Part shown: positions 1 to 64,000 of the stretch, in pieces
How positions within the stretch are numbered: position 1 is the first letter of the stretch
How the letters are laid out: each line of letters opens with the position of its first letter
Assembly: GCF_003977755.1 (NCBI RefSeq)
Contig: NZ_RQWN01000001.1
Coordinates: forward strand, 388,995 to 452,994
Direction of reading: 5' to 3'
Source: Haloterrigena salifodinae
Lineage (GTDB): Archaea > Halobacteriota > Halobacteria > Halobacteriales > Natrialbaceae
DNA length: 64,000 nt
Translations under genes and position numbers: made by a program
Notes under the pieces: generated by a model
The model's database searches: none
Told to the model about the DNA's origin: nothing
The model's input: only the letters and a program-made list of their open reading frames with translations

Positions 1-636
1 TCGATAGTGAAACCCATCATATTGAAAAACGTTCACGAAAGGCTTTCAATTGTGATAATCAAGGTGGCACAGAGCGGTTACAGCACCCCCTTGAACCGAC
101 GCCATCTTGCGGTTTTGCAACGCTGAATATTAGTCAATAAAGCTTCTGGCCAATCGGTTTGGCGGACGGAACCGTTCGATCCGTCACGATCCGCGGTGTC
201 CTCGCGCTCGCGCGCACTCGAGCATCCACTGTTCGTGACAACACTCGGTCCGAACTCTCGAGTCGACGACTGTACTCGAGTCTACTAACTCGATCGTGGC
301 GTTCGCTAGCGGAACGCACTGACTCCTTGGAAAACGGGTGGACACGCCCATCCGCACGATCTGACCAGCGGTTGATGGGGCGCTCCACTCGAGTCGATCC
401 CGGTCGCGGTCCAGGTATCGTCACCGGGACCGATTCGTACAACGGTCGATTCGCTAATAGTTCTGGTGGTTATGATAGATCGCTAACAAATTCTGAAACG
501 TTTCAGGAGTGATCGCCCGCTACCGTGGCGAGTCATCGCCCGTAGCCTCCAGTTCTCGAGTCAGTCCTGACGCTCGAGGCGCGAAATCGGCGAATAGATT
601 CAAGCCCGCCCGGTGGTGACTAGCGGTATCGCTGCC
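1..636. other. intergenic region, no gene supported
   Basis: No open frame here has haloarchaeal protein character. The longest frames, on both strands between about 134 and 512, are rich in Arg and Ser and look like chance translations of GC-rich DNA. The first 130 bases are AT-richer and contain a loose inverted repeat, TTGAAA near 22 and TTTCAA near 44, which may belong to a promoter of a gene left of the window. I see nothing else I can name. Confidence 0.5.
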
Positions 637-1098
637 ATGGACGCCCCGCTCGACGCACCCGACGACCGCGCCGTCAACCCCCTACTGGGCGTGTTCCTGA
701 TCGTCGGGGCCGCGGTCGTCTGCTCGGCCGCGCTCGGAACCATCCTCATCGGCGTCGATCACGACCTCGAGGGGACGTCGCCCCAGGCGACCGTCGAACT
801 CGAGACGGCCGTGACCGACGATACCGACGGCTTTGTCACGCTCGTCGTCGCCGACCGCTCCGCGGCCGACGCGGTCACGGTGACAGCGACGACGACCGAC
901 GGTCGACGGGCGATCGCCGACGGCACCCCGGACGGGACCGCCGAGCTGACCGAACGCCGCGAGGCGGTCGACGACTCGATCACGTTCCGAAAGAACGTCG
1001 ACCCGGACGCGCCGCGGGACGTCGAACTCCGACTCGTCGCTCGCGCCCACCTCGCGGACGACGCCGCCGTGGTCCTCGACCGGACGGTGGTGATCTGA
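637..1098 (+). CDS. type IV pilin-like secreted protein (archaeal pilin N-terminal domain)
   Basis: This 153-residue protein has a short charged N-terminus, then a hydrophobic stretch at about residues 14-38 beginning NPLLGVFLIVGAAVV, then a hydrophilic extracellular-type domain. That is the layout of haloarchaeal pilin-like proteins with a class III signal, which anchor by the N-terminal helix. I chose ATG 637 over the in-frame GTG 613 because the extra eight residues add nothing conserved. The stop overlaps the next start (TGATG at 1096-1100), so the two genes are probably co-translated. No pilus assembly genes are nearby. The family call rests on the N-terminal pattern alone. Confidence 0.65.
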   Translation: MDAPLDAPDDRAVNPLLGVFLIVGAAVVCSAALGTILIGVDHDLEGTSPQATVELETAVTDDTDGFVTLVVADRSAADAVTVTATTTDGRRAIADGTPDGTAELTERREAVDDSITFRKNVDPDAPRDVELRLVARAHLADDAAVVLDRTVVI

Positions 1099-1355
1099 TG
1101 TTCGGCCTCGAGGACGCTCTCCCACCGCGGGTCACGAAAACCACGCTCTATCGCGTCGTCGGCTGGGGACTGCGCTGGTACGTGCTCACGGTGCTGGTCG
1201 TCGGCTGCTACAGCCTCCTCTGGGTTCTCGACCTCGCCGGGCTGGTCTCCGAGTCCTGGCTGTCGACGGTCTGGATCGCCATCGCGGTGATGGGGACCTT
1301 GTTTCTCGTCCTCCTGATTCCGCTGTTCTACACCTCGCGGTCGTCGACCCGATAG
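1098..1355 (+). CDS. small two-helix membrane protein
   Basis: The product has 85 residues. Two hydrophobic segments, about 27-48 and 57-78, are joined by a short loop, and the tail is basic (TSRSSTR), so it is probably an integral membrane protein with a cytoplasmic C-terminus. I do not recognise a family. It overlaps the pilin-like gene by one base, which suggests an operon and a role with that surface protein, for example membrane retention or assembly. That role is inferred from position only. Confidence 0.6.
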   Translation: MFGLEDALPPRVTKTTLYRVVGWGLRWYVLTVLVVGCYSLLWVLDLAGLVSESWLSTVWIAIAVMGTLFLVLLIPLFYTSRSSTR

Positions 1356-1460
1356 CGACCGCGCTCGCAACCAATCTGACCGAACCACTCCCCCGAGTCC
1401 GGATCCCCCTCGAGAGATAGTTCAACCCAAACTCGAGCCCGAGAGGAACGGCCGCGGCGA

Positions 1461-1694
1461 CTACGGACGCGGATACGCGGATTCGTCGTCGCTCTCGGCC
1501 GTCTCCTCGGCGGCTGCGTCGCTATCCGCCGTTTCGGATGGTCGATCCCCGATCACGTCGAACGACTCTCCCCCACAGGAACACGCGGTCCCCGTTCCGA
1601 TCGGCCGAATCGATCCGTCGGCCTGGATCCGTACCGCGAGGGCGGTACCGCACTGCTGGCAGATCGCGACCGATCGGTCTCCCCTGACAGGCAT
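1461..1694 (-). CDS. small zinc-ribbon protein
   Basis: The product has 77 residues. Cysteines at 12 and 15 (CQQC) and at 38 and 40 (CSC) make one probable zinc knuckle, and the C-terminal third is an acidic, disordered tail typical of halophile proteins. No catalytic signature is visible. Small zinc-finger proteins of this kind are common in haloarchaea and mostly uncharacterised. It stands alone on the minus strand between genes on the other strand. Confidence 0.65.
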   Translation of the reverse strand: MPVRGDRSVAICQQCGTALAVRIQADGSIRPIGTGTACSCGGESFDVIGDRPSETADSDAAAEETAESDDESAYPRP

Positions 1695-1854
1695 GTCCCG
1701 CCGTATTCCGAGGCGTTATTTCAAGATTTCGAAGGGGAGCCACCGGTAAATCCGTCGAAACCCGTCCGTGCGCCGGTATCGGTCGCCGCCCCAACAACGC
1801 CAATCCGCCGGGCGATCGGTGCGGTTAGGGTCGTCCGGCGCACACTCACGCGTG

Positions 1855-2694
1855 ATGACGGTCGTCCTCGCCGGCGTCGGTGCCGACACCACGAACCTGG
1901 GTGCGCTCGCCCCGCTGTACGACGACGGGCGCTTCGAATATGTGCCGATCCCCGAGAAGACTCCCGACACCGATGAGACCGAAACGCTCGGCTCGTGGAA
2001 CCTGCGCGCGACCGACGGCATCGCCGCGGACCTCACGAACCGGATCGCCCCCCAGCCGATCGGCGACGCCGACCGGACCGTCGCCGGCGACGCCCTCGAG
2101 TCGTGGCCCCTTCACCGCGACCCCAATTTCGCGGCGCTGACCTACGGCGAGCACCGGACCAGCGGCTACGTCGAACGCCTCCGAGCCCTCGAGCCCGGCG
2201 ACGTCGTCGGGTTTTACACCGGCCTGCGACGTCCCGGCGGCGACCGCGCACACCGCTACCTGATCGGCTACTTCACCGTTGATCGGGTCGATATCGTCGA
2301 CCCCGACCAGCCGCGGGCCGACCGCGAGACGATCCTGGCGGCCCACCCGGACAACGCCCACGCGAAACGCGCTCGAGACGGAGACCTCTACCTCGAGAAA
2401 CCGGTCGTCCTGATCGACGGCCGCGAACCCGGCGGCCTGTTCGACCGCCACCCGATCCGGCTCAGCGACTACTACACCAAACCGGGGAACGAACGATCGC
2501 AGTATTACCTGCGCGAGGAAATCGCGACCGAGTGGGCCGTCCGCGACGGCGGCGAGAACATGATGTACAAACCCGCCTACCGCTGTGCGCCCTCCGGAGC
2601 GGCGTTTCGCCGCCGCGTCGGCCGGCCGGGCGACCGCACAGCCGATTGCGCCCGCCTCGATACTGAGGACGCCGCCGCCGAGACGACCGACTGA
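1855..2694 (+). CDS. Nmad3-like (nucleotide-modification-associated domain 3) protein
   Basis: The product has 279 residues from ATG 1855; longer in-frame starts upstream add only Arg/Ser-rich sequence. The N-terminus (GVGADTTNL, then DDGRFEYVPIPE), the DPNFAALTYGEH segment and the GFYTGLR and LIGYFTV strands match my memory of the Nmad3 domain, a predicted sensor or processing domain found near enzymes of modified nucleotides in phages and bacteria. No DNA methylase, glycosyltransferase or restriction gene is adjacent, so the role here is open. The C-terminal 25 residues look unstructured. The gene itself is certain; the family call is moderate. Confidence 0.6.
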   Translation: MTVVLAGVGADTTNLGALAPLYDDGRFEYVPIPEKTPDTDETETLGSWNLRATDGIAADLTNRIAPQPIGDADRTVAGDALESWPLHRDPNFAALTYGEHRTSGYVERLRALEPGDVVGFYTGLRRPGGDRAHRYLIGYFTVDRVDIVDPDQPRADRETILAAHPDNAHAKRARDGDLYLEKPVVLIDGREPGGLFDRHPIRLSDYYTKPGNERSQYYLREEIATEWAVRDGGENMMYKPAYRCAPSGAAFRRRVGRPGDRTADCARLDTEDAAAETTD

Positions 2695-2706
2695 CCGCCG
2701 CCCGAC

Positions 2707-3039
2707 CTAGACGCGCGGCGGCTCGAGCGGGTCGACGTAGGGCTCGAGGTCCGCGAAGTTCGGTCCGGTGGCTACCGCGTCGCTCGAGCGGTCGTAGACG
2801 ACGACGTCGTGTTCGGCGAGTCGCGGGAGGTGGTTGTGGACCAACTGAATGGCGATCCCATCCCGTTCGCGCACGCATAACTCGGACGTCTCGCGGCTCC
2901 AGACCGCGAGTCGTTCGGCGGCGTCGGGGACCGTCGTTCGGTCGACGGTCGAGAGGTGACACAGCAAGTACTCGCGAACCCGATCGGCGAGCAGTGAGTA
3001 GACGGTCTCCCGCTCGAGTGACTCAGGCTGGACTGGCAT
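2707..3039 (-). CDS. winged-helix protein of the haloarchaeal DUF7344 type
   Basis: From ATG 3039 the product has 110 residues; an upstream in-frame ATG at 3075 would add a hydrophobic dozen residues without support. The pattern is that of the haloarchaeal DUF7344 winged helix: a helical first half (EYLLCHLSTV, VPDAAERLAVW) and then HNHLPRLAEHDVVVYD, the recognition helix and wing, followed by an acidic tail. Such proteins are probable transcription regulators. A second member lies at 34747-35142, there paired with a HalOD1 gene; here no partner is present. Its gene end faces that of the Nmad3-like gene 12 bases away. Confidence 0.65.
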   Translation of the reverse strand: MPVQPESLERETVYSLLADRVREYLLCHLSTVDRTTVPDAAERLAVWSRETSELCVRERDGIAIQLVHNHLPRLAEHDVVVYDRSSDAVATGPNFADLEPYVDPLEPPRV

Positions 3040-3290
3040 GATAACTGCTACGATGAACCGACTCAGAACAATCATTGTGCCTCACTAGGTAGGGATCGAA
3101 CAATTGTACTAGCACACCGAACAGTGTCCGAAACGGACCGGTCCGCGAGGCGTCTCGATTCCCCGCCACGAGACGAGCCGAGTCCGGTCACCGGCGAGAC
3201 GACTGGAACTGACTGCGACCGCGCCCGCGCCGCCTCGATCGATCGGTTTCATGTAGTGATACCGCATACTCCCGGGCAGTGACTGACGAG

Positions 3291-3905
3291 ATGGACTCGC
3301 GCCACGACCGCATCCGGCACCATCCGACCGCGGGGCCGGGCAACTCGCTCGCCGACTGGACGCGCGCGCGCAACCCGCTCCGGGTCGCAATCTCCTACGT
3401 CGCCGTCTGGCTGATCCGAATCTCGCCGAGCCTCCGCCTCAAGCGGTGGCTGTTGCGCCGACTCGGCGCCGCCGTCGGTCCCGGCGTCTCTTGGGGGCTC
3501 GAGGCCACGCCGGACGTCTTCTGGCCCGACCTGATCACCGTCGAACGCGAGGCGATTGTCGGCTACGATGCGACGATCCTCTGTCACGAGTTCCTCCAGG
3601 ACGAGTACCGCACGGGCGAGGTCGTGATCGGCGAACGCGCGATGATCGGCGCCGGCGCGATCGTCCTCCCGGGCGTCGAGATCGGCGCGAACGCGCGGGT
3701 CGCCGCCAACTCGCTTGTCACCCGGGACGTGCCACCGGGAACGACCGTGGCCGGCGTCCCGGCCGAACCGGCCGGCTCGAGTGCCGCAGACGACGCGAGC
3801 GCCGAGGCGGCTGGCGATTCCGGAACCGACGATAGCGAACCGGGAGACGACGAGACCGATCCCGGAGACGTCGGGGTCGGATCCGCCGACGGGACCGACG
3901 TCTGA
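3291..3905 (+). CDS. hexapeptide-repeat acyltransferase (LbH fold)
   Basis: The C-terminal half shows the left-handed beta-helix turns IGERAMIGAGAIVLPGVEIG and then ANARVAANSLVTRDVPPGTT, ending VAGVPA, the standard end of the COG0110 acetyl/acyltransferase family. These enzymes transfer acetyl or acyl groups from a CoA donor to sugars, amino acids or lipids; the acceptor cannot be told. An amphipathic segment near residues 30-50 may touch the membrane. The last 45 residues are an acidic low-complexity tail. Both GTG 3279 and ATG 3291 could be the start; I prefer ATG. Confidence 0.7.
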   Translation: MDSRHDRIRHHPTAGPGNSLADWTRARNPLRVAISYVAVWLIRISPSLRLKRWLLRRLGAAVGPGVSWGLEATPDVFWPDLITVEREAIVGYDATILCHEFLQDEYRTGEVVIGERAMIGAGAIVLPGVEIGANARVAANSLVTRDVPPGTTVAGVPAEPAGSSAADDASAEAAGDSGTDDSEPGDDETDPGDVGVGSADGTDV

Positions 3906-4026
3906 TCGACAGTCGAAGACCGAGAGTCGAATCGGGAGACGCCGGTCGCTGGCAGCCGCGTAGCAACTGCGGCGATCGGCGGGAAAAGCAGGGGTCGAGT
4001 CGTACTCGAGACGTCGATCGAGTCGC

Positions 4027-5196
4027 TTACAGCGACGACCAGGACTTGCGGGCCTCGTTCCAGGAGGTGATGTCCGCGATCCAGCGGGCCGCGATCATCT
4101 TCTTGAGGTTCTTCGCGGGGGCGCCGCCGAACGTGTCGACGGGCAGGGAGACGCCGAACGCCGGCTTGACCTCGTGGGCGACGGCCTTGTCGCCGACGGA
4201 GATGACGGTCCCCTTGTCCTCGTGCTCCCAGGTCCGCAGCGGACGGTTCTCGATGGCACGGGAGATGTTTTCGCCGGCGACCTCGGCGGCCTGCCAGGCG
4301 GCCTGTGCGGTCGGCGGTGCGGGCTGGTCGCCCTGGTTGATTATCGCCGAGTCGCCGATAGCGAAGACGCGCTCGTCGGAGGTCTGGAAGTTAGCCTCGG
4401 TGTTGAGGCGGTTGTGCTCGTTCTCGAGGTCGGCGTCGTCGAAGGCGTCGCGGCCGGTGATGCCGCCGGTCCAGACGAGGACGTCGTGATCGAGGGGCTC
4501 GCCCTCGTCGAACTCGATGTGGTCCTCGGTAGCCTCGGTGATCGGGTCGTCCGTGTGGATCTGGACGCCCGCTTCCTCGAGCAGGTCGCGCAGGGCCTGC
4601 TGGATCTCGGGGTCGTTACCGGGGAAGATCTCCTCTAGGGCCTCGACGAGGTGGATCTCGATCGGCGCGCGGTGGTTGTCGCGGAACTCCGCGATCTCGC
4701 CGGCGGTCTGGATACCCGAGAGGCCGGCGCCACCGATGACGACCTGTGCGGGCTCGCCGCGGGTGGCCTCCTGGCTGGCCTCCTTGACGGTATCGTGGAT
4801 CTCGAGGGCGTCGTCGAGACTCTTCAGCGTCAGCGAGTGCTCCTCGAGGCCGGGAATGCCGTAATAGGCAGTCTGGCTGCCCAGACCGACGAGAACGTAG
4901 TCGTATTCGACGTCCTCACTGTCAGCGAGTTCGACGACCTGATCGTCGACGTCGAGGCCGACGACCTCGTCCTGGATGAACCGGGTCGACGGATCGGCGA
5001 TCTGGGTGACCGGGAAGGTGATATCCGAGCGGACGTCCGGATCCCGAATGACGCGGTGGGATTCGTGAAGAACCAGATGATAGTCGACGTCAGCGATCCA
5101 GGTCAGCCGTGCATTACCCCCGAGCTCCGACTGGAGCTTGTTGATCGCACCGGCACCGGCGTAACCGGCTCCGAGTACGACGACGTTCTCAGTCAT
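4027..5196 (-). CDS. NAD(P)/FAD-dependent oxidoreductase, type II NADH dehydrogenase-like
   Basis: The product has 389 residues. The N-terminus VVVLGAGYAGAGAINKL is an FAD dinucleotide-binding fold, IGGAGLSGIQTAGEIA is the second, NADH-binding fold, and VFAIGDSAIINQG is the C-terminal FAD motif. Length and motif order fit NDH-2 enzymes, which pass electrons from NADH to quinone at the cytoplasmic face without pumping protons. The nearest alternative is a sulfide:quinone oxidoreductase; I see no conserved cysteine pattern for it. ATG 5196 places the GAGYAG motif at the usual distance. It probably has its own promoter in the AT-richer stretch 5197-5260. Confidence 0.8.
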   Translation of the reverse strand: MTENVVVLGAGYAGAGAINKLQSELGGNARLTWIADVDYHLVLHESHRVIRDPDVRSDITFPVTQIADPSTRFIQDEVVGLDVDDQVVELADSEDVEYDYVLVGLGSQTAYYGIPGLEEHSLTLKSLDDALEIHDTVKEASQEATRGEPAQVVIGGAGLSGIQTAGEIAEFRDNHRAPIEIHLVEALEEIFPGNDPEIQQALRDLLEEAGVQIHTDDPITEATEDHIEFDEGEPLDHDVLVWTGGITGRDAFDDADLENEHNRLNTEANFQTSDERVFAIGDSAIINQGDQPAPPTAQAAWQAAEVAGENISRAIENRPLRTWEHEDKGTVISVGDKAVAHEVKPAFGVSLPVDTFGGAPAKNLKKMIAARWIADITSWNEARKSWSSL

Positions 5197-5308
5197 ATCT
5201 CCTATTCCGAAACCCTCCGATACAAAGGTGTTGGAACGTTCATGCACATGTTAGGTATTGCCACACAACGTATCGCCGCCGGATACTGTCTCCGCGACGA
5301 CAACCCGT

Positions 5309-6229
5309 TCAGAGGATTCGGTTTCCGAATGCGCTCGCGGTGAGTTCGGCCGCGATGGTTGCGGTCTCGTTGCCCTCGTCCAGAATCGGATTGACCTCGA
5401 CGACGTCCATCGACCGGACGATCTCCTCGGCCGCGTGGCGCTCGGAGACGGTCTCGAGTGCGGCGTGAGCTTCCCGGTAGGTGACGCCGCCGCGGACCGG
5501 CGTGCCAACCCCCGGCGCGGTCTTGGGATCGACCCAGTCTAAGTCGAGGCTGACGTGGACGCCGTCGGTGCTGTCGGTCGCGACGTCGAGGGCGTCTTCG
5601 ACGACGGTGGTCATCCCCCGCTCGTCGATGTCGGCCATCGTGTACGCTGTCATCTCACTGTCGCGGACCAGTTCGCGCTCGCGCTCGTCGATGCTCCGGA
5701 GGCCGACGTAGGCGATCGATTCCTCGCGGACGCGCGGCGCGCGGGCCCACGACAGGTCGCCGAAGGCGCCCCGGCCCAGCGTCGCGGCCAGCGGCATCCC
5801 GTGGACGTTGCCGCTGGGCGACGTCGCGGGCGTGTTGAGGTCCGCGTGGGCGTCGAACCAGATCGCGCCGAGGTCCGCCTCGCGGGCCGAACCGCGCATC
5901 GAACCGATGGCGACCGAGTGGTCCCCGCCCAGCACGAGCGGAAACTCGCCGTCCGCCAACGTTTCCGCGACTCGTTCTTCCAGCCGCGTACAGACGCCCT
6001 CGACCTCCCGGAGGAACTTCGCCGTCCCCTCGATCGGCTCATCAGTGTTGGGATCGCGCTCCTCGGCCCGCGGAATCAAGAGGTCGCCATCGTCGACGGC
6101 GGTGACGCCGGCGTCCGAGAGCCGATCGGCCACCTCGGCGTACCTGATCGCCGACGGTCCCATGTCCACGCCGCGGCGATCCGCCCCGTAGTCCATCGGC
6201 GCACCGATGATTCTGACGGTCGTAGCCAT
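5309..6229 (-). CDS. rocF: arginase (ureohydrolase family)
   Basis: The product has 306 residues. The manganese-site motifs of ureohydrolases are present: GGDHS, DAHADLNTP and SLDLDWVDP. The PGVGTPVRGG segment after the third motif, the SGNVHGMPLA segment and NPILDEGNET near the end are arginase-like rather than agmatinase-like. The predicted reaction is hydrolysis of arginine to ornithine and urea, used in haloarchaea for arginine catabolism. An agmatinase or formimidoylglutamase specificity is possible but less likely. It is divergent from the DtxR-family gene, sharing an 85-base upstream region that contains the 6290-6303 palindrome. Confidence 0.8.
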   Translation of the reverse strand: MATTVRIIGAPMDYGADRRGVDMGPSAIRYAEVADRLSDAGVTAVDDGDLLIPRAEERDPNTDEPIEGTAKFLREVEGVCTRLEERVAETLADGEFPLVLGGDHSVAIGSMRGSAREADLGAIWFDAHADLNTPATSPSGNVHGMPLAATLGRGAFGDLSWARAPRVREESIAYVGLRSIDERERELVRDSEMTAYTMADIDERGMTTVVEDALDVATDSTDGVHVSLDLDWVDPKTAPGVGTPVRGGVTYREAHAALETVSERHAAEEIVRSMDVVEVNPILDEGNETATIAAELTASAFGNRIL

Positions 6230-6289
6230 ACTCAGCCTTCGTCGCCCGGCGGTTTGACGGTGGCGATAGAGACGGCGACAGCTTTAGGG

Positions 6290-6303
6290 TTAGACCCGTC
6301 TAA
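6290..6303. promoter_or_regulatory. palindromic DtxR-type operator candidate
   Basis: TTAGACCCGTCTAA is a perfect inverted repeat, six bases on each side of CC. It ends 11 bases before the start of the metal regulator and sits between that gene and arginase. DtxR/IdeR/MntR-family dimers bind AT-edged palindromes like this, and family members usually repress themselves. The position would cover the start site of a leaderless or short-leader mRNA. Confidence 0.6.
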
Positions 6304-6314
6304 ATCCGAGCACC

Positions 6315-6995
6315 ATGATGCTGAGCGACGTGATGGAGGACTACCTCAAGACGATCTACCAGCTCCAGCGCGAGACCGACGACCGGATCAAGACGTCGGC
6401 CATCGCCGACGAGCTGGACGTCACGTCGCCGACGGTCACCAGCATGCTCGACAAACTCGAGGAGCGGGGGCTCGTCGACCGCGAGAAGTACAGGGGCGTC
6501 ACCCTGACCGACGAGGGCGAAACCGTCGCCCTCGAGGTCGTCCGTCACCACCGGCTGCTCGAGGCCTATCTCACCGAACATCTCGACTACGACTGGGCGG
6601 AGGTCCACGAGGAGGCCGACCGGCTCGAGCACCACATCAGCGAGGACTTCGAGGCCCGCGTCGCGGACGTCCTCGGCGAACCGACGGTCGACCCCCACGG
6701 CGCGCCGATCCCCGGCGCCGACCTCGAGCCGCCCGAACGCCCCGATGGCGAATCCGTCACCTCGTTCTCGGCGGGCGACACCGTGATCGTCGAGGAGGTC
6801 GCCGACCGCGACGCCGACGTCCTCTCTTACCTCGCCGAACACGGGGTCAGACCCGGCGTCGAACTCGAGATCGTCGAGGTCGCCCCCTTCGGGATGATTA
6901 CCGCCCGCTCGAGCGACCACGACTCCGACGTCTCTCTGCCCGAGTCCGTCGCCCACCACGTCCGCGTCACCGAGCCGCCGGAACTCGAACAGTAG
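6315..6995 (+). CDS. DtxR-family metal-dependent transcription regulator (SirR/Idr type)
   Basis: The product has 226 residues. The N-terminus (MEDYLKTIYQL, then LDVTSPTVTSMLDKLEERG) is the winged helix of the DtxR family. Residues 60-130 (HHRLLEAYL, HEEADRLEHHIS) form the metal-binding and dimer domain. The end (DTVIVEEVADRDADVLSYL, VAPFGMITAR) is the FeoA/SH3-like domain. Such proteins bind DNA when loaded with Fe2+ or Mn2+ and repress uptake genes. Haloarchaeal relatives regulate iron and manganese genes. The palindrome at 6290-6303 is a likely self-operator, and a ZIP-transporter scrap follows the gene. Confidence 0.88.
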   Translation: MMLSDVMEDYLKTIYQLQRETDDRIKTSAIADELDVTSPTVTSMLDKLEERGLVDREKYRGVTLTDEGETVALEVVRHHRLLEAYLTEHLDYDWAEVHEEADRLEHHISEDFEARVADVLGEPTVDPHGAPIPGADLEPPERPDGESVTSFSAGDTVIVEEVADRDADVLSYLAEHGVRPGVELEIVEVAPFGMITARSSDHDSDVSLPESVAHHVRVTEPPELEQ

Positions 6996-7079
6996 TCCGT
7001 CGTCGCGTTCGTTCAGGGGAACTTGACCCAGGTCGTGCTGTTCGTGCTGGCGTTCGCGATCCACAGCATCACGGAGGGG
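6996..7079 (+). pseudogene. fragment resembling a ZIP metal transporter
   Basis: Directly behind the regulator stop codon, the frame starting at 6996 reads a hydrophobic helix ending VLAFAIHSITEG (7044-7079). ZIP-family zinc/iron transporters carry a metal-binding helix of the form H-N/S-x-x-E-G, so this looks like one transmembrane helix of such a protein. No start codon, no further helix and no second motif follow; after 7080 the frame turns into Arg/Ala-rich noise and stops near 7178. I read it as a relic of a metal transporter once paired with the regulator. A chance match over 28 codons is possible. Confidence 0.4.
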
Positions 7080-7291
7080 CCCGACGGTCGGCGGCGTGGT
7101 CGCGCGGGATCGAACGGTGCCGCCGCGGCGTCATTTCGCCTTCAGTTCCACCTCGAGGCGTGGCTCGTCTCGGGCTGAACCGCCAGACGGATCGGCGAAC
7201 GCACCCGACCGTTGATCGCCGAAACAAAACACCTTACTAGGGTGCGTTCGAACGACAGAATTACCGCGTTACTCCCGGCTCACCCGTCGGG

Positions 7292-7297
7292 TTTAAG
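7292..7297 (+). promoter_or_regulatory. TATA box of the 7322 regulator gene
   Basis: TTTAAG lies 25-30 bases before ATG 7322, the spacing expected for a haloarchaeal leaderless transcript. The remainder of 7080-7291 shows no gene. Confidence 0.55.
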
Positions 7298-7321
7298 GAA
7301 ATCAATTACGAACAATTCAGT

Positions 7322-7855
7322 ATGTCATCCATCGAACTCACCCCCAGCCAGAAGAAGATCCTCCGTGCACTGACGAATCTGCACAAGGAGTCCGAAGCCG
7401 CGATCAAAGGCGAGGATATCGCCGAACAGGTCGACCGCAACCCCGGGACGATCCGTAACCAGATGCAGAGTCTCAAAGCCCTCCAACTCGTCGAGGGCGT
7501 ACCCGGCCCCAAAGGGGGGTACAAACCCACCGCCTCCGCCTACGAGGCCCTCGAGATTCAGCAGATGGACGACCCGGCCTCGGTCCCGATCGAACACGAG
7601 GGCGAACCCATCGACGACGTCATCGTCGAGGAGATCGACCTCTCGAGCGTCCACCACCCCGAACTCTGCCGCGCCGAGATCCACATGCAGGGTTCGATGG
7701 GCGAGATCCACGAGGACGACGCCGTCACCGTCGGCCCGACCCCGCTGTCGAAGCTCCTCATCGAGGGCCGCGTCGACGGCAAGGACGACACGAACAACAT
7801 CCTCATCCTGCGGATCGAAGACATGGTCGCCCCGGCCGAAGAGCCGTCCCACTAA
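7322..7855 (+). CDS. winged-helix transcription regulator, Rrf2/TrmB-like
   Basis: The product has 177 residues. Residues 5-70 form a winged helix: SQKKILRALTNL, then AIKGEDIAEQV, recognition helix NPGTIRNQMQSLKAL and wing GVPGPKGGYKPT. The C-terminal 100 residues (VEEIDLSSVHHPELCRAEIH onward) are a small ligand or dimer domain I cannot name. Close relatives are widespread in haloarchaea and usually annotated as Rrf2-family or generic HTH proteins; no Fe-S cysteines of true Rrf2 sensors are present (only one Cys). The gene is monocistronic and has its own TATA box. Confidence 0.75.
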   Translation: MSSIELTPSQKKILRALTNLHKESEAAIKGEDIAEQVDRNPGTIRNQMQSLKALQLVEGVPGPKGGYKPTASAYEALEIQQMDDPASVPIEHEGEPIDDVIVEEIDLSSVHHPELCRAEIHMQGSMGEIHEDDAVTVGPTPLSKLLIEGRVDGKDDTNNILILRIEDMVAPAEEPSH

Positions 7856-8056
7856 CGGCGACCGACGATCGCTCTCGATATTTCTTTGCTCTCTTCGCGT
7901 TCTAGCGGCCCGCCCGCCCGCGTGATATTCTGTCGCATGCCGCCGCCTCGAGTCCCGGAGTCGTGACTCTCGACGCGTGCTCGAGCGACGAAAAGAGCGA
8001 CAGTCGCTATCGCGTTCGACGGGTTCGATAGCCAGTCGAGCTACCGGCCGCGGCTG

Positions 8057-10549
8057 TCAGTTCTCCTCGGTGTCGGCGTCCGCATCGACGTCCTCCGTCG
8101 CGGCCGCCGGGATGTCGTCGACGCTGGCGACCGCGTCGCCGTCCTCGACGTCCATGACGATCACGCCCATCGTGTTGCGCCCGACCGTCGAAATTTCGTC
8201 GACGCGTGTCCGGACGATCTGGCCGTCCTCGCTCATCATCACCAGCTGATCGTCGTCGTCGACCGCCTTGACGGCCGTCACGTGGCCGTTTCGGTCGCCC
8301 GTCTTGATGTCGATCAGTCCCTTGCCGTACCGCGACTGGGTGCGATACTCCGAGAGCCGGGTCCGCTTGCCGTACCCGTTCCGAGTGACGGTCAACAGGG
8401 CCTGGCCGTCCGCTTCGTCGGTCGCGACCAGTCCGGCGACCGCGTCGTCGCCCTGGAGCTTGATCCCGTTGACCCCGCGAGCGTTCCGTCCCATCGCGCG
8501 GACTTCGTCCTCGTCGAAACGGATCGTCATCCCGCCTTCGGTGGCGATGACCAGATCCTGCGAGCCGTCGGTGACCTCGACGTCGACGAGCTCGTCGCCC
8601 TCCTCCAGATCGGCGGCGATGATCCCCGTCGAGCGGATGTTATCGAACTCTCCGCCGGCGGTTCGCTTGACGTAGCCGTGGCGGGTGGCCATCGTCACGA
8701 ACTCGCCGTCGCCGAAGGCGTCGGTGTCGACGATGGCCGTGATATCCTCGCCGGGGTCGAGATCGAGGATGTTGACCGCCGACTTGCCGCGGGCGGTTCG
8801 GCCCATCTCGGGGATCTCGTAGGTCTTGAGCTGGTAGACCTTCCCCTGGTTGGTAAAGCACAGCAGGTAATCGTGGGTGTTCGCGCGGAACACCGTCGAG
8901 ACGCGGTCACCCTCCTTGACGTCCGCGCCGATGATTCCCTTGCCGCCCCGACCCTGGGGGTCGAACTGGTCGATGGGCATCCGCTTGACGTAGTCGTCCT
9001 CGGTCATGACGACGAAGACCTCCTCCTCGGGGATGAGGTCCTCGTGGGTGACCGTCCCCTGATCCTCGACGATCGAGGTGCGCCGCTCGTCGCCGTACTC
9101 CTCTTTGATCTCGCGGAGTTCGTCCTTGATGACCGACAGCAGCTCTTCCTCGCTCTCGAGGATGGCGTTCAGGCGTTCGATCTCGGCCTGGACCTCCTCG
9201 TACTCCTCTTCGATCTCGGTGGTCTCCATCGAGGTGAGGCTGCCGAGTTGCATCCGGACGATGTGGTCGGCCTGATCCGTGGAGAAGTCGTAGGCATCCT
9301 GCAGGTTCTCCTTCGCGTCCGATCGAGTCTCGCTGTTGCGGATCAGCTCGACGACGTCGTCGGCGTTCTCGACGGCGGTCAGCCGCCCCTCGAGGATGTG
9401 GGCCCGATCCTCGGCCTCCTCGAGGTCGTACTCGCTGCGCCGGCGAACGACCTCGCGGCGGTGGGCGACGTACTCCTCCAAGGTCTCCTTCAGCGAGAGC
9501 ACTCGCGGCTGGCCGTCGACCAGCGCGAGGTTGATGACGCCGAAGGTTCGCTCTAAGTGGTTCTCGAGCAGGCGGTTCTTGACGACCTCGCTGTTGGCGC
9601 CGCGCTTGAGTTCGATGACGATGCGGACGCCGTCGCGGTCGGATTCGTCGCGCAGGTCGGAGATTCCCTCGAGCTCGCCCTCGTTGACGTCCTCGGCGAT
9701 GCGCTCGACAAGACGGGCCTTGTTGGCCTGGAACGGCAGTTCCGTGATGACGATCCGCTCGCGGCCGTTCTTCCACTCCTCGACCTCGAACTCGGCGCGG
9801 ACGCGGAGCCGTCCGCGGCCAGTCTTGTACGCCGAGTAGATGGCGTCGCGGCCGACGATGTTCGCGCCGGTCGGGAAGTCGGGCCCCTTGACGTGGTCCA
9901 TCAGGTCCTCGACCGTCGCGTCGGGGTCGTCGATCAACTCGATCGTCGCATCGATGACCTCACCCAAGTTGTGCGGCGGGATGTTCGTCGACATCCCGAC
10001 CGCGATCCCCGAGGAGCCGTTCACGAGGAGGTTCGGGAACGCCGCCGGGAGTACGTCGGGCTCTTGCAGGCGGTCGTCGTAGTTCGCCGAGAAGTCGACG
10101 GTGTCCTTGTCGATGTCCTCGAGCAGTTCCTCGGAGATCGAGGACATCCTCGCCTCGGTGTACCGCTGGGCGGCGGCCGGATCGCCGTCCATCGATCCGA
10201 AGTTCCCCTGACCGTCGACCAGCGGATAGCGCATCGAGAAGTCCTGGGCCATCCGGACCAGGGTGTCGTAGATCGCGCTGTCGCCGTGGGGGTGGTAGTC
10301 ACCCATCGTCTCCCCGACGATCGAGGAGGACTTGCGGTGGGAGGAGCCGCTCGAGACGCCCATCTCGTGCATCGCGTAGAGGATGCGTCGGTGGACGGGC
10401 TTCAGGCCGTCCTCAACGCGCGGGAGCGCACGACCCGCGATGACGGACATCGCGTAGTCGATGTAGCTCTGCTCCATCTCGTCCTCGATGCGGACGTTCT
10501 CTACCGCTCGTGCCTGTACGTCAGTCGGATCGGGTACGTCTGAACTCAT
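8057..10549 (-). CDS. gyrA: DNA gyrase subunit A
   Basis: The product has 830 residues, full family length. The breakage-reunion domain holds the catalytic Tyr130 in [11 protein letters not shown]. The quinolone-region segment [17 protein letters not shown] keeps Ser91 and Asp95, the residues whose loss gives quinolone resistance in bacteria. The C-terminal beta-pinwheel has the GyrA box QGRGGKG, needed for DNA wrapping and negative supercoiling, so this is gyrase and not topoisomerase IV. The tail is acidic. It lies 213 bases downstream of gyrB on the same strand, with hairpins between. Haloarchaea acquired gyrase from bacteria. Confidence 0.97.
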
Positions 10550-10617
10550 GTGTCATTGGGTTTCGTTGATTGCGTTGGTTGCGTGCGGTCGTCGGATAGC
10601 GAACACTGCATCCGTGA

Positions 10618-10746
10618 GAGCGTCCGCTGTGTGGACGCTCGAACGGGCCGACGACCGACCCGGAGAGCGCGGTGCTTCGCACCGCGCGGAGGGGAGGGAG
10701 GAGTGCTTTTCATCAAAGTTTTGCCGAGGGTCAGCTTTGCTGACCC
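10618..10746. repeat. three hairpins between gyrB and gyrA
   Basis: Three perfect stem-loops occupy the 213-base gap: 10618-10640 (8 bp stem GAGCGTCC, loop 7), 10667-10687 (9 bp stem GCGCGGTGC, loop TTC) and 10728-10746 (8 bp stem GGGTCAGC, loop TTT). The last sits inside a longer imperfect stem (about 10715-10762) whose arms are CAAAGTTTTGC and GCAAAAGTTTG. On the transcribed strand they follow the gyrB stop codon at once. They could attenuate or process the mRNA between the two subunits, or be a dispersed haloarchaeal intergenic palindrome. Confidence 0.7.
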
Positions 10747-10762
10747 GCAGCGCAAAAGTTTG

Positions 10763-12697
10763 TTAGATATCGATCCATTCCGCCTCCGGTGCGTTGTCCT
10801 TGATGAACTGCTTTCGGGGTTCGACGGCGTCGCCCATCAGGACGGAGAACATCTTGTCCGCCGCCGCGGCGTCCTCGATGGTGATCTGTTTGAGGATGCG
10901 GTTGTCCGGGTCCATCGTCGTATCCCAGAGCTGTTGGGGATTCATCTCGCCCAGTCCCTTGAACCGCTGGACCTGCGATGGGTTGCCGTCGCATTTCTCC
11001 GCGACAATCTCGTCGCGTTCGGCCTCCGTCATCGCGTCGTAGGTCTCGCCGCGGTACCGGATGCGGTACAGCGGTGGCTGGGTCGCGTAGACGTAGCCGC
11101 CCTCGAGCAGCGGGCGCATGTGGCGGTAGATGAACGTCAACAGCAGCGTCCGGATGTGGGCGCCGTCGACGTCGGCGTCGGTCGCCATGATGATCTTCTT
11201 ATAGCGGACGTCCTCGATATCGAACTCGTCGCCGATCCCCGCGCCGATGGCGGTGATCATGTTCCGGATCTCGTCGTTCTCGAGGATGCGGTCGAGACGG
11301 TGTTTCTCGACGTTCAGAATCTTCCCTTTGATGGGGAGGATCGCCTGGAAGTCCGGATTCCGCGCCTGTTTGGCGCTGCCGCCGGCGGAGTCACCCTCCG
11401 CGATGAACAGCTCGGCCTCGTCTGGATCCTTGGTCTGGCAGTCGGCCAGCTTTCCGGGCAGCGACGTGGACTCGAGGGCGGACTTCCGTCGGGTGAGTTC
11501 CTCGGCCTTCTGGGCGGCCTTGCGGGCCTTTGCGGCCTCGACGGCCTTGGTGACGATGGCCTGGGCGGTGTCGGGGTGTTCCTCGAAGTAGGTGCCCAGT
11601 CCCTCGTGCATCGAACTCTCGACGATGCCTCGGACCTCGCTGTTGCCGAGTTTCGTCTTCGTCTGCCCCTCGAACTGCGGGTCGGGGTGTTTGACCGAGA
11701 TGACGGCGGTGAGCCCCTCGCGGATGTCCTCGCCCTTGAGGTTGTTCTCGAGGTCGCCGAGCATATTGTTGTCCTTCGCGTAGTCGTTGACCGTCCGGGT
11801 CAGCGCGGTCTTAAAGCCGGTGAGGTGAGTCCCGCCCTCGCGGGTGTTGATGTTGTTCGCGAAGGCGTGGATCGAGCCCTGCAGCTCCTCGGTGGCCTGC
11901 ATCGCGACCTCGACCTGGATGTTCTGCTCCTCGGCCTCGAAGTAGATGACGTCGTCGTGCATCGCCGAGCGCGTCTCGTTCAAATACTCGACGAACTCGC
12001 GGATGCCACCTTGGTACTCGTAGGTCTCCTCGACTGGCCCGTCCTCGTCGTATAGTTCCGTGCGCTCGTCGCTCAGCGTAATGCGTACGCCGGAGTTGAG
12101 GAAGGCCAGCTCCCGAAGCCGGTTCGAGAGCGTCGAGAAGGAGAACTCGTCGCCCTCGAAGATGCCCGTGTCGGGCCAGAACCGGATCTGGGTGCCGGTC
12201 TCCTCGTCGGGCTCCATGTCGCGAACGCGCTCCATGTCGCCGACGGGTTCGCCCGCCTCGAAGGCGTGGCGGAAGACGTCGCCGTCGCGTTTCACCTCGG
12301 CCTCGAGTCGCTCAGAGAGGGCGTTGACCACGCTCACGCCGACGCCGTGGAGCCCGCCGGAGACCTGGTAGGACTTGTTGTCGAACTTGCCGCCGGCGTG
12401 GAGGACCGTGAGAATCACCTCGAGGGCAGGGCGGTCGTATTCATCGTGTGTGTCGACGGGGATGCCGCGGCCGTCGTCGGCGACGCTCACCGATCCGTCG
12501 TCGTTGATAGAGACGGTGATGTCGTCGCAGTGACCGGCCAGTGCCTCGTCGATCGAGTTATCCACCACCTCGTAGACTAGATGGTGAAGACCTCGAGAAT
12601 CCGTAGAGCCGATGTACATCGCCGGCCGTTTCCGCACAGCCTCCAGGCCTTCGAGGACCTGGATTTGGCCTGCGCCGTACTCGCTTTCCTGGGACAT
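10763..12697 (-). CDS. gyrB: DNA gyrase subunit B
   Basis: The product has 644 residues from ATG 12697. The GHKL ATPase motifs are clear: EVVDNSIDEALAG, DDGRGIPV and GGLHGVGVSVVNAL. The transducer domain follows, then the TOPRIM domain with EGDSAGGSAK and DADVDGAHIRTLLL, and the C-terminal QRFKGLGEMNPQQLW. It forms the A2B2 gyrase with the downstream gyrA and supplies ATP turnover. An upstream in-frame ATG at 12742 would add 15 residues absent from the family, so I reject it. Confidence 0.97.
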   Translation of the reverse strand: MSQESEYGAGQIQVLEGLEAVRKRPAMYIGSTDSRGLHHLVYEVVDNSIDEALAGHCDDITVSINDDGSVSVADDGRGIPVDTHDEYDRPALEVILTVLHAGGKFDNKSYQVSGGLHGVGVSVVNALSERLEAEVKRDGDVFRHAFEAGEPVGDMERVRDMEPDEETGTQIRFWPDTGIFEGDEFSFSTLSNRLRELAFLNSGVRITLSDERTELYDEDGPVEETYEYQGGIREFVEYLNETRSAMHDDVIYFEAEEQNIQVEVAMQATEELQGSIHAFANNINTREGGTHLTGFKTALTRTVNDYAKDNNMLGDLENNLKGEDIREGLTAVISVKHPDPQFEGQTKTKLGNSEVRGIVESSMHEGLGTYFEEHPDTAQAIVTKAVEAAKARKAAQKAEELTRRKSALESTSLPGKLADCQTKDPDEAELFIAEGDSAGGSAKQARNPDFQAILPIKGKILNVEKHRLDRILENDEIRNMITAIGAGIGDEFDIEDVRYKKIIMATDADVDGAHIRTLLLTFIYRHMRPLLEGGYVYATQPPLYRIRYRGETYDAMTEAERDEIVAEKCDGNPSQVQRFKGLGEMNPQQLWDTTMDPDNRILKQITIEDAAAADKMFSVLMGDAVEPRKQFIKDNAPEAEWIDI

Positions 12698-12816
12698 GTA
12701 AAACCTGCTTTCGGATAGCCGCCCGGCACTAATAAAAGTCACGTGTACGCGCTCGCGCGCGAGGCAACCACGGGCGGATCGAACTGCGACGACGAGAGAA
12801 ACCGCCGCGGTCGTCC

Positions 12817-13530
12817 CTAGATGACCGCGTCGAAGTCGTTGTGACCCTGAATGTCGACGCCCTCGTCCGTGACCGCCGCGAGGAAGACGCCGTTACCGGA
12901 GCCGGTGTCGCGCTCGACGGCGCTCTTGATCGCGCGGGCCGCGACCGACTGCGCCTCCTCAAGCGAGAGACCCTCCTCGTACTCCTGCTCGAGGAGACCG
13001 TAGGCGAGTTGCATCCCGGAGCCGGTGACGGTGTAGTCGTCTTCCATCACGCCGCCGGCGGGGTCGATGCTGTAGACGTGGTTGCCCTCCTCGTCGACGC
13101 CGCCGAGGATGGGATTGATCGCCCGGAACGGGCCGCCGCGGGCGAAGTTGCCCGCAAGCGTCGCGAGCGCCTCGATGGGCATCGGCTCGCCGCGTCGAGA
13201 CTCGTAGAGGTTGACCTCGGAGCGCAGCGTTCGGATGAACGACTGGGCGCCGCCGACCGAGCCGACGAGCGTGAGCGCGCCGGTCGGGTGGATCTGCTCG
13301 ACCTTCTGGACGTTCTTGTTCGAGACGAATCGGCCGCCGAGGCTGGCGCGCATGTCCGTCGCGATGACGACGCCCTCGTCGGTCGTGATGCCGATCGTCG
13401 TCGTCCCGGTCTTGTTGACGGTGTCGCCGTGGTCGTCACCCTGACTGCCGTCGGGGAGCGAGCCCAGTTCGGGCGCGTACGGCGACGGATCGGTTCCCTG
13501 CCGGGTCGGCTCTTGACTCCAGTTATTCAT
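12817..13530 (-). CDS. psmB: proteasome beta subunit
   Basis: The product has 237 residues. A propeptide of about 42 residues precedes the TGTTTIGI sequence; by family rule the cleavage leaves Thr43 as N-terminal nucleophile. The motifs GVVIATDMRASLG and VGSVGGAQSF and the late SGNGVFLAAV segment (the SGN/SGD pair that supports the active site) are present. It is the peptidase ring of the archaeal 20S core. Its start overlaps the end of psmA by eight bases, so the two are almost surely co-translated. A second beta subunit could exist elsewhere. Confidence 0.96.
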   Translation of the reverse strand: MNNWSQEPTRQGTDPSPYAPELGSLPDGSQGDDHGDTVNKTGTTTIGITTDEGVVIATDMRASLGGRFVSNKNVQKVEQIHPTGALTLVGSVGGAQSFIRTLRSEVNLYESRRGEPMPIEALATLAGNFARGGPFRAINPILGGVDEEGNHVYSIDPAGGVMEDDYTVTGSGMQLAYGLLEQEYEEGLSLEEAQSVAARAIKSAVERDTGSGNGVFLAAVTDEGVDIQGHNDFDAVI

Positions 13531-14272
13531 CGCTCTCCTCCGCGTCCGGCTGGTCGATCTCCGCGACGATCGACTCGAGTCGCTCCTGAGAGACCGTCTG
13601 GAACGTCTCGTCTTCGGTATCGATCGTCGCGAGGTCGACGTTTTCGGCGCTGACCGGGTCGTCGTCGGCCGATCCGAGCGCGCGAAGCGCGAGTTCGATG
13701 CCCGCCTCGAGGTCGGCGTCCGGCTGGTACTGCTCCTCGAGGAAGTCCTGAATCTCGTTGCGGTTGCTGCCGATGGCGGCTGCCTGCCACTCGTAGTCCG
13801 TCCCCGAGGGGTCGGTCTCGAACAGGCGCGGCTCGCCGTCGTCGATACCGCCGACGAGCAAGGCGACGCCGAACGGGCGGGCGCCGCCGGTCTGGGTGTA
13901 CTCCTGAATGTGATCGGTGACGGCCCGCGTCAGCGTTTCGACGCCGATCGTCTGGCCGTACCGGAGCTGTTCGCCCTGCGCGCGTCGTCGCGCGAGGTCG
14001 ACAAGCTGGCGTGCGTCGGCCACGTGGCCGGCGCTGGCGATGCCGACGTGGTCGTCGGCCTTGTGGATCTTTTCGACGCTCGAGGGCTCCATGAGCGGCG
14101 AACTGACCTGCCGGTCTGCTGCGAGCACGACGCCGTCCGGCGTGCGAATACCGACGCTCGCGGTGCCGCGTTTGACGGCCTCGCGAGCGTACTCGACTTG
14201 GTAGAGGCGTCCGTCCGGGGAGAAAATCGTGATCCCGCGGTCGTATGCCTGCTGTTGGGATTGCCCTTGCAT
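13523..14272 (-). CDS. psmA: proteasome alpha subunit
   Basis: The product has 249 residues. YDRGITIFSPDGRLYQVEYAREA is the alpha-type N-terminal signature, whose helix gates the core entrance. GTASVGIRTPDGVVLAADRQ follows, with no propeptide and no catalytic threonine, as expected for the structural outer ring. The acidic tail (QPDAEESDE) lacks a clear HbYX motif, which belongs to the partner ATPases. It is first in the psmA-psmB operon and preceded by a strong TATA box. Confidence 0.96.
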   Translation of the reverse strand: MQGQSQQQAYDRGITIFSPDGRLYQVEYAREAVKRGTASVGIRTPDGVVLAADRQVSSPLMEPSSVEKIHKADDHVGIASAGHVADARQLVDLARRRAQGEQLRYGQTIGVETLTRAVTDHIQEYTQTGGARPFGVALLVGGIDDGEPRLFETDPSGTDYEWQAAAIGSNRNEIQDFLEEQYQPDADLEAGIELALRALGSADDDPVSAENVDLATIDTEDETFQTVSQERLESIVAEIDQPDAEESDE

Positions 14273-14318
14273 TGGTTCTCTGGTCGTGGGAGACCTTCAC
14301 CTCGGGTAAGGGTCTCCC

Positions 14319-14327
14319 ATATATAAG
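14319..14327 (-). promoter_or_regulatory. TATA box of the psmA-psmB operon
   Basis: Read on the minus strand the sequence is CTTATATAT, a near-consensus archaeal TATA box. It predicts a start site near 14295-14300 and hence a 5' leader of about 25 bases. The rest of 14328-14486 shows no gene. Confidence 0.65.
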
Positions 14328-14486
14328 AATTCTTGACACCCATGTTGTAGGTGGCAAGTGTCTCTGGTTTCGAACCCCGATGACGCGGCGGACGGTTCGC
14401 GGAGTCGCGGTTTCATCGGTAATCTGGCGATCGAACCGGAAAAATTCACCGAAGGCGACCCGCGCGAGACTGGGCCGCAGATGCGA

Positions 14487-15287
14487 TCAGTAATCCCCGA
14501 GGACGCCCAGCCGTCGCGCGCGCCTCGTCGCCAGTCCGAAGACGGCGTAGCCGAGCGCCAGGTAGCCAACGGCCGTCGCGACGAGGACGGCGAGCGCCGC
14601 GGGGTCGAACTCCCAGAGCCGCGTCCCGCTTCGCATCGCCAGTTGGAGCAGCGCGCTCCCCTGGACCAGCGGCAGCGCGGCCAGCCACGGGACGTCGAAG
14701 ACGGGCGCCGAGATCAGCCCGACGAACGCGAAGCCGAGGAGGTTGACGACGCTCGAGATCCGCTTGTACAGGACGCTCAAGCCGCCCATGGCCAGCCCGA
14801 GGCCGAGCGTCGAGGCGATCGCCAGCGTCGCCACGGGAACGACGGTGACGAGGTGCAGGTCGAGTCGCGTTCCGGTCGCCAGCAACATCGCCGCGAGGAC
14901 GACCGCGGACGTGAGAAATGTCCGGAACACGATCGCTACCGCCTTGGCGAGGACCACCGGCCCGAAGCCGAAGGGCGTCACGAAGTGGCGCTCGAGGGTC
15001 CCCCAGCCGGCTTCGGCCTGAATATCGTTGACGATCCCCGAGTACGCGCCGGTCGCCAGCGACCACAGGAAGTAGCCGACGATTAGCCCCTCGAGGGAGT
15101 CGGCCATCGCCTGTCCCGCCAGCAGGGTGCCGCCGTACAGCAACATTCCGAAGAACAGCAGGTTGATGAACAGCCGCATGCCCGCGTTGACGGGGTACCG
15201 GATCCAGATTAGCAGATCGCGGACGATCACGGCTCGCAGGAGGTGGTAGTAGCCGCCCATCCGCCCGGATCGGAAGTCGACGCTCAC
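14487..15287 (-). CDS. ABC-2 type transporter permease
   Basis: The product has 266 residues and about six hydrophobic segments (for example LFINLLFFGMLLYGGTLLAG, LIVGYFLWSLATGAYSG and VVLAAMLLATGT). GWGTLERHFVTPFG is the cytoplasmic coupling segment typical of ABC-2 exporters. Its start overlaps the end of the ATPase gene by four bases, so the two form one exporter. ABC-2 systems in haloarchaea export peptides, drugs or polysaccharide precursors; the substrate cannot be told. Confidence 0.85.
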   Translation of the reverse strand: MSVDFRSGRMGGYYHLLRAVIVRDLLIWIRYPVNAGMRLFINLLFFGMLLYGGTLLAGQAMADSLEGLIVGYFLWSLATGAYSGIVNDIQAEAGWGTLERHFVTPFGFGPVVLAKAVAIVFRTFLTSAVVLAAMLLATGTRLDLHLVTVVPVATLAIASTLGLGLAMGGLSVLYKRISSVVNLLGFAFVGLISAPVFDVPWLAALPLVQGSALLQLAMRSGTRLWEFDPAALAVLVATAVGYLALGYAVFGLATRRARRLGVLGDY

Positions 15288-16414
15288 CGCGTTCCACCCC
15301 CGATATCGTCGGATCCTCGTTCCGGGTCCCGATCGGGGCTCCCCGCTTCTGTCCCGTTCCCGCCGGTCAGTTCGACGAACGCGTCCTCGAGGTCGGGCTG
15401 GACGGTGTCGACCGCCACCAGCTCGAGCCCGTGGTCCTCCAGCGCGTCGGTCAGCTGGTAGAACGTCTCGGAGTCGGCCGCCACCGCGAACCGCGTCCGG
15501 TCCTCGAGGCGCTCGACGTCGGTCACGTCGAAGCGCTCGTGAAGGGCCGCGAGGACCGACTCGTCGGCGCCGCGAACGGTGAGCCGGTAGCCCTGCGTTT
15601 CGAAGGCCGCCAGTAGGTTTTCGACGGTGTCGTCGACGATGACCCGCCCCTCGTTCATGATGACCACGCGGTCGCAGACCGCCTCGATGACGTCCATATC
15701 GTGACTCGAGACCACCAGCGTCAGGCCGCGCTCGTCGGCGAGCCGGACGAGTTCGCGACGGAGCGTCAGCGAACTCTCGACGTCGAGTCCCAGCGTCGGT
15801 TCGTCGAGGAAGGCGACGGAGACGTCGCCGGCCAGCACGCTGGCCAGCGACACCTTCTGTTTCATCCCGCGCGAGAGCTCTCGGACCGGCGTGTCGGCCC
15901 TGTCGGCGAGGTCGAGTCGCTCCAGCAGTTCCTCGTGGCGGTCGGCGAGTGCGTTCGGGTTCCGGCCGCGAATCGCCGCGAAGTACCGCAGGTTCTCCCG
16001 AACGGTGAGTCGCCAGTAGTCGTTGCGCGCCCCCTCGAGCATGGCGTCGACGTGATCGTAGGCCGCTCTGGGCCGGTCGTAGACGTCGATTCCGTGGATC
16101 CGAACCGCGCCCTCGTCGGGGAGGAGCAATCCCAGAATCGACTTGATCGTGGTCGTCTTGCCGGCGCCGTTGGGCCCGAGCAGCCCGATCACCTCGCCCG
16201 GCGCGACGGAAAAGGAGACGTCCTCGACGGCCGCGACGGCCTCGTCCCCGCTCCCGAACGTCTTCGAGAGCCCCTCGACGGCTAGTTCGGGTTCCTCCCG
16301 CTCGCGCGTCGCGGAGTCAGCCGCTGCACCCGACTCGAGACCGGCGTCGGTTCCGACGGCGTCGCTGCGGTCGGCCTCACGGGCGCCCTCGAGATCCGTC
16401 GACTCGCTCGTCAT
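15284..16414 (-). CDS. ABC transporter ATP-binding protein
   Basis: The product has 376 residues. After a 45-residue acidic disordered start come Walker A (GLLGPNGAGKTTT, residues 78-89), the signature LSRGMKQK (the usual second Gly is Arg), Walker B and D-loop (FLDEPTLGLD) and the switch His (VVSSHD). A C-terminal domain of about 80 residues follows, like that of CcmA/DrrA-type export ATPases, then another acidic tail. It powers the overlapping permease. Without the N-terminal tail the length matches the family. Confidence 0.88.
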   Translation of the reverse strand: MTSESTDLEGAREADRSDAVGTDAGLESGAAADSATREREEPELAVEGLSKTFGSGDEAVAAVEDVSFSVAPGEVIGLLGPNGAGKTTTIKSILGLLLPDEGAVRIHGIDVYDRPRAAYDHVDAMLEGARNDYWRLTVRENLRYFAAIRGRNPNALADRHEELLERLDLADRADTPVRELSRGMKQKVSLASVLAGDVSVAFLDEPTLGLDVESSLTLRRELVRLADERGLTLVVSSHDMDVIEAVCDRVVIMNEGRVIVDDTVENLLAAFETQGYRLTVRGADESVLAALHERFDVTDVERLEDRTRFAVAADSETFYQLTDALEDHGLELVAVDTVQPDLEDAFVELTGGNGTEAGSPDRDPERGSDDIGGGTR

Positions 16415-16983
16415 TGGAGTGTTGACACGTTCGTAGCTCCGCTGGGGAGAAGACGTTTGTGGTCCGCTCGAGTTCCTGCGAGGGACGCCACCGTCTCGGC
16501 TCGGATGGTTCCTATCGCACTGCGCGGTTTATCGTCCGCTCGAGGCGGGAGACGCGACGGCTTCTCGAGTTCCGCGACGCAGGGTCTTAGAGCATGAGAG
16601 GAGGTGATCGCTGTACGCACACGTGGACGGCCGTCCCGCACGACGACCGGCAGCCGGCTCGCACGCGGCGGTGTATAGACCACCTTCATCTGCCGGCTGG
16701 CGACTCTCCTTGCTGGCTGTTCGCAGATAGAACGAGGCGAATTCATGCGACACGGTTGGAACCGGCGCACGCGACCACGCTCGGTTGCTGAGGGGAGACG
16801 ATAGTGCTCTCCCACTCACTGACTCATGAAACGTGCATCCGCTCGAACGACGACGGCACCGTGTACGAGTAGCCCTTTTCCGTCACGCCGGCCTGACCGG
16901 CCGGCCGTCGAGGAGCCCGCGGCCGACGCCCGATCGTCGCCCGCTCAAGGCGACAGCGACCCGGACCGAAGAGGTGGTCGCGA
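16415..16983. other. intergenic region of 569 bases, no gene supported
   Basis: The gap lies between the divergent ABC ATPase and Nramp-like genes. Frames of 65 to 134 codons exist on both strands but are Arg/Ser/Pro-rich without hydrophobic or acidic pattern. I see no clear TATA box directly before 16984 and no hairpin array. A small RNA cannot be excluded from sequence alone. Confidence 0.45.
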
Positions 16984-18246
16984 ATGAGCAAGCAGTCGTC
17001 GTCGACCTCGACCTCTCCGGTCGTCGACGCTGTTCCCGGCGGGGAGGCGATTCACGGCGCCCTCTACAGGTACGGGCTGGGCGTGTTGTTCGCCGCGAAC
17101 GTCTTCGGCGCCGGCTCGGTGTACATCCTCGCCGACGCTGGGGCGAACTTCGCTTTCTCCCTGCTGTGGGTGCTTCCGCTGGCCTTCCTCATCGACATCG
17201 CCCTCCACGACATGTCGGCCCGGCTGGCGGTGGCCGACGAACCGCTGGCGGACTACATCGTCGACGCGGTCCCGGTCGGCGGGCAAGCGCTGGTGATCGC
17301 GATTTCGCTGATGTCGGCGCTGTGGGCCGTCTCGAACTACGCTGTCGCGGGCGCGGCGCTGGCCTGGCTCCTGCCGGGACTGGACAACGTCGTCGTCGGC
17401 ATCGTCCTCGCCGGCGGCACGGGGATCGCGATCGTCCAGCTGAAGGTCTACGACCGAATCGAGGCGGCGATCGCGGCCGCTGTCTTCGCGGTCTTCGGCT
17501 CCTACGGCCTCCTGCTGGCCGGTTTGGACGTGCCGTGGCAGTCGGTCGCCGCCGGGCTGCGGCCCGCCCTGAACAGCGACATCGGCTACCTCACGACGGT
17601 CATCGCCCTGCTCGGGACGACCGTCTACTGGCCGAACTTCTTCATCCAGTCGAGCATCCAGCCGACCAAGGAGTGGACCGACGTCTGGAAGTACCGCCGG
17701 GACAACGCCGCCGGGATCGCAACGACGCTGCTGATCGGCAGCTTCGTGATGATCGTCTCGGCGGTCACCCTCGCAGAGGGCGAGATGACGCTGACCGGCC
17801 CCGGCCAGCCGCTGGCCGACATCCTCGGTCAGGGCGCGCTCCTCATGTTCATGATCGCCGTCTTCCTCGCGAGCATCACCTCCGCGACCGGGACGCTGTT
17901 CGGCGCCGGGTTCATGATCCCGCAGTCGCTGGGCTCGCACACGGTGTTCGGCGACTTCCGGTTCCGCCGGACGGTCATCGGACTGATCACCGTCTCGGCG
18001 GCGACCGCCCTCCCGCTGCTGGTCTACACCGGGTTCGGCCCCGTCGAGATGGCCATCATCATGCCCGCGGTCAACGGCGCGATCGGTCTACCGGTGACCG
18101 TCTTCGCGCTCATCGGCGCCGTCAATCGGTTCTACGACGTCGAGTGGTACGAAAACGCCGCGTTCGTTGCAGCGGGACTCGTCCTGCTGATCGGCAGCAT
18201 CACGACGATCCAGTCGCTCTACGAGACGATCATCGGTATCCTCTGA
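16984..18246 (+). CDS. Nramp-family transporter lacking the canonical metal motifs
   Basis: The product has 420 residues and about eleven transmembrane segments. NVFGAGSVYILADAGANFAF followed by SLLWVLPLAFL aligns by length with Nramp helix 1, whose DPGN metal motif is here GAGS (residues 42-45). In helix 6 GTTVYWPNFF replaces the usual MPH with YWP. The fold is therefore Nramp-like, but the Asp, Asn and Met metal ligands are gone. Relatives with such changes may carry Mg2+, Al3+ complexes or organic solutes. The start ATG 16984 gives a polar 20-residue lead. Confidence 0.75.
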   Translation: MSKQSSSTSTSPVVDAVPGGEAIHGALYRYGLGVLFAANVFGAGSVYILADAGANFAFSLLWVLPLAFLIDIALHDMSARLAVADEPLADYIVDAVPVGGQALVIAISLMSALWAVSNYAVAGAALAWLLPGLDNVVVGIVLAGGTGIAIVQLKVYDRIEAAIAAAVFAVFGSYGLLLAGLDVPWQSVAAGLRPALNSDIGYLTTVIALLGTTVYWPNFFIQSSIQPTKEWTDVWKYRRDNAAGIATTLLIGSFVMIVSAVTLAEGEMTLTGPGQPLADILGQGALLMFMIAVFLASITSATGTLFGAGFMIPQSLGSHTVFGDFRFRRTVIGLITVSAATALPLLVYTGFGPVEMAIIMPAVNGAIGLPVTVFALIGAVNRFYDVEWYENAAFVAAGLVLLIGSITTIQSLYETIIGIL

Positions 18247-18459
18247 GCGACGGCGCCGAATTCGAAGGTGGGTCGAGTCGAACGCGAGTCGGACCGGGAA
18301 TAGACGCGAGCTAGACTCGAGACGGCGAGGGCACGCCATCGGGGGCAAACTGAGGTACGAGTTCTCCTTCAGATCGCCGATATATCTCCGGTAACGACGC
18401 TGGATAGCCAACCAGAAGAGTCACAACCCCCGGACTAATCGAGCCGATAACGTTCCGCG

Positions 18460-19239
18460 ATGCTCGGATTACCCTTCGACCTCTCCCTCGTGTTGTTGCT
18501 CGTGTCGATCGCTTTCTTCTCGGGGATCGGTATTACAACCATCGGCCCGGGCGGCATCTTCGTCACGATCGCGCTCTACTCGCTGACGCCGCTGGCCTCG
18601 AGCCAGGTCGCTGGCACCGCCCACGCGACGTTCGTCGTCACCGGTCTCGTCGGTAGCGCCGCCTACCTCCATTCCGGCGAGATGAAGGCCGGCGAGAGCC
18701 GCGCTATCGCCGTCGTTCTGAGCGCCTCGAGTATCCTCGGGGCCCTCGTCGGCGCCTCCGTCAACGCGTTCGTCCCCCGCTCGGTGTTCGGCGTCCTCCT
18801 CGGCGGCGTCTCGATGACCGTCGGCGCGGTCATCCTGTACCGGGAACGACGCGGGTTCAACCCCCTCTACGATCTCGAGCCCCTCGAGCGCCAGAGCCAG
18901 CTCGCGCTGGCCGGCCTCGGGTTCGTGCTCGGGATCTGCAGCGGTCTGCTGGGAATCGGTGGGCCGGTGCTCGCGGTGCCGGCGCTGGTGTTGATCGGCG
19001 TCCCCATGCTGCTAGCCGTCGCCGTCGCGCAGGTGCAGTCGATCTTCATCGCGACCTTCGCGGCCGCGGGCTACGCCCTCCAGGGGAACGTGCTTCTCCC
19101 GCTGGCGGTCGTTATCGGAACGCCGCTGTTGCTGGGTGTCGTCACGGGCTGGAAGGTCGCCCACACGATCGATCCCGAGAAGCTGAAGGTCGCGCTGGGC
19201 GCCGTACTCCTCGGTATCGGCCCGTATCTCGCGCTGTGA
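18460..19239 (+). CDS. TauE/SafE-family membrane permease
   Basis: The product has 259 residues and about eight hydrophobic helices in two similar halves. GITTIGPGGIF near residue 25 and SGLLGIGGPVLAVPALV near residue 167 are the paired Gly-rich motifs of the family. TauE/SafE proteins export sulfite or organosulfonates or move other small anions; here no sulfur gene is adjacent, so the substrate is open. A TATA-like stretch, ATATAT, lies near 18380. The universal stress protein gene follows on the same strand after 81 bases. Confidence 0.85.
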   Translation: MLGLPFDLSLVLLLVSIAFFSGIGITTIGPGGIFVTIALYSLTPLASSQVAGTAHATFVVTGLVGSAAYLHSGEMKAGESRAIAVVLSASSILGALVGASVNAFVPRSVFGVLLGGVSMTVGAVILYRERRGFNPLYDLEPLERQSQLALAGLGFVLGICSGLLGIGGPVLAVPALVLIGVPMLLAVAVAQVQSIFIATFAAAGYALQGNVLLPLAVVIGTPLLLGVVTGWKVAHTIDPEKLKVALGAVLLGIGPYLAL

Positions 19240-19320
19240 ACGGACCGTCGACGGCGACCCACACCGTCCCGTGACGGTACAGGACTCAAGACGTTGGGGC
19301 GCGATACCGTACGCAACTCA

Positions 19321-19752
19321 ATGCCGCGCATTCTGGTTCCCTTCGACGACTCCGAGCACGCTCGCGAGGCTCTCGAGTACGCGATCGACCTGTTTCCTGA
19401 CGGCGAGTTCGTCGCGGTAACCGTCGTCGACACCTCGTCGGTGCCCGCGATCCCCAACGCCGCGTCCGGTGACGAGGACGAGGTTTCGGAGACGGTCGAG
19501 GCCGTCTTCGGCGACGTCGAGGAGCGCCTCGCGGTGCCGGAACGGCTCGCCGCCGAGCGCGACGTGGCGATCGAGACCCGGACGCGACTCGGCGCCCCCA
19601 CCCAGGAGATCGTCGAGTTCGCTGAGACTGAGACCGTCGACCACATCGTCATGGGGAGCCACGGCCGCACGGGGGTCAAACGGTTCCTGCTTGGCAGCGT
19701 CGCTGAGGTCGTCGTGCGCCACTCGCCGGTTCCGGTGACGGTGGTTCGCTAA
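19321..19752 (+). CDS. universal stress protein (UspA family)
   Basis: The product has 143 residues. The N-terminus MPRILVPFDDSEHAREALEY and the nucleotide motif GSHGRTGVKRFLLGSVAE (G-x2-G-x9-G-S form) mark an ATP-binding UspA protein. Such small cytoplasmic dimers accumulate in stress and, when placed near transporters, may modulate them; the gene follows the TauE-like permease. I use ATG 19321 because the conserved beta strand begins there; an in-frame start nine codons earlier adds nothing. Confidence 0.9.
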   Translation: MPRILVPFDDSEHAREALEYAIDLFPDGEFVAVTVVDTSSVPAIPNAASGDEDEVSETVEAVFGDVEERLAVPERLAAERDVAIETRTRLGAPTQEIVEFAETETVDHIVMGSHGRTGVKRFLLGSVAEVVVRHSPVPVTVVR

Positions 19753-19925
19753 GCTCCAGTGATGGCCCCGAGTCGCGACCGTCTGCCGAGGGTCGAGCCG
19801 AAGACTCGAGTACAACGTGATTCGAATCGACAGCCGCGAGGGCGACCCGTCGCGGTCGCGGCCGTGCCTTGCATTGATGGGCCATAGCCTCTTGCAGTCA
19901 GATCGCGTAATACTGGTGGAGAGAC

Positions 19926-20252
19926 GTGGGCGACTACGATTCGGGGGACCACGATCCCGGCGCGAACCACGACGAGCGCGGGGGCGCTGACGCGACCGAT
20001 CGGGATCGGACTCGATCCGATCCGAACCCGGAGCACCGCGGTCGGTAGCTCTCGGCGGGGATCGCCCTCCTCGACGTCTGGCTGCTCGTTCAAGCGGTCT
20101 GGCTCGATCTGGCGGCGGATCAGTTCTGGAACGACGTCCTCGTCGGTGCGCTGTCAGTCTGTCTCGGCGTCTACAGCGCCGCGAAGATCCGCGACCGGCG
20201 ACGGCGCGCCGATGCTCGGCCGACGGCTACGTTCGACCGGCGGGGTCACTGA
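19926..20252 (+). pseudogene. SPW-repeat-type membrane protein with in-frame TAG
   Basis: From GTG 19926 the frame reads 40 acidic residues (DRTRSDPNPEHRGR at the end), then TAG at 20046-20048, then LSAGIALLDVWLLVQAVWL and FWNDVLVGALSVCLGVYSA, ending at TGA 20250-20252. The second part resembles haloarchaeal SPW-repeat membrane proteins, in which W(N/D)D and a pair of helices recur. A Trp codon TGG changed to TAG would restore one frame of 108 codons and the expected Trp before the first helix. No start codon follows the TAG before the helix, so the gene is probably dead. Confidence 0.65.
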
Positions 20253-20407
20253 CCCGATGGCGGTCCGGTAACGCCGTCGCTCGAGCGGCGCACCGACCCG
20301 CGACGCCGCGCGCGGAGCCGAATTCGTCCCTTACTTCTCTCGTTCCCGACGAAAATGGCGAATTACGGCACAATTCACTTACTTCCGGTGCTGGAAACCC
20401 CCATCCA

Positions 20408-21652
20408 ATGCTTCCGTTCGTCGCTTTCGCGTTCGTGATCGTCGCGCTCGCCGTCACCCTCGAGGTCGTGTCGTACGCGTCGCTCAAGCGCATCCCCGCG
20501 GTGGCGACCGAGGAATTCCCGGAGATCGACCGGGAACTGCTTGGCAAGTTCAGCAGTTTCGACCCCGAACTGGGCTGGGTGCCACAGCCCAATCAGGAGA
20601 AACAGAAGGACACCGGCGACCACCTCCCCGGCGAGGAGCTCCGGACGGTCGTCACCTACTCGACCGACGAGTACGGGAGCCGAGTCTGTTCCGCGAAAGA
20701 TCGGGACGAAGACGCGGACGTCACCGTCTCCACCTACGGCGACTCCTACTGTTTCTGCCGGGAGGTCAACGACGACGAGACCTTCCAGCACTACATGGCC
20801 CAGGAATTGGACACGCACGTCGCCAACTACGGCGGCGGCAACTACGGGCTCGATCAGGCGCTGTTGCGCATGCAGCGCCAGTATCCCGAGGAGGAGACCG
20901 ACTACGTCTTCGTCGTCGTCACCGCCTCCTCGATCGCTCGCATCCTCTCCGTCTGGAAACACTACCAGGAGTTCGGGAACATCTTGGCGGTCAAACCCCG
21001 GTACGTCATCGAGAACGGCGAGTTAGAGCTGATCGACAGCCCTGTGGACGAAAAGGAAGATCTGCTCGATCTCGAGTCCAAGGCCGACTTCCTCCGGGAG
21101 TACGACTTCCACTACGACCATTGGTTCAAACCCCACTTCGCGTCGGTGCCGTACACGAGTGACTTCCTCGACGACCCCGAGTACCTCCGGTACGCCGCGA
21201 TCACGGGCTGTAAGGAACTCGAGCGGCGGGCCGGCCGCTCGATTCCGGGCGTCGACTTCGACGCCGCTCAGACCGAGTCGGTCCTCCGGATGGAACAGCC
21301 CCGCGTACGCTACCACGAGCGGCTGTTCGAGACCCACGAGTACCTTTTCAACGCGCTGATCGAGGAGTTCGTCGACTATGCCGACGAGCAGGACTTCCAG
21401 CCCGTCTTCGTGATGGTCCAACAGCTCCGGTACGCCAAGTACGAGTCCGAGCACGGCCCGATCTACGGCGACCTCGTGGATCGGCTCGGCGAGACGTACG
21501 ACGCCCTCGAGACCGTCGACATGGCCCGCCATCTCGATCCCGAGGACGGTGTCGAGTCGCTGTACGTCGAGCGCGGCGAAGGCGGCCACTACAGCCCCGA
21601 AACGAACCGGGAAATCGCGAACGTGCTGGCCGACATCGTCGAGGAAGAGTAG
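20408..21652 (+). CDS. membrane-anchored SGNH-hydrolase-like protein
   Basis: The product has 414 residues. An N-terminal helix (residues 2-22) anchors it. YGDSYCFC (residues 110-117) gives the nucleophile Ser of the SGNH/GDSL fold, NYGGGNYGLDQALLRM resembles block III, and GGHYSPETNREIANVL near the end offers the catalytic His. Proteins of this layout are found with surface polysaccharide systems (AlgX/AlgJ-like acetyl transfer) as well as esterases. No polysaccharide gene is adjacent. The gene is certain; the function is inferred. Confidence 0.72.
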   Translation: MLPFVAFAFVIVALAVTLEVVSYASLKRIPAVATEEFPEIDRELLGKFSSFDPELGWVPQPNQEKQKDTGDHLPGEELRTVVTYSTDEYGSRVCSAKDRDEDADVTVSTYGDSYCFCREVNDDETFQHYMAQELDTHVANYGGGNYGLDQALLRMQRQYPEEETDYVFVVVTASSIARILSVWKHYQEFGNILAVKPRYVIENGELELIDSPVDEKEDLLDLESKADFLREYDFHYDHWFKPHFASVPYTSDFLDDPEYLRYAAITGCKELERRAGRSIPGVDFDAAQTESVLRMEQPRVRYHERLFETHEYLFNALIEEFVDYADEQDFQPVFVMVQQLRYAKYESEHGPIYGDLVDRLGETYDALETVDMARHLDPEDGVESLYVERGEGGHYSPETNREIANVLADIVEEE

Positions 21653-21754
21653 CGGTTCGTCGGCTTGTTCTGCGTTGATCTGTTCTCAGTTCGACAGTCG
21701 GTGTATTCCGACGCTACCGACCCATTCACTCTATGTGGGTGGCGCGCGCTGTCG

Positions 21755-21934
21755 GTCGATCCGAGGAACGCGAGGTGCGAACGCAGTGAGCACCTCGAAA
21801 GTGAACGGTGAACGGAGTGAACCGTGAACGAAAGCGAGGATCGACTAACGACACTGTGCGAGGGATGAGCGAGTGAAACGAGCGAAGACCTCGCACGGCT
21901 TCGTGTCGCGGTTCGAGTCCACTCACCGCGACAC
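21755..21934. repeat. array of nested hairpins, two with GAACGSAGTGA loops
   Basis: Within 180 bases: an outer stem GTCGATCC (21755-21762) with GGATCGAC (21838-21845); inside it a hairpin 21771-21797 with 8 bp stem CGAGGTGC and loop GAACGCAGTGA, and a hairpin 21805-21825 with 5 bp stem and loop GAACGGAGTGA; then 21856-21896 (8 bp, GTGCGAGG) and 21903-21934 (9 bp, GTGTCGCGG). The gap 21653-22002 holds no gene. The last hairpin loop contains GGTTCGAGTCC, which resembles a tRNA T-arm. This is either a structured RNA or a cluster of repeat copies. Confidence 0.75.
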
Positions 21935-22002
21935 AGCGCGCGCCACAGCATGCCGGGAAATCAAGCACGAGAATCGAACGACAAGCAATCGAACGCGAGG
22001 AA

Positions 22003-24471
22003 TCAGGCGTCGGCGGCGGGGAGAGTAAAGGAGAACGTCGTCCCCTCGCCGGGCTCGGAGTCGACCCAGATCGAGCCCTCGTGGCGTTCGATGATGCGCT
22101 GACAAAGCGCGAGCCCGATCCCAGTGCCGTCGTACTCCTCGCGGCTGTGCAGGCGCTCGAACACCTCGAAGACGCGCTCCTGATCGTTGGGATCGATGCC
22201 GATCCCGTTGTCTGTGACCGAGATGCGCCACGTCGATCGCGCCCGCTCGGCCGCGATCTCCACCCGCGGCGGCTCGTCGCCGCTGTACTCGAGGGCGTTC
22301 GACAGCAGGTTCTGGAACACCTGCTGGAGCTGGCTCTCGTCGCCCCGAACGCGGGGCAGCGACTCGGCGACGATCTCGGCGTCGGTCTCCTCGATCTTCA
22401 TCTGCAGGTCCTCGCAGACGGCGTCGACGACGGTGTCCAGATCGACGGGTTCGAACGGTTCGCCCTGTGTGTCGACGCGGGAGTAGGCCAGCAGGCCGTC
22501 GATCATCTGGCGCATGCGTTCGGCGCCGTCGACGGCGAACTCGATGAACTCCTCGCCGTCGTCGTCGAGTTCGTCGCCGTACCGACTCTCGAGCAGTTGG
22601 AGGTAGCTCGAGACCATCCGCAAGGGTTCCTGCAGGTCGTGGCTGGCGGCGTAGGCGAACTGCTCGAGGCGCTCGTTGGATTGCTCGAGTTTGCGCTGGT
22701 ACTCCTTGCGCTCGCTGATGTCGTGAAAGTAGATCGACAGCCCCGACTCGGAGGGATAGACGTTGTACTCCAGCCAGGTGTCGAGATCCTCGGCGTACAC
22801 CTCGAAGTTGACGGGCTCTTGGGTCTCCATCGCCTGCTGGAACTGCTCCCGGTAGATCCCCTCCGTATCGTCGGAGAACGTCGTCCAGACCTTCCGTCCG
22901 AGGACGTCCTCCCGGGACTGGCGGAGGATCTCCGCGGCCTGCTCGTTGAGGTGGGTAAAGCGCCACTCGTCGTCGAGGGCGTAGAAGGCGTCGGAGATCC
23001 GGCCGAGGATCTCGCTCAGTTCGGTCTCGAGTTCGCTCTTTCGGTGCTCGAGCTGGCGCTCGCGGCGTTTCAGCTCAGTAATGTCCTCGGCGGCCGTGAC
23101 GACGCGGTCGACCCCGCCGTCGGGGCCGCGCAGCGGCGTCGCGTTCACGCGAAACTGGAGCCGCTCGCCCTCCGGGTGATCGACAACGAGTTCCTCGTTG
23201 AACACCGGGCTGCCGGTCTCGAGGACCCGCGCGGCCGGCATCTCGTCCGTCGATAGCCGTTCGCCGTCCGAGTCGTAGATCACCCACTCGCCGCCGTCGT
23301 CGGATTCGCCGATGAACTCCTGGTCGGAGAGGCCCAGCGACTCCTGCGCCCGCTGGTTCGTCAGTATCGTCTCGCCCTCGGCGTTCTGGACGGCGATCGC
23401 GATCGGCGCCGTCCGCAACAGCTTCTCGGTCTGGTTATACTCCCGGCGGAGGAGCCGTTCGCGCTCCTTCTGGTCGGTGATGTCGTCGATCGCGACGACG
23501 ATCCGGCCGTCCTCGCTCTGGTCGTCGTCGAGCGGTGCGGCGTTGAGCGAGAGCCAGCGGCGGCCGATTCCCGGGACGTCGACCTGCCGCTGGGCGTCGT
23601 ACACCGGCTCGCCGCGCTCGCGGGCGCGGGCCCACGGCTGCTCGTCGGCCGGGACCGGCTCCCCGGCGACGTCGTAGAGCTCCCACGACTCGAGGCTGTA
23701 CGTCTCGACGGCCGCGTCCTCGATCTCGAAGTGCTCGAGCATCCGCCGGTTCGCGCGGACGAGGACGTTGTCCTCGGTCACCACGCCGATCGTGATCGGC
23801 ACGGTCTCTAAGATCCGTTCGGTGAGGTCCCGTTCCCGGCGGAGTTGCTGTTCGTACTCGCGGCGCTCGGTCATGTCGCGGGTGACTTTGGTAAAGCCCC
23901 GCAACTGACCGCCGTCGTCCCGAATGGCGGTGATGACGACGTTCGCCCAGAACCGCGTGCCGTCGGCGCGGACGCGCCACCCCTCGTCCTCGGTTCGTCC
24001 CTCCGCCGCCGCGGTCTCGAGGTTCGTCTGGGGAACGTCGTTGGCGATGTCTTCTTCGGTGTAGAACGTCGAGAAGTGGTTACCGACGATTTCGTCCTCC
24101 TCGTAACCCTTGATTCGTTCGGCCCCTTCGTTCCAGCTGGCGACGGTGCCGTCGGAGTCGAGCATGAAGATGGCGTAGTCCCGCACGGCGCTGACGAAGG
24201 CGGCGAACTCCTCCTTTTCGGACCGCCGGTCGGGGTCCGTTCCGTCCGCCGTCTCGTCGGGCCACCAGATTCGGGTCGAATCGTCGATCCGCTTGACGCG
24301 AAGTTCACCCCGCTCGCAAAGTTCCTCGAGCCCGTGTCGTGCGGGACCCAGGGAACAGTCCAACCGATCGGCAACCTCGGCGGTCGTGAGAGGGGTAGAC
24401 GACCGCTCGGAGCGCGAAAAAACTCGCCGGACGTCCTCCCCCGACACGCCCGCCGAATCTGAAGATCCCAT
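22003..24471 (-). CDS. multi-PAS sensor histidine kinase with N-terminal winged helix
   Basis: The product has 822 residues. Residues 1-70 look like a winged helix (TTAEVADRLDCSLGPARHG). Four PAS domains follow (about 85-200, 210-330, 335-450, 460-590). The HisKA helix has AASHDLQEPLRMVSSYL with the phosphoacceptor His, and the ATPase has FQNLLSNALEY, VTDNGIGIDP and GTGIGLALCQRI. No membrane helix is seen, so it senses cytoplasmic signals such as redox or light through PAS-bound cofactors. No response regulator is adjacent. ATG 24471 is chosen because a TATA box lies 26 bases upstream. It is a paralog of the kinase at 36481-38862. Confidence 0.9.
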   Translation of the reverse strand: MGSSDSAGVSGEDVRRVFSRSERSSTPLTTAEVADRLDCSLGPARHGLEELCERGELRVKRIDDSTRIWWPDETADGTDPDRRSEKEEFAAFVSAVRDYAIFMLDSDGTVASWNEGAERIKGYEEDEIVGNHFSTFYTEEDIANDVPQTNLETAAAEGRTEDEGWRVRADGTRFWANVVITAIRDDGGQLRGFTKVTRDMTERREYEQQLRRERDLTERILETVPITIGVVTEDNVLVRANRRMLEHFEIEDAAVETYSLESWELYDVAGEPVPADEQPWARARERGEPVYDAQRQVDVPGIGRRWLSLNAAPLDDDQSEDGRIVVAIDDITDQKERERLLRREYNQTEKLLRTAPIAIAVQNAEGETILTNQRAQESLGLSDQEFIGESDDGGEWVIYDSDGERLSTDEMPAARVLETGSPVFNEELVVDHPEGERLQFRVNATPLRGPDGGVDRVVTAAEDITELKRRERQLEHRKSELETELSEILGRISDAFYALDDEWRFTHLNEQAAEILRQSREDVLGRKVWTTFSDDTEGIYREQFQQAMETQEPVNFEVYAEDLDTWLEYNVYPSESGLSIYFHDISERKEYQRKLEQSNERLEQFAYAASHDLQEPLRMVSSYLQLLESRYGDELDDDGEEFIEFAVDGAERMRQMIDGLLAYSRVDTQGEPFEPVDLDTVVDAVCEDLQMKIEETDAEIVAESLPRVRGDESQLQQVFQNLLSNALEYSGDEPPRVEIAAERARSTWRISVTDNGIGIDPNDQERVFEVFERLHSREEYDGTGIGLALCQRIIERHEGSIWVDSEPGEGTTFSFTLPAADA

Positions 24472-24493
24472 ATATTCTACTATCGATACCGAT

Positions 24494-24500
24494 CCATAAG
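24494..24500 (-). promoter_or_regulatory. TATA-like element of the 22003-24471 kinase
   Basis: The minus strand reads CTTATGG centred 26 bases before ATG 24471. This fits a leaderless transcript and excludes the longer in-frame start upstream. Confidence 0.45.
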
Positions 24501-24666
24501 ACTTCGCCGTCCGGTCCGTCATACGTCGGGTCAGGTCGGGTCGAAACCGACGGGGAAGGAACTGGCGCCGATCGGGGAGAAACCGGTGTCGGTTGGCTGC
24601 GCCGTGAAAAAACCGCGTCAGTAACCGGGCCATTGTTGACGGGTGTCCTTCCGGTAGAGGGTGGTA

Positions 24667-25671
24667 ATGCAACCGCTGTACCTCGTCGTCGGTATCGGCC
24701 TGCTGCTCGCCGCCTTCGTCGATATCCTCTGGACAACGCTGTGGGTCGACGGCGGCTCGGGCCCCCTCTCCGGACGCCTCACGACCGGCGTCTGGTACGG
24801 ACTCCGGACCCTAACTGGAGACCGAAACAAGGCGCTCAGCCTCGCCGGTCCGCTGATCCTCACTCTGACGCTCGCGATGTGGATCGGACTCATCTGGATC
24901 GGCTGGACGTTCGTCTTCGCCAGCTACCCCCTCGCACTGGTCAACACCCGTACCGGCGGCACCGCCGACTGGGCGGGCCGGTTCTACTACGTCGCGTACA
25001 CGATGTTCACCGACGGCAACGGCGATTACTCCCCCACATACGGCGGCGACATCTGGGAGATCGCCAGTTCGTTCACGACCGCGTCCGGCATGGCGTTCGT
25101 CACGCTCGGCGTCTCCTACATCCTCTCCGTGCTGGGCGCCGTCTCCGATAAGCGCTCGTTCGCCAGCACCGTCTCGGGACTCGGCGGCCGGAGCGAGGCG
25201 TTCGTCCGTGCCGGCTGGAACGGCGAGAACTTCGACGGCCTCGAGTTGACGCTCGAGTCGCTCAGTGACGATCTGAGCACGCTCGCCGAGCAGCACAAGT
25301 CCTACCCGATCTTGCACTACTATCACAGCGAGCAGAGCGAGCAGGCGTCGGCGGTGGCCGTTTCCGTCCTCGACGAGTCGCTCACCCTCTTTCGGTACGC
25401 CATCCCCGACGAGCACAGTCCCGACCCTGCGATCGTTGAAAGCACACGCTCGAGCGCCCGGAGTTACATCGACACGCTCGACGAGTCGTTTATCGAGCCC
25501 AAACCGGCGGTCCCGCGCTCGCCGGATCTCGATCGCCTCCGCGAGGACGACATCCCGACCGGCTCGGACCAGGAGTTCGCCGAGGCCCTTGCGGAGTTGA
25601 CCGACCGCCGGCGGCACCTGCTCGGCGTGGTCGAAGCCGACGCGTGGGAGTGGCCGCCGGTCGAAGAGTGA
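24667..25671 (+). CDS. K+-channel-like membrane protein with altered filter
   Basis: From ATG 24667 the product has 334 residues. Three hydrophobic segments (about 3-24, 62-86, 133-158) flank a pore loop, FYYVAYTMFTDGNGDYSP, in the position of the Ion_trans_2 filter. Canonical TVGYGD is here TDGNGD (115-120). A soluble domain of about 170 residues follows (helical, with HKSYPILHYYHSEQ). Proteins of this type are annotated as two-pore-domain-like potassium channels in haloarchaea and bacteria; ion selectivity is unproven. ATG 24667 is preferred to GTG 24661. Confidence 0.75.
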   Translation: MQPLYLVVGIGLLLAAFVDILWTTLWVDGGSGPLSGRLTTGVWYGLRTLTGDRNKALSLAGPLILTLTLAMWIGLIWIGWTFVFASYPLALVNTRTGGTADWAGRFYYVAYTMFTDGNGDYSPTYGGDIWEIASSFTTASGMAFVTLGVSYILSVLGAVSDKRSFASTVSGLGGRSEAFVRAGWNGENFDGLELTLESLSDDLSTLAEQHKSYPILHYYHSEQSEQASAVAVSVLDESLTLFRYAIPDEHSPDPAIVESTRSSARSYIDTLDESFIEPKPAVPRSPDLDRLREDDIPTGSDQEFAEALAELTDRRRHLLGVVEADAWEWPPVEE

Positions 25672-25702
25672 GGATCTCGACTGCCGGCTCGTTCGCGGAC
25701 GC

Positions 25703-26014
25703 TCACCGACCGATCTCGTCGTCCAGTCCGATCACGACCGAGCCGTCGCTGACGACGGTCACCAGCGCGCCGCGGTACTCGAACGAGGCCGATCGCAAGC
25801 CGCGTTGGTCGCGTCCGGAATCGGACTCGAGGAGGCGGTCGAGGGCCTCCGGATCGACGACGTCGTAGAGCGGGCCGCGATCACGTTCGTCATCGAAGAC
25901 GGTCTCGATGACGTCGACGACGGCGACGCTCGGCGCCGTCGTCTCGAAGTCGTACTGCGCTCGATACCGTCGGGACTCCACGTCGAACTCGACCGGGCCG
26001 CTCGCATCACTCAT
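25703..26014 (-). CDS. HalOD1 output-domain protein
   Basis: The product has 103 residues. VVDVIETVFDDERD, then GPLYDVVDPEALDRLLES and FEYRGALVTVVSDGSVVI are the core of the haloarchaeal HalOD1 domain. It is a small predicted output or partner module seen fused to receivers or alone. Its start lies inside the 3' end of the Lrp-type gene (8-base overlap), so it is translated with that regulator. The biochemical role is unknown. Confidence 0.8.
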   Translation of the reverse strand: MSDASGPVEFDVESRRYRAQYDFETTAPSVAVVDVIETVFDDERDRGPLYDVVDPEALDRLLESDSGRDQRGLRSASFEYRGALVTVVSDGSVVIGLDDEIGR

Positions 26015-26489
26015 CGGTCTCGTTCTCGTCGACTAACTGCTGGCCGAAGTGGTCGAACGGCTGTTTGTGGAGGCTCTTCAGGATTTTCGAGTTGACGACG
26101 TCGAACCCGAGCTCGCTGAGTTCGTCGCTCACGCGGGCGATATCGTCGGTGTCGGTCCCGACGGCTTCGATCTGGACGTTATCCGTTCCGTTGAGCACCT
26201 CCTGTATCGTGACGACGCCGCTGACCTCGCGGGCCTCGCGGGCGAGTCGCTCGCGCTCCGGGTTCGGGGCCGAGCAGATGAAGAGAACGTGCAACTGGAG
26301 CCCCGCTTTGTCGTAGTCGATGTCGGGATGGTAGCCCCGGATGATTCCCTCCGATTCCAGTTGTTCGATACGGTTCCGAACGGTGCTGGCCGAGACGCCG
26401 ATCTGCTCGGCCATCTCCTGGGTCGTGATCCGGCGTGCATCCTGCTGGAGAAGATACAGTACGGCCTTGTTCGTCGCGTCGAGGTCCAT
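26007..26489 (-). CDS. Lrp/AsnC-family transcription regulator
   Basis: The product has 160 residues. The N-terminal helix-turn-helix (TTQEMAEQIGVSASTVRNRI, then LESEGIIRGYHPDIDY) is followed by a RAM ligand domain (LHVLFICSAPNPERERLARE, VLNGTDNVQIEAVGTDTDD). Such proteins form octamers and sense amino acids or related metabolites. The tail after residue 145 (FDHFGQQLVDENETDE) is extra. It heads a two-gene unit with the HalOD1 gene and is divergent from top6B, with a 246-base shared upstream region. Confidence 0.88.
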   Translation of the reverse strand: MDLDATNKAVLYLLQQDARRITTQEMAEQIGVSASTVRNRIEQLESEGIIRGYHPDIDYDKAGLQLHVLFICSAPNPERERLAREAREVSGVVTIQEVLNGTDNVQIEAVGTDTDDIARVSDELSELGFDVVNSKILKSLHKQPFDHFGQQLVDENETDE

Positions 26490-26735
26490 CTCTCAGTTTC
26501 GCAGATGTGTCCCACTACTTTGTTCTTTTTGCAACGTATTCCGATTAATGCTGCTTATTTAGCAATAGCTCGGATAAAACGCAATCTCCGCTGCCCTCTC
26601 AGCTGTGGAAATAGCAACCCGTCTTCGACGCGATCAGAGCTCGAGGACGGCGGCTCGGCGAGACAACTGTTGACCACGTTCACTTCCGCTCCGGTAGCGC
26701 ACACCTTTTAGCCCCGCCGTTAGTATGAAGGGACA

Positions 26736-29216
26736 ATGACGTCGTTTCAGTCGACACTCGGTGACGAGGCGGGGATCGCCGAGGAGCTGGCCGAGAACCA
26801 GCAAGCGATCTCCATCGCCGAGTTCTTCGAGAAGAACAAGCACATGCTCGGCTTCGACAGCGGTGCTCGAGGCCTCGTCACGGCCGTCAAAGAGGCCGTC
26901 GACAACGCTCTGGACGCCGCCGAGGAGTCGGGTATTCTCCCGGATATCTACGTCGAGATCGAGGAGGCCGGCGACTACTACCGGCTGATCGTCGAGGACA
27001 ACGGGCCGGGGATCACGAAGGAGTCGCTCCCGAAGGTCTTTGGGAAACTGCTCTACGGCTCCCGGTTCCACGCCCGCGAACAGTCCCGCGGCCAGCAGGG
27101 AATCGGGATTTCCGCCGCCGTCCTCTACTCTCAACTGACGAGCGGGAAACCCGCCAAGATCACCAGCCGAACCCAGGGCTCGAGCGAGGCCGAGTACTTC
27201 GAACTCATCGTCGACACCGACAGCAACGAGCCCGAGATCAGCGTCGCGGAGACCACCTCCTGGGACCGCCCTCACGGGACGCGCATCGAACTCGAGATGG
27301 AGGCGAACATGCGCGCCCGCCAGCAGCTCCACGACTACATCAAGCACACGGCGGTCGTCAACCCCCACGCGCGTCTCGAACTCCGCGAACCGCAGGAACA
27401 CTTCAAGTTCGAGCGCGCGACTGACCAGCTCCCCGAGGAGACCGAGGAGATCCGACCCCACCCCCACGGGGTCGAGCTCGGGACCGTCATGAAGATGCTG
27501 ACGTCGACGGATTCCCAGACCGTCTCCGGCTTCCTCCAGGAGGAGTTCACCCGCGTCGGGAAGAAGACCGCCGACTCGATCATCGACGAGTTCCGCGACC
27601 GCCACTACGGCCGCGAGATGCGCTGGCGGCCGCCCACCGAACATGAGGATGTTGACCTCGAGGCCGCGGTCTCCGAGGCCACCGCGAACAAGGGCGCCGA
27701 CGCCACGGCCGCCTTCGCCGACGTCATCGCCGAGCGCGTCGACGAGACGGACCGGATCGCCCACCACGAACTGCTCGCGGTCGTCGATTCGGCCGCCGAC
27801 GAGGTCGAGGCCGAGCACGGCACGACGTTCGGCGACACCGTCCGCGAAAACGCCGTCGAGGCCGTCTGGCTCGCGCTGATCGACGCTCGATCGGAGGCCG
27901 ACGCGGCCGGCGAGACCGCCGACGAACCCGTCGAGTCCCGACTCGTCGCCGACTGTTACGAGCTCGCCGACGAGGCGACGAGCACCCGCAAGGACGACGA
28001 GGTGATCCGCGCCTTCGCCGACCGGCTCGCGGCGAAGTTCGACGACGAACTCGAGGGCGGCGAGGGCGAGGACGGTAACGTCCGCCACCGGCTCACCCGC
28101 AAGCGACTCCGCGCGCACGTCGACCGTGCCGCGGATCTCACCGAGGAGTACGACGACGTCTCCTTCGGCGACACCGCTCGCGAGAACATCACCGAGGCCG
28201 TCTGGGACGTGATGGCGACCGTCCCCGACGACCCGCCGCTGGTCCGCGAACTCGCTGGCGACCGGGACGCCGCCAGCGACCTCGTCGACGGGATGCGCGC
28301 GACCGATATCATGGCGCCGCCGACGCGGTGTCTCTCGCCGATCTCCGAGGAGCTGATCAGCGCCGGCCTCGAGAAGGAGTTCGACGCCGACTTCTACGCC
28401 TCCGCGACCCGCGACGCAGAGGTCCACGGCGGCGATCCGTTCATCGTCGAGGCCGGCATCGCCTACGGCGGCGACTTAGAGAGTGAAGGAAGTGTCAACG
28501 TCATGCGCTTTGCCAACCGCGTCCCGCTGGTCTATCAGCGCGGCGCGTGTGCGACGACCGACGTCGTCAAATCGATCGGCTGGCGCAACTACGGACTCGA
28601 CCAGCCCGGCGGCTCCGGCCTGCCGAAGGGGCCGGCGGTGATCATGATCCACGTCGCGTCGACGAACGTCCCGTTCACCAGCGAGTCGAAGGACGCCGTC
28701 GCGAACGTCCCCGAGATCGAAGACGAGATCGAGCTCGCGATCCGCGAGGCAGCCCGAGAGCTCAAGAGCTATCTCAACAAGCGCCGCTCGATGCAACAGC
28801 GCCGGAAGAAACAGAATGTCCTCGGGACGATCCTCCCGGAGATGGCCGAGAAGGTCGCCGAGGTCACCGGCCGCGACGAACCCGACATCGGCGATGCCAT
28901 CGCGCGCATCATGAACAACGTGCTCGTCGAGCGAAGCGTCAAGGAAAACGGCGACGGCCAGGCCGTCTCGGTCACCGTCGAGAACAACTCCAATACGAAC
29001 GAGTCCCTGGAGATCACCGACATCGTCTCCGACGAGCCGACGAGCCTCCCCGACGACGCGACCGTCGTCGAGATGGACGGCGAGTGGTTCGTCAAGTGGG
29101 AACCCGAGGTCTCGAGCGACGACGAGGCCACCCTCGAGTACGAGGTGGCCGACGGCGCGGAGTGCAGTCTGGACGTAAAGGGTGTCGAAAGTGAGAAACT
29201 CACGGTGAAACAATGA
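26736..29216 (+). CDS. top6B: DNA topoisomerase VI subunit B
   Basis: The product has 826 residues, long even for haloarchaea. The GHKL ATPase motifs are [37 protein letters not shown] and [16 protein letters not shown]. The H2TH region and the transducer follow; the middle (about 300-460) carries acidic inserts. [20 protein letters not shown] is a conserved transducer stretch. The C-terminal 90 residues ([16 protein letters not shown] onward) look like an Ig-type domain, as in methanogen Topo VI. It supplies ATP-driven gate closure for Top6A, overlapping it by four bases. CTTTTAGC at about 26703-26710 is a plausible TATA box. Confidence 0.96.
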
Positions 29217-30304
29217 GCGCAGACAACGACCAGCAAGCCCAAGAGCAGTTGATCGATCTCGCCGCGCAGTTCTACGACCAGTTCGAACTGGGCGAGATCC
29301 CCCACATGTCCGTGCCGACGCGGACGAAGAACAACATCGAGTACGACGAGGAGAGCGACGTCTGGGTATACGGCGACCGGGAATCGACCCGCTCGGCGAA
29401 CTCGGTAAGCGGCGCTCGAAAGCTGCTGAAAGCGACGTATACGATCGACTTCCTCGTAGAGCAACTCGAGCAGGATCGCTCGTCGACCCTGCGTGAACTC
29501 TACTACCTCTCGGAGAGCTGGGACAACGACGAGGCCCAGTTCACGAGCCAGGACGAGTCCAACAGCATGGTCGAGGATCTGGAGATCGTCTCCGGAGTCA
29601 CCCGCGAGGACTTCCACATGCGCCCCGAGGAGTCGGGCGCGAAGGTGATGGGGCCGCTCTACATCCGCGAGCAGACCAAGCGCGGCGACCGCGACATCCA
29701 CTGCCAGCTCGACGTGGGGCAAGGCGGGTACCAGATCCCGAACAACCCGGACATGATCGAGTTCCTCGACAACGACGCCGATTTCGTCCTCTGCGTAGAG
29801 ACCGGCGGCATGCGCGATCGACTCGTCGAGAACGGCTTCGACGAGGAGTACGACGCGATCGTCGTCCACCTCGGCGGACAGCCCGCGCGGGCCACGCGCC
29901 GACTGACGAAGCGCTTCCACGACGAGCTCGGGCTCCCCGTGGTGGTCTTCACTGACGGTGACCCGTGGTCGTACCGCATCTACGGCTCCGTCGCCTACGG
30001 GTCGATCAAGTCGGCCCACCTCTCGGAGTACCTCGCGACGCCCGAAGCGAAGTTTATCGGCATCCAGCCGGCCGACATCGTCGAGTACGACCTGCCAACC
30101 GACCCGCTCTCGGACTCGGACATCAACGCCTTAGAGAGCGAGCTCGAGGACCCGCGCTTCCAGACCGACTACTGGGAGGAACAGATCGAACTCCAACTCG
30201 ACATCGAGAAGAAGTCCGAACAGCAGTCGCTGGCGTCCCACGGGCTCGACTTCGTGACGGACACGTATCTGCCCGAACGGCTCGACGATATGGGCGTCCT
30301 CTAG
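29213..30304 (+). CDS. top6A: DNA topoisomerase VI subunit A (Spo11-like)
   Basis: The product has 363 residues. The catalytic tyrosine lies in [11 protein letters not shown], most likely Tyr98, the second of the pair. The TOPRIM domain shows LCVETGGM (Glu) and [16 protein letters not shown] (Asp-x-Asp), which bind Mg2+. With Top6B it forms the A2B2 type IIB enzyme that relaxes and decatenates DNA. The overlap of start and stop (ATGA) signals coupled translation. Gyrase is encoded 14 kb away. Confidence 0.97.
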
Positions 30305-30464
30305 ACGCCCGTAACCGCCGTTCAGCGGAATCCGCTACCAGTAGTTGGAGAGACGATTGCTTTACTGAGAGTGGCTGCGGAACCCGAGTTCAGTAGAATC
30401 GACTTCTCTAGCACGCCTTCCTGCTCGTCAAAGGGGTATTACGACGTCGCCACTTACGCCACCC

Positions 30465-31091
30465 ATGGTAGACGTAACGGAGGTGGCGCTCCGGTTCGTG
30501 CAATTATACGGCCCGCTCGCACTGTGCCTGTTTACCTTCCTCGAGGCGTCGATGCTGTTTCCGTTTCTCCCGAGCGAAGCCGTGGTTCCGGCGGCGGCTG
30601 CACTACTCATCACTGACCCCGTCTCGTTTTTCGTGTTCGTGCTCGCGGCCAGCGCCGGCGGGACGGTCGGAGCGTTCGTTCCGTTCTACGTGTTTCGCGG
30701 CTCTCGAGTCGGTGAGGGAGACTGGATCCGGAATCGAATCACCGTTTCAGACGACCGCATCGACGAGGGGCGAGAATGGTTCCGACGGTGGGGACAATCG
30801 TCGGTCCTCTGGGGACGGTTCCTGCCCGTGTTACGTTCCGTGATCTCTATTCCGGCGGGGTTCGCCAACATGCTTCCCGCGAGATTCGGCGTCTACACGG
30901 CGGTCGGGACGATCGCGTTTTACGCGGCCGCCGGAGGCGTCGTCTACTACGGGCGCCAACGGTCGCTCTTCGAAACGGCGTTCGACGCCGCCACCGCCAG
31001 CCCGCACCTCACCGTCGGAGGGATACTCGCACTCCTCGGAATCGGACTGCTCGTGAAGAGCCGATTCCGCCGTTCGGCCTTCTCAGAGTGA
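30465..31091 (+). CDS. DedA/VTT-family membrane protein
   Basis: The product has 208 residues. FTFLEASMLFPFLPSEAVVP and GRFLPVLRSVISIPAGFANM are the two conserved segments of DedA proteins, with the re-entrant loop residues E and R/G-x-R. Four to five helices are predicted. The family moves lipids such as undecaprenyl phosphate or phosphatidylethanolamine across the membrane or supports proton-driven homeostasis; in archaea the lipid substrate is unknown. ATG 30465 gives the usual N-terminus. Confidence 0.88.
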   Translation: MVDVTEVALRFVQLYGPLALCLFTFLEASMLFPFLPSEAVVPAAAALLITDPVSFFVFVLAASAGGTVGAFVPFYVFRGSRVGEGDWIRNRITVSDDRIDEGREWFRRWGQSSVLWGRFLPVLRSVISIPAGFANMLPARFGVYTAVGTIAFYAAAGGVVYYGRQRSLFETAFDAATASPHLTVGGILALLGIGLLVKSRFRRSAFSE

Positions 31092-31283
31092 ACGCGCTAT
31101 CTCGGTGGGGGCGTAGTTACCGAACCGACCCGCTTTGCTCCAGTGCTAATTTCGAACGGGAGTACTCGTCCTCCGATCTGCTGTGAATCGACTCAAGATA
31201 CCGGATTCGACTCGAGGTTCCGCGTTCGCTTCTCTCCGGTACAGTCGACTCGAGCGGCGGCGACCGCGCGTCGGTACCGATGT

Positions 31284-32237
31284 TCAGGCGTGTTCTGATT
31301 CCGGATCGCGGTCCGGCTCCCCGGCCGCGGCCGACTCGGTCGCGGTCCGCTCGCCGGCACCGGTTCCCTCGGCGTTCGCACACGCCCGGCAGTAGTAGTT
31401 GCGTCCCTCGGAGATCGTCAGCGGAACGCCGAGGGCACAGCACTCGTCCCGATAGATGCGCTCGAGGCCGCGCCCGACGGGGTCCGCACAGGCGGCACAC
31501 GGGCGGTCGGGGGCGACGACCGTCCGTTCCTCGACCGACCGGATCCGACCGTTCGCCCCGATCGGGTGCCGACTCTCGAGGCGGCGCCGAACCGACGGCA
31601 GGGCGCTCGCGCCCAGCATCGCGAAGAGGGCGGCGAGCGCGACCAACACGACGGTCGCCGCCGCGGCCGCGACCTCGAGAGCGATTACCGCGACGATCGC
31701 GGCGACCAGCCAGCAGCCGCCGGCGACCACTCGCCAGTGCAGCCCGGAGCCGGCCGCGGCATCGCCGCGGGTCTGCTCGACCTCGCTCCCCTCGACGCGG
31801 TCGGCTCGCAGGATCAGCCGCTCGGCGTCGCCGAAGTACCGGTAGGCGCCCCAGAGGGCGTTGCCGATCCCCATCGTGAACCAGACGGTGACCAGCGCGA
31901 CCGCGAGGTGCTCCTTCGCGTTTCCGAACGTCCGGCGTACCATGACGGCGCGATCGCCGAAATCGTGCTCGAGTCGCCACCCCTCTCGGGAGGCCCGCGT
32001 GATCCGGTGCTCGAGGCGGTCGCGGTCGCTCGTCTCCGTTTCGATATCAGCGTTTCGTCCCCCTCGATCGCTCCGGGTCGCAGCGGTGGCGGTCCGCCTC
32101 CGCGGTCCGGCGGTCGATCGATCGGTCGCGGCGCCACAGTTCGGACAGTAGTTCATCCGTCTCTCGAGACCGGTCCCACATTGCGCGCAGTACTGCGATG
32201 CGGGCCCGTCCCGACTCGACCGACGATAGCCGCCCAT
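31284..32237 (-). CDS. membrane protein with N- and C-terminal zinc ribbons
   Basis: The product has 317 residues. The start holds Cys17, Cys20, Cys31 and Cys34 (CAQC and CPNC), a zinc-ribbon domain. After a basic, then acidic linker come helices at about 110-130 and 165-215. A second cysteine set follows near 240-290 (CAAC, CC, CRAC). The domain RLEHRITRASREGWRLEHDF resembles a small DUF found in haloarchaeal zinc-ribbon membrane proteins. I cannot assign a function; zinc-ribbon membrane proteins of this type may scaffold other proteins. Confidence 0.7.
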   Translation of the reverse strand: MGGYRRSSRDGPASQYCAQCGTGLERRMNYCPNCGAATDRSTAGPRRRTATAATRSDRGGRNADIETETSDRDRLEHRITRASREGWRLEHDFGDRAVMVRRTFGNAKEHLAVALVTVWFTMGIGNALWGAYRYFGDAERLILRADRVEGSEVEQTRGDAAAGSGLHWRVVAGGCWLVAAIVAVIALEVAAAAATVVLVALAALFAMLGASALPSVRRRLESRHPIGANGRIRSVEERTVVAPDRPCAACADPVGRGLERIYRDECCALGVPLTISEGRNYYCRACANAEGTGAGERTATESAAAGEPDRDPESEHA

Positions 32238-32340
32238 ACGAGAGCGGTCGGCGCCAGCGACACTAACGCTTTGGAGCGGTCAGTACGGCTGTCTGTCAGG
32301 ACGGCCGACTAGTCGGCAGCGATCGAGAGCGATCGGCGGC

Positions 32341-33054
32341 TCAGTTCGTTCCCGGTTCGTCGAGGACGACCGGCACGCCGCGGTTCGCGACGTCGACCAC
32401 GAACGCGTCCGCGTCGGTCTCGATCGCCGCGAACGCGTCGTAGTGAACCGGAAGGACGAGATCCGGCTCGAGTCGCGCGGCGAGGTCGGCGGCCTCGCGG
32501 CGGTCCATGGTGAACGTCCCACCAATCGGCGGACAGAAGAGATCGACGGACAACTCCTCGTGGACCGGCAGCGCGTCGGTGTCGCCGGGCCAGAACGCGG
32601 TGACGCCGTCGATCGTGACGCCGAAGCCGCAGCCCTCGCCCTCGGGGTGGTAGGGCGCGCCGTTCTCGTCGACGTGCGGTCCCGCGGGATCGTTGTAGGC
32701 GGGCGTCGTGAACAGATCCAGCGGCCCGAGGACGAACGACTCGTCGGCGCGGACGCGCTCGACGTCGTAGGAGAGGTCCTCGGGGCCCTCGTCGACCCGA
32801 TCGATCTCTGTGGCGTCGATCGACTCGTGAACGAGGACCATGGCATCGTCGCGGGCCACCCGTTGGATCGAGTCCGGATCGTAGTGGTGGTCGTGAGAGA
32901 CAAGAATCAGATCACCGTCCCGCGGCTCGCCCGCGAGCGCGTCGCGCTCCTCCGGGCCCGGATCGACGTAGACGACGGCGCCGGTCCGGCCCTCGAGGCG
33001 GATCGTCGCGAGGCCGAGCCAGTCGACGGTCACCGCGCCGAATCGAACGGTCAT
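32341..33054 (-). CDS. MBL-fold metal-dependent hydrolase
   Basis: The product has 237 residues. SHDHHYDPD (residues 53-61) is the metal motif of the metallo-beta-lactamase fold, AFWPGDTDALP supplies the bridging Asp and LVLPVHYDAF the last His. The compact form with IRLEGRTGAVVYVDPG matches the UPF0173/UlaG-like group, which includes lactonases and phosphodiesterases. Substrate unknown. It ends the minus-strand run after the FAH-family gene with 51 bases between, so co-transcription is likely. Confidence 0.82.
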   Translation of the reverse strand: MTVRFGAVTVDWLGLATIRLEGRTGAVVYVDPGPEERDALAGEPRDGDLILVSHDHHYDPDSIQRVARDDAMVLVHESIDATEIDRVDEGPEDLSYDVERVRADESFVLGPLDLFTTPAYNDPAGPHVDENGAPYHPEGEGCGFGVTIDGVTAFWPGDTDALPVHEELSVDLFCPPIGGTFTMDRREAADLAARLEPDLVLPVHYDAFAAIETDADAFVVDVANRGVPVVLDEPGTN

Positions 33055-33105
33055 ACGGGCGCTTCGCTCGAGCGACCCGAAAAAGGTTCGGCTGCCGACG
33101 CGGCG

Positions 33106-33843
33106 TCAGGGCCGCCGAATGCTGTGCTCGAGCGTTCCGACGCCCTCGACCTCGATCTCGACCTCGTCGCCGTCCTCGAGCGGACCGACGCCCTCGGGCG
33201 TTCCGGTGGCGATGACGTCGCCGGGCTCTAAGGTCATGTAGGTCGTGATCTCGGCGATCAGCTCCGGGATGGGGAAGATGAGCTGCTCGCGGGAGCCGTC
33301 CTGCCTGAGTTCGCCGTTGACGCGGGACTGCACGCTGGCGTCGTCGGGCACCTCGTCGGGGGTCGCGAGCACCGGCCCCATCGGCGCGGCGCCGTCGAAA
33401 GCCTTCCCGCGGATCCAGTTCTGTTCCTCGTTCTGGTCGTCGCGGTTCGAAACGTCGTCGATGCAGGTGTAGCCCTCGACGACGTCCATCGCGTCCGAGA
33501 CGGGGACGTAGCGACACTGCTCGCCGATGACGACGCCGAGTTCGGCCTCGTAGTCGATGCGCTCCTTGCCGGCGGGCGCGGTGACGGTGTCGCCGTGGGC
33601 GGCGACGGCGTTCGGCGGCTTCAGGAACAACAGCGGCCGATCGGGCAAGTCCGACCCCATCTCGTCGGCGTGATCGGCGTAGTTGCGACCGATGCAGACG
33701 ATCTTCGACGGCTCGCAGGGTGGCAGCACGTCGATCGCGTCGTCCTCGAGGGCGTAGCTCTCGTTTCCGAAGTGAACGGAGCCATCTTCGTACTCGCCGC
33801 GGCGCACGGCGCCGGCCGGATCGCGGAAGCGAACGAATTTCAC
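33106..33843 (-). CDS. fumarylacetoacetate hydrolase (FAH) family protein
   Basis: The product has 245 residues from GTG 33843; a longer frame to 33939 adds residues absent from the family. KIVCIGRNYADHADEMG, PLLFLKPPNAV, IDYEAELGVVIG (metal ligands Glu) and LEPGDVIATGTPEGVGPLEDG are the FAH fold motifs in order. Members hydrolyse or decarboxylate acylpyruvates, oxaloacetate or 2-hydroxyhepta-2,4-dienedioate; the short single-domain form resembles acylpyruvase or oxaloacetate decarboxylase. No aromatic-degradation genes are near. Confidence 0.88.
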   Translation of the reverse strand: MKFVRFRDPAGAVRRGEYEDGSVHFGNESYALEDDAIDVLPPCEPSKIVCIGRNYADHADEMGSDLPDRPLLFLKPPNAVAAHGDTVTAPAGKERIDYEAELGVVIGEQCRYVPVSDAMDVVEGYTCIDDVSNRDDQNEEQNWIRGKAFDGAAPMGPVLATPDEVPDDASVQSRVNGELRQDGSREQLIFPIPELIAEITTYMTLEPGDVIATGTPEGVGPLEDGDEVEIEVEGVGTLEHSIRRP

Positions 33844-34031
33844 GTGCGAGTGGTTGTGTTGCGGGCTCAAAAGGATTGAGAAGTCGGCGGCGTTCGCGAA
33901 TCGACGAGAAAATCGGCATTTGAAGGATTGAGGCGCCACTATTCGGTGCCCACTGGCTCAGAAATGAGGACGAAGAGATGACAATAATCCGACCGAGAGA
34001 GGGCGTGCCATTACGGCCGCGGAACGGAACG

Positions 34032-34041
34032 TTTTTTACTA
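34032..34041 (+). promoter_or_regulatory. probable TATA region of tRNA-Glu
   Basis: TTTTTTACTA would place the start site near 34062-34068. That is 65-70 bases before the present tRNA 5' end but only about 10 bases before the second copy of the tRNA 5' end at 34074-34084. The spacing suggests that the DNA between was inserted later. Confidence 0.4.
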
Positions 34042-34073
34042 GGCCTCGGCAACGACCTATTGCGTTCGACGCA

Positions 34074-34141
34074 CGCTCCGCTGGCGAGATGGACGAAGTC
34101 CGTCGAGGCTCGGAGCGGGAACGCAGTGATCGCTCCGTTGG
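34074..34141. repeat. duplicated tRNA-Glu 5' end with intervening hairpin
   Basis: CGCTCCGCTGG at 34074-34084 matches the tRNA 5' end CGCTCCGTTGG at 34131-34141 in 10 of 11 bases. Between them lie a small hairpin (GGAC, loop GAA, GTCC) and a hairpin with stem CGGAGCG (34111-34117) against CGCTCCG (34131-34137). Its loop, closed by a G-T pair, is GAACGCAGTGA (34119-34129), identical to that at 21779-21789. The 3' arm of this hairpin is the tRNA acceptor strand itself. Confidence 0.65.
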
Positions 34142-34206
34142 TGTAGTCCGGCCAATCATTTCGGCCTTTCGAGCCGATGACCTGGGTTCAAATCCCAGAC
34201 GGAGCA
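34132..34206 (+). tRNA. tRNA-Glu, anticodon TTC
   Basis: The 75 bases fold as a cloverleaf. Acceptor stem GCTCCGT (34132-34138) pairs with ACGGAGC (34199-34205), discriminator A34206. The anticodon stem is TCGGC/GCCGA with loop CTTTCGA, anticodon TTC at 34168-34170. The T-arm is CTGGG-TTCAAAT-CCCAG. No CCA is encoded. Both ends have degenerate second copies in the flanks. Confidence 0.96.
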
Positions 34207-34313
34207 CTTCTTCGCGAACAATATCGTGAGCGAAGACTGCTATCTGGCGATTTGAAGTAGAAAAACGCGAGTGTTAGCGAGCGTTTCGCGTAGTTCACAT
34301 CCTAGATGGAGCA
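34186..34313. repeat. tRNA-Glu 3'-end duplication with hairpin between
   Basis: The last 21 bases of the tRNA (34186-34206) recur at 34293-34313 with 18 of 21 identical. Between them are, in order, a hairpin 34209-34236 (stem TCTTCGC, loop GAACAATATCGTGA), an inverted T-arm scrap CTGGCGATTTGAA (34244-34256) and a hairpin with arms AAACGC and GCGTTT (about 34263-34286). The same order occurs after tRNA-Val. Confidence 0.7.
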
Positions 34314-34508
34314 TCCCGACGGCCTCACCGCATGCGATTTCACTTCCCTCTCAACTGGAATAGACGAGAATCTCTACGATGCTGAAGTGGATTGCGCTTT
34401 CTACCTCGGCGTTGTCGGGCGATTGTCTGAACTGGTCGGTAATACAGCGGTGGAGGTCAGCCCGGCAGGGGTTCCAGTTTCGGGTGGTAAAGCCGCGTCA
34501 CCCACCGG

Positions 34509-34760
34509 TCATTCACCCGCCGTCGACATACTCGTCGTATGCAGGATACCATCAACGAAGATCTGTCCCTCGTGGGTCAAAGTGACTTGATGATCAGAAT
34601 ATTGGAACGTAAAGTTCCAGTCACCCTTTTCTTGATCACATAGGTTCTCTAATATTTCGGGATCGATGTACTCGTACAGCAAATCGAGTTCCGCTGGTTC
34701 TACCCCATCCTGGGCAGCTACCGCTTTGACAACGCTGGTGACGACGTCAGTTTGCGTCAT
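34509..34760 (-). CDS. HalOD1 output-domain protein
   Basis: From ATG 34760 the product has 83 residues. VVKAVAAQDGVEPAELDLLY, then EYIDPEILENLC and FQYSDHQVTLTHEGQIFVDG carry the HalOD1 pattern. Its 5' end overlaps the upstream winged-helix gene by 14 bases, so translation is coupled, as for the other HalOD1 gene at 25703-26014. Codon use is AT-richer than in the core genes, in keeping with an accessory patch behind tRNA-Glu. The stretch 34314-34508 downstream shows no recognisable gene. Confidence 0.75.
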   Translation of the reverse strand: MTQTDVVTSVVKAVAAQDGVEPAELDLLYEYIDPEILENLCDQEKGDWNFTFQYSDHQVTLTHEGQIFVDGILHTTSMSTAGE

Positions 34761-35142
34761 CGTTACTGCTCTTCTGTATAATCTTACAGTTGTCAACCAA
34801 GGACTTGGGGATCTCGTCTATCGACTCGAACACGTTCTCAACGATAAATGCCGGTTCCGCGAAATTAGGGCCGCGCTGGACACAGAACCGTTCGCGATCC
34901 CAGCGAACGTACCCCGCTTCGGCGAGCTTCGGGAGGTGGTGATGGCGCAAGTGAATTGCTAACGTCTCGGAGTCCATCGATTGATTGGGGGATTCTGCAG
35001 CTTCAGGCAGCGAGATCCGGCGCTCTTGTGGTTCATCCAGCAACGAATTAATGATCTCTCGCCGCGGCTCGACGGAAAGAATGTCGAATAACTGATTCCA
35101 TCTCTCAGCCCATTCCCAATCGTTAGACGGACTAGTAGCCAT
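34747..35142 (-). CDS. winged-helix protein of the haloarchaeal DUF7344 type
   Basis: From ATG 35142 the product has 131 residues: WAERWNQLFDILSVEPRREI, LPEAAESPNQ, then HHHLPKLAEAGYVRWDRE as recognition helix and wing. The family is a probable transcription regulator. An in-frame ATG at 35172 is also possible, and the TATA-like stretch at 35199-35208 lies 27-36 bases before it, which favours the longer form if the mRNA is leaderless. Its partner HalOD1 gene overlaps its 3' end. Confidence 0.72.
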   Translation of the reverse strand: MATSPSNDWEWAERWNQLFDILSVEPRREIINSLLDEPQERRISLPEAAESPNQSMDSETLAIHLRHHHLPKLAEAGYVRWDRERFCVQRGPNFAEPAFIVENVFESIDEIPKSLVDNCKIIQKSSNDDAN

Positions 35143-35198
35143 ACCCGTGCCTATTGTCTCTACGTACTTCATCCTTGTTAGCGAACATGTAATTTTCT

Positions 35199-35208
35199 AT
35201 TAATATTT
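35199..35208 (-). promoter_or_regulatory. TATA-like element of the winged helix-HalOD1 pair
   Basis: The minus strand reads AATATTAATA in a distinctly AT-rich stretch. The predicted start site is near 35172-35180. Confidence 0.45.
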
Positions 35209-35466
35209 AGATTGTCTATTCTCCATTCAGGATTCCCATCTCAGCCGACCGTGCAGCCAAGTCGTCAAACCGTACTACACGTCCGGACATGGTTCAAATT
35301 CTAGAGAGGGTACTAGACGCTCGTCGTACGGCGATTGATACCGGAATAGCACTCGAAACGTCCGTCACCCTCCAAACGACTCAGCGTATCCCGGCCCTGT
35401 TTGGAGGTGTGCTGATTAGTTCCGCTCACAGAACCGTTTTCATTGAGAGGGATGACCGACAGAAGT

Positions 35467-35985
35467 ATGGAGTGAAATCCGTTAGCACCCGGCGCACCGT
35501 CGTTCGCGATCGGAGACGCACCCGAACCGCTGTTTCGCGATCCGGTGTTCGACGGCGCGGCGGATCCGTCGATCATGTGGCACCGCGAGAACGAGGAGTG
35601 GTGGCTGCTCTACACGCAGCGACGGTCGAACATCGACGTACCGGGGAAAGCGTGGATTCGCGGCTCGGAGATCGGCGTCGCCACCGCGACTGACGGCGGA
35701 GGTTTTGCTACCGCGGCACGCTCCGAACGGTCCCTACGGGGGCTGCCCCGGCAATCTCATCCTCACCCAGGGGGCCATCCTCACCACAACATTCGGGCCG
35801 CCGGTCACGACGACTTCGTGCAGGACGGCAACGGCCGGTGGCGACTCGTCCATCTGGGTATCCGTCAGCGCGGGCCGTGGCCGAAGTTCCAGGACGAACT
35901 CGAGGAGGCTACGCAAGATGAGGTCAGGGAGGCAATCGAGCGGACCGAAGCGGACGACGACGATGACCTAGTGGTCGGTTCGTAG
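35467..35985 (+). pseudogene. broken glycoside hydrolase family 43-like gene
   Basis: ATG 35467 is followed by TGA at codon 3 (35473-35475), then the frame continues FAIGDAPEPLFRDPVFDGAA, DPSIMW and EEWWLLYTQRRSN, an N-terminus typical of GH43-like enzymes with the catalytic Asp in DGAADPS. Near 35700 the homologous sequence shifts frame (CYRGTL lies in another frame), and HDDFVQDGNGRWRLVHLGIR reappears in the first frame at about 35808. The end after WPKF is unrelated acidic sequence. So there is a stop, at least one frameshift and loss of the 3' part. Confidence 0.75.
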
Positions 35986-36075
35986 TCGCTCCCGGGCGAG
36001 GCCCGCGACTGGCGTAGTGGCCGACGAGGACGGTTCTCCCGTCGCGGATCCGTGCGACCGGAGCACGAACGCGTC

Positions 36076-36390
36076 TCACTCGAGTTTTCGCAGACACCCG
36101 TGACAGAACGAGCCGACCGAGTCGGTTTCCGTCGCGCACGTCGGACAGCGATCGTCGCGACTCGCCGACCGTGAGGAGACCGATGTCGAAATGAGACTCT
36201 GCTGTGGGTCCGCGTACGCGTCGACGACGTCGTTCCACGTAACCGCTGGATCGGATTCGCCCGCACGGGCGCTCGTTCGGGCGAGCATCGAACTCCGTTG
36301 CATGCGACCCAGTCCGTACCAGAATCCGAGGAAGACGAGCGACGGCAGGAGGCAGAGCAACAGGACTGCCCCGAGGAGGAGGATGGTCAT
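36076..36390 (-). CDS. small membrane protein with C-terminal zinc ribbon
   Basis: The product has 104 residues. A helix at residues 2-27 (LLLGAVLLLCLLPSLVFLGF) is followed by a polar linker and, at the end, CPTC and CHGC, one zinc ribbon. The layout equals that of the protein at 48698-49003 although sequence similarity is slight. It would sit with the ribbon in the cytoplasm. Family not recognised. Confidence 0.65.
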   Translation of the reverse strand: MTILLLGAVLLLCLLPSLVFLGFWYGLGRMQRSSMLARTSARAGESDPAVTWNDVVDAYADPQQSLISTSVSSRSASRDDRCPTCATETDSVGSFCHGCLRKLE

Positions 36391-36480
36391 ACGGGGCGTT
36401 TCGGCTCGCCCGTCATCAGCGCAGTCGTGAAACTGTTCGAGAGTAATAAACCCCTCCGCAGTGGCCGCTTCCGGCCGGCG

Positions 36481-38862
36481 TCACTCGACCGCCGGCAGCG
36501 TAAACGAGAACGTCGTCCCCTCGCCGGGCTCAGAGTCGATCCAGATCTCGCCGCCGTGGCGTTCGACGATCCGCTGGCAGAGCGCGAGCCCGATGCCCGT
36601 GCCATCGTACTCCTCCTGGCCGTGCAGTCGGTCGAAGACGGTAAACACGCGCTCCTGATCCTCGGAGGCGATGCCGATCCCCTCGTCGCGAACCGAGATT
36701 TCCCACTGTTCGCCCTGCCGTTCCGCGTCGACGGAGATTCGAGGCGGGTCGTCGCCGTGGTACGTGAGTGCGTTATCCAGCAGGTTCTGGAACACCTGCC
36801 GCAACTGGCTCACGTCGCCCTCGACGGTGGGGAGGTTGTCGAGTTCGAGCGCCGCGTCGGTCTCGTCGATCTGAAACTGCAGGTCGTCGATCACGTCGTC
36901 GAGGACGGTCTCGAGATCGACCGGCTCGAGTGGATCGCCCCGCGTTTCGATCCGGGAGTACGCGAGCAGGCCGTCGATCATCTCGCTCATCCGTTCGGCC
37001 CCGTCGACGGCGTAGTCGAGGAACTCCTGTCCGTCCTCGTCGAAGGCGTCTTCGTACCGGTTCTCGAGCAGTCGGAGGTAGCTCGTGACCATCCGCAGCG
37101 GTTCCTGCAGGTCGTGACTGGCCGCGTAGGCGAACTGCTCGAGGCGCTCGTTCGATTCCTCGAGTTTGCGCCGGACTCCCCGGCGTTCCGTGATATCGGT
37201 CAGCGTCACGACCGCGCGAGTCACGTCGCCGCACTCGTCAGTGACGGGCATCCCGTGTTCCATGATGACCCGACACTCGCCGTCGAACGCGTCGATCTCG
37301 TAGACGTTGGGTTCCGTCACCGCCTCGCCCCGAAGCACCTGGGTCATCGTCCAGTCCTCGGGACCGACCGGCTCCCCCGAGTCCGCCCAGACCGCGTCGT
37401 ACTTCGTGTACTCGTCGACGCACCCCGCGTCGAAGACGTCGTCGCCCCAGATCTCCCGCGCGGTGTCGTTGGCCGTGAGCAGCGAGCCATCTGCGTCGGC
37501 GACGACCGCACCCACGGGCAGAACCTGAAACAGCGTCTCGAGTTGCTTGCGTTGCTTCTCGGCCTCGAGTTCGGCCCGCTTTCGGTCCGTGATATCCGTC
37601 AGCGCCCCGGGGAACGTCTCGGGGTTCCCGTCGTCGTCGGCCTCGACGTGGCCGCGGGCGACCACCCACCGGAGCTCGTCGTCGTCGTTCCGGACGCGGT
37701 ACTCCGCCTCGTACTCGTCGCAGTTCTCGACGGCAGTCTCGATCTGCCGTTCGACGCGGTCGCGGTCGTCCTCGTGGACTGACGACAGCAACAATTCGAG
37801 CGGAACGCCGTCTCGCGCCGCTTCGGGATCGATGCCGAACGTGCGGGCGAACGACGCCCCGGCGACGAATTCGTCCTCGGAGACGTCCCACTCCCACGTC
37901 CCGACCGCACCCGCTTCGGTCGCGGCCTCGAGTTGTGCTTTCGCGTCCTCGAGGTAGCGCTCCCGCTCCTTGCGTTCAGTCACGTCGCGATCGGAGACGA
38001 TAATGGAGACGACGTCGCCGTCGTCGTCCGTGACGGGTCTGAAGACGCCGTCGATCGTGTACCGCTCGCCGCTCGGCCGGGTGAGGTCGGTCTCGAACTC
38101 GACGTACTCGCCGTTTGCCGCCCGACGGGTCCACTCCCGGACGTCCGATCGGGCTTGATCGCCCTCGCCCCACCATGGCGTCTCCCAGATCGGCTCGCCG
38201 GTCACGTCCTCGAGGTCGGCATCGATGTACTCCATGGCTGTCCCGTTGATGTCGAGGACCGTCCCGTCGGGCTCGAGCAGTCCGACGAGGATGTTCGGAT
38301 CCTCGAAGATCGCTTCGAACCGTCGTTTCGCCCGCGCGTTCTCGGTCGCGGATGCGAGTACGGTAGCGACGCTGCGGAGGAACGCCGCGTCGCGGTCGGA
38401 AAACGATTGCCGGTCGGTCGCGTGCGTTCGCAGGATTCCCCACGGCCGCTCGTCCGGGCCGATACTGACGCTGAGCCCGCTGGTGACGTCCCGCTCGCCC
38501 AGCCTGTCGGAGCCGGAGAACCGGTCGTCACCGTCGAGATCCTCGACGACGACCGGTTGCGCGGCGCGAAGCGCCTCCCCCGCGTACGAACTCGAGTCGG
38601 CCGGTATCGTCGCGGTTCCGACCAGATCGTCGGCCCAGCCGACGCCGCGTCGAAGGCGGAGTTCCTCGCCGCCCGGGAGCAACTCGAAGACGCTCGCGCA
38701 CTCGGTGTCCAGGGTCTCGGCGACAACGGTGGCGGCGTCGTGCAGTAACTCGTCGAGATCGTCGATTTCGAGCGCCTGCTGTCCGAGATCCGCGACGACC
38801 TCCTGGCGGCGGATGCACGGACCATCGTTCGATTCGGTATCCGCGTTCGGGGAGGTTGTCAT
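36481..38862 (-). CDS. GAF/multi-PAS sensor histidine kinase
   Basis: The product has 793 residues. A GAF domain (about 20-165; LDTECASVFELLPGGEELRL) is followed by three PAS domains (about 170-290, 300-420, 425-550). HisKA has AASHDLQEPLRMVTSYL, and the ATPase FQNLLDNALTYHG, VRDEGIGIASEDQ and GTGIGLALCQRI. No membrane helix is seen. The kinase core is nearly identical to that of the 22003-24471 protein, so the two arose by duplication with different sensor modules. No receiver gene adjoins; the receiver at 45552-46010 is a possible partner. Confidence 0.9.
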   Translation of the reverse strand: MTTSPNADTESNDGPCIRRQEVVADLGQQALEIDDLDELLHDAATVVAETLDTECASVFELLPGGEELRLRRGVGWADDLVGTATIPADSSSYAGEALRAAQPVVVEDLDGDDRFSGSDRLGERDVTSGLSVSIGPDERPWGILRTHATDRQSFSDRDAAFLRSVATVLASATENARAKRRFEAIFEDPNILVGLLEPDGTVLDINGTAMEYIDADLEDVTGEPIWETPWWGEGDQARSDVREWTRRAANGEYVEFETDLTRPSGERYTIDGVFRPVTDDDGDVVSIIVSDRDVTERKERERYLEDAKAQLEAATEAGAVGTWEWDVSEDEFVAGASFARTFGIDPEAARDGVPLELLLSSVHEDDRDRVERQIETAVENCDEYEAEYRVRNDDDELRWVVARGHVEADDDGNPETFPGALTDITDRKRAELEAEKQRKQLETLFQVLPVGAVVADADGSLLTANDTAREIWGDDVFDAGCVDEYTKYDAVWADSGEPVGPEDWTMTQVLRGEAVTEPNVYEIDAFDGECRVIMEHGMPVTDECGDVTRAVVTLTDITERRGVRRKLEESNERLEQFAYAASHDLQEPLRMVTSYLRLLENRYEDAFDEDGQEFLDYAVDGAERMSEMIDGLLAYSRIETRGDPLEPVDLETVLDDVIDDLQFQIDETDAALELDNLPTVEGDVSQLRQVFQNLLDNALTYHGDDPPRISVDAERQGEQWEISVRDEGIGIASEDQERVFTVFDRLHGQEEYDGTGIGLALCQRIVERHGGEIWIDSEPGEGTTFSFTLPAVE

Positions 38863-38953
38863 TCAAGTCACGTATTAGCGGCCGCGGTATAAGATCTTCT
38901 CTCGAATTCCGACAGCGATACTCGAGCCACGGGAGCTCGCGAGTCGGTTCGAC

Positions 38954-39667
38954 TTACGCCCGCGAATTCGGATCGATGCGGATCCCTCGCGCGGCGGTCG
39001 CCTTGAACGAGGCGGCGATCTGGCGCCCGGGCGCCAGACCGAGGCGCTCCGAACTGGCCTTCGTGACCAGCGCCTGGAGCGTCGGGTCCCCCTCGTCGCC
39101 CTCGAGATCGACGGTCACCCTGGTGATCGACTCGCCCGGCTCGAGGCGATCGACGGTGCCCCGAAACTGGTTGCGCAGGCTGGTGCTATCGGCTTCGAGG
39201 GCCTCCTCGGGTTCGGTCAGGACGACGGCGTCCGATCGAACGGTAATCTGGACCTCGTTCGCGTCGTCGGGAACGAGCGCCAGAATCGGGCCGATCCCCG
39301 TCTCGACGGTTCCGAGCTCCCCGGTTCGGTCGCGGACGGTGCCCGCGAAGACCGATTCCGTCACTCGAGCGACGCCGTCGAGTGCGGCCTCGTGGCGGTC
39401 GAACTGCTGGCGCAACTCGCGGGCGGTCGCGGTCAGTTCGGTCCCGCCGCCGCCGCTGCCGCCGCGCTGGCGCTCGGTGATCGGGCCGACGGCCTCCTCG
39501 ATCTCCACGACGCGGTTCTGGAGGCGGGCGTAGGAGCGGCCAAGTTCTTCGGCGGCGCGGTGCATCGATCCGTACCGATCGATGGCGTCGAGCATCTCGA
39601 TGTCGCGCCGGTCGATCGTGACGTCGTCGACCGCGAGTTTCGTAGTGTACTCCTTTTCGATCGTCAT
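38954..39667 (-). CDS. ModE/LysR-type regulator with TOBE domain, probable tungstate/molybdate sensor
   Basis: The product has 237 residues. The N-terminal helix-turn-helix (LDAIDRYGSMHRAAEELGRS, ARLQNRVVEIEEAVG) is ModE-like. The C-terminal part (VTVDLEGDEGDPTLQALVTK, LAPGRQIAASFKATAARGIR) is a TOBE oxyanion-binding domain. It ends the tup gene run, 49 bases behind tupC, so it probably senses tungstate or molybdate and controls the operon. The palindrome at 42197-42212 is a candidate target. Confidence 0.8.
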   Translation of the reverse strand: MTIEKEYTTKLAVDDVTIDRRDIEMLDAIDRYGSMHRAAEELGRSYARLQNRVVEIEEAVGPITERQRGGSGGGGTELTATARELRQQFDRHEAALDGVARVTESVFAGTVRDRTGELGTVETGIGPILALVPDDANEVQITVRSDAVVLTEPEEALEADSTSLRNQFRGTVDRLEPGESITRVTVDLEGDEGDPTLQALVTKASSERLGLAPGRQIAASFKATAARGIRIDPNSRA

Positions 39668-39716
39668 GGTGACTTCGAGCGGTGGTCGGCGCGTGCGCGG
39701 CGGGTCTCCACGATGG

Positions 39717-40484
39717 TCAGTATATCAGTTCGCCGTCGATAAATTTCCGGGTCCGGTCGTCGCGCGGGTCGTCGAACACGCGTTCGGTTCGGTCGACTTC
39801 GAGGATTTCGTCGCCGAGCAATACGGCGGTGCGGTCCGCGACGCGCCGGGCCTGGTGCATATCGTGCGTCGCGACGACGACGCCGATCCCCCGATCTCGG
39901 GCCTGGAGCACCGCGTCCTCGATGACTGCCGTGTTTCGCGGGTCGAGATCGGACGTGGGTTCGTCCAGCAGGAGGATTTCGGGGTCGTACGCCAGCGCTC
40001 GGGCGAAGGCGACGCGCTGGGCTTCGCCGCCCGAGAGCGAGTCGGCGTCCTGATCGACCTTGTCCGCCAGCCCGACGGTCTCGAGGGCCTCGACGGCGTC
40101 GCCGGTGCCGTTTTGCTCGCCGACGAGTTGCGCGAATCCGTGTCGAATCCGTTCGGGCCATGACTGGCGAACGCGGAGGCCGTAGGCGGCGTTCCGACGG
40201 ACACTCGCGTCGAAGAGGCTCGCGTCCTGAAAGACCATGCCGATGCGACGACGGTGCTCAAGTCGCCGCCCCTCGGGCTGTCGCCAGACGTCCTCGCCGT
40301 CGTAGCTGATCGTCCCCCGGTCGGGCGCGTCGAACAGCGCGAGCAGGCGAAGCAGCGTCGACTTGCCGACGCCGGAGGGGCCGATGATCGCGACGACCTC
40401 CCCCGTCGAGACCGACAGCGAGACGCCGTCGAAGACGGTTTCGTTCCCGTAGCCGTGGGAGACGTCGGTCGCCTCGAGGGTCAT
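39717..40484 (-). CDS. tupC: tungstate ABC transporter ATPase
   Basis: The product has 255 residues. Walker A is [16 protein letters not shown], the signature [17 protein letters not shown], Walker [13 protein letters not shown] and the switch [12 protein letters not shown]. It overlaps tupB by four bases. As the third gene behind a TupA-type binding protein it is assigned to tungstate uptake; molybdate transport by the same complex is possible. Confidence 0.87.
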
Positions 40485-41197
40485 CGGTACCCCCCGCCGT
40501 CGCTGCCCAGTCGGACGACGATGCCGTTGACGACCAGCACGATCGCAAGGAGGACGACGCCGAGGATCATCGCCGTCTCGAACCGTCCCCGCTGGGCCTC
40601 GAGCTGGATCGCCGTCGTCAGCGTCCGCGTCTTGGAGGTGCCGTCGGCGCTGGCGATGTTTCCGCCGACGATGAGGACGGAGCCGACCTCGCTGATCGCC
40701 CGCCCGAAGCCGGCTAGCACCGCGGTCGCGATCCCGTAGCGAGCTTCCTTGATGGTGACCAGCGCCACGTCGAGGCGGGTCCCGCCCATCGCGTACGCCG
40801 CGTCGCGGACGTTTTGCTCGACGCTGCTCACCGCGGCGAGGCTGACGCCGGTGACCACCGGGGCGGCGAGGACGAACTGCGACATGATCATCGCCTCGCG
40901 CGTGAAGACGAGTTCGAGCGAGCCCAGCGGGCCCTCGTTGGAGACCGTAAACAGGACAGCCAGTCCGACGACGACGCTGGGAAACCCCATGCCGGTGTTG
41001 ATGATCGACGTCAGGAGCCCCTTCCCGCGAAAGTCGGTAAAGCCGACGGCGAGCGCGACTGGGAGGCTACACAACGTGCTTAACGCGACCGCGGCCACGC
41101 TGACGTACAGGGAGACGACGATGATGCTCCGGATGTAGTTCCACTCGAAGGGGAACTCGGTGAACAGCGGGACCGTCGTCGCGCTCTCGAGGGACAT
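40481..41197 (-). CDS. tupB: tungstate ABC transporter permease
   Basis: The product has 238 residues and about five to six helices. The coupling segment [20 protein letters not shown] is the EAA motif that contacts the ATPase, and [18 protein letters not shown] is typical of TupB. Its start overlaps the tupA stop (TAATG). It forms the membrane channel of the TupABC importer. Confidence 0.87.
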
Positions 41198-42150
41198 TAT
41201 TCGTCCGACGAGTCGCTCGAGTTGCCAGTGCTATCGGCGCTCCACCCCTCGGGGACGTACTGCTGGAAGTTCGGCTCCTCGGAGAGGGCTTCGGGATAGA
41301 ACAACTGCTCGCCGTTGGCCGTGTAGTTCTCGATAAGGTCCTGGCCCTCCGGGCTGGTGATGAAACCGATGTAGGCCATCGCGAGGTCGTACTCGACGTT
41401 GTCGTGGACCGCCGGGTTGACGGCGACGATCCCGTAGGGGTTCGCGAGCAGTTCCGGTCCGCCCTCGATCGGACCCTGCACGTGGATCTCGAGGTCCACC
41501 TCATCTTGCATGTCCAGATACGTCCCGCGGTCGGACAGCGTGTAGGAACCCTGCTGGGTGGCCATGTTGATGACGTCGCCCATCCCCTGGCCGGCCTCCT
41601 GGTACCACTCGCCGAATTCGTTGACGTTGAGCCCCGTCTCGTCCCAGATCTCGAGTTCCTTCGTGTGCGTTCCAGAGTCGTCGCCTCGAGAGACGAACGA
41701 GGATTCCGAGTCGGCGATGGCGGTGAACGCCTCGGTGACGTCGTCGCTGCCACCGATCCCCGCGGGATCGTCGGGACCGCCGATGACGACGAAGTCGTTG
41801 TACATGAGGTCCCGTCGGTTGACGCCGTACCCCTCCTCCATGAACTCGTCCTCGAGCGAGCGGGCGTGGACCATCACCACGTCCGAGTCGCCGTTTCGAG
41901 CGGTCTTGAGGGCCTGCCCCGTCCCCTGCGAGACGGCATCGACGGAGACGCCGTACCGATCCTCGAAGGGCGCGTTGAGTTCGTCGAGCAACCCGGTGTT
42001 GTACGTGCTCGTCGTCGTCGTCAGCGTCAGCGTTTTGCCGCTGATCCCGGCGTCACCGCTGTCGTCGCCGGTCAGCGTCGAACAGCCGGCGAGTCCGGCG
42101 GCGCCACCAGCGGCGAGCGCGGCGACGAACTCGCGTCGTTGTATCGTCAT
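41197..42150 (-). CDS. tupA: tungstate-binding lipoprotein of the TupABC importer
   Basis: The product has 317 residues from ATG 42150. The signal peptide has twin Arg ([13 protein letters not shown]) and lipobox LAGC, so it is a Tat-exported lipoprotein. [15 protein letters not shown] and [16 protein letters not shown] are the oxyanion contacts characteristic of TupA, as opposed to ModA or WtpA. It captures tungstate outside the cell, probably to supply tungsto-enzymes such as aldehyde ferredoxin oxidoreductases. It heads the operon tupA-tupB-tupC-regulator. Confidence 0.9.
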
Positions 42151-42196
42151 GGATACCACGACGAACGGCGGGAAGAAATAGCTTTGGTTCGTCCAA

Positions 42197-42212
42197 TAAC
42201 TGCCGTCAGTTA
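42197..42212. promoter_or_regulatory. palindromic operator candidate upstream of tupA
   Basis: TAACTGCCGTCAGTTA is a perfect 6-4-6 palindrome, enclosed by looser outer arms CGTCC (about 42190) and GGACG (about 42217). It ends 47 bases before the tupA start, just upstream of a weak TATA-like CTATTT at 42176-42181. The ModE/TOBE protein of the same operon is the natural candidate to bind it. Confidence 0.55.
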
Positions 42213-42437
42213 CGCCGGACGATCGCAGCGGGTCGAGAAGCACGACAGAAGCAGTTTCCCACCCCGTGATAACGAGAATCGGTTATTCCGGTCCCGCGAC
42301 GGCAGTCGCGGTCGACCGCGTGGCCGCGAACGCGAATTCGCTTATTTCAGCCGCCTCAAATACCGAAATAGATGTCGAACGGGGATTTCCTACGCGAAGC
42401 AACGATGGGGGCTGTTAGAACTGGATATTCGTAAATA

Positions 42438-42449
42438 CCTTATATATGG
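42438..42449 (+). promoter_or_regulatory. strong TATA box of the 42469 Lrp gene
   Basis: CCTTATATATGG is centred about 25 bases before ATG 42469, so the mRNA is predicted leaderless. A long in-frame extension upstream of this ATG is thereby ruled out. Confidence 0.7.
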
Positions 42450-42468
42450 AGTACTTCATAGTATACAA

Positions 42469-42933
42469 ATGACCTACGAACACCTGGACACGGATCTGGT
42501 AAACGAACTGCTCGGCGACGGACGCGCGAGTCTTCGCAGCCTCGCGGAGGAACTCGACGTCTCGGTGACGACCGTCTCGAACCACCTCTCGGACTTGGAG
42601 GAGGAAGACGTCATTCAGGGATATACGCCGATCGTCGACTACGACGCCCTCGGCTACGACGTCACCGCGGTGATGCAGCTCAAAGCCGAAGGCAGCGCGC
42701 TGCCGAAGATCACCGAGTCCCTGAAGGACCACCGACAGATGATCTCGGTCTATGAAGTTACCGGCAACTACGACGTCATCGCCATCGGGAAGTTCAAAGA
42801 CACCGACGACATGAACGACCAGATCAAGCAGCTGATCACCGACCCCGACATCAACCAGTCGAACACGAGCATCGTTCTCAACGCCGTCTCGGAGAACGAA
42901 CAGTTCGAACTCAACCCCGACGAGGATAACTGA
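42469..42933 (+). CDS. Lrp/AsnC-family transcription regulator
   Basis: The product has 154 residues. [20 protein letters not shown], then [20 protein letters not shown] form the winged helix; [20 protein letters not shown] is the RAM core with the Gly-Asn-Tyr-Asp turn. In haloarchaea proteins like this often stand next to glnA or amino-acid genes; here the neighbours are tupA (divergent) and a small conserved gene. Ligand unknown, probably an amino acid. Confidence 0.9.
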
Positions 42934-43001
42934 TCGGCCGGTCGATTCGGTCCTCGAGCCGTCGACTACCTTCGGGCCCGTAGAACGGGACCGGGCCGGC
43001 C

Positions 43002-43220
43002 TCAGTCGGCCGACACCGCGTAGTACTCGGTATACTTGACGAGATCGCACCCTTCGAACGCGTCGGCCGAGCCGTCGGCGTCGTCGATCTCCGCTTCGGC
43101 CGGGGTGTCGATCAGGAGCGGTACCTGCGCTTTCGCCTCCTCTTCGAGTTCGTCGTAGTGGCAGACTCGGCAGTCGGACGGAATCTCGTCGACCGGCTCG
43201 AGCGTGATACGTTGACTCAT
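43002..43220 (-). CDS. small conserved protein with three cysteines
   Basis: The product has 72 residues from ATG 43220. DCRVCHYDELEEEAKAQVP contains Cys-x2-Cys and a later Cys (FEGCDLVKYTEYYAV). The protein is acidic and soluble. I do not recognise a family; it could bind one metal ion. It is convergent with the Lrp gene. Confidence 0.6.
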   Translation of the reverse strand: MSQRITLEPVDEIPSDCRVCHYDELEEEAKAQVPLLIDTPAEAEIDDADGSADAFEGCDLVKYTEYYAVSAD

Positions 43221-43355
43221 GGTCGTGGCACTAGCCACGAACCGAATTCTCTTCAGTTTTGCGCCCTGGTCAGGAAGTATTTTCCCGAAATAGATCGCAA
43301 ATAGCGGAGATATTTGACGAACGTCTACGACGGTCCGCGGTCCGACGCTCGAGCG

Positions 43356-43673
43356 TCAGTGGTCGATTCCGGGACGCTGGAAGGTCGTTTCGTCCGACGA
43401 CGGCGCCTCGAGGGCGTCGTCGATCTCCGGCGCCGCAAGGAGGTCGTTTCGGTCCGGTTCGTCGGGCCGTCTGAAGTAGTAGGTGTCGGCGCAGCCGGCG
43501 ACCATCGCCGAGAGCGGTTGCTCCTCGTCGTGAACGATCGATACGAGGTCGCCCGTGACCGCGATCAGCGCCGCGTCGTCGGGTTTCCGGAGGTGATCTC
43601 GGAGTTTGGCGGCGGTGCAGTCGTCGGGCAGTTGCAGGTGGACACCGTCGACGGTCGCCCATCGCGTCTCCAT
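43356..43673 (-). CDS. small hypothetical protein
   Basis: The product has 105 residues. The first 65 residues are compact ([38 protein letters not shown]), with alternating strands and helices like a ubiquitin- or HalX-type fold, and the rest is acidic and loose. Composition and codon pattern are those of a real haloarchaeal gene. Family and function are not known to me. Confidence 0.6.
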
Positions 43674-43794
43674 GTTTCGTCGATGGGGCCTCGCGACCTA
43701 TACCGTTGGGCCCGCAGCTACAGGCCGCTTACCGGATACGGGCTGGACAGGCCGTCAACGGCGGTCGAGCGACGGGCGAGCGGTGAACCAGGTT

Positions 43795-43923
43795 TCAGGT
43801 AGCGTTCTCTTCGAGCTGGTCGGGGTCGTACCGGCGACCGCAGTTCAGACACTGGTAGTCGCCCTCGATGTGCTCGTAGAGGCGCTCCCCACAGTCCTGG
43901 CACCGCCAACGAGGGTGCTTCAT
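43795..43923 (-). CDS. 42-residue zinc-finger microprotein
   Basis: The frame from ATG 43923 to TGA at 43795 encodes 42 residues. Two Cys pairs, CQDC at 8-11 and CLNC at 25-28, each followed by Gly, make one complete zinc finger, and the rest is polar. Haloarchaea are known to encode many such CPxCG-related microproteins, some tied to swarming and biofilm behaviour in Haloferax. Start, stop and acidic ending (DQLEENAT) are all convincing. Confidence 0.75.
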
Positions 43924-44028
43924 CTAGTCGATGGTGGAGGACCGGACCCGAATAAGTACTCGGATGGTTCGTCGGGGTCGTCTCGCGGTCGGCGACGGAA
44001 TTACCCGTCCGCCGCTCCAACTCGGCGT

Positions 44029-44520
44029 ATGGACGAGCACACCAGCGACCCGACCGTCGCACCGCCCCCGGGGCTCGAGACGCCGACGGGCTGGCGGCCC
44101 GAGGCGGGGCGCTGGGAGCACGCGACGCTTCGTCGGGCGACGGTCCACGGTGTCCGACTCTTCAACGCTGGCGCCTACCACGAGAGCCACGACTGCTTCG
44201 AACTCGAGTGGTACAACTACGGCCGCGGGAGCACCGAGAGCGCGTTCTGCCACGGGATGGTACAGGTCGCGGCCGGCGCGTACAAGCGGGTCGACTTCGA
44301 CAACGACGACGGACTGCGGTCGCTCTTTCGAACCGCGCTCCAGTACCTGCGGGACGTTCCCCGAGACTACTACGGCGTCGACGTCCTCGAGGTCCGGACC
44401 GTGCTGACGAACGCCCTCGAGGAGCCGAGCCGCGTCGACGATTGGCGAGTCCCCATCGACGGCGAGCGACCGACCGCCGGACCGGCCGATTTCGAGTACG
44501 CTGAGACACTCGAAGAGTGA
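44029..44520 (+). CDS. DUF309 domain protein
   Basis: The product has 163 residues. [20 protein letters not shown] and [20 protein letters not shown] are the two conserved helices of DUF309, an all-alpha domain with His and Glu residues that could hold a metal. The family is widespread in archaea and bacteria without a proven role. ATG 44029 begins a Pro-rich lead of about 30 residues. Confidence 0.82.
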
Positions 44521-44660
44521 CAGTTCCGTCCGCTCGTCGACTCGAAACCGGTCGTATCGGGGGATAGCGTCGTGGCAACTAGCCCCATGGAGACCGGACG
44601 GAATGGTCTCGTTCGTGAGAGACCGAATCGCCTTTGGCCACAGAGCCCAATGATGCGGTA

Positions 44661-45458
44661 ATGAGAGTTGCACAGCTCGGGTCAGGAACGCCGGAGATCG
44701 CAGTCGTCGCGGGCGTTCACGGGGACGAACCCTGTGGCGTTCGCGCCGTCGAACGGTTGCTCGACGAGCGCCCGACCGTCGAGCGGCCGGTCAAGCTCAT
44801 CGTCGCCAACGAGGAGGCCCTCGAGCGGCGGGTCCGATTCGTCGACGAGGACTTAAACCGCGCGTTTCCCGGCGATCCGGACGCGAAAACTCACGAGGGA
44901 CAACTCGCCCATCGGCTCGTCGAGGAGCTCGACGGCTGTCTGACGTTCTCGATGCACTCGACCCAGAGCCACGGCGAGCCCTTCGCGATCGTCAACGGCG
45001 TCAGCGAGACCGCGAAAGCGGTCGTCCCGAAGCTGCCGGTGTCGGCGATGGTCGAGACGAGCAACTTCGCGGAGGGACGCCTGTTCTCCGAGATCGACAC
45101 GATCGAAGTCGAGTGCGGCCTGCAGGGGTCGGAGACGGCCGCCCAGAACGCGGACCGACTGACCCGCGCGTTCCTCACGGCCGTCGACGCATTACCCGGC
45201 GATACGATCCGCAGCGATCTACCGGTCTACCGGCTCACCGACGTCATCCGCAAGCAGGACGCCGACACCTACGAGGTCTTCGTCGACAACTTCGCCGAAG
45301 TCGAGGCCGGCGATCCGTTCGCCGCCGCCGACGGCGACACGCAGGTCGCCGACGAACCGTTCTATCCCATCCTGATGTCGCCGAACGGCTACCGGGACGT
45401 CTTCGGCTACGCCGCCGAAAAGCTCGACGTCCTGACGGCGCCGCCGGCCGCGGACTAG
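44661..45458 (+). CDS. succinylglutamate desuccinylase/aspartoacylase family zinc hydrolase
   Basis: The product has 265 residues. GVHGDEPCG gives the first zinc ligands, EDLNRAFPG the substrate Arg, and MHSTQSHGEPFA the last His. VECGLQGSE is the catalytic Glu region. The C-terminal beta domain (VYRLTDVIRKQDADTYEVFV) is as in the AstE/AspA family. These M14-like enzymes remove acyl groups from amino acids; the exact substrate is unknown. ATG 44661 fits; nine more in-frame codons upstream lack conservation. Confidence 0.87.
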   Translation: MRVAQLGSGTPEIAVVAGVHGDEPCGVRAVERLLDERPTVERPVKLIVANEEALERRVRFVDEDLNRAFPGDPDAKTHEGQLAHRLVEELDGCLTFSMHSTQSHGEPFAIVNGVSETAKAVVPKLPVSAMVETSNFAEGRLFSEIDTIEVECGLQGSETAAQNADRLTRAFLTAVDALPGDTIRSDLPVYRLTDVIRKQDADTYEVFVDNFAEVEAGDPFAAADGDTQVADEPFYPILMSPNGYRDVFGYAAEKLDVLTAPPAAD

Positions 45459-45551
45459 CGGTCGCGGTCCGCACGCAGCGCCGACCCGGCACGGCCAGCG
45501 ATCGGCGGCTCAGGCAGTGCTTTCATGCGTAGTCATCTCGAAACGGGAGTG

Positions 45552-46010
45552 ATGAGCGATGCATCTGGTCGCTCGAGGGGGACGATCGACGTGTTGTTGG
45601 TCGAGGATAATCCGGGAGACGTCCGCCTCATCGAGGAGGCGTTTCGCGACGCCGGCGCCGACAGCGAACTCCACGCCGTTACCAACGGCGAGGAGGCGCT
45701 CGACTTCGTCTATCGTCGCGACGACCACGCGAACGCACCGCGGCCGGACCTCGTCATTCTTGACTGGAACCTGCCTCGGACGAGCGGCGAACAGGTGTTG
45801 ATGGAGCTGAAAGACGACCCGGAGCACAAGCGCATTCCCGTCACCGTCCTCACCGGCTCCCAGGACGAGAACGACGTCCTGCACTCGTACCGAAAGCACG
45901 CGAACGCCTGTCTCAAAAAAGCCGTCGAGCCCGACGAGTTTCTGGAGACCATTCGGGCCTACGCGGAGTTTTGGTTTACCACGGTGCGGCTGCCGAACGG
46001 CGACGAGTAA
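45552..46010 (+). CDS. response regulator, single receiver domain
   Basis: From ATG 45552 the product has 152 residues; ATG 45525 is an alternative adding nine. VLLVEDNPGDVRLIEEAF holds the acidic pair, LVILDWNLPRTSGEQ the phosphoacceptor Asp, VTVLTGSQ the Thr/Ser and CLKKAVEPDEF the Lys. There is no output domain, so it acts by protein contacts, as do the many Rcp1-like receivers in haloarchaea paired with PAS kinases. The kinases in this window are possible partners. Confidence 0.9.
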   Translation: MSDASGRSRGTIDVLLVEDNPGDVRLIEEAFRDAGADSELHAVTNGEEALDFVYRRDDHANAPRPDLVILDWNLPRTSGEQVLMELKDDPEHKRIPVTVLTGSQDENDVLHSYRKHANACLKKAVEPDEFLETIRAYAEFWFTTVRLPNGDE

Positions 46011-46090
46011 CGCCGTCGGTAGTCGGTCGGCCGGCGTCCGCTCCCCATCCCAACCCGAGGTTTCTCACCGTTCCGTCCCGCAGTACCCGT

Positions 46091-47416
46091 ATGGACGCTC
46101 CGACACGTCGACGCCTGCTGGCGGCGGCCGCCGTCGCGGTTCCCGCGCTCGCGGGCTGTCTCACGGAGTCGGGATCCGATGCGACGGAACTCGCGACGCC
46201 CGAGTCCGTCCCCGCCGACGACTGGTCGGAACCCGACTGGCGGCCGGCCGACGCCGTCCCGAGTGAGGACGACGTCGCGGCGACGACGGTCGTCTCCGAC
46301 CTCGCGATCCCGTGGGATCTCACGTTCGCCGACGGCGACGCCTTCGTCACCGAACGCGACGGCGGCGTCCGCCGGTTCGATGCGGACGCACTGGCCGAGG
46401 ACGCCGATCTGGGGGCCGACGACGGCGAGACGGTCCTCGAGAGCGCGTCCCTCCCCGATCGCGCGTCGCCCGGCGAGGGCGGGACCCTCGGTGTCGCGGC
46501 CCACCCCGACTATCCCGACACCCCCGACCTGTTCACCTACTACACAGCCGACGACGGGGCCGTCTCGAATCGGGTCGTCCGCTACGACCTCGAGGCCGAC
46601 GCCCTCGAGACGGTCCTCGAGGGGATCCCGGGGTCGTCGATCCACAACGGCGGACGGATCGCGTTCGGTCCCGACGACCACCTCTGGGTGCTGACGGGCG
46701 ACGCGAGGGAGCCCGCGCTAACGCAGGATCCTGGCTCCCGCGCCGGTGCCGTTCTGCGCGTGACGCCCGACGGGGAACCCCACCCCGAGAATCCCAACTG
46801 GGGTGACGACGGCGACCAGCGCACGTATTCGCTCGGCCACCGCAACCCGCAGGGACTCGACTTCACGCCGCAGGGAACGCCGATACTCGCCGAACACGGG
46901 CCGGGCGCACGGGACGAGGTCTCGGTCCTCCGGCCGGGCGGCAACTACGGCTGGGATATCGTCCGGGGCGGGCCTGACGACCCCGAGTACGGGAGCTACG
47001 ACGAGTACGAGGCGGCGACGCCGCCGGTTGTCAACACCGGATCCGAAACGACGTGGGCGCCGTCCGGACTGGCATTTTACGACGACGGCGCGATCGAGCC
47101 GTGGACGAACACCGTCCTCGTCTGCGGGCTTGCCTCGAGCGCGCTGGCCGTCGTCGGGCTCACGCCCCGAAGCGATTCGGACGGTGAGAGGAGTTCGGAC
47201 GAGTCCGACGCCGTCCAGTACGACGCCGACTGGCTCGACGACCGCTTTACGGCGACGGTCTACCGCCTGTTCGCCGACGAGTGGGGTCGCCTTCGACACG
47301 TCGAGCCCGGGCCGGATGGCTCGCTGTACCTGCTCACGTCGAACCGGGATGGTCGCGCGGACGGCCCGTTCCCCCGGGCGAACGACGATCGGATCGTCAG
47401 GCTGGACCCGCGGTAG
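46091..47416 (+). CDS. PQQ-type glucose/sorbosone dehydrogenase-like lipoprotein
   Basis: The product has 441 residues. TRRRLLAAAAVAVPALAGC is a Tat signal with lipobox, so the enzyme is anchored outside. The six-blade propeller motifs include LAIPWDLTFADGDAFVTERD, SIHNGGRIAFGPDDHLW (the catalytic His), GHRNPQGLDFTPQG and RPGGNYGWD. The family (GSDH) oxidises sugars with PQQ or acts as a soluble aldose sugar dehydrogenase. An acidic Ser-rich insert near 355-375 is species-specific. ATG 46091 starts right at the signal peptide. Confidence 0.88.
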   Translation: MDAPTRRRLLAAAAVAVPALAGCLTESGSDATELATPESVPADDWSEPDWRPADAVPSEDDVAATTVVSDLAIPWDLTFADGDAFVTERDGGVRRFDADALAEDADLGADDGETVLESASLPDRASPGEGGTLGVAAHPDYPDTPDLFTYYTADDGAVSNRVVRYDLEADALETVLEGIPGSSIHNGGRIAFGPDDHLWVLTGDAREPALTQDPGSRAGAVLRVTPDGEPHPENPNWGDDGDQRTYSLGHRNPQGLDFTPQGTPILAEHGPGARDEVSVLRPGGNYGWDIVRGGPDDPEYGSYDEYEAATPPVVNTGSETTWAPSGLAFYDDGAIEPWTNTVLVCGLASSALAVVGLTPRSDSDGERSSDESDAVQYDADWLDDRFTATVYRLFADEWGRLRHVEPGPDGSLYLLTSNRDGRADGPFPRANDDRIVRLDPR

Positions 47417-47486
47417 GAGCGTCGTCTCGGGCTCCGTCGGTACCGCGGACGCAAGGCCTATCCCTTCTCGTTGCCATACGACTGAT

Positions 47487-47831
47487 ATGGAATTCCCACC
47501 GAACCAGGGTCTCGATCAGGACGAGGTCAACGAGCAAGTCGAGGACACCATCGCGAACAACGAGGTCGTCCTCTTCATGAAGGGGACCGAGCTGATGCCC
47601 CAGTGTGGCTACTCCCGGAAGGCCCTCGGCCTCATCGACAGCCACCGAGACGAGTTCGAGACCGTCGACGTCCTGGACTCCCTCGCCGAGTTCCGGGCCG
47701 CCCTCGAGGACTACAGCGGCTGGGAAACGATCCCGCAGACGTTCGTCGACGGCGAGTTCGTCGGCGGCTCGGACGTCCTCGAGGAACTCGAGGAACGCGG
47801 TGAGCTGGCCGAGACGCTCAACGCCGAATAA
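47487..47831 (+). CDS. monothiol glutaredoxin (CGFS-like)
   Basis: The product has 114 residues. VVLFMKGTELMPQCGYSRKA carries CGYS in place of the usual CGFS, and IPQTFVDGEFVGGSDVLEEL is the glutathione-binding TVP/GG region. Such Grx4-type proteins carry or insert Fe-S clusters. Haloarchaea use gamma-glutamylcysteine rather than glutathione as main thiol, so the bound thiol is an open point. A short intergenic region with little promoter signal separates it from the sugar dehydrogenase gene. Confidence 0.9.
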   Translation: MEFPPNQGLDQDEVNEQVEDTIANNEVVLFMKGTELMPQCGYSRKALGLIDSHRDEFETVDVLDSLAEFRAALEDYSGWETIPQTFVDGEFVGGSDVLEELEERGELAETLNAE

Positions 47832-47951
47832 TCACTCCGAATCGCGCCGATGAATTAATCCGAGCGCATCGGCCACGTATCCAATAGCAGGTCATATAAG
47901 TCACGCGCTCGTACTAGGAACTCAGCGACTGTCGCCGCAGATCATCCCACC

Positions 47952-48533
47952 ATGTCAACAGAGGAATCCAGACACGTTTATCGGCTGCATTCGACGCTTG
48001 AACTACCCCTCGAAGACCTTCGGGAACACATCGAGGAGGCAGAGTACCCGGACGGTATCACCGACGTGGAGATAACGCGGCGCAACAACACGCTTATTCT
48101 CAAGGCCGTCGCCAAGGACGAATCGGTCAGCAAGTACACGCCGACCGCCCAGCTCAAGGCCAGCGTCACGGAGAACCGGGTCTACGAGGAGGATCCCGAC
48201 GAGCGGCGCAACGCCTTCCGCTGGGACGAGGAAGAAGAAGAGGAGATCGAATCCGAACTCGTCGAGTTCGCGGCGTTCAAGGGCGACCGCGAGACCGTCC
48301 TCCAGAACTCGCTGTTGCAGTATCAGATGTTCCTGGTCCTCTGTGGCATCGCCGAAGCCGCCGAGAAGGGGACGCTGACGGCAATCTCGGAGCGCGACGG
48401 CGAACTCGAGGCGACCCGCATCGTCGAGGGCGAGCCCCGACCGGCCAACATCGAGGTCGTCGAAGGACCGCGAGACCACAACTCGGGCGATGGCGGCGTC
48501 AACTGGCGAGACAACAAGTTCATTTCGGACTGA
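47952..48533 (+). CDS. haloarchaeal conserved protein (DUF7110-like)
   Basis: The product has 193 residues. The first part (HVYRLHSTLELPLEDLREHI, ITDVEITRRNNTLILKAVA) is a compact alpha/beta domain; the middle has an acidic run EEEEEEIESE; the last third is a helix (LLQYQMFLVLCGIAEAAEKG) and a loose tail. I recall close relatives in most haloarchaeal genomes under a DUF name. Function unknown. CATATAAG at about 47892-47899 could be its TATA box with a leader of about 30 bases. Confidence 0.75.
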   Translation: MSTEESRHVYRLHSTLELPLEDLREHIEEAEYPDGITDVEITRRNNTLILKAVAKDESVSKYTPTAQLKASVTENRVYEEDPDERRNAFRWDEEEEEEIESELVEFAAFKGDRETVLQNSLLQYQMFLVLCGIAEAAEKGTLTAISERDGELEATRIVEGEPRPANIEVVEGPRDHNSGDGGVNWRDNKFISD

Positions 48534-48697
48534 TCGGCGCCCGACCTCGCGTGCGTTTTCATCGATTCGATAGCAACTGCGTTCGCGTCCGTTCGGTCGG
48601 TCTTGATGTCCGGCGAATGGATGTAATCAGCCGGTTCGCGGGCTGACACGACCGGACGAGCGGTAGGTGTTTTGCCGCCGACGCAGTACCACTCGGT

Positions 48698-49003
48698 ATG
48701 ACCGACCTCAGCACGTTCGAACTCGTCGGCCGGCTGGCCGTCGCCGCGTTCGTCATGATCGCGCCCACGCTGCTCTTTCTCGGACTGGTGCGGGGCCTCG
48801 AGAAGCTTCGCGACGACGCCTTCATCGATCGGTGGCTGCACGAACAGGGCCACGAGGTCGAAGACGACGTGCTGACCGTGCTCGCGAGCGGAATCGGTAT
48901 CGAGTCGGAGACCGCCTCGAGCCGCCGGTGTCCGGCCTGCGGGAACCCGAATGCCTCGTCGGCGCGGTACTGTCACCAGTGCCTCGCCAGGCTCCCCTCC
49001 TGA
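48698..49003 (+). CDS. small membrane protein with C-terminal zinc ribbon
   Basis: The product has 101 residues. One helix (about 10-32, LAVAAFVMIAPTLLFLGLV) is followed by an amphipathic linker and, at the end, CPACGNPN and CHQC, a zinc ribbon. It mirrors the layout of the protein at 36076-36390. Role unknown; probably a membrane-bound adaptor. Confidence 0.68.
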   Translation: MTDLSTFELVGRLAVAAFVMIAPTLLFLGLVRGLEKLRDDAFIDRWLHEQGHEVEDDVLTVLASGIGIESETASSRRCPACGNPNASSARYCHQCLARLPS

Positions 49004-49025
49004 GGACCAACCGTCGCCGTAACGG

Positions 49026-49823
49026 TCACGTACTCCCGACAGTCGCCGAGTCGTCACCGTCCGGTGGGCGCTCGACCGGCGCCCGAGCGAGCGGCCGTTC
49101 GACGGACGCGGGGTCGGTCCGGTGGACGCACGCCTCGAGGTCGCGGTCGAACGTCGAGTCGGCGTCGACGGCGAGGGTGACGGTGTCGCCGTCGACCGTG
49201 GTGACGGTGAGCAGTGTCTCGCGACGGCCGTCGATACCCAGCCCGTCGAGTTCCGCGCGGTGGATAGCGGCGTAGCCGGCCAGTCCGAGTCCGGCGACCG
49301 TCACGAGCCCGTAGAGCGGCGGTGAGACGCCGGCCGCGAGGGGAACAACGGCGACGACGGCGACCAGCGCGAGGACGCCGGTCCCTACGGCGAACTGCTC
49401 GGTCGCGCGACCGATGCCCGGTCGCGTTCGCAGGGAGTGGACGGCCGCGACGAGAGCGACGGTCGCGGCGGCGAGCGCGGCCGTGGCAATCCCCTGAACC
49501 GCACTGATACCGGTCGCGGCGACGATCCCGACGACGAGAACAGTGAGGGCGACGAGCCCGCCCAGGAGACGCAGGGATCGGTTCGAACCCTCCTCGGATC
49601 GGTACTCGACGCGCGTTTGTTCCCGGCGCCGGATCGAGCAGATCCAGTCGTACCTGACGTCGACGAACTCGCCGCTCGCCGAGACGCAGAGGAGTCGACG
49701 GTCGGTCGCGCCGATCGTCGCTCGACCGCGAACGGCGTCCCCGAGGAGCCGTCCCGACGTGAGTGCCCGCACCGATTCGTCTTCGACCAGATGGCTCCGG
49801 AACCGCTCTTCGACACGTCGCAT
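49026..49823 (-). CDS. membrane protein with PH-like domain
   Basis: The product has 265 residues from ATG 49823; the in-frame ATG 49862 adds thirteen weakly supported residues. Residues 1-75 (DAVRGRATIGATDRRLLCVS, FVDVRYDWICSIRRRE) look like a bacterial PH-type domain. Four hydrophobic segments follow (about 85-190), and then a second soluble domain (LLTVTTVDGDTVTLAVDADS). I do not know the family's function. It is convergent with the 48698 gene. Confidence 0.65.
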   Translation of the reverse strand: MRRVEERFRSHLVEDESVRALTSGRLLGDAVRGRATIGATDRRLLCVSASGEFVDVRYDWICSIRRREQTRVEYRSEEGSNRSLRLLGGLVALTVLVVGIVAATGISAVQGIATAALAAATVALVAAVHSLRTRPGIGRATEQFAVGTGVLALVAVVAVVPLAAGVSPPLYGLVTVAGLGLAGYAAIHRAELDGLGIDGRRETLLTVTTVDGDTVTLAVDADSTFDRDLEACVHRTDPASVERPLARAPVERPPDGDDSATVGST

Positions 49824-49954
49824 GCGCGGTGACGTACCCCGACGCGCCACATAGTAAGCCACAGCTTTCAGTCGGACGACCGCCGGCGGACCGTCGCCGC
49901 GGGAAGCGACCCGACGGCCAGTACACGTTTACGCTGTTGGGCGCATTCACGGCT

Positions 49955-51463
49955 ATGGCATTTCGGCGAGACGAGCGCGCAGTCACCGTCCAGATCGGGG
50001 CCGTGTTGTTGCTCGCGATTGTCTTCGCCGCGCTGGCTCTCTACCAGCTCAACGCGGTCCCCGCGGAGAACGAACGGGTGGAATTCACCCACAACCAGGC
50101 AGTTCATGACGAGTTACAGGAGCTCCGGAACGCGATCCAGAATGTCGGCACCGAGGGCGGAACGCGGTCGACGGCCGTCACGCTCGGCACCCAGTATCCG
50201 TCTCGAACAGTCGCGGCGAACCCGCCCGCACCGACGGGCCGACTCGAGACGACGGGCACGGAAAACATCAGCATCGACGCCCGATTCGCCGGGGAGGAAT
50301 CGGAATACGAGGGGAATCCGCACAACCTGACCGGGAACCACTCCACGACGACCCTCGCCTACACGCCCGGGTACAGGGAGTACGACTCGGCGCCGACGAC
50401 GCGGATCGAACACGGCTTCGCGTTCAACGAGTTCGACGACGCGCAGGTCTCGCTGACCGACCAGCCGCTGCTCTCCGACGGGACGATCAGGCTCGTCGTG
50501 CTCGAGGGCGAACTCTCGCGGTCGGGTAGTGGCGCGGTGACGGTCGATCCGACCGCGCTCAGCGGACCCTCCGATCCGGTTCCGATCGAAGGCGAGGGCA
50601 ACGAGAACGTCACGGTCACGGTGCCGACGGCCGCGCCAACTGCGTGGAACGACACGATCGGGACGACGTTCGACGACGGCCAGTCGGACGCTCGAGTGAC
50701 AGACTACGACGCGACCGGCGAGGGGCGCGGCTCGCTCACCATCGAACTGGCCGCCGGCGAGTACGAACTGCAGGTCGCTCGAGTCGGGATCGGCGACGGC
50801 AGCGACTCGAGCGGAGAGTACGACGTGACCGCGAGTAACGATGGTGACGGCGAGCGCAGCGGCGGCGCTTACACCGTTCGCTGGACCGACAATCACGATA
50901 GCGCTCGAGCGTGTGCCGACGGTGAGAGCTGTGATTATCGCGTGTATTCGGGGGAGACCGCAACGTTCGCCGCCGACGCAGAGGCCGAATCGGCGACGCT
51001 CGATTTCGCGTATCAGACGTCCGGTCCGACCGTCTCCGAATTCAACGAGAGCGATCAGACGGTCGATTTCGAAGCAGAAGGGTCGGGGGACGTCGACCTC
51101 TTCGTCTCGAGCGGGGGGAGCAGCGATACGATCACCGTACGCGTCGAACACGACGAGATTCCCCCCTCGATCGAGGAGTTCGAAGCGAGTAGCGGGAACC
51201 ACAATAATCACGCGCGGTTCGCCGTCAATTGGCAGGCGTCGGCCGGTGACGCGCCGATCACGCAGGGAACCCTCGAGTTACTCGACGACACGGGAGCCGT
51301 GGTCGACACGTGGGAGAAGGCGTATCCGAATCGAGACCGCGTCGTCGAAGACGGAATCGAACTTGAGGAAAAGAACGGGTCTGGAAACGAGTACGAAATC
51401 CGACTTACCGTTACAGACGGCAACGGAAACAGCCGTAACAAGTCGATCGCGCGAACCGGATAA
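49955..51463 (+). CDS. large secreted protein with pilin-like N-terminus
   Basis: The product has 502 residues. The N-terminus RDERAVTVQIGAVLLLAIVF is the haloarchaeal pilin-like signal with a single helix (about 11-30) and no lipobox. The rest is a long Thr/Ser/Gly/Asp-rich exterior with several beta-sandwich-like stretches (for example GSLTIELAAGEYELQVARVG) and a last Ig-like domain (FAVNWQASAGDAPITQGTLE). Many N-x-S/T sites suggest N-glycosylation. It is probably a surface protein; adhesion is a guess. ATG 49955 is certain from the signal position. Confidence 0.78.
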   Translation: MAFRRDERAVTVQIGAVLLLAIVFAALALYQLNAVPAENERVEFTHNQAVHDELQELRNAIQNVGTEGGTRSTAVTLGTQYPSRTVAANPPAPTGRLETTGTENISIDARFAGEESEYEGNPHNLTGNHSTTTLAYTPGYREYDSAPTTRIEHGFAFNEFDDAQVSLTDQPLLSDGTIRLVVLEGELSRSGSGAVTVDPTALSGPSDPVPIEGEGNENVTVTVPTAAPTAWNDTIGTTFDDGQSDARVTDYDATGEGRGSLTIELAAGEYELQVARVGIGDGSDSSGEYDVTASNDGDGERSGGAYTVRWTDNHDSARACADGESCDYRVYSGETATFAADAEAESATLDFAYQTSGPTVSEFNESDQTVDFEAEGSGDVDLFVSSGGSSDTITVRVEHDEIPPSIEEFEASSGNHNNHARFAVNWQASAGDAPITQGTLELLDDTGAVVDTWEKAYPNRDRVVEDGIELEEKNGSGNEYEIRLTVTDGNGNSRNKSIARTG

Positions 51464-51531
51464 CACCACTCTCGACGGCTGTCGATCTTTCCATCGACAG
51501 TAACATATGGCGTCTCTACGAATGCGACGGT

Positions 51532-52869
51532 ATGACTGCAGTCGGTATCGACGCCATCGAAATCTGGACCGGGAACCTCAAACTCGACTTACCCGGCACG
51601 TTCGCCCCCGAGAAGGGCGAAGACCCCGAGAAGTACACGAAAGGGCTCGGGCTGAACGCCAGTTCCTTCCCCGACAGTTACGAGGACATCGTCACGATGG
51701 GCGCCAACGCCGCCCACCGACTGATGGAGCGCAAAGGGCTCGAGCCCGACGATATCGGACGGATCGACGTCGCGACCGAGAGCGCCTTCGACAACTCTAA
51801 ACCCGTTTCGACGTACGTCGCCGGCTGTCTCGAGCAGGTCTTCGAGGGCGACTTCCACCACGCCAACAAGGGAGAGCGGAAGTTCGCCTGCATCGCAGGC
51901 ACCCAGAGTCTGGACGACGCCTACAATTGGATCCGCGCGGGCCGTAACCGCGGCCGCTCGGCGCTGGTCATCGCGACCGACACGGCGCTGTACGCCCGGG
52001 GCGACGCCGGCGAGGCGACCCAGGGCGCCGGCGCCGTCGCGATGCTGATCAGCGAGGATCCCAACCTGGTCGAACTCTCCGCCGAGCAGGGGTACGGCTC
52101 GGCCGACGAGACCGACTTCCTCAAGCCCAACCAGCAGTTCCCCTCCGTCGACGGCAAACGCTCCGTGCAGGTGTATCTCGCCCGGATGCGCGAGGCCCTG
52201 AAGGACTACGAGAGCGTCGCCGGCGACGTCCACGAAGCGGACTTCGCGTACGCGCCCTTCCACACGCCGTTCCCGGGGATGGTCCGGAAGGCGGCCCTGC
52301 TGGCCTACCGCCACGTCATCCGCGATACGACGCTCGAGGACGACCTGGCCGATGAGATCGGTCGCCAGCCCCGTCCCGAGGCGTTCGATACCGACGACGA
52401 CTACCGCGACGCGCTGCGGGAGTACATGGACCTGCTCAAGGAGACCGAGGCCTACCAGGAGTGGTACGCGGAGACGATCGATCCGACGCTGTCGATCTCC
52501 CGCGAGGTCGGCAACTGGTACACCGGCTCCGTCCACGTCGCCCGCGCCAGCGCGCTCAAACACGCCCTCGAGAACGGTCGCGATATGATCGACGAGTCGC
52601 TGCTCGTCGCCTCCTACGGCAGCGGCGCCCAGGCGGAAATCCACTCCGAGGTCGTTCAGGAGGGCTGGGAAGACGAGATCGAGGCGCTGAACGTCGACGA
52701 ACAACTCAAGGATCGGTACGACATGAGCTGGGACGACTACGAGGAGGTCCACGACGTCCACAACCACGACATGGACGTCGACGTCGAGGAGTTCACGGCC
52801 CCCAAGTCGGAGTTCGTCTTCGACGGCTGGGGCCGGATGGGCGAGCGAAAGTACCGGTACGTCGAGTAG
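51532..52869 (+). CDS. hmgB: hydroxymethylglutaryl-CoA synthase
   Basis: The product has 445 residues. VATESAFD holds catalytic Glu83, RKFACIAGTQSLDDAY the nucleophile Cys120, and YAPFHTPFPGM the His. It condenses acetyl-CoA with acetoacetyl-CoA to HMG-CoA, the first committed step to mevalonate and thus to archaeal isoprenoid lipids, menaquinone and carotenoids. HMG-CoA reductase and the thiolase are not in the window. A T-run follows the stop. The last 33 bases of the gene recur in degenerate form at 52998-53030. Confidence 0.95.
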   Translation: MTAVGIDAIEIWTGNLKLDLPGTFAPEKGEDPEKYTKGLGLNASSFPDSYEDIVTMGANAAHRLMERKGLEPDDIGRIDVATESAFDNSKPVSTYVAGCLEQVFEGDFHHANKGERKFACIAGTQSLDDAYNWIRAGRNRGRSALVIATDTALYARGDAGEATQGAGAVAMLISEDPNLVELSAEQGYGSADETDFLKPNQQFPSVDGKRSVQVYLARMREALKDYESVAGDVHEADFAYAPFHTPFPGMVRKAALLAYRHVIRDTTLEDDLADEIGRQPRPEAFDTDDDYRDALREYMDLLKETEAYQEWYAETIDPTLSISREVGNWYTGSVHVARASALKHALENGRDMIDESLLVASYGSGAQAEIHSEVVQEGWEDEIEALNVDEQLKDRYDMSWDDYEEVHDVHNHDMDVDVEEFTAPKSEFVFDGWGRMGERKYRYVE

Positions 52870-53030
52870 CGATCGGAGCGGTTTTTTGGCGGCAAGCGAG
52901 ACGCTTCGCGTCTCGCGGCTCTCGCAAACGCGTCGCGTTTGTAAGATAGATCTTTGCGAGCGAGCGCTTGCGCGAGCGAGGAAAACGGGACGTCAACATG
53001 GGCGAACAGAAGTACCGGGGACGTCGAATG
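52837..53030. repeat. hmgB 3'-end duplication around a palindromic element
   Basis: 52837-52865 (end of hmgB) and 52998-53027 share 25 of 29 bases with one extra base in the second copy. Between lie the T-run, a hairpin 52896-52916 (9 bp stem GCGAGACGC, loop TTC), a hairpin 52925-52941 (7 bp stem CAAACGC, loop GTC) and direct repeats GCGAGCGAG near 52957 and 52972. The second copy cannot be a gene (no continuation). It looks like a palindromic insertion flanked by duplicated target. Confidence 0.6.
52882..52887 (+). terminator. T-run terminator after hmgB
   Basis: Six T residues lie 12 bases after the hmgB stop codon. Archaeal RNA polymerase ends at such runs. The hairpin at 52896-52916 follows directly. 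Confidence 0.6.
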
Positions 53031-53056
53031 CTGGCGGTAACGTCCACCAGCTAACG

Positions 53057-53450
53057 TTAGCTTTCCATCGAATTGTGTGGCGATACGGTTGCGTACACCC
53101 AGCTGTTATACGCCAGGAACCAACCGAACGAACCCAGCAGAAACCAGGTGCCAGTCGTTCCACTGAGGATCGTACTCGAAAGAACGACGACCGCCATAAT
53201 CGCGATGAACTTCGCTACGTTTCGATTCCTCGTATACGTCGGACTCGAGTTACTCAACTTCGTTCCGTATCTGTAACAAGCTGCCACGATTGAACCCCCG
53301 AGGAAACCGATAACCACCCCTCCAACTACTGCTTGGTGATTTCCGAGAGAACCCTGGATCGTCTCCTTTCGAAGGAGTACAAAAAACGAGGAAAGAGAAT
53401 ACCCAGATGAAATTAGCCTTCGATTCACGCGCCGCTTCTGATTTAGCCAT
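53057..53450 (-). CDS. small membrane protein, apparently frameshifted at a T-run
   Basis: The frame from ATG 53450 begins MAKSEAARESKANFIWVFSF and runs into a six-T run (53381-53386 on the minus strand). From there a second frame continues VLLRKETIQGSLGNHQAVVG and gives helices GGVVIGFLGGSIVAACYRYG, FIAIMAVVVLSSTIL and WFLLGSFGWFLAYNSW, ending at 53057. Removing one T joins both into one protein of about 130 residues with four helices. Base composition is AT-richer than the neighbours. A real frameshift, a sequencing error or slippage during expression are all possible. Family unknown. Confidence 0.5.
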
Positions 53451-53793
53451 CATTCTATATTTCACCTAATTCAACCATTAATGGGTTCTGATAAAGTAGT
53501 TTTCTTCATCTTTGAATTGGTTCGTACGAACCCTATTTGAAGGCAGTTTCCGATCACACTTCGACGACCGAAGCTGATTTCGACGTGCGTTGCTGGCTAC
53601 CTCGAGCTGGAGTTCTGAAGCGACTTCCTCCGCCCTAACGAGGGCGAGCGGAAATTCGCCCGTACCGCGAGGAATCAGAGTCCAGACGGCACTGGATTCG
53701 CACGGACCGCAACCGCAGTCGCTCGACCGAACCGTTTCTTCCACCGAGACGCAGGTCAGTGGACTAATCTGTCGGGACGTTCCAGTCGGACGT
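53451..53793. other. intergenic region, no gene supported
   Basis: The left half is AT-rich (TATTTCACC and similar) and probably holds the minus-strand promoter of the membrane protein gene. The right half is GC-rich; an in-frame extension of the 53794 gene to 53590 exists but has no membrane or family pattern. I see no RNA gene. Confidence 0.45.
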
Positions 53794-54948
53794 ATGCCAG
53801 AGCGTCCAGAGCCGCCGGCGTGGGCCGTCGAGCAGCCAGTTCTCACCGTGCTCGCGCTGACCGCAGTCGTTCTCGGATTCCTCATCGTCCTGCCGTACCT
53901 GCAGTACGTCCTCTTCGGCGTCGTCCTCGCGTACATCCTCCTGCCGCTCCAGCGGCGACTCGAGCGGTACGTCCGGCCGATGATCGCCGCGTTCGTCTCC
54001 GTCATCACCGCCGTGATCGTCATCCTGCTGCCGCTGGTGTACATCCTCAGCGTCGCGCTCCGGCAGACGGGCCAGCTCGTGGACGCTGTCCGGAGCGGGA
54101 ACGTCGATATTGGGATGATCGAGCAGGAAATCGCGGAGCGGGGGTACGAGGTCAACCTGACCGGGCTCTACGAAACGTATCAGGACGCGATCTCATCCGG
54201 CGCGCAGGGGGTCGCGACGGGCGCGCTCGACATCGTCGGCGGACTGCCGGGACTCATGATCGGGCTGACGATCACCCTGTTCGTCTGTTTCGCGCTGTTG
54301 CGGGACGGGGAACAGCTGATGGCGTGGCTGTACCGCGTCGTCCCGATCGACGACGAGATCCAGCGGGAACTGTTCGCGGAACTGGATCAGCTCATGCAGG
54401 CCTCGGTGATCAGCAACGTCCTCGTCGCGGCCATTCAGGCGGTGTTGCTCGGCGTAGGGCTCGCGGTTCTCGGCATCCCGGCCGTCGTCTTGCTCACCGT
54501 GCTCACGTTCGTGCTCACCCTCCTGCCGCTGGTCGGCGCCTTTGGCGTCTGGCTCCCCGTCGCGATCTACCTCGTCGCGGTCGGCCGGCCCGTCGCCGCC
54601 GGCGGACTGGTTGTCTACGGACTGCTCGTCACCTTCTCCGACACGTATCTCCGGCCGGCGCTCATCGGGCGCACGAGCGCCTTCAACTCGGCGATCATCG
54701 TGGTCGGCATCTTCGGCGGGCTCATCACCTTCGGCGCGGTCGGGCTGTTCATCGGCCCCGTCGTCCTCGGCGGCGCGAAGATCACGCTGGACGTCTTCGC
54801 TCGAGAGCGCGCCGAGCGCGACGGATCGGCACCGACGCCCGCAGACGACGCGGGCGACGAGCCTGCCGGCGACGCCGAACCGTCCGAAACCGGTGATGCC
54901 GGCCCGTCCGAGGCCGACGTCTCGTCGAACGAGCCCGACGACGAGTGA
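53794..54948 (+). CDS. AI-2E-family transporter
   Basis: The product has 384 residues and about eight helices. GVVLAYILLPLQRRLERYVR near the start, LDQLMQASVISNVLVAAIQA in the middle and FNSAIIVVGIFGGLITFGAVG near the end match the UPF0118/AI-2E family. Members include Na+(Li+)/H+ antiporters and the E. coli TqsA exporter; autoinducer transport is unproven for archaea. The last 60 residues are acidic and disordered. The gene converges on the DUF2270 gene with eight bases between. Confidence 0.83.
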   Translation: MPERPEPPAWAVEQPVLTVLALTAVVLGFLIVLPYLQYVLFGVVLAYILLPLQRRLERYVRPMIAAFVSVITAVIVILLPLVYILSVALRQTGQLVDAVRSGNVDIGMIEQEIAERGYEVNLTGLYETYQDAISSGAQGVATGALDIVGGLPGLMIGLTITLFVCFALLRDGEQLMAWLYRVVPIDDEIQRELFAELDQLMQASVISNVLVAAIQAVLLGVGLAVLGIPAVVLLTVLTFVLTLLPLVGAFGVWLPVAIYLVAVGRPVAAGGLVVYGLLVTFSDTYLRPALIGRTSAFNSAIIVVGIFGGLITFGAVGLFIGPVVLGGAKITLDVFARERAERDGSAPTPADDAGDEPAGDAEPSETGDAGPSEADVSSNEPDDE

Positions 54949-54956
54949 TCGAGCAG

Positions 54957-55739
54957 TCAGTCGTTTTTCCAGTCGCCCGGCTCGACGCCATGTATCTCGC
55001 CTTTCGCTTGCCGTCCCCCTGGCCACAGAGCGATCGCGATTACGCACGCGAAGAAGACGGCGAGCAGTGCCGCCACGGCCGAACCGGGGATCCCCGGCAG
55101 TTCGGCGGCTTCCACCCACTGCTGTTCCGGGGTGAACAGCGTGATCTTGAACGCCCAGCCGACGCCGGCCACCGCGAAGAGGAGTCCGTACACGCGCCGT
55201 ATCCGGCGGGAGAGCGCCTCTCGAGTCGAGACCTTGAAGGTGGGGTTCCGGAGGTCGTCGCTCAGCTCCTCGCGCCAGGCAGGGTGTTCGACCCCGGTCG
55301 GTTCTAACGCGTTCGCGAACACGTTCTCCTGGACGAAGCGGACGCGGGCGCGCCAGTGGTCGTAGAACTGGTAGCGACGCACCTCGAAGAACAGGAAGAT
55401 CGACAGGACGAAGATCCCAATCAGGAGCAGGAACGCGGGCATGTTCCGACTCGAGAAGACAATCGACAGCACGGCGGCGAGCAGCGTGATCGCCCAGTCG
55501 GTCGTCCGGTCGATCCGATCCTGCGCGCTGTTGGCCTGGCTGACCTCGCCGCGGTAGAAGTGTGGCAGGACGTCGAGCAGGAACTCGGATTCGCTTGCGA
55601 CCGCCGCGCCGATCTCCTGATCTTCGCGACCGAGCGGACTGTCTCGGCCGGTGCGTTCGTTCCTCTCGTCCGCATCATTGAGGGGGCGTTTTCGATCGCC
55701 GGGTTCGGTCGCCTCGGCGTCGTCGCGTTCGTCGACCAT
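54957..55739 (-). CDS. DUF2270 membrane protein
   Basis: The product has 260 residues from ATG 55739. After an acidic lead of about 45 residues come FLLDVLPHFYRGEVSQANSA, two helices (about 75-110), the conserved YQFYDHWRARVRFVQENVFA and two more helices (about 180-245). This is the DUF2270 pattern, a predicted membrane family common in haloarchaea. No role is known. Confidence 0.8.
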   Translation of the reverse strand: MVDERDDAEATEPGDRKRPLNDADERNERTGRDSPLGREDQEIGAAVASESEFLLDVLPHFYRGEVSQANSAQDRIDRTTDWAITLLAAVLSIVFSSRNMPAFLLLIGIFVLSIFLFFEVRRYQFYDHWRARVRFVQENVFANALEPTGVEHPAWREELSDDLRNPTFKVSTREALSRRIRRVYGLLFAVAGVGWAFKITLFTPEQQWVEAAELPGIPGSAVAALLAVFFACVIAIALWPGGRQAKGEIHGVEPGDWKND

Positions 55740-55955
55740 GCGACCCCCCGACACCGCCGGTCAGCTTAGTGGTCCGTGTAGCGACTGCAGGGGTCGTTAC
55801 AGTCACGTCCATCGGCGGCTACCCGATAGCCACGCCGAAACGAGTGCGTTCATTACCCCCTACCCGCTAGAGGCGAGTATCGTGCCTCGGATCGAACGCC
55901 GCTGTCGACGCGGGGGGAGACGGATCGACTCGATCGATCGAGATCACGCTTAGCC

Positions 55956-57293
55956 ATGCACGGAACACACACCACGGGGAGCCCGTACGCTCCCCACACG
56001 GAGGAGGACCGCTCGGCGATGCTCGAGGCGGTCGGCGCCGAATCGGTCGACGACCTCTTCGACATTCCTGACGCCGTCGAGTTCGACGGGGAGTTCGGAA
56101 TCGACGTGCGATCGGAACGGGAGACGAGGCAACTCGTCCGAACGATACTGGGACGCAACGACGACCTGACGGAGCTGCTCGGGCGGGGCCACTACGGCTA
56201 CTACGTCCCGTCGCTGGTCGACCACCTCGCGGACCGCTCGGAGTTTCTCACGTCCTACACCCAGTACCAGCCCGAGATCTCGCAGGGGTTCTTACAGGCC
56301 CTGTTCGAGTACCAGTCGCTGCTGGTCGAGCTGACCGGCCTCGAGGTGGCTAACTGCTCGATGTACGACGCCGCGACGGCGCTGGGCGAGGCCGCCACGC
56401 TGGCCGAACGCGTCCGCGACACCAGCGGCCACCGCGTGCTCGTCCCGGATCTCTTACTCGAGGGATGGCGCTCGACGCTCGAGAACTACGTCGCCGGCAC
56501 GGACCTCGAGGTCGAAGAGTATCCCACCGACGACGCCAACGTCGACCTCGCGGCCCTCGAGGAACTGGTCGACGAGGAGTGCGTCATGGTCTACGCCGAG
56601 AATCCGACCGTTCGGGGAGCGATTGAGGAGGGCCTCGAGTCGGTCGGCGACCTGGCGAGCGATCACGACGCCCTGTTCGTCCTCGGCTCGGACCCGATCG
56701 CGCTCTCGCTGTTGCAGCGGCCGGCGGACGTCGGCGCAGACGTCGTCGTCGGCGACGCGAGCGTGCTCGGACTGCCGACGAGCTACGGGATGGGACTGGG
56801 GCTGTTCGCCACGACGGACGACTACCTCCGACAGGTTCCCGGTCGACTGGTCGGCGCCAGCGAAGACGCGACCGACCGGCGGGCCTACACGCTCACCTTG
56901 CAGACCCGCGAACAGCACATCCGTCGCGAACGGGCGACGAGCAATATCTGTACCAACCAGGCATGGGTCGCGCTGCGAACCGCGATGCACGCCGCGTACC
57001 TGGGGCCGAACGGCATGGTCGACCTCGCCGAGTGCGGCGTCACCCGCGCCGAGGATCTCGCCGAGCGCCTCGACGACATCGTCGGCGTCAAAGCGCCGGT
57101 CCACGACCGACACCACCTCCGTGAGTTCGTCGCCCGCGTCGACCAGCCCGCGCCGGCGATCGCGAGCGACCTCGAGAAGCGCGGCTTCGCGGTCCACGTC
57201 GTCGACGAGCACGAACTGCAGGTCTGCGTCGCCGGCGTCCCCGACGAGCGGATCGATCCGTTCGTTGCGGCGTTTCGGGAGGTGATTCGATGA
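55956..57293 (+). CDS. gcvPA: glycine dehydrogenase (decarboxylating) subunit 1
   Basis: The product has 445 residues. [59 protein letters not shown] and [16 protein letters not shown] are the conserved N-terminal P-protein segments. It lacks the PLP lysine, which the partner provides. With gcvPB it forms the P-protein that decarboxylates glycine and loads the lipoyl arm of GcvH. The two genes overlap by four bases. gcvT and gcvH, often upstream in haloarchaea, are absent here. Confidence 0.94.
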
Positions 57294-58813
57294 GCGACCG
57301 AGACGAGAACGACGCCGACCCTCGAGCCGCACAGGTCCGCTACGATCAGGCCCGCTACGTCGAGAACGGCGAGTACGAACCCCTGCTCTCGGAGAAGGAT
57401 CAGACTCGCGTCGAGATCGGCGGAGGCGACGGGGACGACGGTGACGGTTCCGGGGACGACGACTCTCCCCTGCCTGACGACCTGACCCGGGACTCTCTCG
57501 AGTTGCCCGAGCTCTCTGAGCCCGAACTAGCCCGCCACTACACGCGGCTCTCCCAGATGATCTACGGGATCGACAGCGGTCCCTACCCATTGGGCTCGTG
57601 TACGATGAAGTACAACCCCAAGTTCACCGAGGACGTGGCCGCGCTCCCGAAGGCGGCCGTCCACCCCGACCGGTCTGAGCGATCGACACAGGGATCCCTC
57701 GAGCTCATGTACCGACTGCAGGACTACCTGGGCCGGATCGGCGGGATGGACGCGGTGACGCTCCAGCCCCCCGCGGGCGCGGCCGGCGAGTTCGTCGGTA
57801 TCCGCGTCGCCGCGGCCTACCACGAGCACAACGGCGAGGGCCACCGCGACGAGGTCATTATTCCGGAGAGCGCCCACGGAACCAACTTCGCGAGCGCGGC
57901 GCTTGGCGGTTACGACGTCGTCTCGCTGCCCAGCGACGACGGCGGCCGGGTCGACCTCGAGGCGCTCGAGGCGGCCCTCAGCGAGAACACCGCGGCCCTG
58001 ATGCTGACCAACCCGAACACGCTCGGCCTCTTCGAACGCGATATCGAGGAGATCGCCGAGATGGTCCACGACGTGGGCGGCCTGCTCTACTACGATGGGG
58101 CGAATCTCAACGCCCTGCTCGGTCGAGCCCGGCCGGGCGACATGGGATTCGACGTGATGCACTACAACGTCCACAAGACGTTCGCGACGCCCCACGGCGG
58201 CGGCGGCCCGGGCGCGGGCCCGGTCGGCGTCGTCGACGAACTGGCGCCGTTCCTGCCGGCGCCTGGCGTGCGAGAGAACGGCGAGAGTGAGAGCGAACCG
58301 GGCTACGAGCTGTTCGACCCCGAACACACCATCGGCAAGGTCCACGGCTATCAGGGCAACTGGCTCGTCCTCGTCAAGGCCTTCGCCTACATCGCGCGAC
58401 TAGGCGACGAGGGGCTCACCGACGCCAGCGCGACGGCAGTCCTGAACGCGAACTACCTCGCGAGCCGGATCGAGTACGAGGTTCCGTACGAGCCGTTCCA
58501 CCACGAGTTCGTCGCCAGCGCGGGCGAGCAGGACGCCGCCGACGTCGCGAAGCGGATGCTCGACTACGGCGTCCACCCGCCGACGACTAAGTGGCCCGAG
58601 ATCGTCCCCGAGGCGCTGATGACCGAACCGACGGAAGTCGAGGGCAAAGGAACACTCGACCGGCTCGCCGCGGCCTTCAACGCGGTTGCGGGAGAGGACG
58701 ACGAGACGCTCGCGGACGCGCCGGAACGGACCACCGCGCGCCGGATCGACCAGACTAACGCGGCGCGGTCGCCGCGGCTCTCGTGGCAGGCCCTCGGGTC
58801 CGACGAGGAGTGA
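57290..58813 (+). CDS. gcvPB: glycine dehydrogenase (decarboxylating) subunit 2
   Basis: The product has 507 residues. [60 protein letters not shown] and [19 protein letters not shown] are family segments; Lys in HKTF binds PLP. An acidic Gly/Asp-rich insert (about 43-62) and an 80-residue loose tail are additions. It is the catalytic half of the P-protein. Coupled to gcvPA by start-stop overlap. Confidence 0.95.
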
Positions 58814-58943
58814 CCGCCACGGTCGGTTTCGTGGACTGTTGAGTTCGAGGTCGGTCGGTTCCGAAGGCGGTGGCTACCCGAGTTCGAGTCACCAACGGTC
58901 GAAAAACGGATACGGAATCGAAATCGTCGCGTCTGGCCGTCAG

Positions 58944-59117
58944 TTACGCGCTCGAGTCGACGGCGGTGCCGTTGTCGCCGATCTTCACGAAGCCGTAGTC
59001 ACACTCCGGGCAGTGCCACTTGACCTTTTCGCCGAGGTGCAGCGTCGTGCTCGCCGCGCGGTAGAAGGTCCGTTCGGTGCCGCAGTTCGGGCACTCGTGA
59101 TCGAGTTCCATGGCCAT
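58944..59117 (-). CDS. small zinc-ribbon protein (DUF7838-like)
   Basis: The product has 57 residues. CPNC at 9-12 and CPEC at 36-39 form one zinc ribbon around a small beta sheet (FYRAASTTLHLGEKVKWH). The start is ATG 59117 or ATG 59111. Such ribbons are common in haloarchaea; the name DUF7838 is from memory. It is divergent from the adenosyltransferase gene. Confidence 0.75.
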   Translation of the reverse strand: MAMELDHECPNCGTERTFYRAASTTLHLGEKVKWHCPECDYGFVKIGDNGTAVDSSA

Positions 59118-59264
59118 GCGCGGCGATTGGGCGCCGCGGGTGTAAAACGTACTGGTTGCGCCACGGCGGGCGTCCGAACCCGTTCGGCCCGTCGACGTTT
59201 CGTCCATTCGAGCGCTCGAGCGGCGCCGGCAGGGATTAAGTGCGTCTCGTCCGTGCACACGGAC

Positions 59265-59798
59265 ATGTCGATCTACACAGGTCGCGGCGATGACGGGCAG
59301 ACGGATCTCCGGGACATGAGCCGCGTCTCGAAGGCCAGTCCGCGCATCGAAGCCTACGGCACCGTCGACGAGCTCAACGCCCTCGTCGGGACGATCCGAC
59401 CGACCGGCCACGATGACGTCGACGAACGACTCCGGGAGATCCAGAACCACCTCCACGTCGTCCAGGCCGACTTCGCGAACCCCGATCCCGACGAGGACGA
59501 CCCCGCGATCCGCGCCGACCACATCGAGACCGTCGAGGACTGGATCGACGAGTACGACGAGGAACTCGAGCCCCTGCGGTCGTTCATCCTGCCGACCGGC
59601 AGCGAGCGCGGCGCGCAACTCCACCACGCCAGAACCGTCTGCCGGCGCGCCGAGCGCCGGGCGGTCGCGCTGGCCGCGGAGGAGGAGATTAACGAACAGG
59701 CCGTCCAGTACCTGAACCGGCTCTCGGACGGCCTGTTCACCTTCGGCCGCGTCGTCAACGCCCGCGACGGCGAACCGGAAGAGTCACCTCAGTACTGA
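59265..59798 (+). CDS. pduO: ATP:cob(I)alamin adenosyltransferase, PduO type
   Basis: The product has 177 residues. IYTGRGDDGQTDLRDMSRVS is the ATP-binding start, RIEAYGTVDELNALVGTIR and ILPTGSERGAQLHHARTVCR (with the key Arg residues) are the conserved helices. The trimeric enzyme makes adenosylcobalamin, needed by methylmalonyl-CoA mutase and class II ribonucleotide reductase. ATG 59265 starts right at the motif. Confidence 0.93.
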   Translation: MSIYTGRGDDGQTDLRDMSRVSKASPRIEAYGTVDELNALVGTIRPTGHDDVDERLREIQNHLHVVQADFANPDPDEDDPAIRADHIETVEDWIDEYDEELEPLRSFILPTGSERGAQLHHARTVCRRAERRAVALAAEEEINEQAVQYLNRLSDGLFTFGRVVNARDGEPEESPQY

Positions 59799-59886
59799 TT
59801 TCGTGGATCCGGCTCCTCAAGGCCAGTGACGGCCGATTCGCGTTTCTGTCCCCTGCGAAAGGGCTATATCGACTGCTCGCCTCTCT

Positions 59887-60180
59887 ATGGAAGAGAATCA
59901 CATGAACAAACACTTCCACGACAGCCGGTACTATCTTGCTCGCTCAGCCGAACACGCGAAACTCGGACTCGGCGAGACGCTCACGCCCTACGCGACGCGG
60001 CTCCGCGCGGCCGTCGGCCGGGACGAAGAGCCGGAGGCGGAACCGACCCGCCTCGAGGCGGTCCGCGAGGAATTACTGGACCTCGAGCGGAAAGCCGAGG
60101 CACAGGCCCGTGAAGCGACTGGGAGCGCTCGAGGGGCGCTCTCGAGGTCCGGAGCGGACGAGTCCGCCGACGGACGGTGA
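59887..60180 (+). CDS. haloarchaeal conserved helical protein (DUF7553-like)
   Basis: The product has 97 residues, or 92 from ATG 59902. MNKHFHDSRYYLARSAEHAK is a conserved haloarchaeal start; a second helix, RLEAVREELLDLERKAEAQA, would form a coiled coil with the first. Cytoplasmic, function unknown. It lies 40 bases before tRNA-Val. Confidence 0.75.
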   Translation: MEENHMNKHFHDSRYYLARSAEHAKLGLGETLTPYATRLRAAVGRDEEPEAEPTRLEAVREELLDLERKAEAQAREATGSARGALSRSGADESADGR

Positions 60181-60188
60181 AAGGAAGT

Positions 60189-60196
60189 CTTAAGTT
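60189..60196 (+). promoter_or_regulatory. TATA box of tRNA-Val
   Basis: CTTAAGTT is centred about 28 bases before the tRNA 5' end, giving a leader of a few bases. Confidence 0.55.
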
Positions 60197-60220
60197 GGAC
60201 CCGCCGATACAACCCTCTGC

Positions 60221-60295
60221 GGGTTGGTGATCTAGTCCGGTTATGATACCTCCTTCACACGGAGGAAGTCGGCAGTTCAAATCTGCCCCAACCCA
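60221..60295 (+). tRNA. tRNA-Val, anticodon CAC
   Basis: The 75 bases fold as a cloverleaf. Acceptor stem GGGTTGG (60221-60227) pairs with CCAACCC (60288-60294), discriminator A60295. Anticodon stem CCTCC/GGAGG, loop TTCACAC, anticodon CAC at 60256-60258. T-arm GGCAG-TTCAAAT-CTGCC. No CCA is encoded. Confidence 0.96.
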
Positions 60296-60406
60296 CTACT
60301 TCTGTCGCGAACAACCTCGTGAGCGACAGAATCGTGACGATGGGCAGATTTGAATCAGGGAGTGAAGCGAAGCGGAACGACCGTGGTTCAAATCTGCCAC
60401 AACCCA
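60275..60406. repeat. tRNA-Val 3'-end duplication with hairpin between
   Basis: The last 21 bases of the tRNA (60275-60295) recur at 60386-60406 with 20 of 21 identical. Between them stand a 9 bp hairpin 60300-60331 (stem TTCTGTCGC, loop GAACAACCTCGTGA) and an inverted T-arm scrap GGCAGATTTGAA (60343-60354), which could pair with TTCAAATCTGCC of the second copy (60387-60398). The order equals that behind tRNA-Glu. Confidence 0.75.
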
Positions 60407-60700
60407 TACGAACTACGTACGGATTGTAACCGTACTTTCTCCGGCGTTCCAGGCCTTGTACCGGCCAGGTTGGCGTTTTAGGTAAGGTTTCAGGATTGTA
60501 GAACCCACTCAGTCGTTGCACGGAGGGTCGTCTCCGTCTGGGAATCCGGCTAAATGATTTACTCCGGTGCACACAGCAAGTGTCGATGCTGGCACTACCG
60601 GCAGTGGTCGGTCAGTACGGCGCCGGCATCCTCGGTCTGTAATCGCCTCAAGGACACACGGACCCGGCTTCGAGAGCGCGGGTCTCGTCTCGTTCATGGA
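60407..60700. other. intergenic region behind tRNA-Val
   Basis: It contains two plain inverted repeats, GTACGG/CCGTAC at about 60417-60436 and GACCCG/CGGGTC at 60661-60684, the latter near the end of the DsrE gene. Base composition is more balanced than in the core genes. I see no coding frame. Confidence 0.4.
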
Positions 60701-61297
60701 CTAGACCAAGAGCTGGATGTCGGATTCGGCCATATGTTGCAGCGCGGTAGCCGCGCCGACGCCGGTCGTGACGCCGTCGTAAAAGTCGTCCTCGTCGTAG
60801 TCCATCAGTTCGATCGTCATCTGGCACGCCTGCAGATCGACGCCGCTCTCGAGCGAGAGATCGATCAACTCCTCGATGGTGGCGGTCCCGTTTTCGTCGA
60901 TTTTCTTCTGCATCATCTTCGTGGCCATCGTGTCCATGCCGGGGAGCGCGGCGACGGCGTTCGGGACCGGCATGTTGGGATTACCGACGGCGCTCAGCTT
61001 GAGGGTCTTCGATTTCTCCTCGTGGAGGATATCGAGTCCCCAGAACGTGTGGAAGACGACGACCTCCCAGCCGAACGCGGCCGCAGTACTCGCGAGGATC
61101 AGCGGCGGATACGCCATGTCGAAGCTTCCCTGCGTCGCGACGATGGTCATCTTCTTCTGATCGCCGCCCGCGTTCGCCTCCGCGACCGATTCCTCTAATT
61201 CCTCGACGCGCTCGCGCAACGCCTGCAGTTCGGCGGCGTCGAACTCGGGTTCAGCACCCGGTTCGTCGACTGGCGTCGTTTGGTTGTCCGTGCTCAT
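60701..61297 (-). CDS. DsrE/DsrF-family sulfur-relay protein
   Basis: The product has 198 residues. An N-terminal coiled coil (AAELQALRERVEELEESVAE) precedes the DsrE fold: MTIVATQGSFDMAYPPLILA, VVVFHTFWGLDILHEE and SGVDLQACQMTIELMDYD, the last with the single candidate active Cys. Such proteins carry persulfide sulfur between TusA and other partners. Its ATG overlaps the stop of a truncated tusA by one base, so it was the second gene of an operon that lost its front. Confidence 0.88.
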   Translation of the reverse strand: MSTDNQTTPVDEPGAEPEFDAAELQALRERVEELEESVAEANAGGDQKKMTIVATQGSFDMAYPPLILASTAAAFGWEVVVFHTFWGLDILHEEKSKTLKLSAVGNPNMPVPNAVAALPGMDTMATKMMQKKIDENGTATIEELIDLSLESGVDLQACQMTIELMDYDEDDFYDGVTTGVGAATALQHMAESDIQLLV

Positions 61298-61461
61298 TAT
61301 TCCGTTTTCTCTACGTAGTGGGTGTAGAGGCCGTCGGCTTCCTCCTGTTCGAGGAGTTCGACGCCGTCGGTACCCTCCGCCCAGCCGCGAATGTCGCTCA
61401 TGCTACCCGAGTCCGTCGCGACAACTTCGAGGACGTCGCCAGCCTCGAGAACGTCGATCGT
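61297..61461 (-). pseudogene. 3' remnant of a TusA-type sulfurtransferase gene
   Basis: The frame ending TAA at 61299-61297 reads TIDVLEAGDVLEVVATDSGS, then MSDIRGWAEGTDGVELLEQE and LYTHYVEKTE, the C-terminal two thirds of haloarchaeal TusA. The front with the catalytic CPxP motif is missing. Upstream of about 61461 the frame is unrelated and meets a stop within 40 bases, with no start codon. The DsrE gene begins in the same overlap. Confidence 0.75.
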
Positions 61462-61534
61462 TGGCGTGATAACGTTCCTGACGGTCGCGATCGTGACAGC
61501 TCAGATCGTCCAAGCGATGGGAGTAAGTCCGTAA
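61460..61534 (+). pseudogene. 3' remnant of a YeeE/YedE-type transporter gene
   Basis: The frame from about 61460 reads VGVITFLTVAIVTAQIVQAM, then GVSP and TAA at 61532-61534: one membrane helix and a gene end directly followed by the start GTG 61536 of the next YeeE gene. Paired YeeE/YedE genes with two-base to few-base gaps are usual in this locus type. So this is most likely the tail of the missing first partner. Confidence 0.6.
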
Positions 61535-61535
61535 C

Positions 61536-61997
61536 GTGAATCAAAACCGTCATCCGCTGTTCATGCCGCTGATACTCGTTGGCGGCTTGATCTTCGGATT
61601 CGGACTGGCGTACAGCCACATGGCCCGGCCCGAAGTCGTGCTGGACTTCCTCCAGTTCAGCGACTTCGGACTGCTGTTCGTCATGTTCGGCGCAGCGATC
61701 GTTTCCGGGATCGCCTTCGCGGTCGTGCCCCGGATACGCGACAGCGCACCGCTGACGGGCGACGTATACGGCCGCCGACTGAAGCCGTTCGATCGGAACG
61801 TCCTGATCGGTGGCGGGATCTTCGGCGTCGGCTGGGGTCTCTCGGGGATCTGCCCCGGCGCCGCCTACGCCAGCCTCGGGATCGGCAACGTCACGATCCT
61901 GTGGGTGGTCGTCGGTATGTTCGCCGGTGCGTACCTACAGGGCGTCTGGCGCGGCAAGCGCGCCGCGGCCGACGCCGCCCCGGCGGGTGCCGACTAA
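61536..61997 (+). CDS. YeeE/YedE-family sulfur transporter component
   Basis: The product has 153 residues and about four helices. GWGLSGICPGAAYASLGIGN is the conserved Cys motif of the YeeE/YedE (thiosulfate/sulfur uptake) family. It starts with GTG two bases after the preceding stop. In haloarchaea two half-size genes make the transporter; only the second is whole here. An in-frame ATG at 61563 is an alternative start. Confidence 0.87.
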   Translation: MNQNRHPLFMPLILVGGLIFGFGLAYSHMARPEVVLDFLQFSDFGLLFVMFGAAIVSGIAFAVVPRIRDSAPLTGDVYGRRLKPFDRNVLIGGGIFGVGWGLSGICPGAAYASLGIGNVTILWVVVGMFAGAYLQGVWRGKRAAADAAPAGAD

Positions 61998-62019
61998 CGC
62001 CGTTCGAATTTCGTGTTTC

Positions 62020-62130
62020 GTGACCGAGGCGGAGGCTTTTCGCACGCTACTGAATCCGGTAACGATACTGTTGGTCGCCACCGCAGCCGTCGCGAGCCTG
62101 TTCATGGCCCGAGTGATCAGATCGGACTGA
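62020..62130 (+). CDS. possible 36-residue single-helix membrane peptide
   Basis: GTG 62020 to TGA 62130 encodes 36 residues: an acidic start, a helix (PVTILLVATAAVASLFMARV) and a basic-acid end (RSD). It follows the YeeE gene by 22 bases on the same strand and could be a small transporter accessory. Length and start codon leave it uncertain. Confidence 0.4.
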   Translation: MTEAEAFRTLLNPVTILLVATAAVASLFMARVIRSD

Positions 62131-62239
62131 TGGCGATCGGTATCTACACCGGCTATCCGAACGCGACCGCGTTTGGTCGTGACTTCGAGGCGAGTCGGTG
62201 TGAACCAAGAGGTATGGTCCTTCCTTCCATAGAGGCCTT

Positions 62240-63013
62240 ATGGACGAGCAGGGCGAGGCAGTCGAGCCACTCCCTCTCCAGCGTCGAGGGACGATCGACT
62301 ATATGCGGGTAGCCGGCCGGCGCAGCGTCGTTCACGGACTCGTCGAGGTCGACATAACTGAGGCCCGACAACGCATCCGCGAGCGAAAAGAGGAAACGGG
62401 AGAGGGCCTCTCGTTCACTGCGTTTCTCATGTACTGTCTGGCGCGAGCGATCGAAGACCATCCGCACGTACAGGCGTACCGCGACTGGCGGGGGCGGCTT
62501 GTCTCGTTCGACGACGTCGACGTAAACGTGATCATCGAAACGGCGATCGATGGTGAGCGCATCGGCGTCCCCCACGTCGTCAGGGCGGCGAATCGCCGGT
62601 CACTACAGTCGATTCACGAGGAGATTCGAACGAGACAGCGGAACCCGGACGGGGGAACGCAGCCGCCGTGGGCGTCCCTGGCGATGCGGCTTCCCGGGGT
62701 CGTCCGGCGACAATTCTGGCGACTTCCGCAGTTGTTTCCACGAGGCTGGAAACGTATCGCGGGCACAGTCGCCGTAACGTCCGTGGGAATGTTCGGCGAG
62801 GGCGGCGGCTGGGGGATCAGTCCGACGAACTACACGCTCCAGCTAACGGTCGGCGGGATCGCCACCAAGCCGGGTGTCGTCGACGAGGAGATCGAACCCC
62901 GAGAGTACCTCAGTCTCACAGTAACGTTCGACCACGATGTGGTCGACGGGGCGCCCGCTGCGCGGTTCGTCCAGCGGTTGACGGAACTTCTCGAGGATGC
63001 TCACGGGCTCTGA
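62240..63013 (+). CDS. 2-oxoacid dehydrogenase E2-type acyltransferase domain, stand-alone
   Basis: The product has 257 residues. LSFTAFLMYCLARAIEDHPH, VDVNVIIETAIDGERIGVPH, GISPTNYTLQLTVGGIATKP and FDHDVVDGAPAARFVQRLTE follow the catalytic domain of E2 proteins, with the active His in DHDVVDG. There is no lipoyl domain, no E1-binding domain and no neighbouring E1 or E3 gene. A basic insert near 135-160 (RRQFWRLPQLFPRGWKRIA) is unusual. It may be a CoA-dependent acyltransferase of another pathway, akin to chloramphenicol acetyltransferase. Confidence 0.82.
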   Translation: MDEQGEAVEPLPLQRRGTIDYMRVAGRRSVVHGLVEVDITEARQRIRERKEETGEGLSFTAFLMYCLARAIEDHPHVQAYRDWRGRLVSFDDVDVNVIIETAIDGERIGVPHVVRAANRRSLQSIHEEIRTRQRNPDGGTQPPWASLAMRLPGVVRRQFWRLPQLFPRGWKRIAGTVAVTSVGMFGEGGGWGISPTNYTLQLTVGGIATKPGVVDEEIEPREYLSLTVTFDHDVVDGAPAARFVQRLTELLEDAHGL

Positions 63014-63119
63014 GAGGCCACTCGTCGATCGTCCCGTTGAACGGAACTAGCGTCGTCGCAGAGAGTTCCGTCAGCGAACCGATCCGGAGCGTTATGTCCC
63101 CTGTCGGTGACATCGCCTC

Positions 63120-64000
63120 ATGAATTCGGACGAGTTAACCACCGCAGTCTGGGAGATAGATGAGGACGAGTTTCCATCCGACGGGTCGATCCGAGAACGG
63201 GCGCAGTTCCTGCTTCGATACGCGATCCTCGCTCCGTCCAGTCACAACTCGCAGCCGTGGCGATTTGCCGTACACGACGATCGAATCCGGATTTTCGCCG
63301 ACGAGACGCGGTGGCTCGAGGTGGCCGATCACGACAAACGCGAGTTACAGATCAGCCTCGGCTGCGCCATCGAGAACCTCTGTATTGCAGCAGCCCACTT
63401 CGGATTCGGTTATCGAATCGAGTACGACGATGCCGGCGATGGGGACCCCATCGCCACCGTAACGCTTCATCCAGACGCGACCCCATCGAATACCCGACCA
63501 CCGGGACTGTTCGACCAACTCACGGAGCGATATACGAGCCACGACCTATTCGAAGAGCGGCCGCTTTCGCAGTTCACGCGCGATATCCTCCGTCAGTGTG
63601 TCTTCGACAGCGACGTTTCGCTCCACTTGATCGAAGACTCGGACCGGAAGCGATCGATCGGGGAGTTACAGGCCGCGGCGGATCTGCGTCTGATGGACGA
63701 CCGAGAGTACCGGAAAGAACTCGGCTATTGGCTCGGGATCGGCGCACTGGGCCAGTCGTGGCTTACGGCTCGTATTGCACAAGCGGTCGTGATCGCTTTT
63801 GACCTCGGGAATCGCGAAAGTCAGAATAATTCGAAGCTGATTCGCAGCGCTCCCGTCCTCGGACTCCTCGTCACGGAGACCGATGCTCCAGCAGCACGGA
63901 TCAAAACCGGGCGAGTATACGAACGGGTGGCGCTCGCTGCCAGTGCTAACTCGGTTGCCACGCACCCGATGAGCCAAATTCTGGAACTTCCGGAAAAACG
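63120..64000 (+). CDS. Acg-like FMN-binding nitroreductase family protein, cut by the window end
   Basis: From ATG 63120 the frame stays open to 64000 (293 complete codons seen). LLRYAILAPSSHNSQPWRFA is the N-terminal FMN-contact motif of the Acg family, and LQISLGCAIENLCIAAAHFG and MDDREYRKELGYWLGIGALG are further conserved segments. Acg-type proteins of mycobacteria may sequester FMN or act as oxidoreductases. Family length is about 330 residues, so roughly 40 are missing. Confidence 0.85.
   Translation, partial: MNSDELTTAVWEIDEDEFPSDGSIRERAQFLLRYAILAPSSHNSQPWRFAVHDDRIRIFADETRWLEVADHDKRELQISLGCAIENLCIAAAHFGFGYRIEYDDAGDGDPIATVTLHPDATPSNTRPPGLFDQLTERYTSHDLFEERPLSQFTRDILRQCVFDSDVSLHLIEDSDRKRSIGELQAAADLRLMDDREYRKELGYWLGIGALGQSWLTARIAQAVVIAFDLGNRESQNNSKLIRSAPVLGLLVTETDAPAARIKTGRVYERVALAASANSVATHPMSQILELPEK

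Follow-up and report, generated by a model that had tools for sequence, protein, structure and literature searches.

Introduction

Integron cassettes and integrase-less attC arrays are built of short units that end in a folded, imperfect inverted repeat, and integron arrays seem to be extended beside a fixed anchor. REP/REPIN and MITE-type elements are small, non-coding and hairpin-forming, occur in many copies and are presumably moved in trans; in the folded attP of the CTX-phage type, the stem of a single-strand hairpin repeats part of the sequence targeted in the chromosome. Archaeal att sites typically lie in tRNA genes (reviewed in PMC8371274), and the Haloquadratum tRNA-His island, with its 43-nt repeat, is an example of an integrative element at such a site (PMC3119063).

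The structure described here, a unit behind tRNA genes of haloarchaea that is represented twice in a 64,000-nucleotide stretch of the Haloterrigena salifodinae genome (the window), has features of several of these systems. Like tRNA-site integrative elements, it targets the 3' part of a tRNA gene, restores the tRNA and has a displaced 3' fragment at its far end, and there are precise empty sites in relatives, at tRNA-Glu(TTC) in genome G002, tRNA-Glu(CTC) in G005 and further loci. Unlike those elements, the units are gene-less and mostly about 100-170 bp long, repeat exactly G53 to N73, possess two covarying hairpins, and, stacked in places, accompany about half or more of the tRNAs, with nearly every isotype represented. 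They fold as an imperfect palindrome with compensatory changes, as attC sites do, and the extra and better-preserved units adjoin the tRNA anchor, which is how an array growing at its anchor might look, although loss may account for the pattern at individual loci. Integron cassettes differ in that the anchor of our units is a tRNA T-loop, their arms match the host tRNA and they contain no ORF; nor does an integrase stand beside them, as judged with a generic Phage_integrase model that is not specific to IntI. REP/REPIN and MITE-type elements are matched in small size, absence of coding, hairpin formation and copy number, but not in the strict anchoring to tRNA genes with a tRNA-specific direct repeat, and the units do not show the pattern of terminal inverted repeats plus a short target duplication. 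With the CTX-phage attP there is a resemblance only, as neither a virus nor an Xer/dif site is involved in the units. Inserts at tRNA sites that leave a displaced 3' fragment are known in general. In the open-access literature, to which our search was confined, we found no description of a gene-less form with two hairpins that is matched to the isotype, stacked, and present at about half or more of tRNAs.

Results

Structure of the units

All units follow one order: a U-rich trailer, hairpin 1, an inverted T-loop, an inner segment containing hairpin 2, and a copy of the unit's own tRNA from G53 to N73. In the window, the tRNA-Glu(TTC) gene (34132-34207, forward strand like all features given here; ARAGORN, and Rfam RF00005 at 59.4 bits) has N73 at 34206 and positions 53-73 at 34186-34206. 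Its trailer, CTTCTT (34207-34212), overlaps the start of the hairpin 1 stem, and trailers are T-rich in most units. Hairpin 1 (34209-34236), supported by covariation over 53 units, has a 7-bp stem (TCTTCGC/GCGAAGA), tandem G.A/A.G pairs, 2 bp and a 6-nt loop; the loop region, GAACAATATCGTGA, is identical to that of the tRNA-Val unit at 12 of 14 positions. There follow an inverted T-loop/T-stem arm, CTGGCGATTTGAA (34244-34256), which is the reverse complement of tRNA positions 54-65 with one insertion, and an inner segment (34257-34292) assigned by sequence and fold to the type 'GTAGA..CGCGTA', with hairpin 2 arms AAACGC (34263-34268) and GCGTTT (34281-34286); this is a type other than TCAGGGAG..GACCGTG, and is partly decayed. 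The unit closes with the displaced copy of positions 53-73, GTTCACATCCTAGATGGAGCA (34293-34313), which matches at 18 of 21 positions at an offset of 107 and has its empty site in G002 (L327). The second unit follows tRNA-Val(CAC) (60221-60296, ARAGORN) and comprises hairpin 1 (60302-60329), the inverted arm GGGCAGATTTGAA (60342-60354), an inner segment of type a, TCAGGGAG-hairpin 2-GACCGTG (60355-60385), a pattern present in at least 120 loci, and a displaced copy of positions 53-73 (60386-60406) that matches at 20 of 21 positions at an offset of 111.

An initial annotation of this DNA had reported both 3'-end copies and their offsets, and the Glu hairpin with its fully paired stem and Val-like loop, and we reproduced all of these in the sequence. 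It had also described an inverted scrap of the T-arm, which is present in the Glu unit, while across the family the inverted piece is mainly the T-loop, spanning tRNA positions 54 to 62. Its reading of the two cases, with coincidence left open, was incomplete, since hairpin 2, the sharp borders at G53 and N73, stacking, empty sites and the class-wide spread were all missed.

When 27 tRNAs of the host genome are aligned on T54, the direct copy shows some 80-100% identity per position from 53 to 73, and its borders are sharp, with background at 52 and at 74 apart from the common T-rich trailer. Neighbouring T54 positions are mostly 97-169 bp apart, and in outlying cases the distance ranges between 85 and 296 bp, so that a unit of the host genome occupies about 85-300 bp; it is gene-less and encodes no integrase. 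Inner segments fall into several sequence types, of which TCAGGGAG-hairpin 2-GACCGTG is the most frequent among loci largely chosen by that very motif. The units of tRNA-Glu TTC and CTC have hairpin 1 in common. In Rfam 15 only the tRNA itself matches, and the unit has no family match above the gathering score. A downstream pseudo-tRNA-Leu at three tRNA-Leu(CAA) loci (L161, L169 and L176) contains in its variable arm a palindromic insert of ~80 bp that resembles another inner-segment type.

Occurrence in the host genome and in haloarchaea

The last 21 bases of a tRNA recur downstream of it with at least 16 of 21 matches in 27 of 43 tRNAs of the host genome, and the match counts are bimodal, at 16-21 for these 27 and 11-13 for the remainder. 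As 200 shuffles per tRNA reached a maximum of only 16, and the real counts fall into two groups, we rejected a chance self-match. With all copies counted at a threshold of 15 of 21 and the intron-containing tRNA-Trp included, 30 of 46 tRNAs carry a unit. The window itself holds only two tRNAs, and its Glu and Val cases might for that reason be put down to two coincidences, but the 30 positive host tRNAs and the class-wide family make this explanation negligible; many other tRNAs of the host and of its relatives likewise have self-copies in their downstream flanks. The arrangement recurs with each tRNA bearing a copy of its own end and is not a single duplicated locus; on these points the initial annotation was right. 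Its further statement that simple common descent is excluded holds for the arms and the 3' end, which are tRNA-specific, but not for the hairpin loop and TCAGGGAG..GACCGTG, which are homologous between isotypes.

A search of the 4.96 Mb genome with the hairpin-loop pattern CGCGAACAANNTCGTGAGCG at up to 3 mismatches returned 34 forward and 23 reverse sites, against 2 and 4 in the reversed control, and the best sites lie directly 3' of tRNA genes. An apparent orphan hairpin at C1:89319 was discarded as such, being the intron-containing tRNA-Trp with two stacked units. Outside the unit count are other hairpins downstream of tRNA-Leu CAA and GAG in G000 (L068 and L080), each with a short acceptor-end copy (CCTCGCA and CCCACGCA), that are possibly another unit type.

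In public genome contigs, the motif TTTGAATCAGGGAG-N(5,35)-GACCGTGGTTCAAAT occurs at 120 loci or more; all records listed are haloarchaeal, except one MAG titled only Euryarchaeota. Nearly all of these loci lie directly behind a tRNA of the same strand, of many isotypes, and the rest are mainly truncated contigs, second units or displaced units. In a sample of 145 class members the exact motif was present in 44 genomes of 27 genera, and its reversed control gave zero; the hairpin-1 pattern was not found in any sampled member of the phylum outside class Halobacteria. Free of motif selection, two genomes from other haloarchaeal families have copies of their own 3' end at 12 of 30 and 14 of 28 tRNAs, nearly all with unit anatomy, while a non-halophile of the phylum has none at 33 tRNAs, whole-tRNA repeats being set aside. 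Over the haloarchaea examined, about half to two thirds of tRNA genes are followed by a unit, and nearly every isotype is represented.

Covariation and strandedness of the hairpins

Both hairpins show strong compensatory change. In hairpin 1, 96% of cells are paired against 77% in shuffles (53 distinct units), with 107 double-change cells against 32; in hairpin 2 the figures are 97.9% against 81% (29 distinct units), with 18 double changes against 3, and these shuffle counts are not probabilities because related sequences gathered by motif were compared, although pair types are many. Sliding controls collapse for both hairpins. The inner pair of the hairpin 1 loop switches from A-T to G-C in step, across the tandem G.A pairs, which are conserved on the tRNA-sense strand. 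Two curated hairpin alignments have more G.T than A.C mismatches (15:5 and 8:0, together 23 against 5), while a loose stem scan has no G.T excess (44 against 53). The conserved G.A pairs, together with the preponderance of G.T in the curated sets, indicate that it is the tRNA-sense strand that folds, either as RNA or as single-stranded DNA. Decay of the displaced copy is uncorrelated with the strength of hairpin 1, and the persistence of hairpin 1 as that copy decays could reflect a resident function.

Turnover between relatives

In G002, of the same genus, tRNA-Glu(TTC) ends in ...GGAGCA and runs straight into the flank that lies beyond the displaced copy in the window; this is a precise empty site, and there is another at tRNA-Glu(CTC) of G005. 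Junction matching between G000 and G002 shows whole-unit differences at roughly 11 tRNA loci, where the upstream flanks have hardly changed, and in most such pairwise comparisons gain and loss are indistinguishable. At Arg-tct, Tyr and Leu-tag the unit of G000 sits in G002 behind one extra, tRNA-proximal unit, and the older unit is near-identical in both species (at Arg-tct, identical by eye); at Arg-gcg, G002 has one extra unit between the tRNA and the sequence that forms the proximal flank in G000. Because the G000 unit or flank lies behind the additional G002 unit, the difference adjoins the tRNA. Among 17 stacked arrays the tRNA-proximal copy is the better preserved in 15, the worse in one and tied in one, which fits displacement of the earlier 3' end at each entry. 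Near-identical tandem arrays are seen at tRNA-Lys (3 x 108 bp, Halorientalis), tRNA-Leu (3 x 146 bp) and tRNA-Gly (2 x 100 bp), and at the tRNA-Met copies and Pro-tgg units are held in common and reordered. Because close relatives differ in the presence, absence and number of units, these look like tiny cassettes for which tRNA genes are docking sites.

Two further loci have composite structures. A tRNA-Leu(TAG) array (L134, 1600-2100) consists of composite 146-bp repeats with an extra partial copy of the T-loop. G003 has two copies of tRNA-Glu(TTC) at a distance of about 1.1 kb (L330/L332), the first copy having the empty-site flank and the second being a damaged 71-nt tRNA followed by a unit.

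Integrases and viruses near units

At L101 of Haloterrigena salina, tRNA-Val is separated from the window's orthologous Val unit by a 3.1-kb element, which occupies precisely the tRNA-proximal position in which extra units are seen. Read by eye, the element contains an integrase-like frame that is broken and an ATPase-like frame of 501 residues, and the displaced fragment again starts near G53. At L151 (near 5574-6690), a complete 371-residue tyrosine integrase frame, with Phage_int_SAM_1 above the cut-off and Phage_integrase just below it (E 8e-6), adjoins a displaced tRNA-Arg 3' fragment, and a unit follows. As both elements sit there, integrases do use the tRNA neighbourhood of the units. 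Neither element has unit-like ends or, before its displaced end, a unit-like inner segment, and the five matches to the generic Pfam Phage_integrase model in the host genome all lie away from units.

We rejected a viral attP origin, since scans of free viral contigs found no unit and yielded chance coding matches and one provirus contig with a host tRNA. This provirus contig, which has tail-like genes, carries at its edge (L207, 13744-14013) a tRNA-Glu with one intact and one decayed unit.

Discussion

We hold with moderate confidence that the units are gene-less, tRNA-anchored mobile cassettes that enter at the T-loop, bringing with them a substitute 3' end for the tRNA. The observations behind this reading are the anatomy of the units, their borders, covariation and distribution, their precise presence or absence in relatives, and stacking on the tRNA-proximal side. 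Such a cassette would be made up of the substitute end (positions 54-73), a U-rich trailer of its own, hairpin 1, the inverted T-loop and hairpin 2, and would enter at the G53|T54 junction in the T-loop of the tRNA to which its 3' end corresponds. As with full-size integrative elements, the old 3' end would be pushed downstream, free to decay, and the tRNA would stay whole because the cassette supplies its end. Repeated entry would stack cassettes, the newest adjoining the tRNA, and recombination between the 21-bp direct repeats would remove them. Insertion would be carried out by a site-specific recombinase acting in trans, probably a tyrosine integrase, and the hairpins would serve insertion and not a host function. 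Against mobility of this kind, no linked recombinase gene accompanies the units, the free viral contigs scanned contain none of them, and a hairpin 1 that does not weaken as the copy decays could mean a resident function. Moreover, each unit matches its own tRNA though inner motifs are common between isotypes, and simple integration does not explain the switch from one tRNA to another. This adaptation to a new tRNA is the largest gap in every model, and a templated copying step is one possible answer. It is a feature of a bolder and, in our judgement, unlikely variant, an integron-like system anchored at haloarchaeal tRNA genes in which a widespread recombinase inserts gene-less, single-strand-folded cassettes at the T-loop, guided by structure and not by sequence, the copying step fits each to its tRNA, and the result is a layered, datable record of insertions at every tRNA.

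The alternatives to mobile cassettes each account for part of the evidence. Units might spread by ordinary homologous recombination between the tRNA loci of different cells, using the tRNA body on one side and the 21-bp copy on the other, with loss and multiplication through the direct repeats and no dedicated recombinase. The common sequence that this requires is demonstrably there, and the predicted spread within an isotype, tRNA-proximal insertion and precise loss are all seen, as are reordered units between tRNA-Met copies and at Pro-tgg and the hairpin 1 common to Glu TTC and CTC. We nevertheless consider it unlikely, as it leaves unexplained how units arose on nearly every isotype, why inner motifs are near-identical across isotypes and genera, and why covariation in the hairpins is so strict. 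A functional 3' trailer, in which a sense RNA with two hairpins affects termination, processing or regulation of the tRNA and absence reflects redundancy, would suit the strict sense-strand placement behind tRNAs, the strong covariation, the curated G.T bias, the conserved G.A pairs and a hairpin 1 that does not decay with age. Yet a third to a half of tRNAs have no unit, the same tRNA varies between close relatives, and stacking and near-identical tandem units would be unexpected; the loose scan has no G.T excess, and G.T over A.C fits single-stranded DNA just as well, so that we regard a trailer function as improbable. Very improbable, finally, is an origin as scars of ordinary integrative elements that have lost their integrase islands. 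Integrase elements do use the tRNAs concerned, at L101 and L151, and repeats of tRNA 3' ends are their classic mark, but scars left by unrelated elements should not agree in length or have in common both covarying hairpins, the inverted T-loop and a conserved inner motif, near-identical tandem arrays are not expected of them, and the displaced ends at L101 and L151 have no unit-like inner segment.

Haloarchaeal tRNA genes, about half or more of those examined, carry a fast-changing element that leaves the tRNA intact and is undescribed in the open-access literature searched. If the units work as RNA, they would represent a new trailer structure on essential genes. If they are mobile, they would be a minimal, gene-less integrative element and a ready test bed for how recombinases choose tRNA genes, and the decay of stacked copies would rank the insertions at each locus by relative age.

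Follow-up and report, generated by a model that had tools for sequence, protein, structure and literature searches.

The locus behind the tRNA-Val(CAC) gene of Haloterrigena salifodinae raises the question of why the last bases of a tRNA gene should occur twice in close succession, and what the DNA between the two copies is. In the window, i.e., the whole stretch of 64,000 nucleotides of contig NZ_RQWN01000001.1 that was analysed, this gene lies at 60221-60295 on the forward strand, as do all parts of the two units of the window (ARAGORN, which places it at 60221-60296; Rfam RF00005, 60221-60295, 60.5 bits), with its T54-N73 segment at 60276-60295. A repeat search found GTTCAAATCTGCCCCAACCCA both at 60275-60295 and, as a direct copy of G53-N73, at 60386-60406, with 20 of 21 bases identical and a spacing of 111, precisely where the initial annotation had placed the repeat. 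The 9-bp hairpin that it had described between the copies is evident in both sequence and fold (hairpin 1, 60300-60331; stem TTCTGTCGC/GCGACAGAA, loop GAACAACCTCGTGA). It is followed by an inverted copy of T-loop and T-stem, GGGCAGATTTGAA (60342-60354), complementary at 13 of 13 positions to 60276-60288 in the repeat search, and by a hairpin 2 module that fits our type I pattern, CAGGGAG...CGACCGTG (60355-60385). The inverted T-arm had been proposed to be able to pair with the second copy, and the repeat search indeed paired 60343-60360 with 60381-60398; together, the inverted T-arm and the direct copy make up the outer stem of hairpin 2. The RNA fold of 60297-60406 consists of exactly hairpins 1 and 2 (-48 kcal/mol, z = -6.3), and none of 200 shuffled versions folded equally well.

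The same order had been reported behind tRNA-Glu. The tRNA-Glu(TTC) gene (34132-34206; ARAGORN, as 34132-34207; T54-N73 at 34187-34206), the second host tRNA gene of the window, is followed by the same parts in a more decayed state: hairpin 1 with loop GAACAATATCGTGA (34209-34236; sequence and fold), an inverted T-loop GATTTGAA (34249-34256; sequence), a hairpin 2 module (34257-34292; sequence and fold) and a direct copy of G53-N73 (34293-34313), of which the T54-N73 part (34294-34313) has 3 mismatches in 20 and was not detected by the repeat search at default settings. The fold of this unit has z = -3.6.

When every tRNA gene in the genome was read together with its downstream DNA, 26 of 46 had their own last 20 nt repeated behind them (at least 16/20 identical, within 260 nt), compared with 33 of 2058 comparisons with foreign tRNAs by the same criteria. 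The tRNA-Val unit matched other tRNA loci of its own genome (blastn), and several tRNAs are followed by two units in tandem. The loop motif GCGAACAANNTCGTGAGC occurs 11 times in the genome with at most one mismatch, every time shortly 3' of a tRNA gene; at most two mismatches gave 26 matches, and the reversed control 6.

Such copies could in principle be scars of larger tyrosine integrase islands at tRNA genes that have lost their middle, an outcome that the initial annotation had named as refuting its own proposal. Haloarchaeal prophages and islands do duplicate tRNA 3' ends, e.g., 22 nt of tRNA-Ala in Haloquadratum (PMC3119063, as far as the accessible part of that paper goes). However, in 924,680 nt scanned on both strands, made up of the window and 20 stretches of approximately 20 kb downstream of tRNA genes, a tRNA 3' end recurred only in the first 200 nt or so after the tRNA to which it belongs, a single stray match with three mismatches excepted; the 20-kb stretches contained no long-range copy and no larger element with such copies at its ends. 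Size and order of the units are also alike behind nearly all tRNA kinds, and neither a type I nor a type III module was recognised by pattern scans of viral contigs. The type III pattern gave no match there, and the 12 stretches matching type I were judged to be chance, as none stood behind a tRNA and several were apparently inside coding sequence. With the generic T-loop pattern at least 80 loci were returned from the viral contigs; among the matches listed, 10 had a G+C content of at least 0.5 and none of these was near a tRNA. In blastn searches plasmids gave no match, and phages only two records, from one unrelated Aeromonas phage, with 56% of the query covered. On these pattern scans and blastn searches a viral origin of the unit was rejected, and we consider the scar explanation very improbable.

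The units are widespread in Halobacteria. A pattern comprising the inverted T-loop and a hairpin (GATTTGAAN{25,55}GTTCAAATC) was present in 348 of 391 genomes of the class sampled and in 81 of 86 genera, with no matches for the reversed control. In one other class of the phylum 1 of 80 genomes matched, and this lone AT-rich match looks like chance. The type I hairpin 2 pattern was found in 53 of 81 Halobacteria sampled and in none of 311 other genomes of the phylum; within the phylum, the units are restricted to Halobacteria. The only scan that reached other phyla used a strict form of the type I pattern and one named genome per GTDB species; it yielded 63 stretches, all with haloarchaeal titles but for one (‘Euryarchaeota archaeon’), and showed that five named Haloferax species other than Haloferax volcanii carry units. 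A failure of matches to be enriched at tRNAs would, according to the initial annotation, have spoken against it, and the enrichment is pronounced: 55 of the 63 stretches stand directly behind a tRNA in the same orientation, covering ten amino-acid kinds. Of 30 T-loop-pattern loci drawn from as many further genomes of the class, 29 likewise directly follow a tRNA gene in the same orientation. Among the remaining eight strict stretches, for which no upstream tRNA was called, we read four as lying at the edge of the locus, three as preceded by partial tRNA sequence and one as preceded by none. The latter (L369:6784-6830) is a type I unit without any upstream tRNA found in its 8-kb locus, a possible orphan.

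The anatomy of the units was determined from 151 strictly defined cases out of 244 tRNA loci. The order is hairpin 1, inverted T-arm copy, hairpin 2 and direct tRNA copy from T54 to N73. The direct copy has sharp ends on both sides, at G53/T54 and at N73: identity to the own tRNA is 1.00 at G53 and 0.86-1.00 across T54-N73, and drops to 0.23 at -3 and to 0.49 one base past N73. The inverted arm spans the T-loop and fades along the T-stem. In hairpin 1 the stem sequence is free and covaries (60 distinct hairpins of the type), whereas the loop reads GA[A/G]CAANNYCG[T/C]GA, with an A-T/G-C pair that covaries within two G-A mismatches (a tandem G-A motif). The terminal part of hairpin 2 varies widely; of the approximately 108 hairpins that could be classified, one is clearly inverted and the others, about 107, share one orientation, and 42 of the 151 units fit no class.

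Because these units were picked by their resemblance to the own tRNA, tracking of the host was retested with a generic motif, without selection on the match. At both position 57 (A in 34, G in 14; Fisher 2e-12) and position 59, the inverted arm agreed with the own tRNA in 48 of 48 cases. Behind tRNA-Arg(TCT), where three sister genomes have A57 and a fourth (G254) G57, arms and copy follow the tRNA. The type I module follows tRNAs of ten kinds, each time with that tRNA's own 3' end and without any mismatch in 38 of 55 cases. Site-specific insertion is favoured because a single module family is shared by all ten kinds and yet nearly always comes with a copy of the respective host tRNA. It was also considered whether, within the copy, the T-loop part is under stronger constraint than the acceptor part (0.19 vs. 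0.26 mismatches, p 0.01, 43 units found by module alone); this result is not relied on, because fixed offsets misplace some units.

Arms that match the host exactly would also be expected from replication errors, in which template switching at the T-arm makes inverted and direct partial copies, quasipalindrome correction keeps the arms matched and nested errors let the hairpins grow. The nested hairpin modules and one loop inversion agree with such a process. Nevertheless, it does not account readily for ends that are fixed at G53/T54 and N73 over 151 units, for the same module in dozens of genera, for the strand bias described below or for the restriction to one class within the phylum, and we regard it as quite unlikely.

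Mobility was assessed by comparison of four sister genomes, an empty site being called exact if the flank behind N73 in one species stands behind the copy in the other. A search for an empty site in close relatives had been advised in the initial annotation, and exact pairs of empty and filled sites in sister species were indeed found at four tRNA loci, i.e., Ala(CGC), Thr(TGT), Arg(GCG) and Gly(TCC). At Arg(GCG), a unit with a 20/20 copy stands between N73 and the flank in G254, and the same flank adjoins N73 directly in G356 and G000. Behind Arg(TCT) the number of units differs between sister genomes; further presence/absence differences between the sisters involve flanks too diverged for alignment. 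Excluded were ‘noT’ tRNA calls, an ‘inversion’ at L376 (taken as a false match of the regular expression), an empty call at Arg(CCT) due to a shifted copy, and two Asp pairs involving tandem tRNA genes. At Arg(GCG) and Ala(CGC) the empty flank is common to two other species, which favours gain without proving it. Since loss via the 20-bp direct repeat could also yield empty sites, gain remains inferred, as does our view that insertion, and not merely loss, drives the polymorphism.

Arrays of units are polar: the proximal copy is closer to the tRNA sequence than the distal one in 11 cases, worse in one and equal in one. Modules are exchanged as well. Among 64 ortholog pairs, 15 kept hairpin 1 but had hairpin 2 swapped and 7 showed the opposite, and the best match of hairpin 2 in another genome stood behind a different tRNA in 58 of 88 cases. 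Behind Arg(TCT), hairpin 1 is the same in four species, and T-loop, inverted arm, copy and hairpin 2 changed jointly in one of them; a simple one-step insertion does not explain this joint change. The idea that the element supplies the tRNA end was tried and not retained: substitutions in tRNAs with units are not enriched in positions 54-73 (14/2060, compared with 54/5615 in positions 1-53), and nothing therefore shows that the element brings the tRNA end along, although this is a weak test with few changes.

Which strand folds bears on the nature of the units. The sense strand gave the better RNA fold in 88 vs. 26 cases for hairpin 1 and in 51 vs. 10 for hairpin 2. Stem mismatches were G-T rather than A-C at 12:4 and 12:3 in the two hairpins (non-redundant), compared with 46:44 in control stems; summed from the hairpin 1 table, the ratio is approximately 29:8. 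The excess of G-T mismatches together with the sense-strand folding indicates that the tRNA-sense strand, as RNA or as single-stranded DNA, is the structured form.

This folding fits an RNA function as well. The units could be structured 3' trailer RNAs under selection, co-transcribed with the tRNA, released by tRNase Z cutting behind N73 and having a function of their own, with turnover being secondary. The covarying stems of hairpin 1 and the A-T/G-C pair within its tandem G-A motif point in the same direction. So do small RNAs of Haloferax volcanii: stable ones derived from pre-tRNA 3' trailers (PMC3544259), 11 tRFs (PMC3432209) and trailer RNAs of about 40 nt (table in PMC4695841) are described in the portions of these papers available to us. 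These trailer RNAs may be products of units, although units were not examined in that species. However, no unit is present behind about half of the tRNAs, and at a given tRNA one sister species may have a unit that another lacks; within the copy, the acceptor part has no pairing partner in the unit, yet is 0.86-0.97 identical; and among the Rfam 15 covariance models only that of the tRNA itself scored above the gathering score, i.e., no family was found for the unit. A functional trailer RNA as the whole explanation thus appears to us possible, albeit on the unlikely side; it may be true alongside a mobile element.

We consider it reasonably probable, though far from settled, that the units represent a haloarchaeal mobile element, gene-less and non-autonomous, which inserts behind N73 and duplicates T54-N73. 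The suggestion of a non-coding element that targets or arises at tRNA 3' ends is supported by the adjacency to tRNAs and the exact empty sites, and it holds well beyond the window. The element would enter exactly behind the discriminator base N73, and the segment from T54 to N73 (ca. 20 nt, derived from the target) would be duplicated, so that the tRNA remains intact. The inserted piece would form two hairpins on the tRNA-sense strand, the second flanked by the target's own T-loop, inverted on one side and direct on the other. New units would land beside the tRNA, and older ones, displaced outward, would undergo decay of their copies; units would be able to exchange the hairpin 2 module and would also be lost, probably through the direct repeat. 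A trans-acting enzyme has to be inferred, either a tyrosine recombinase that reads the T-loop or a Cas1-like integrase with duplication of the target, and none has been identified; that a folded single strand is what this enzyme reads is likewise an inference. The origin of the inverted arm is unexplained; our guess is that it may be copied from the target by snap-back copying across hairpin 2.

A bolder version is doubtful and rather improbable in our view: the T-loop of any tRNA might serve as a universal docking box for RNA-borne or folded-strand insertion, with the released trailer (N73 to the next N73) being mobile and each insertion writing the target's T-arm into the element. The piece between one N73 and the next is what two tRNase Z cuts would free.

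Among known systems, the attC sites of integrons (features taken from the part of PMC2727003 open to us) resemble the units as folded single-strand hairpins with little conserved sequence and inverted boundary boxes, with a spacer, unpaired bases, a variable terminal structure, a G|TT junction and cassettes that accumulate in arrays. Hairpin 2 shares the preferential folding of one strand with a variable terminal structure. It does not share the attC triplets AAC and GTT of the R'' and R' boxes as a pair (GTT in 150 of 151 units but AAC in only 56 of 151), and in the units the boundary box is the host T-loop, a tRNA takes the place of attI and the cassette is gene-less. The family 2 casposase of A. 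boonei reads TCAAATC, a T-loop sequence, and inserts at the 3' end of tRNA-Pro with a 14-15-bp duplication, and new repeats arise beside the leader in casposon/CRISPR systems, as in the unit arrays (PMC6614799, to the extent that its text is accessible). In contrast, the duplication in the units is 20-21 bp and starts at and includes the T-loop, whereas that of casposons lies downstream of TCAAATC; the insert contains an inverted copy of the target, no terminal inverted repeats were seen, and with ca. 90-140 nt it is too short for a casposase gene and encodes no casposase. Tyrosine integrases at tRNA genes also leave a duplicated 3' end, and cleavage is thought to occur at loop borders (PMC8371274, from the available excerpt). 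Their islands differ from units of ca. 110 nt that occur behind nearly all tRNA kinds at once and carry no integrase gene; only 90 nt separate the copies within 60275-60406, where attL and attR would enclose one. Neither of these two precedents, integrase or casposase, fits the units fully.

The tyrT repeats of E. coli (RtT RNA) follow a tRNA gene in tandem, and every repeat includes a short stretch from the 3' end of that tRNA. They consist of 178-bp units, are known from one tRNA only and are not known to contain an inverted T-arm. The double-hairpin or repetitive hairpin-forming elements of mitochondrial DNA are gene-less, repeated and thought to be mobile; duplicated tRNA 3' ends or target-matched arms are not described in the accessible sections of PMC2800124. 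We found no description of the units in the open-access full-text literature, as far as its texts were available. Subscription papers were not covered and, since the coverage is partial, an earlier description cannot be excluded. The evidence suggests that a hitherto undescribed type of tiny mobile element lands at tRNA ends. If this is true, class-wide tiny non-coding units 3' of most kinds of tRNA gene would change the annotation of haloarchaeal tRNA loci and would provide a new link among tRNA genes, site-specific insertion and the recognition of folded strands known from integrons and CRISPR. Because some empty sites are exact, insertion can be tested directly in laboratory haloarchaea.

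Some variants of the architecture were also observed. Hairpin 2 of many units is nested, with the same inner stems (GTCGCGCGCAGCGAAGCGAGCACGTC) within different outer layers, as if hairpins had been inserted into the loops of hairpins. A second register, in which inverted and direct copies of the acceptor 3' strand (GGACTCGCC ... CCCGGCGAGTCCA), and not of the T-arm, surround another hairpin, occurs behind tRNA-Ala (L018, L142 and L130) and tRNA-Arg(GCG) (L072 and L156). The trailers of tRNA-Lys(TTT) and tRNA-Cys at L015 resemble decayed units of which only arm fragments remain. Finally, tandem whole tRNA genes, a few hundred bases apart and with units between them, were encountered for tRNA-Asp (L027, L147, L179 and L421) and tRNA-Gly(GCC) (L019 and L174), as though a whole tRNA had at one time been included in the duplication.
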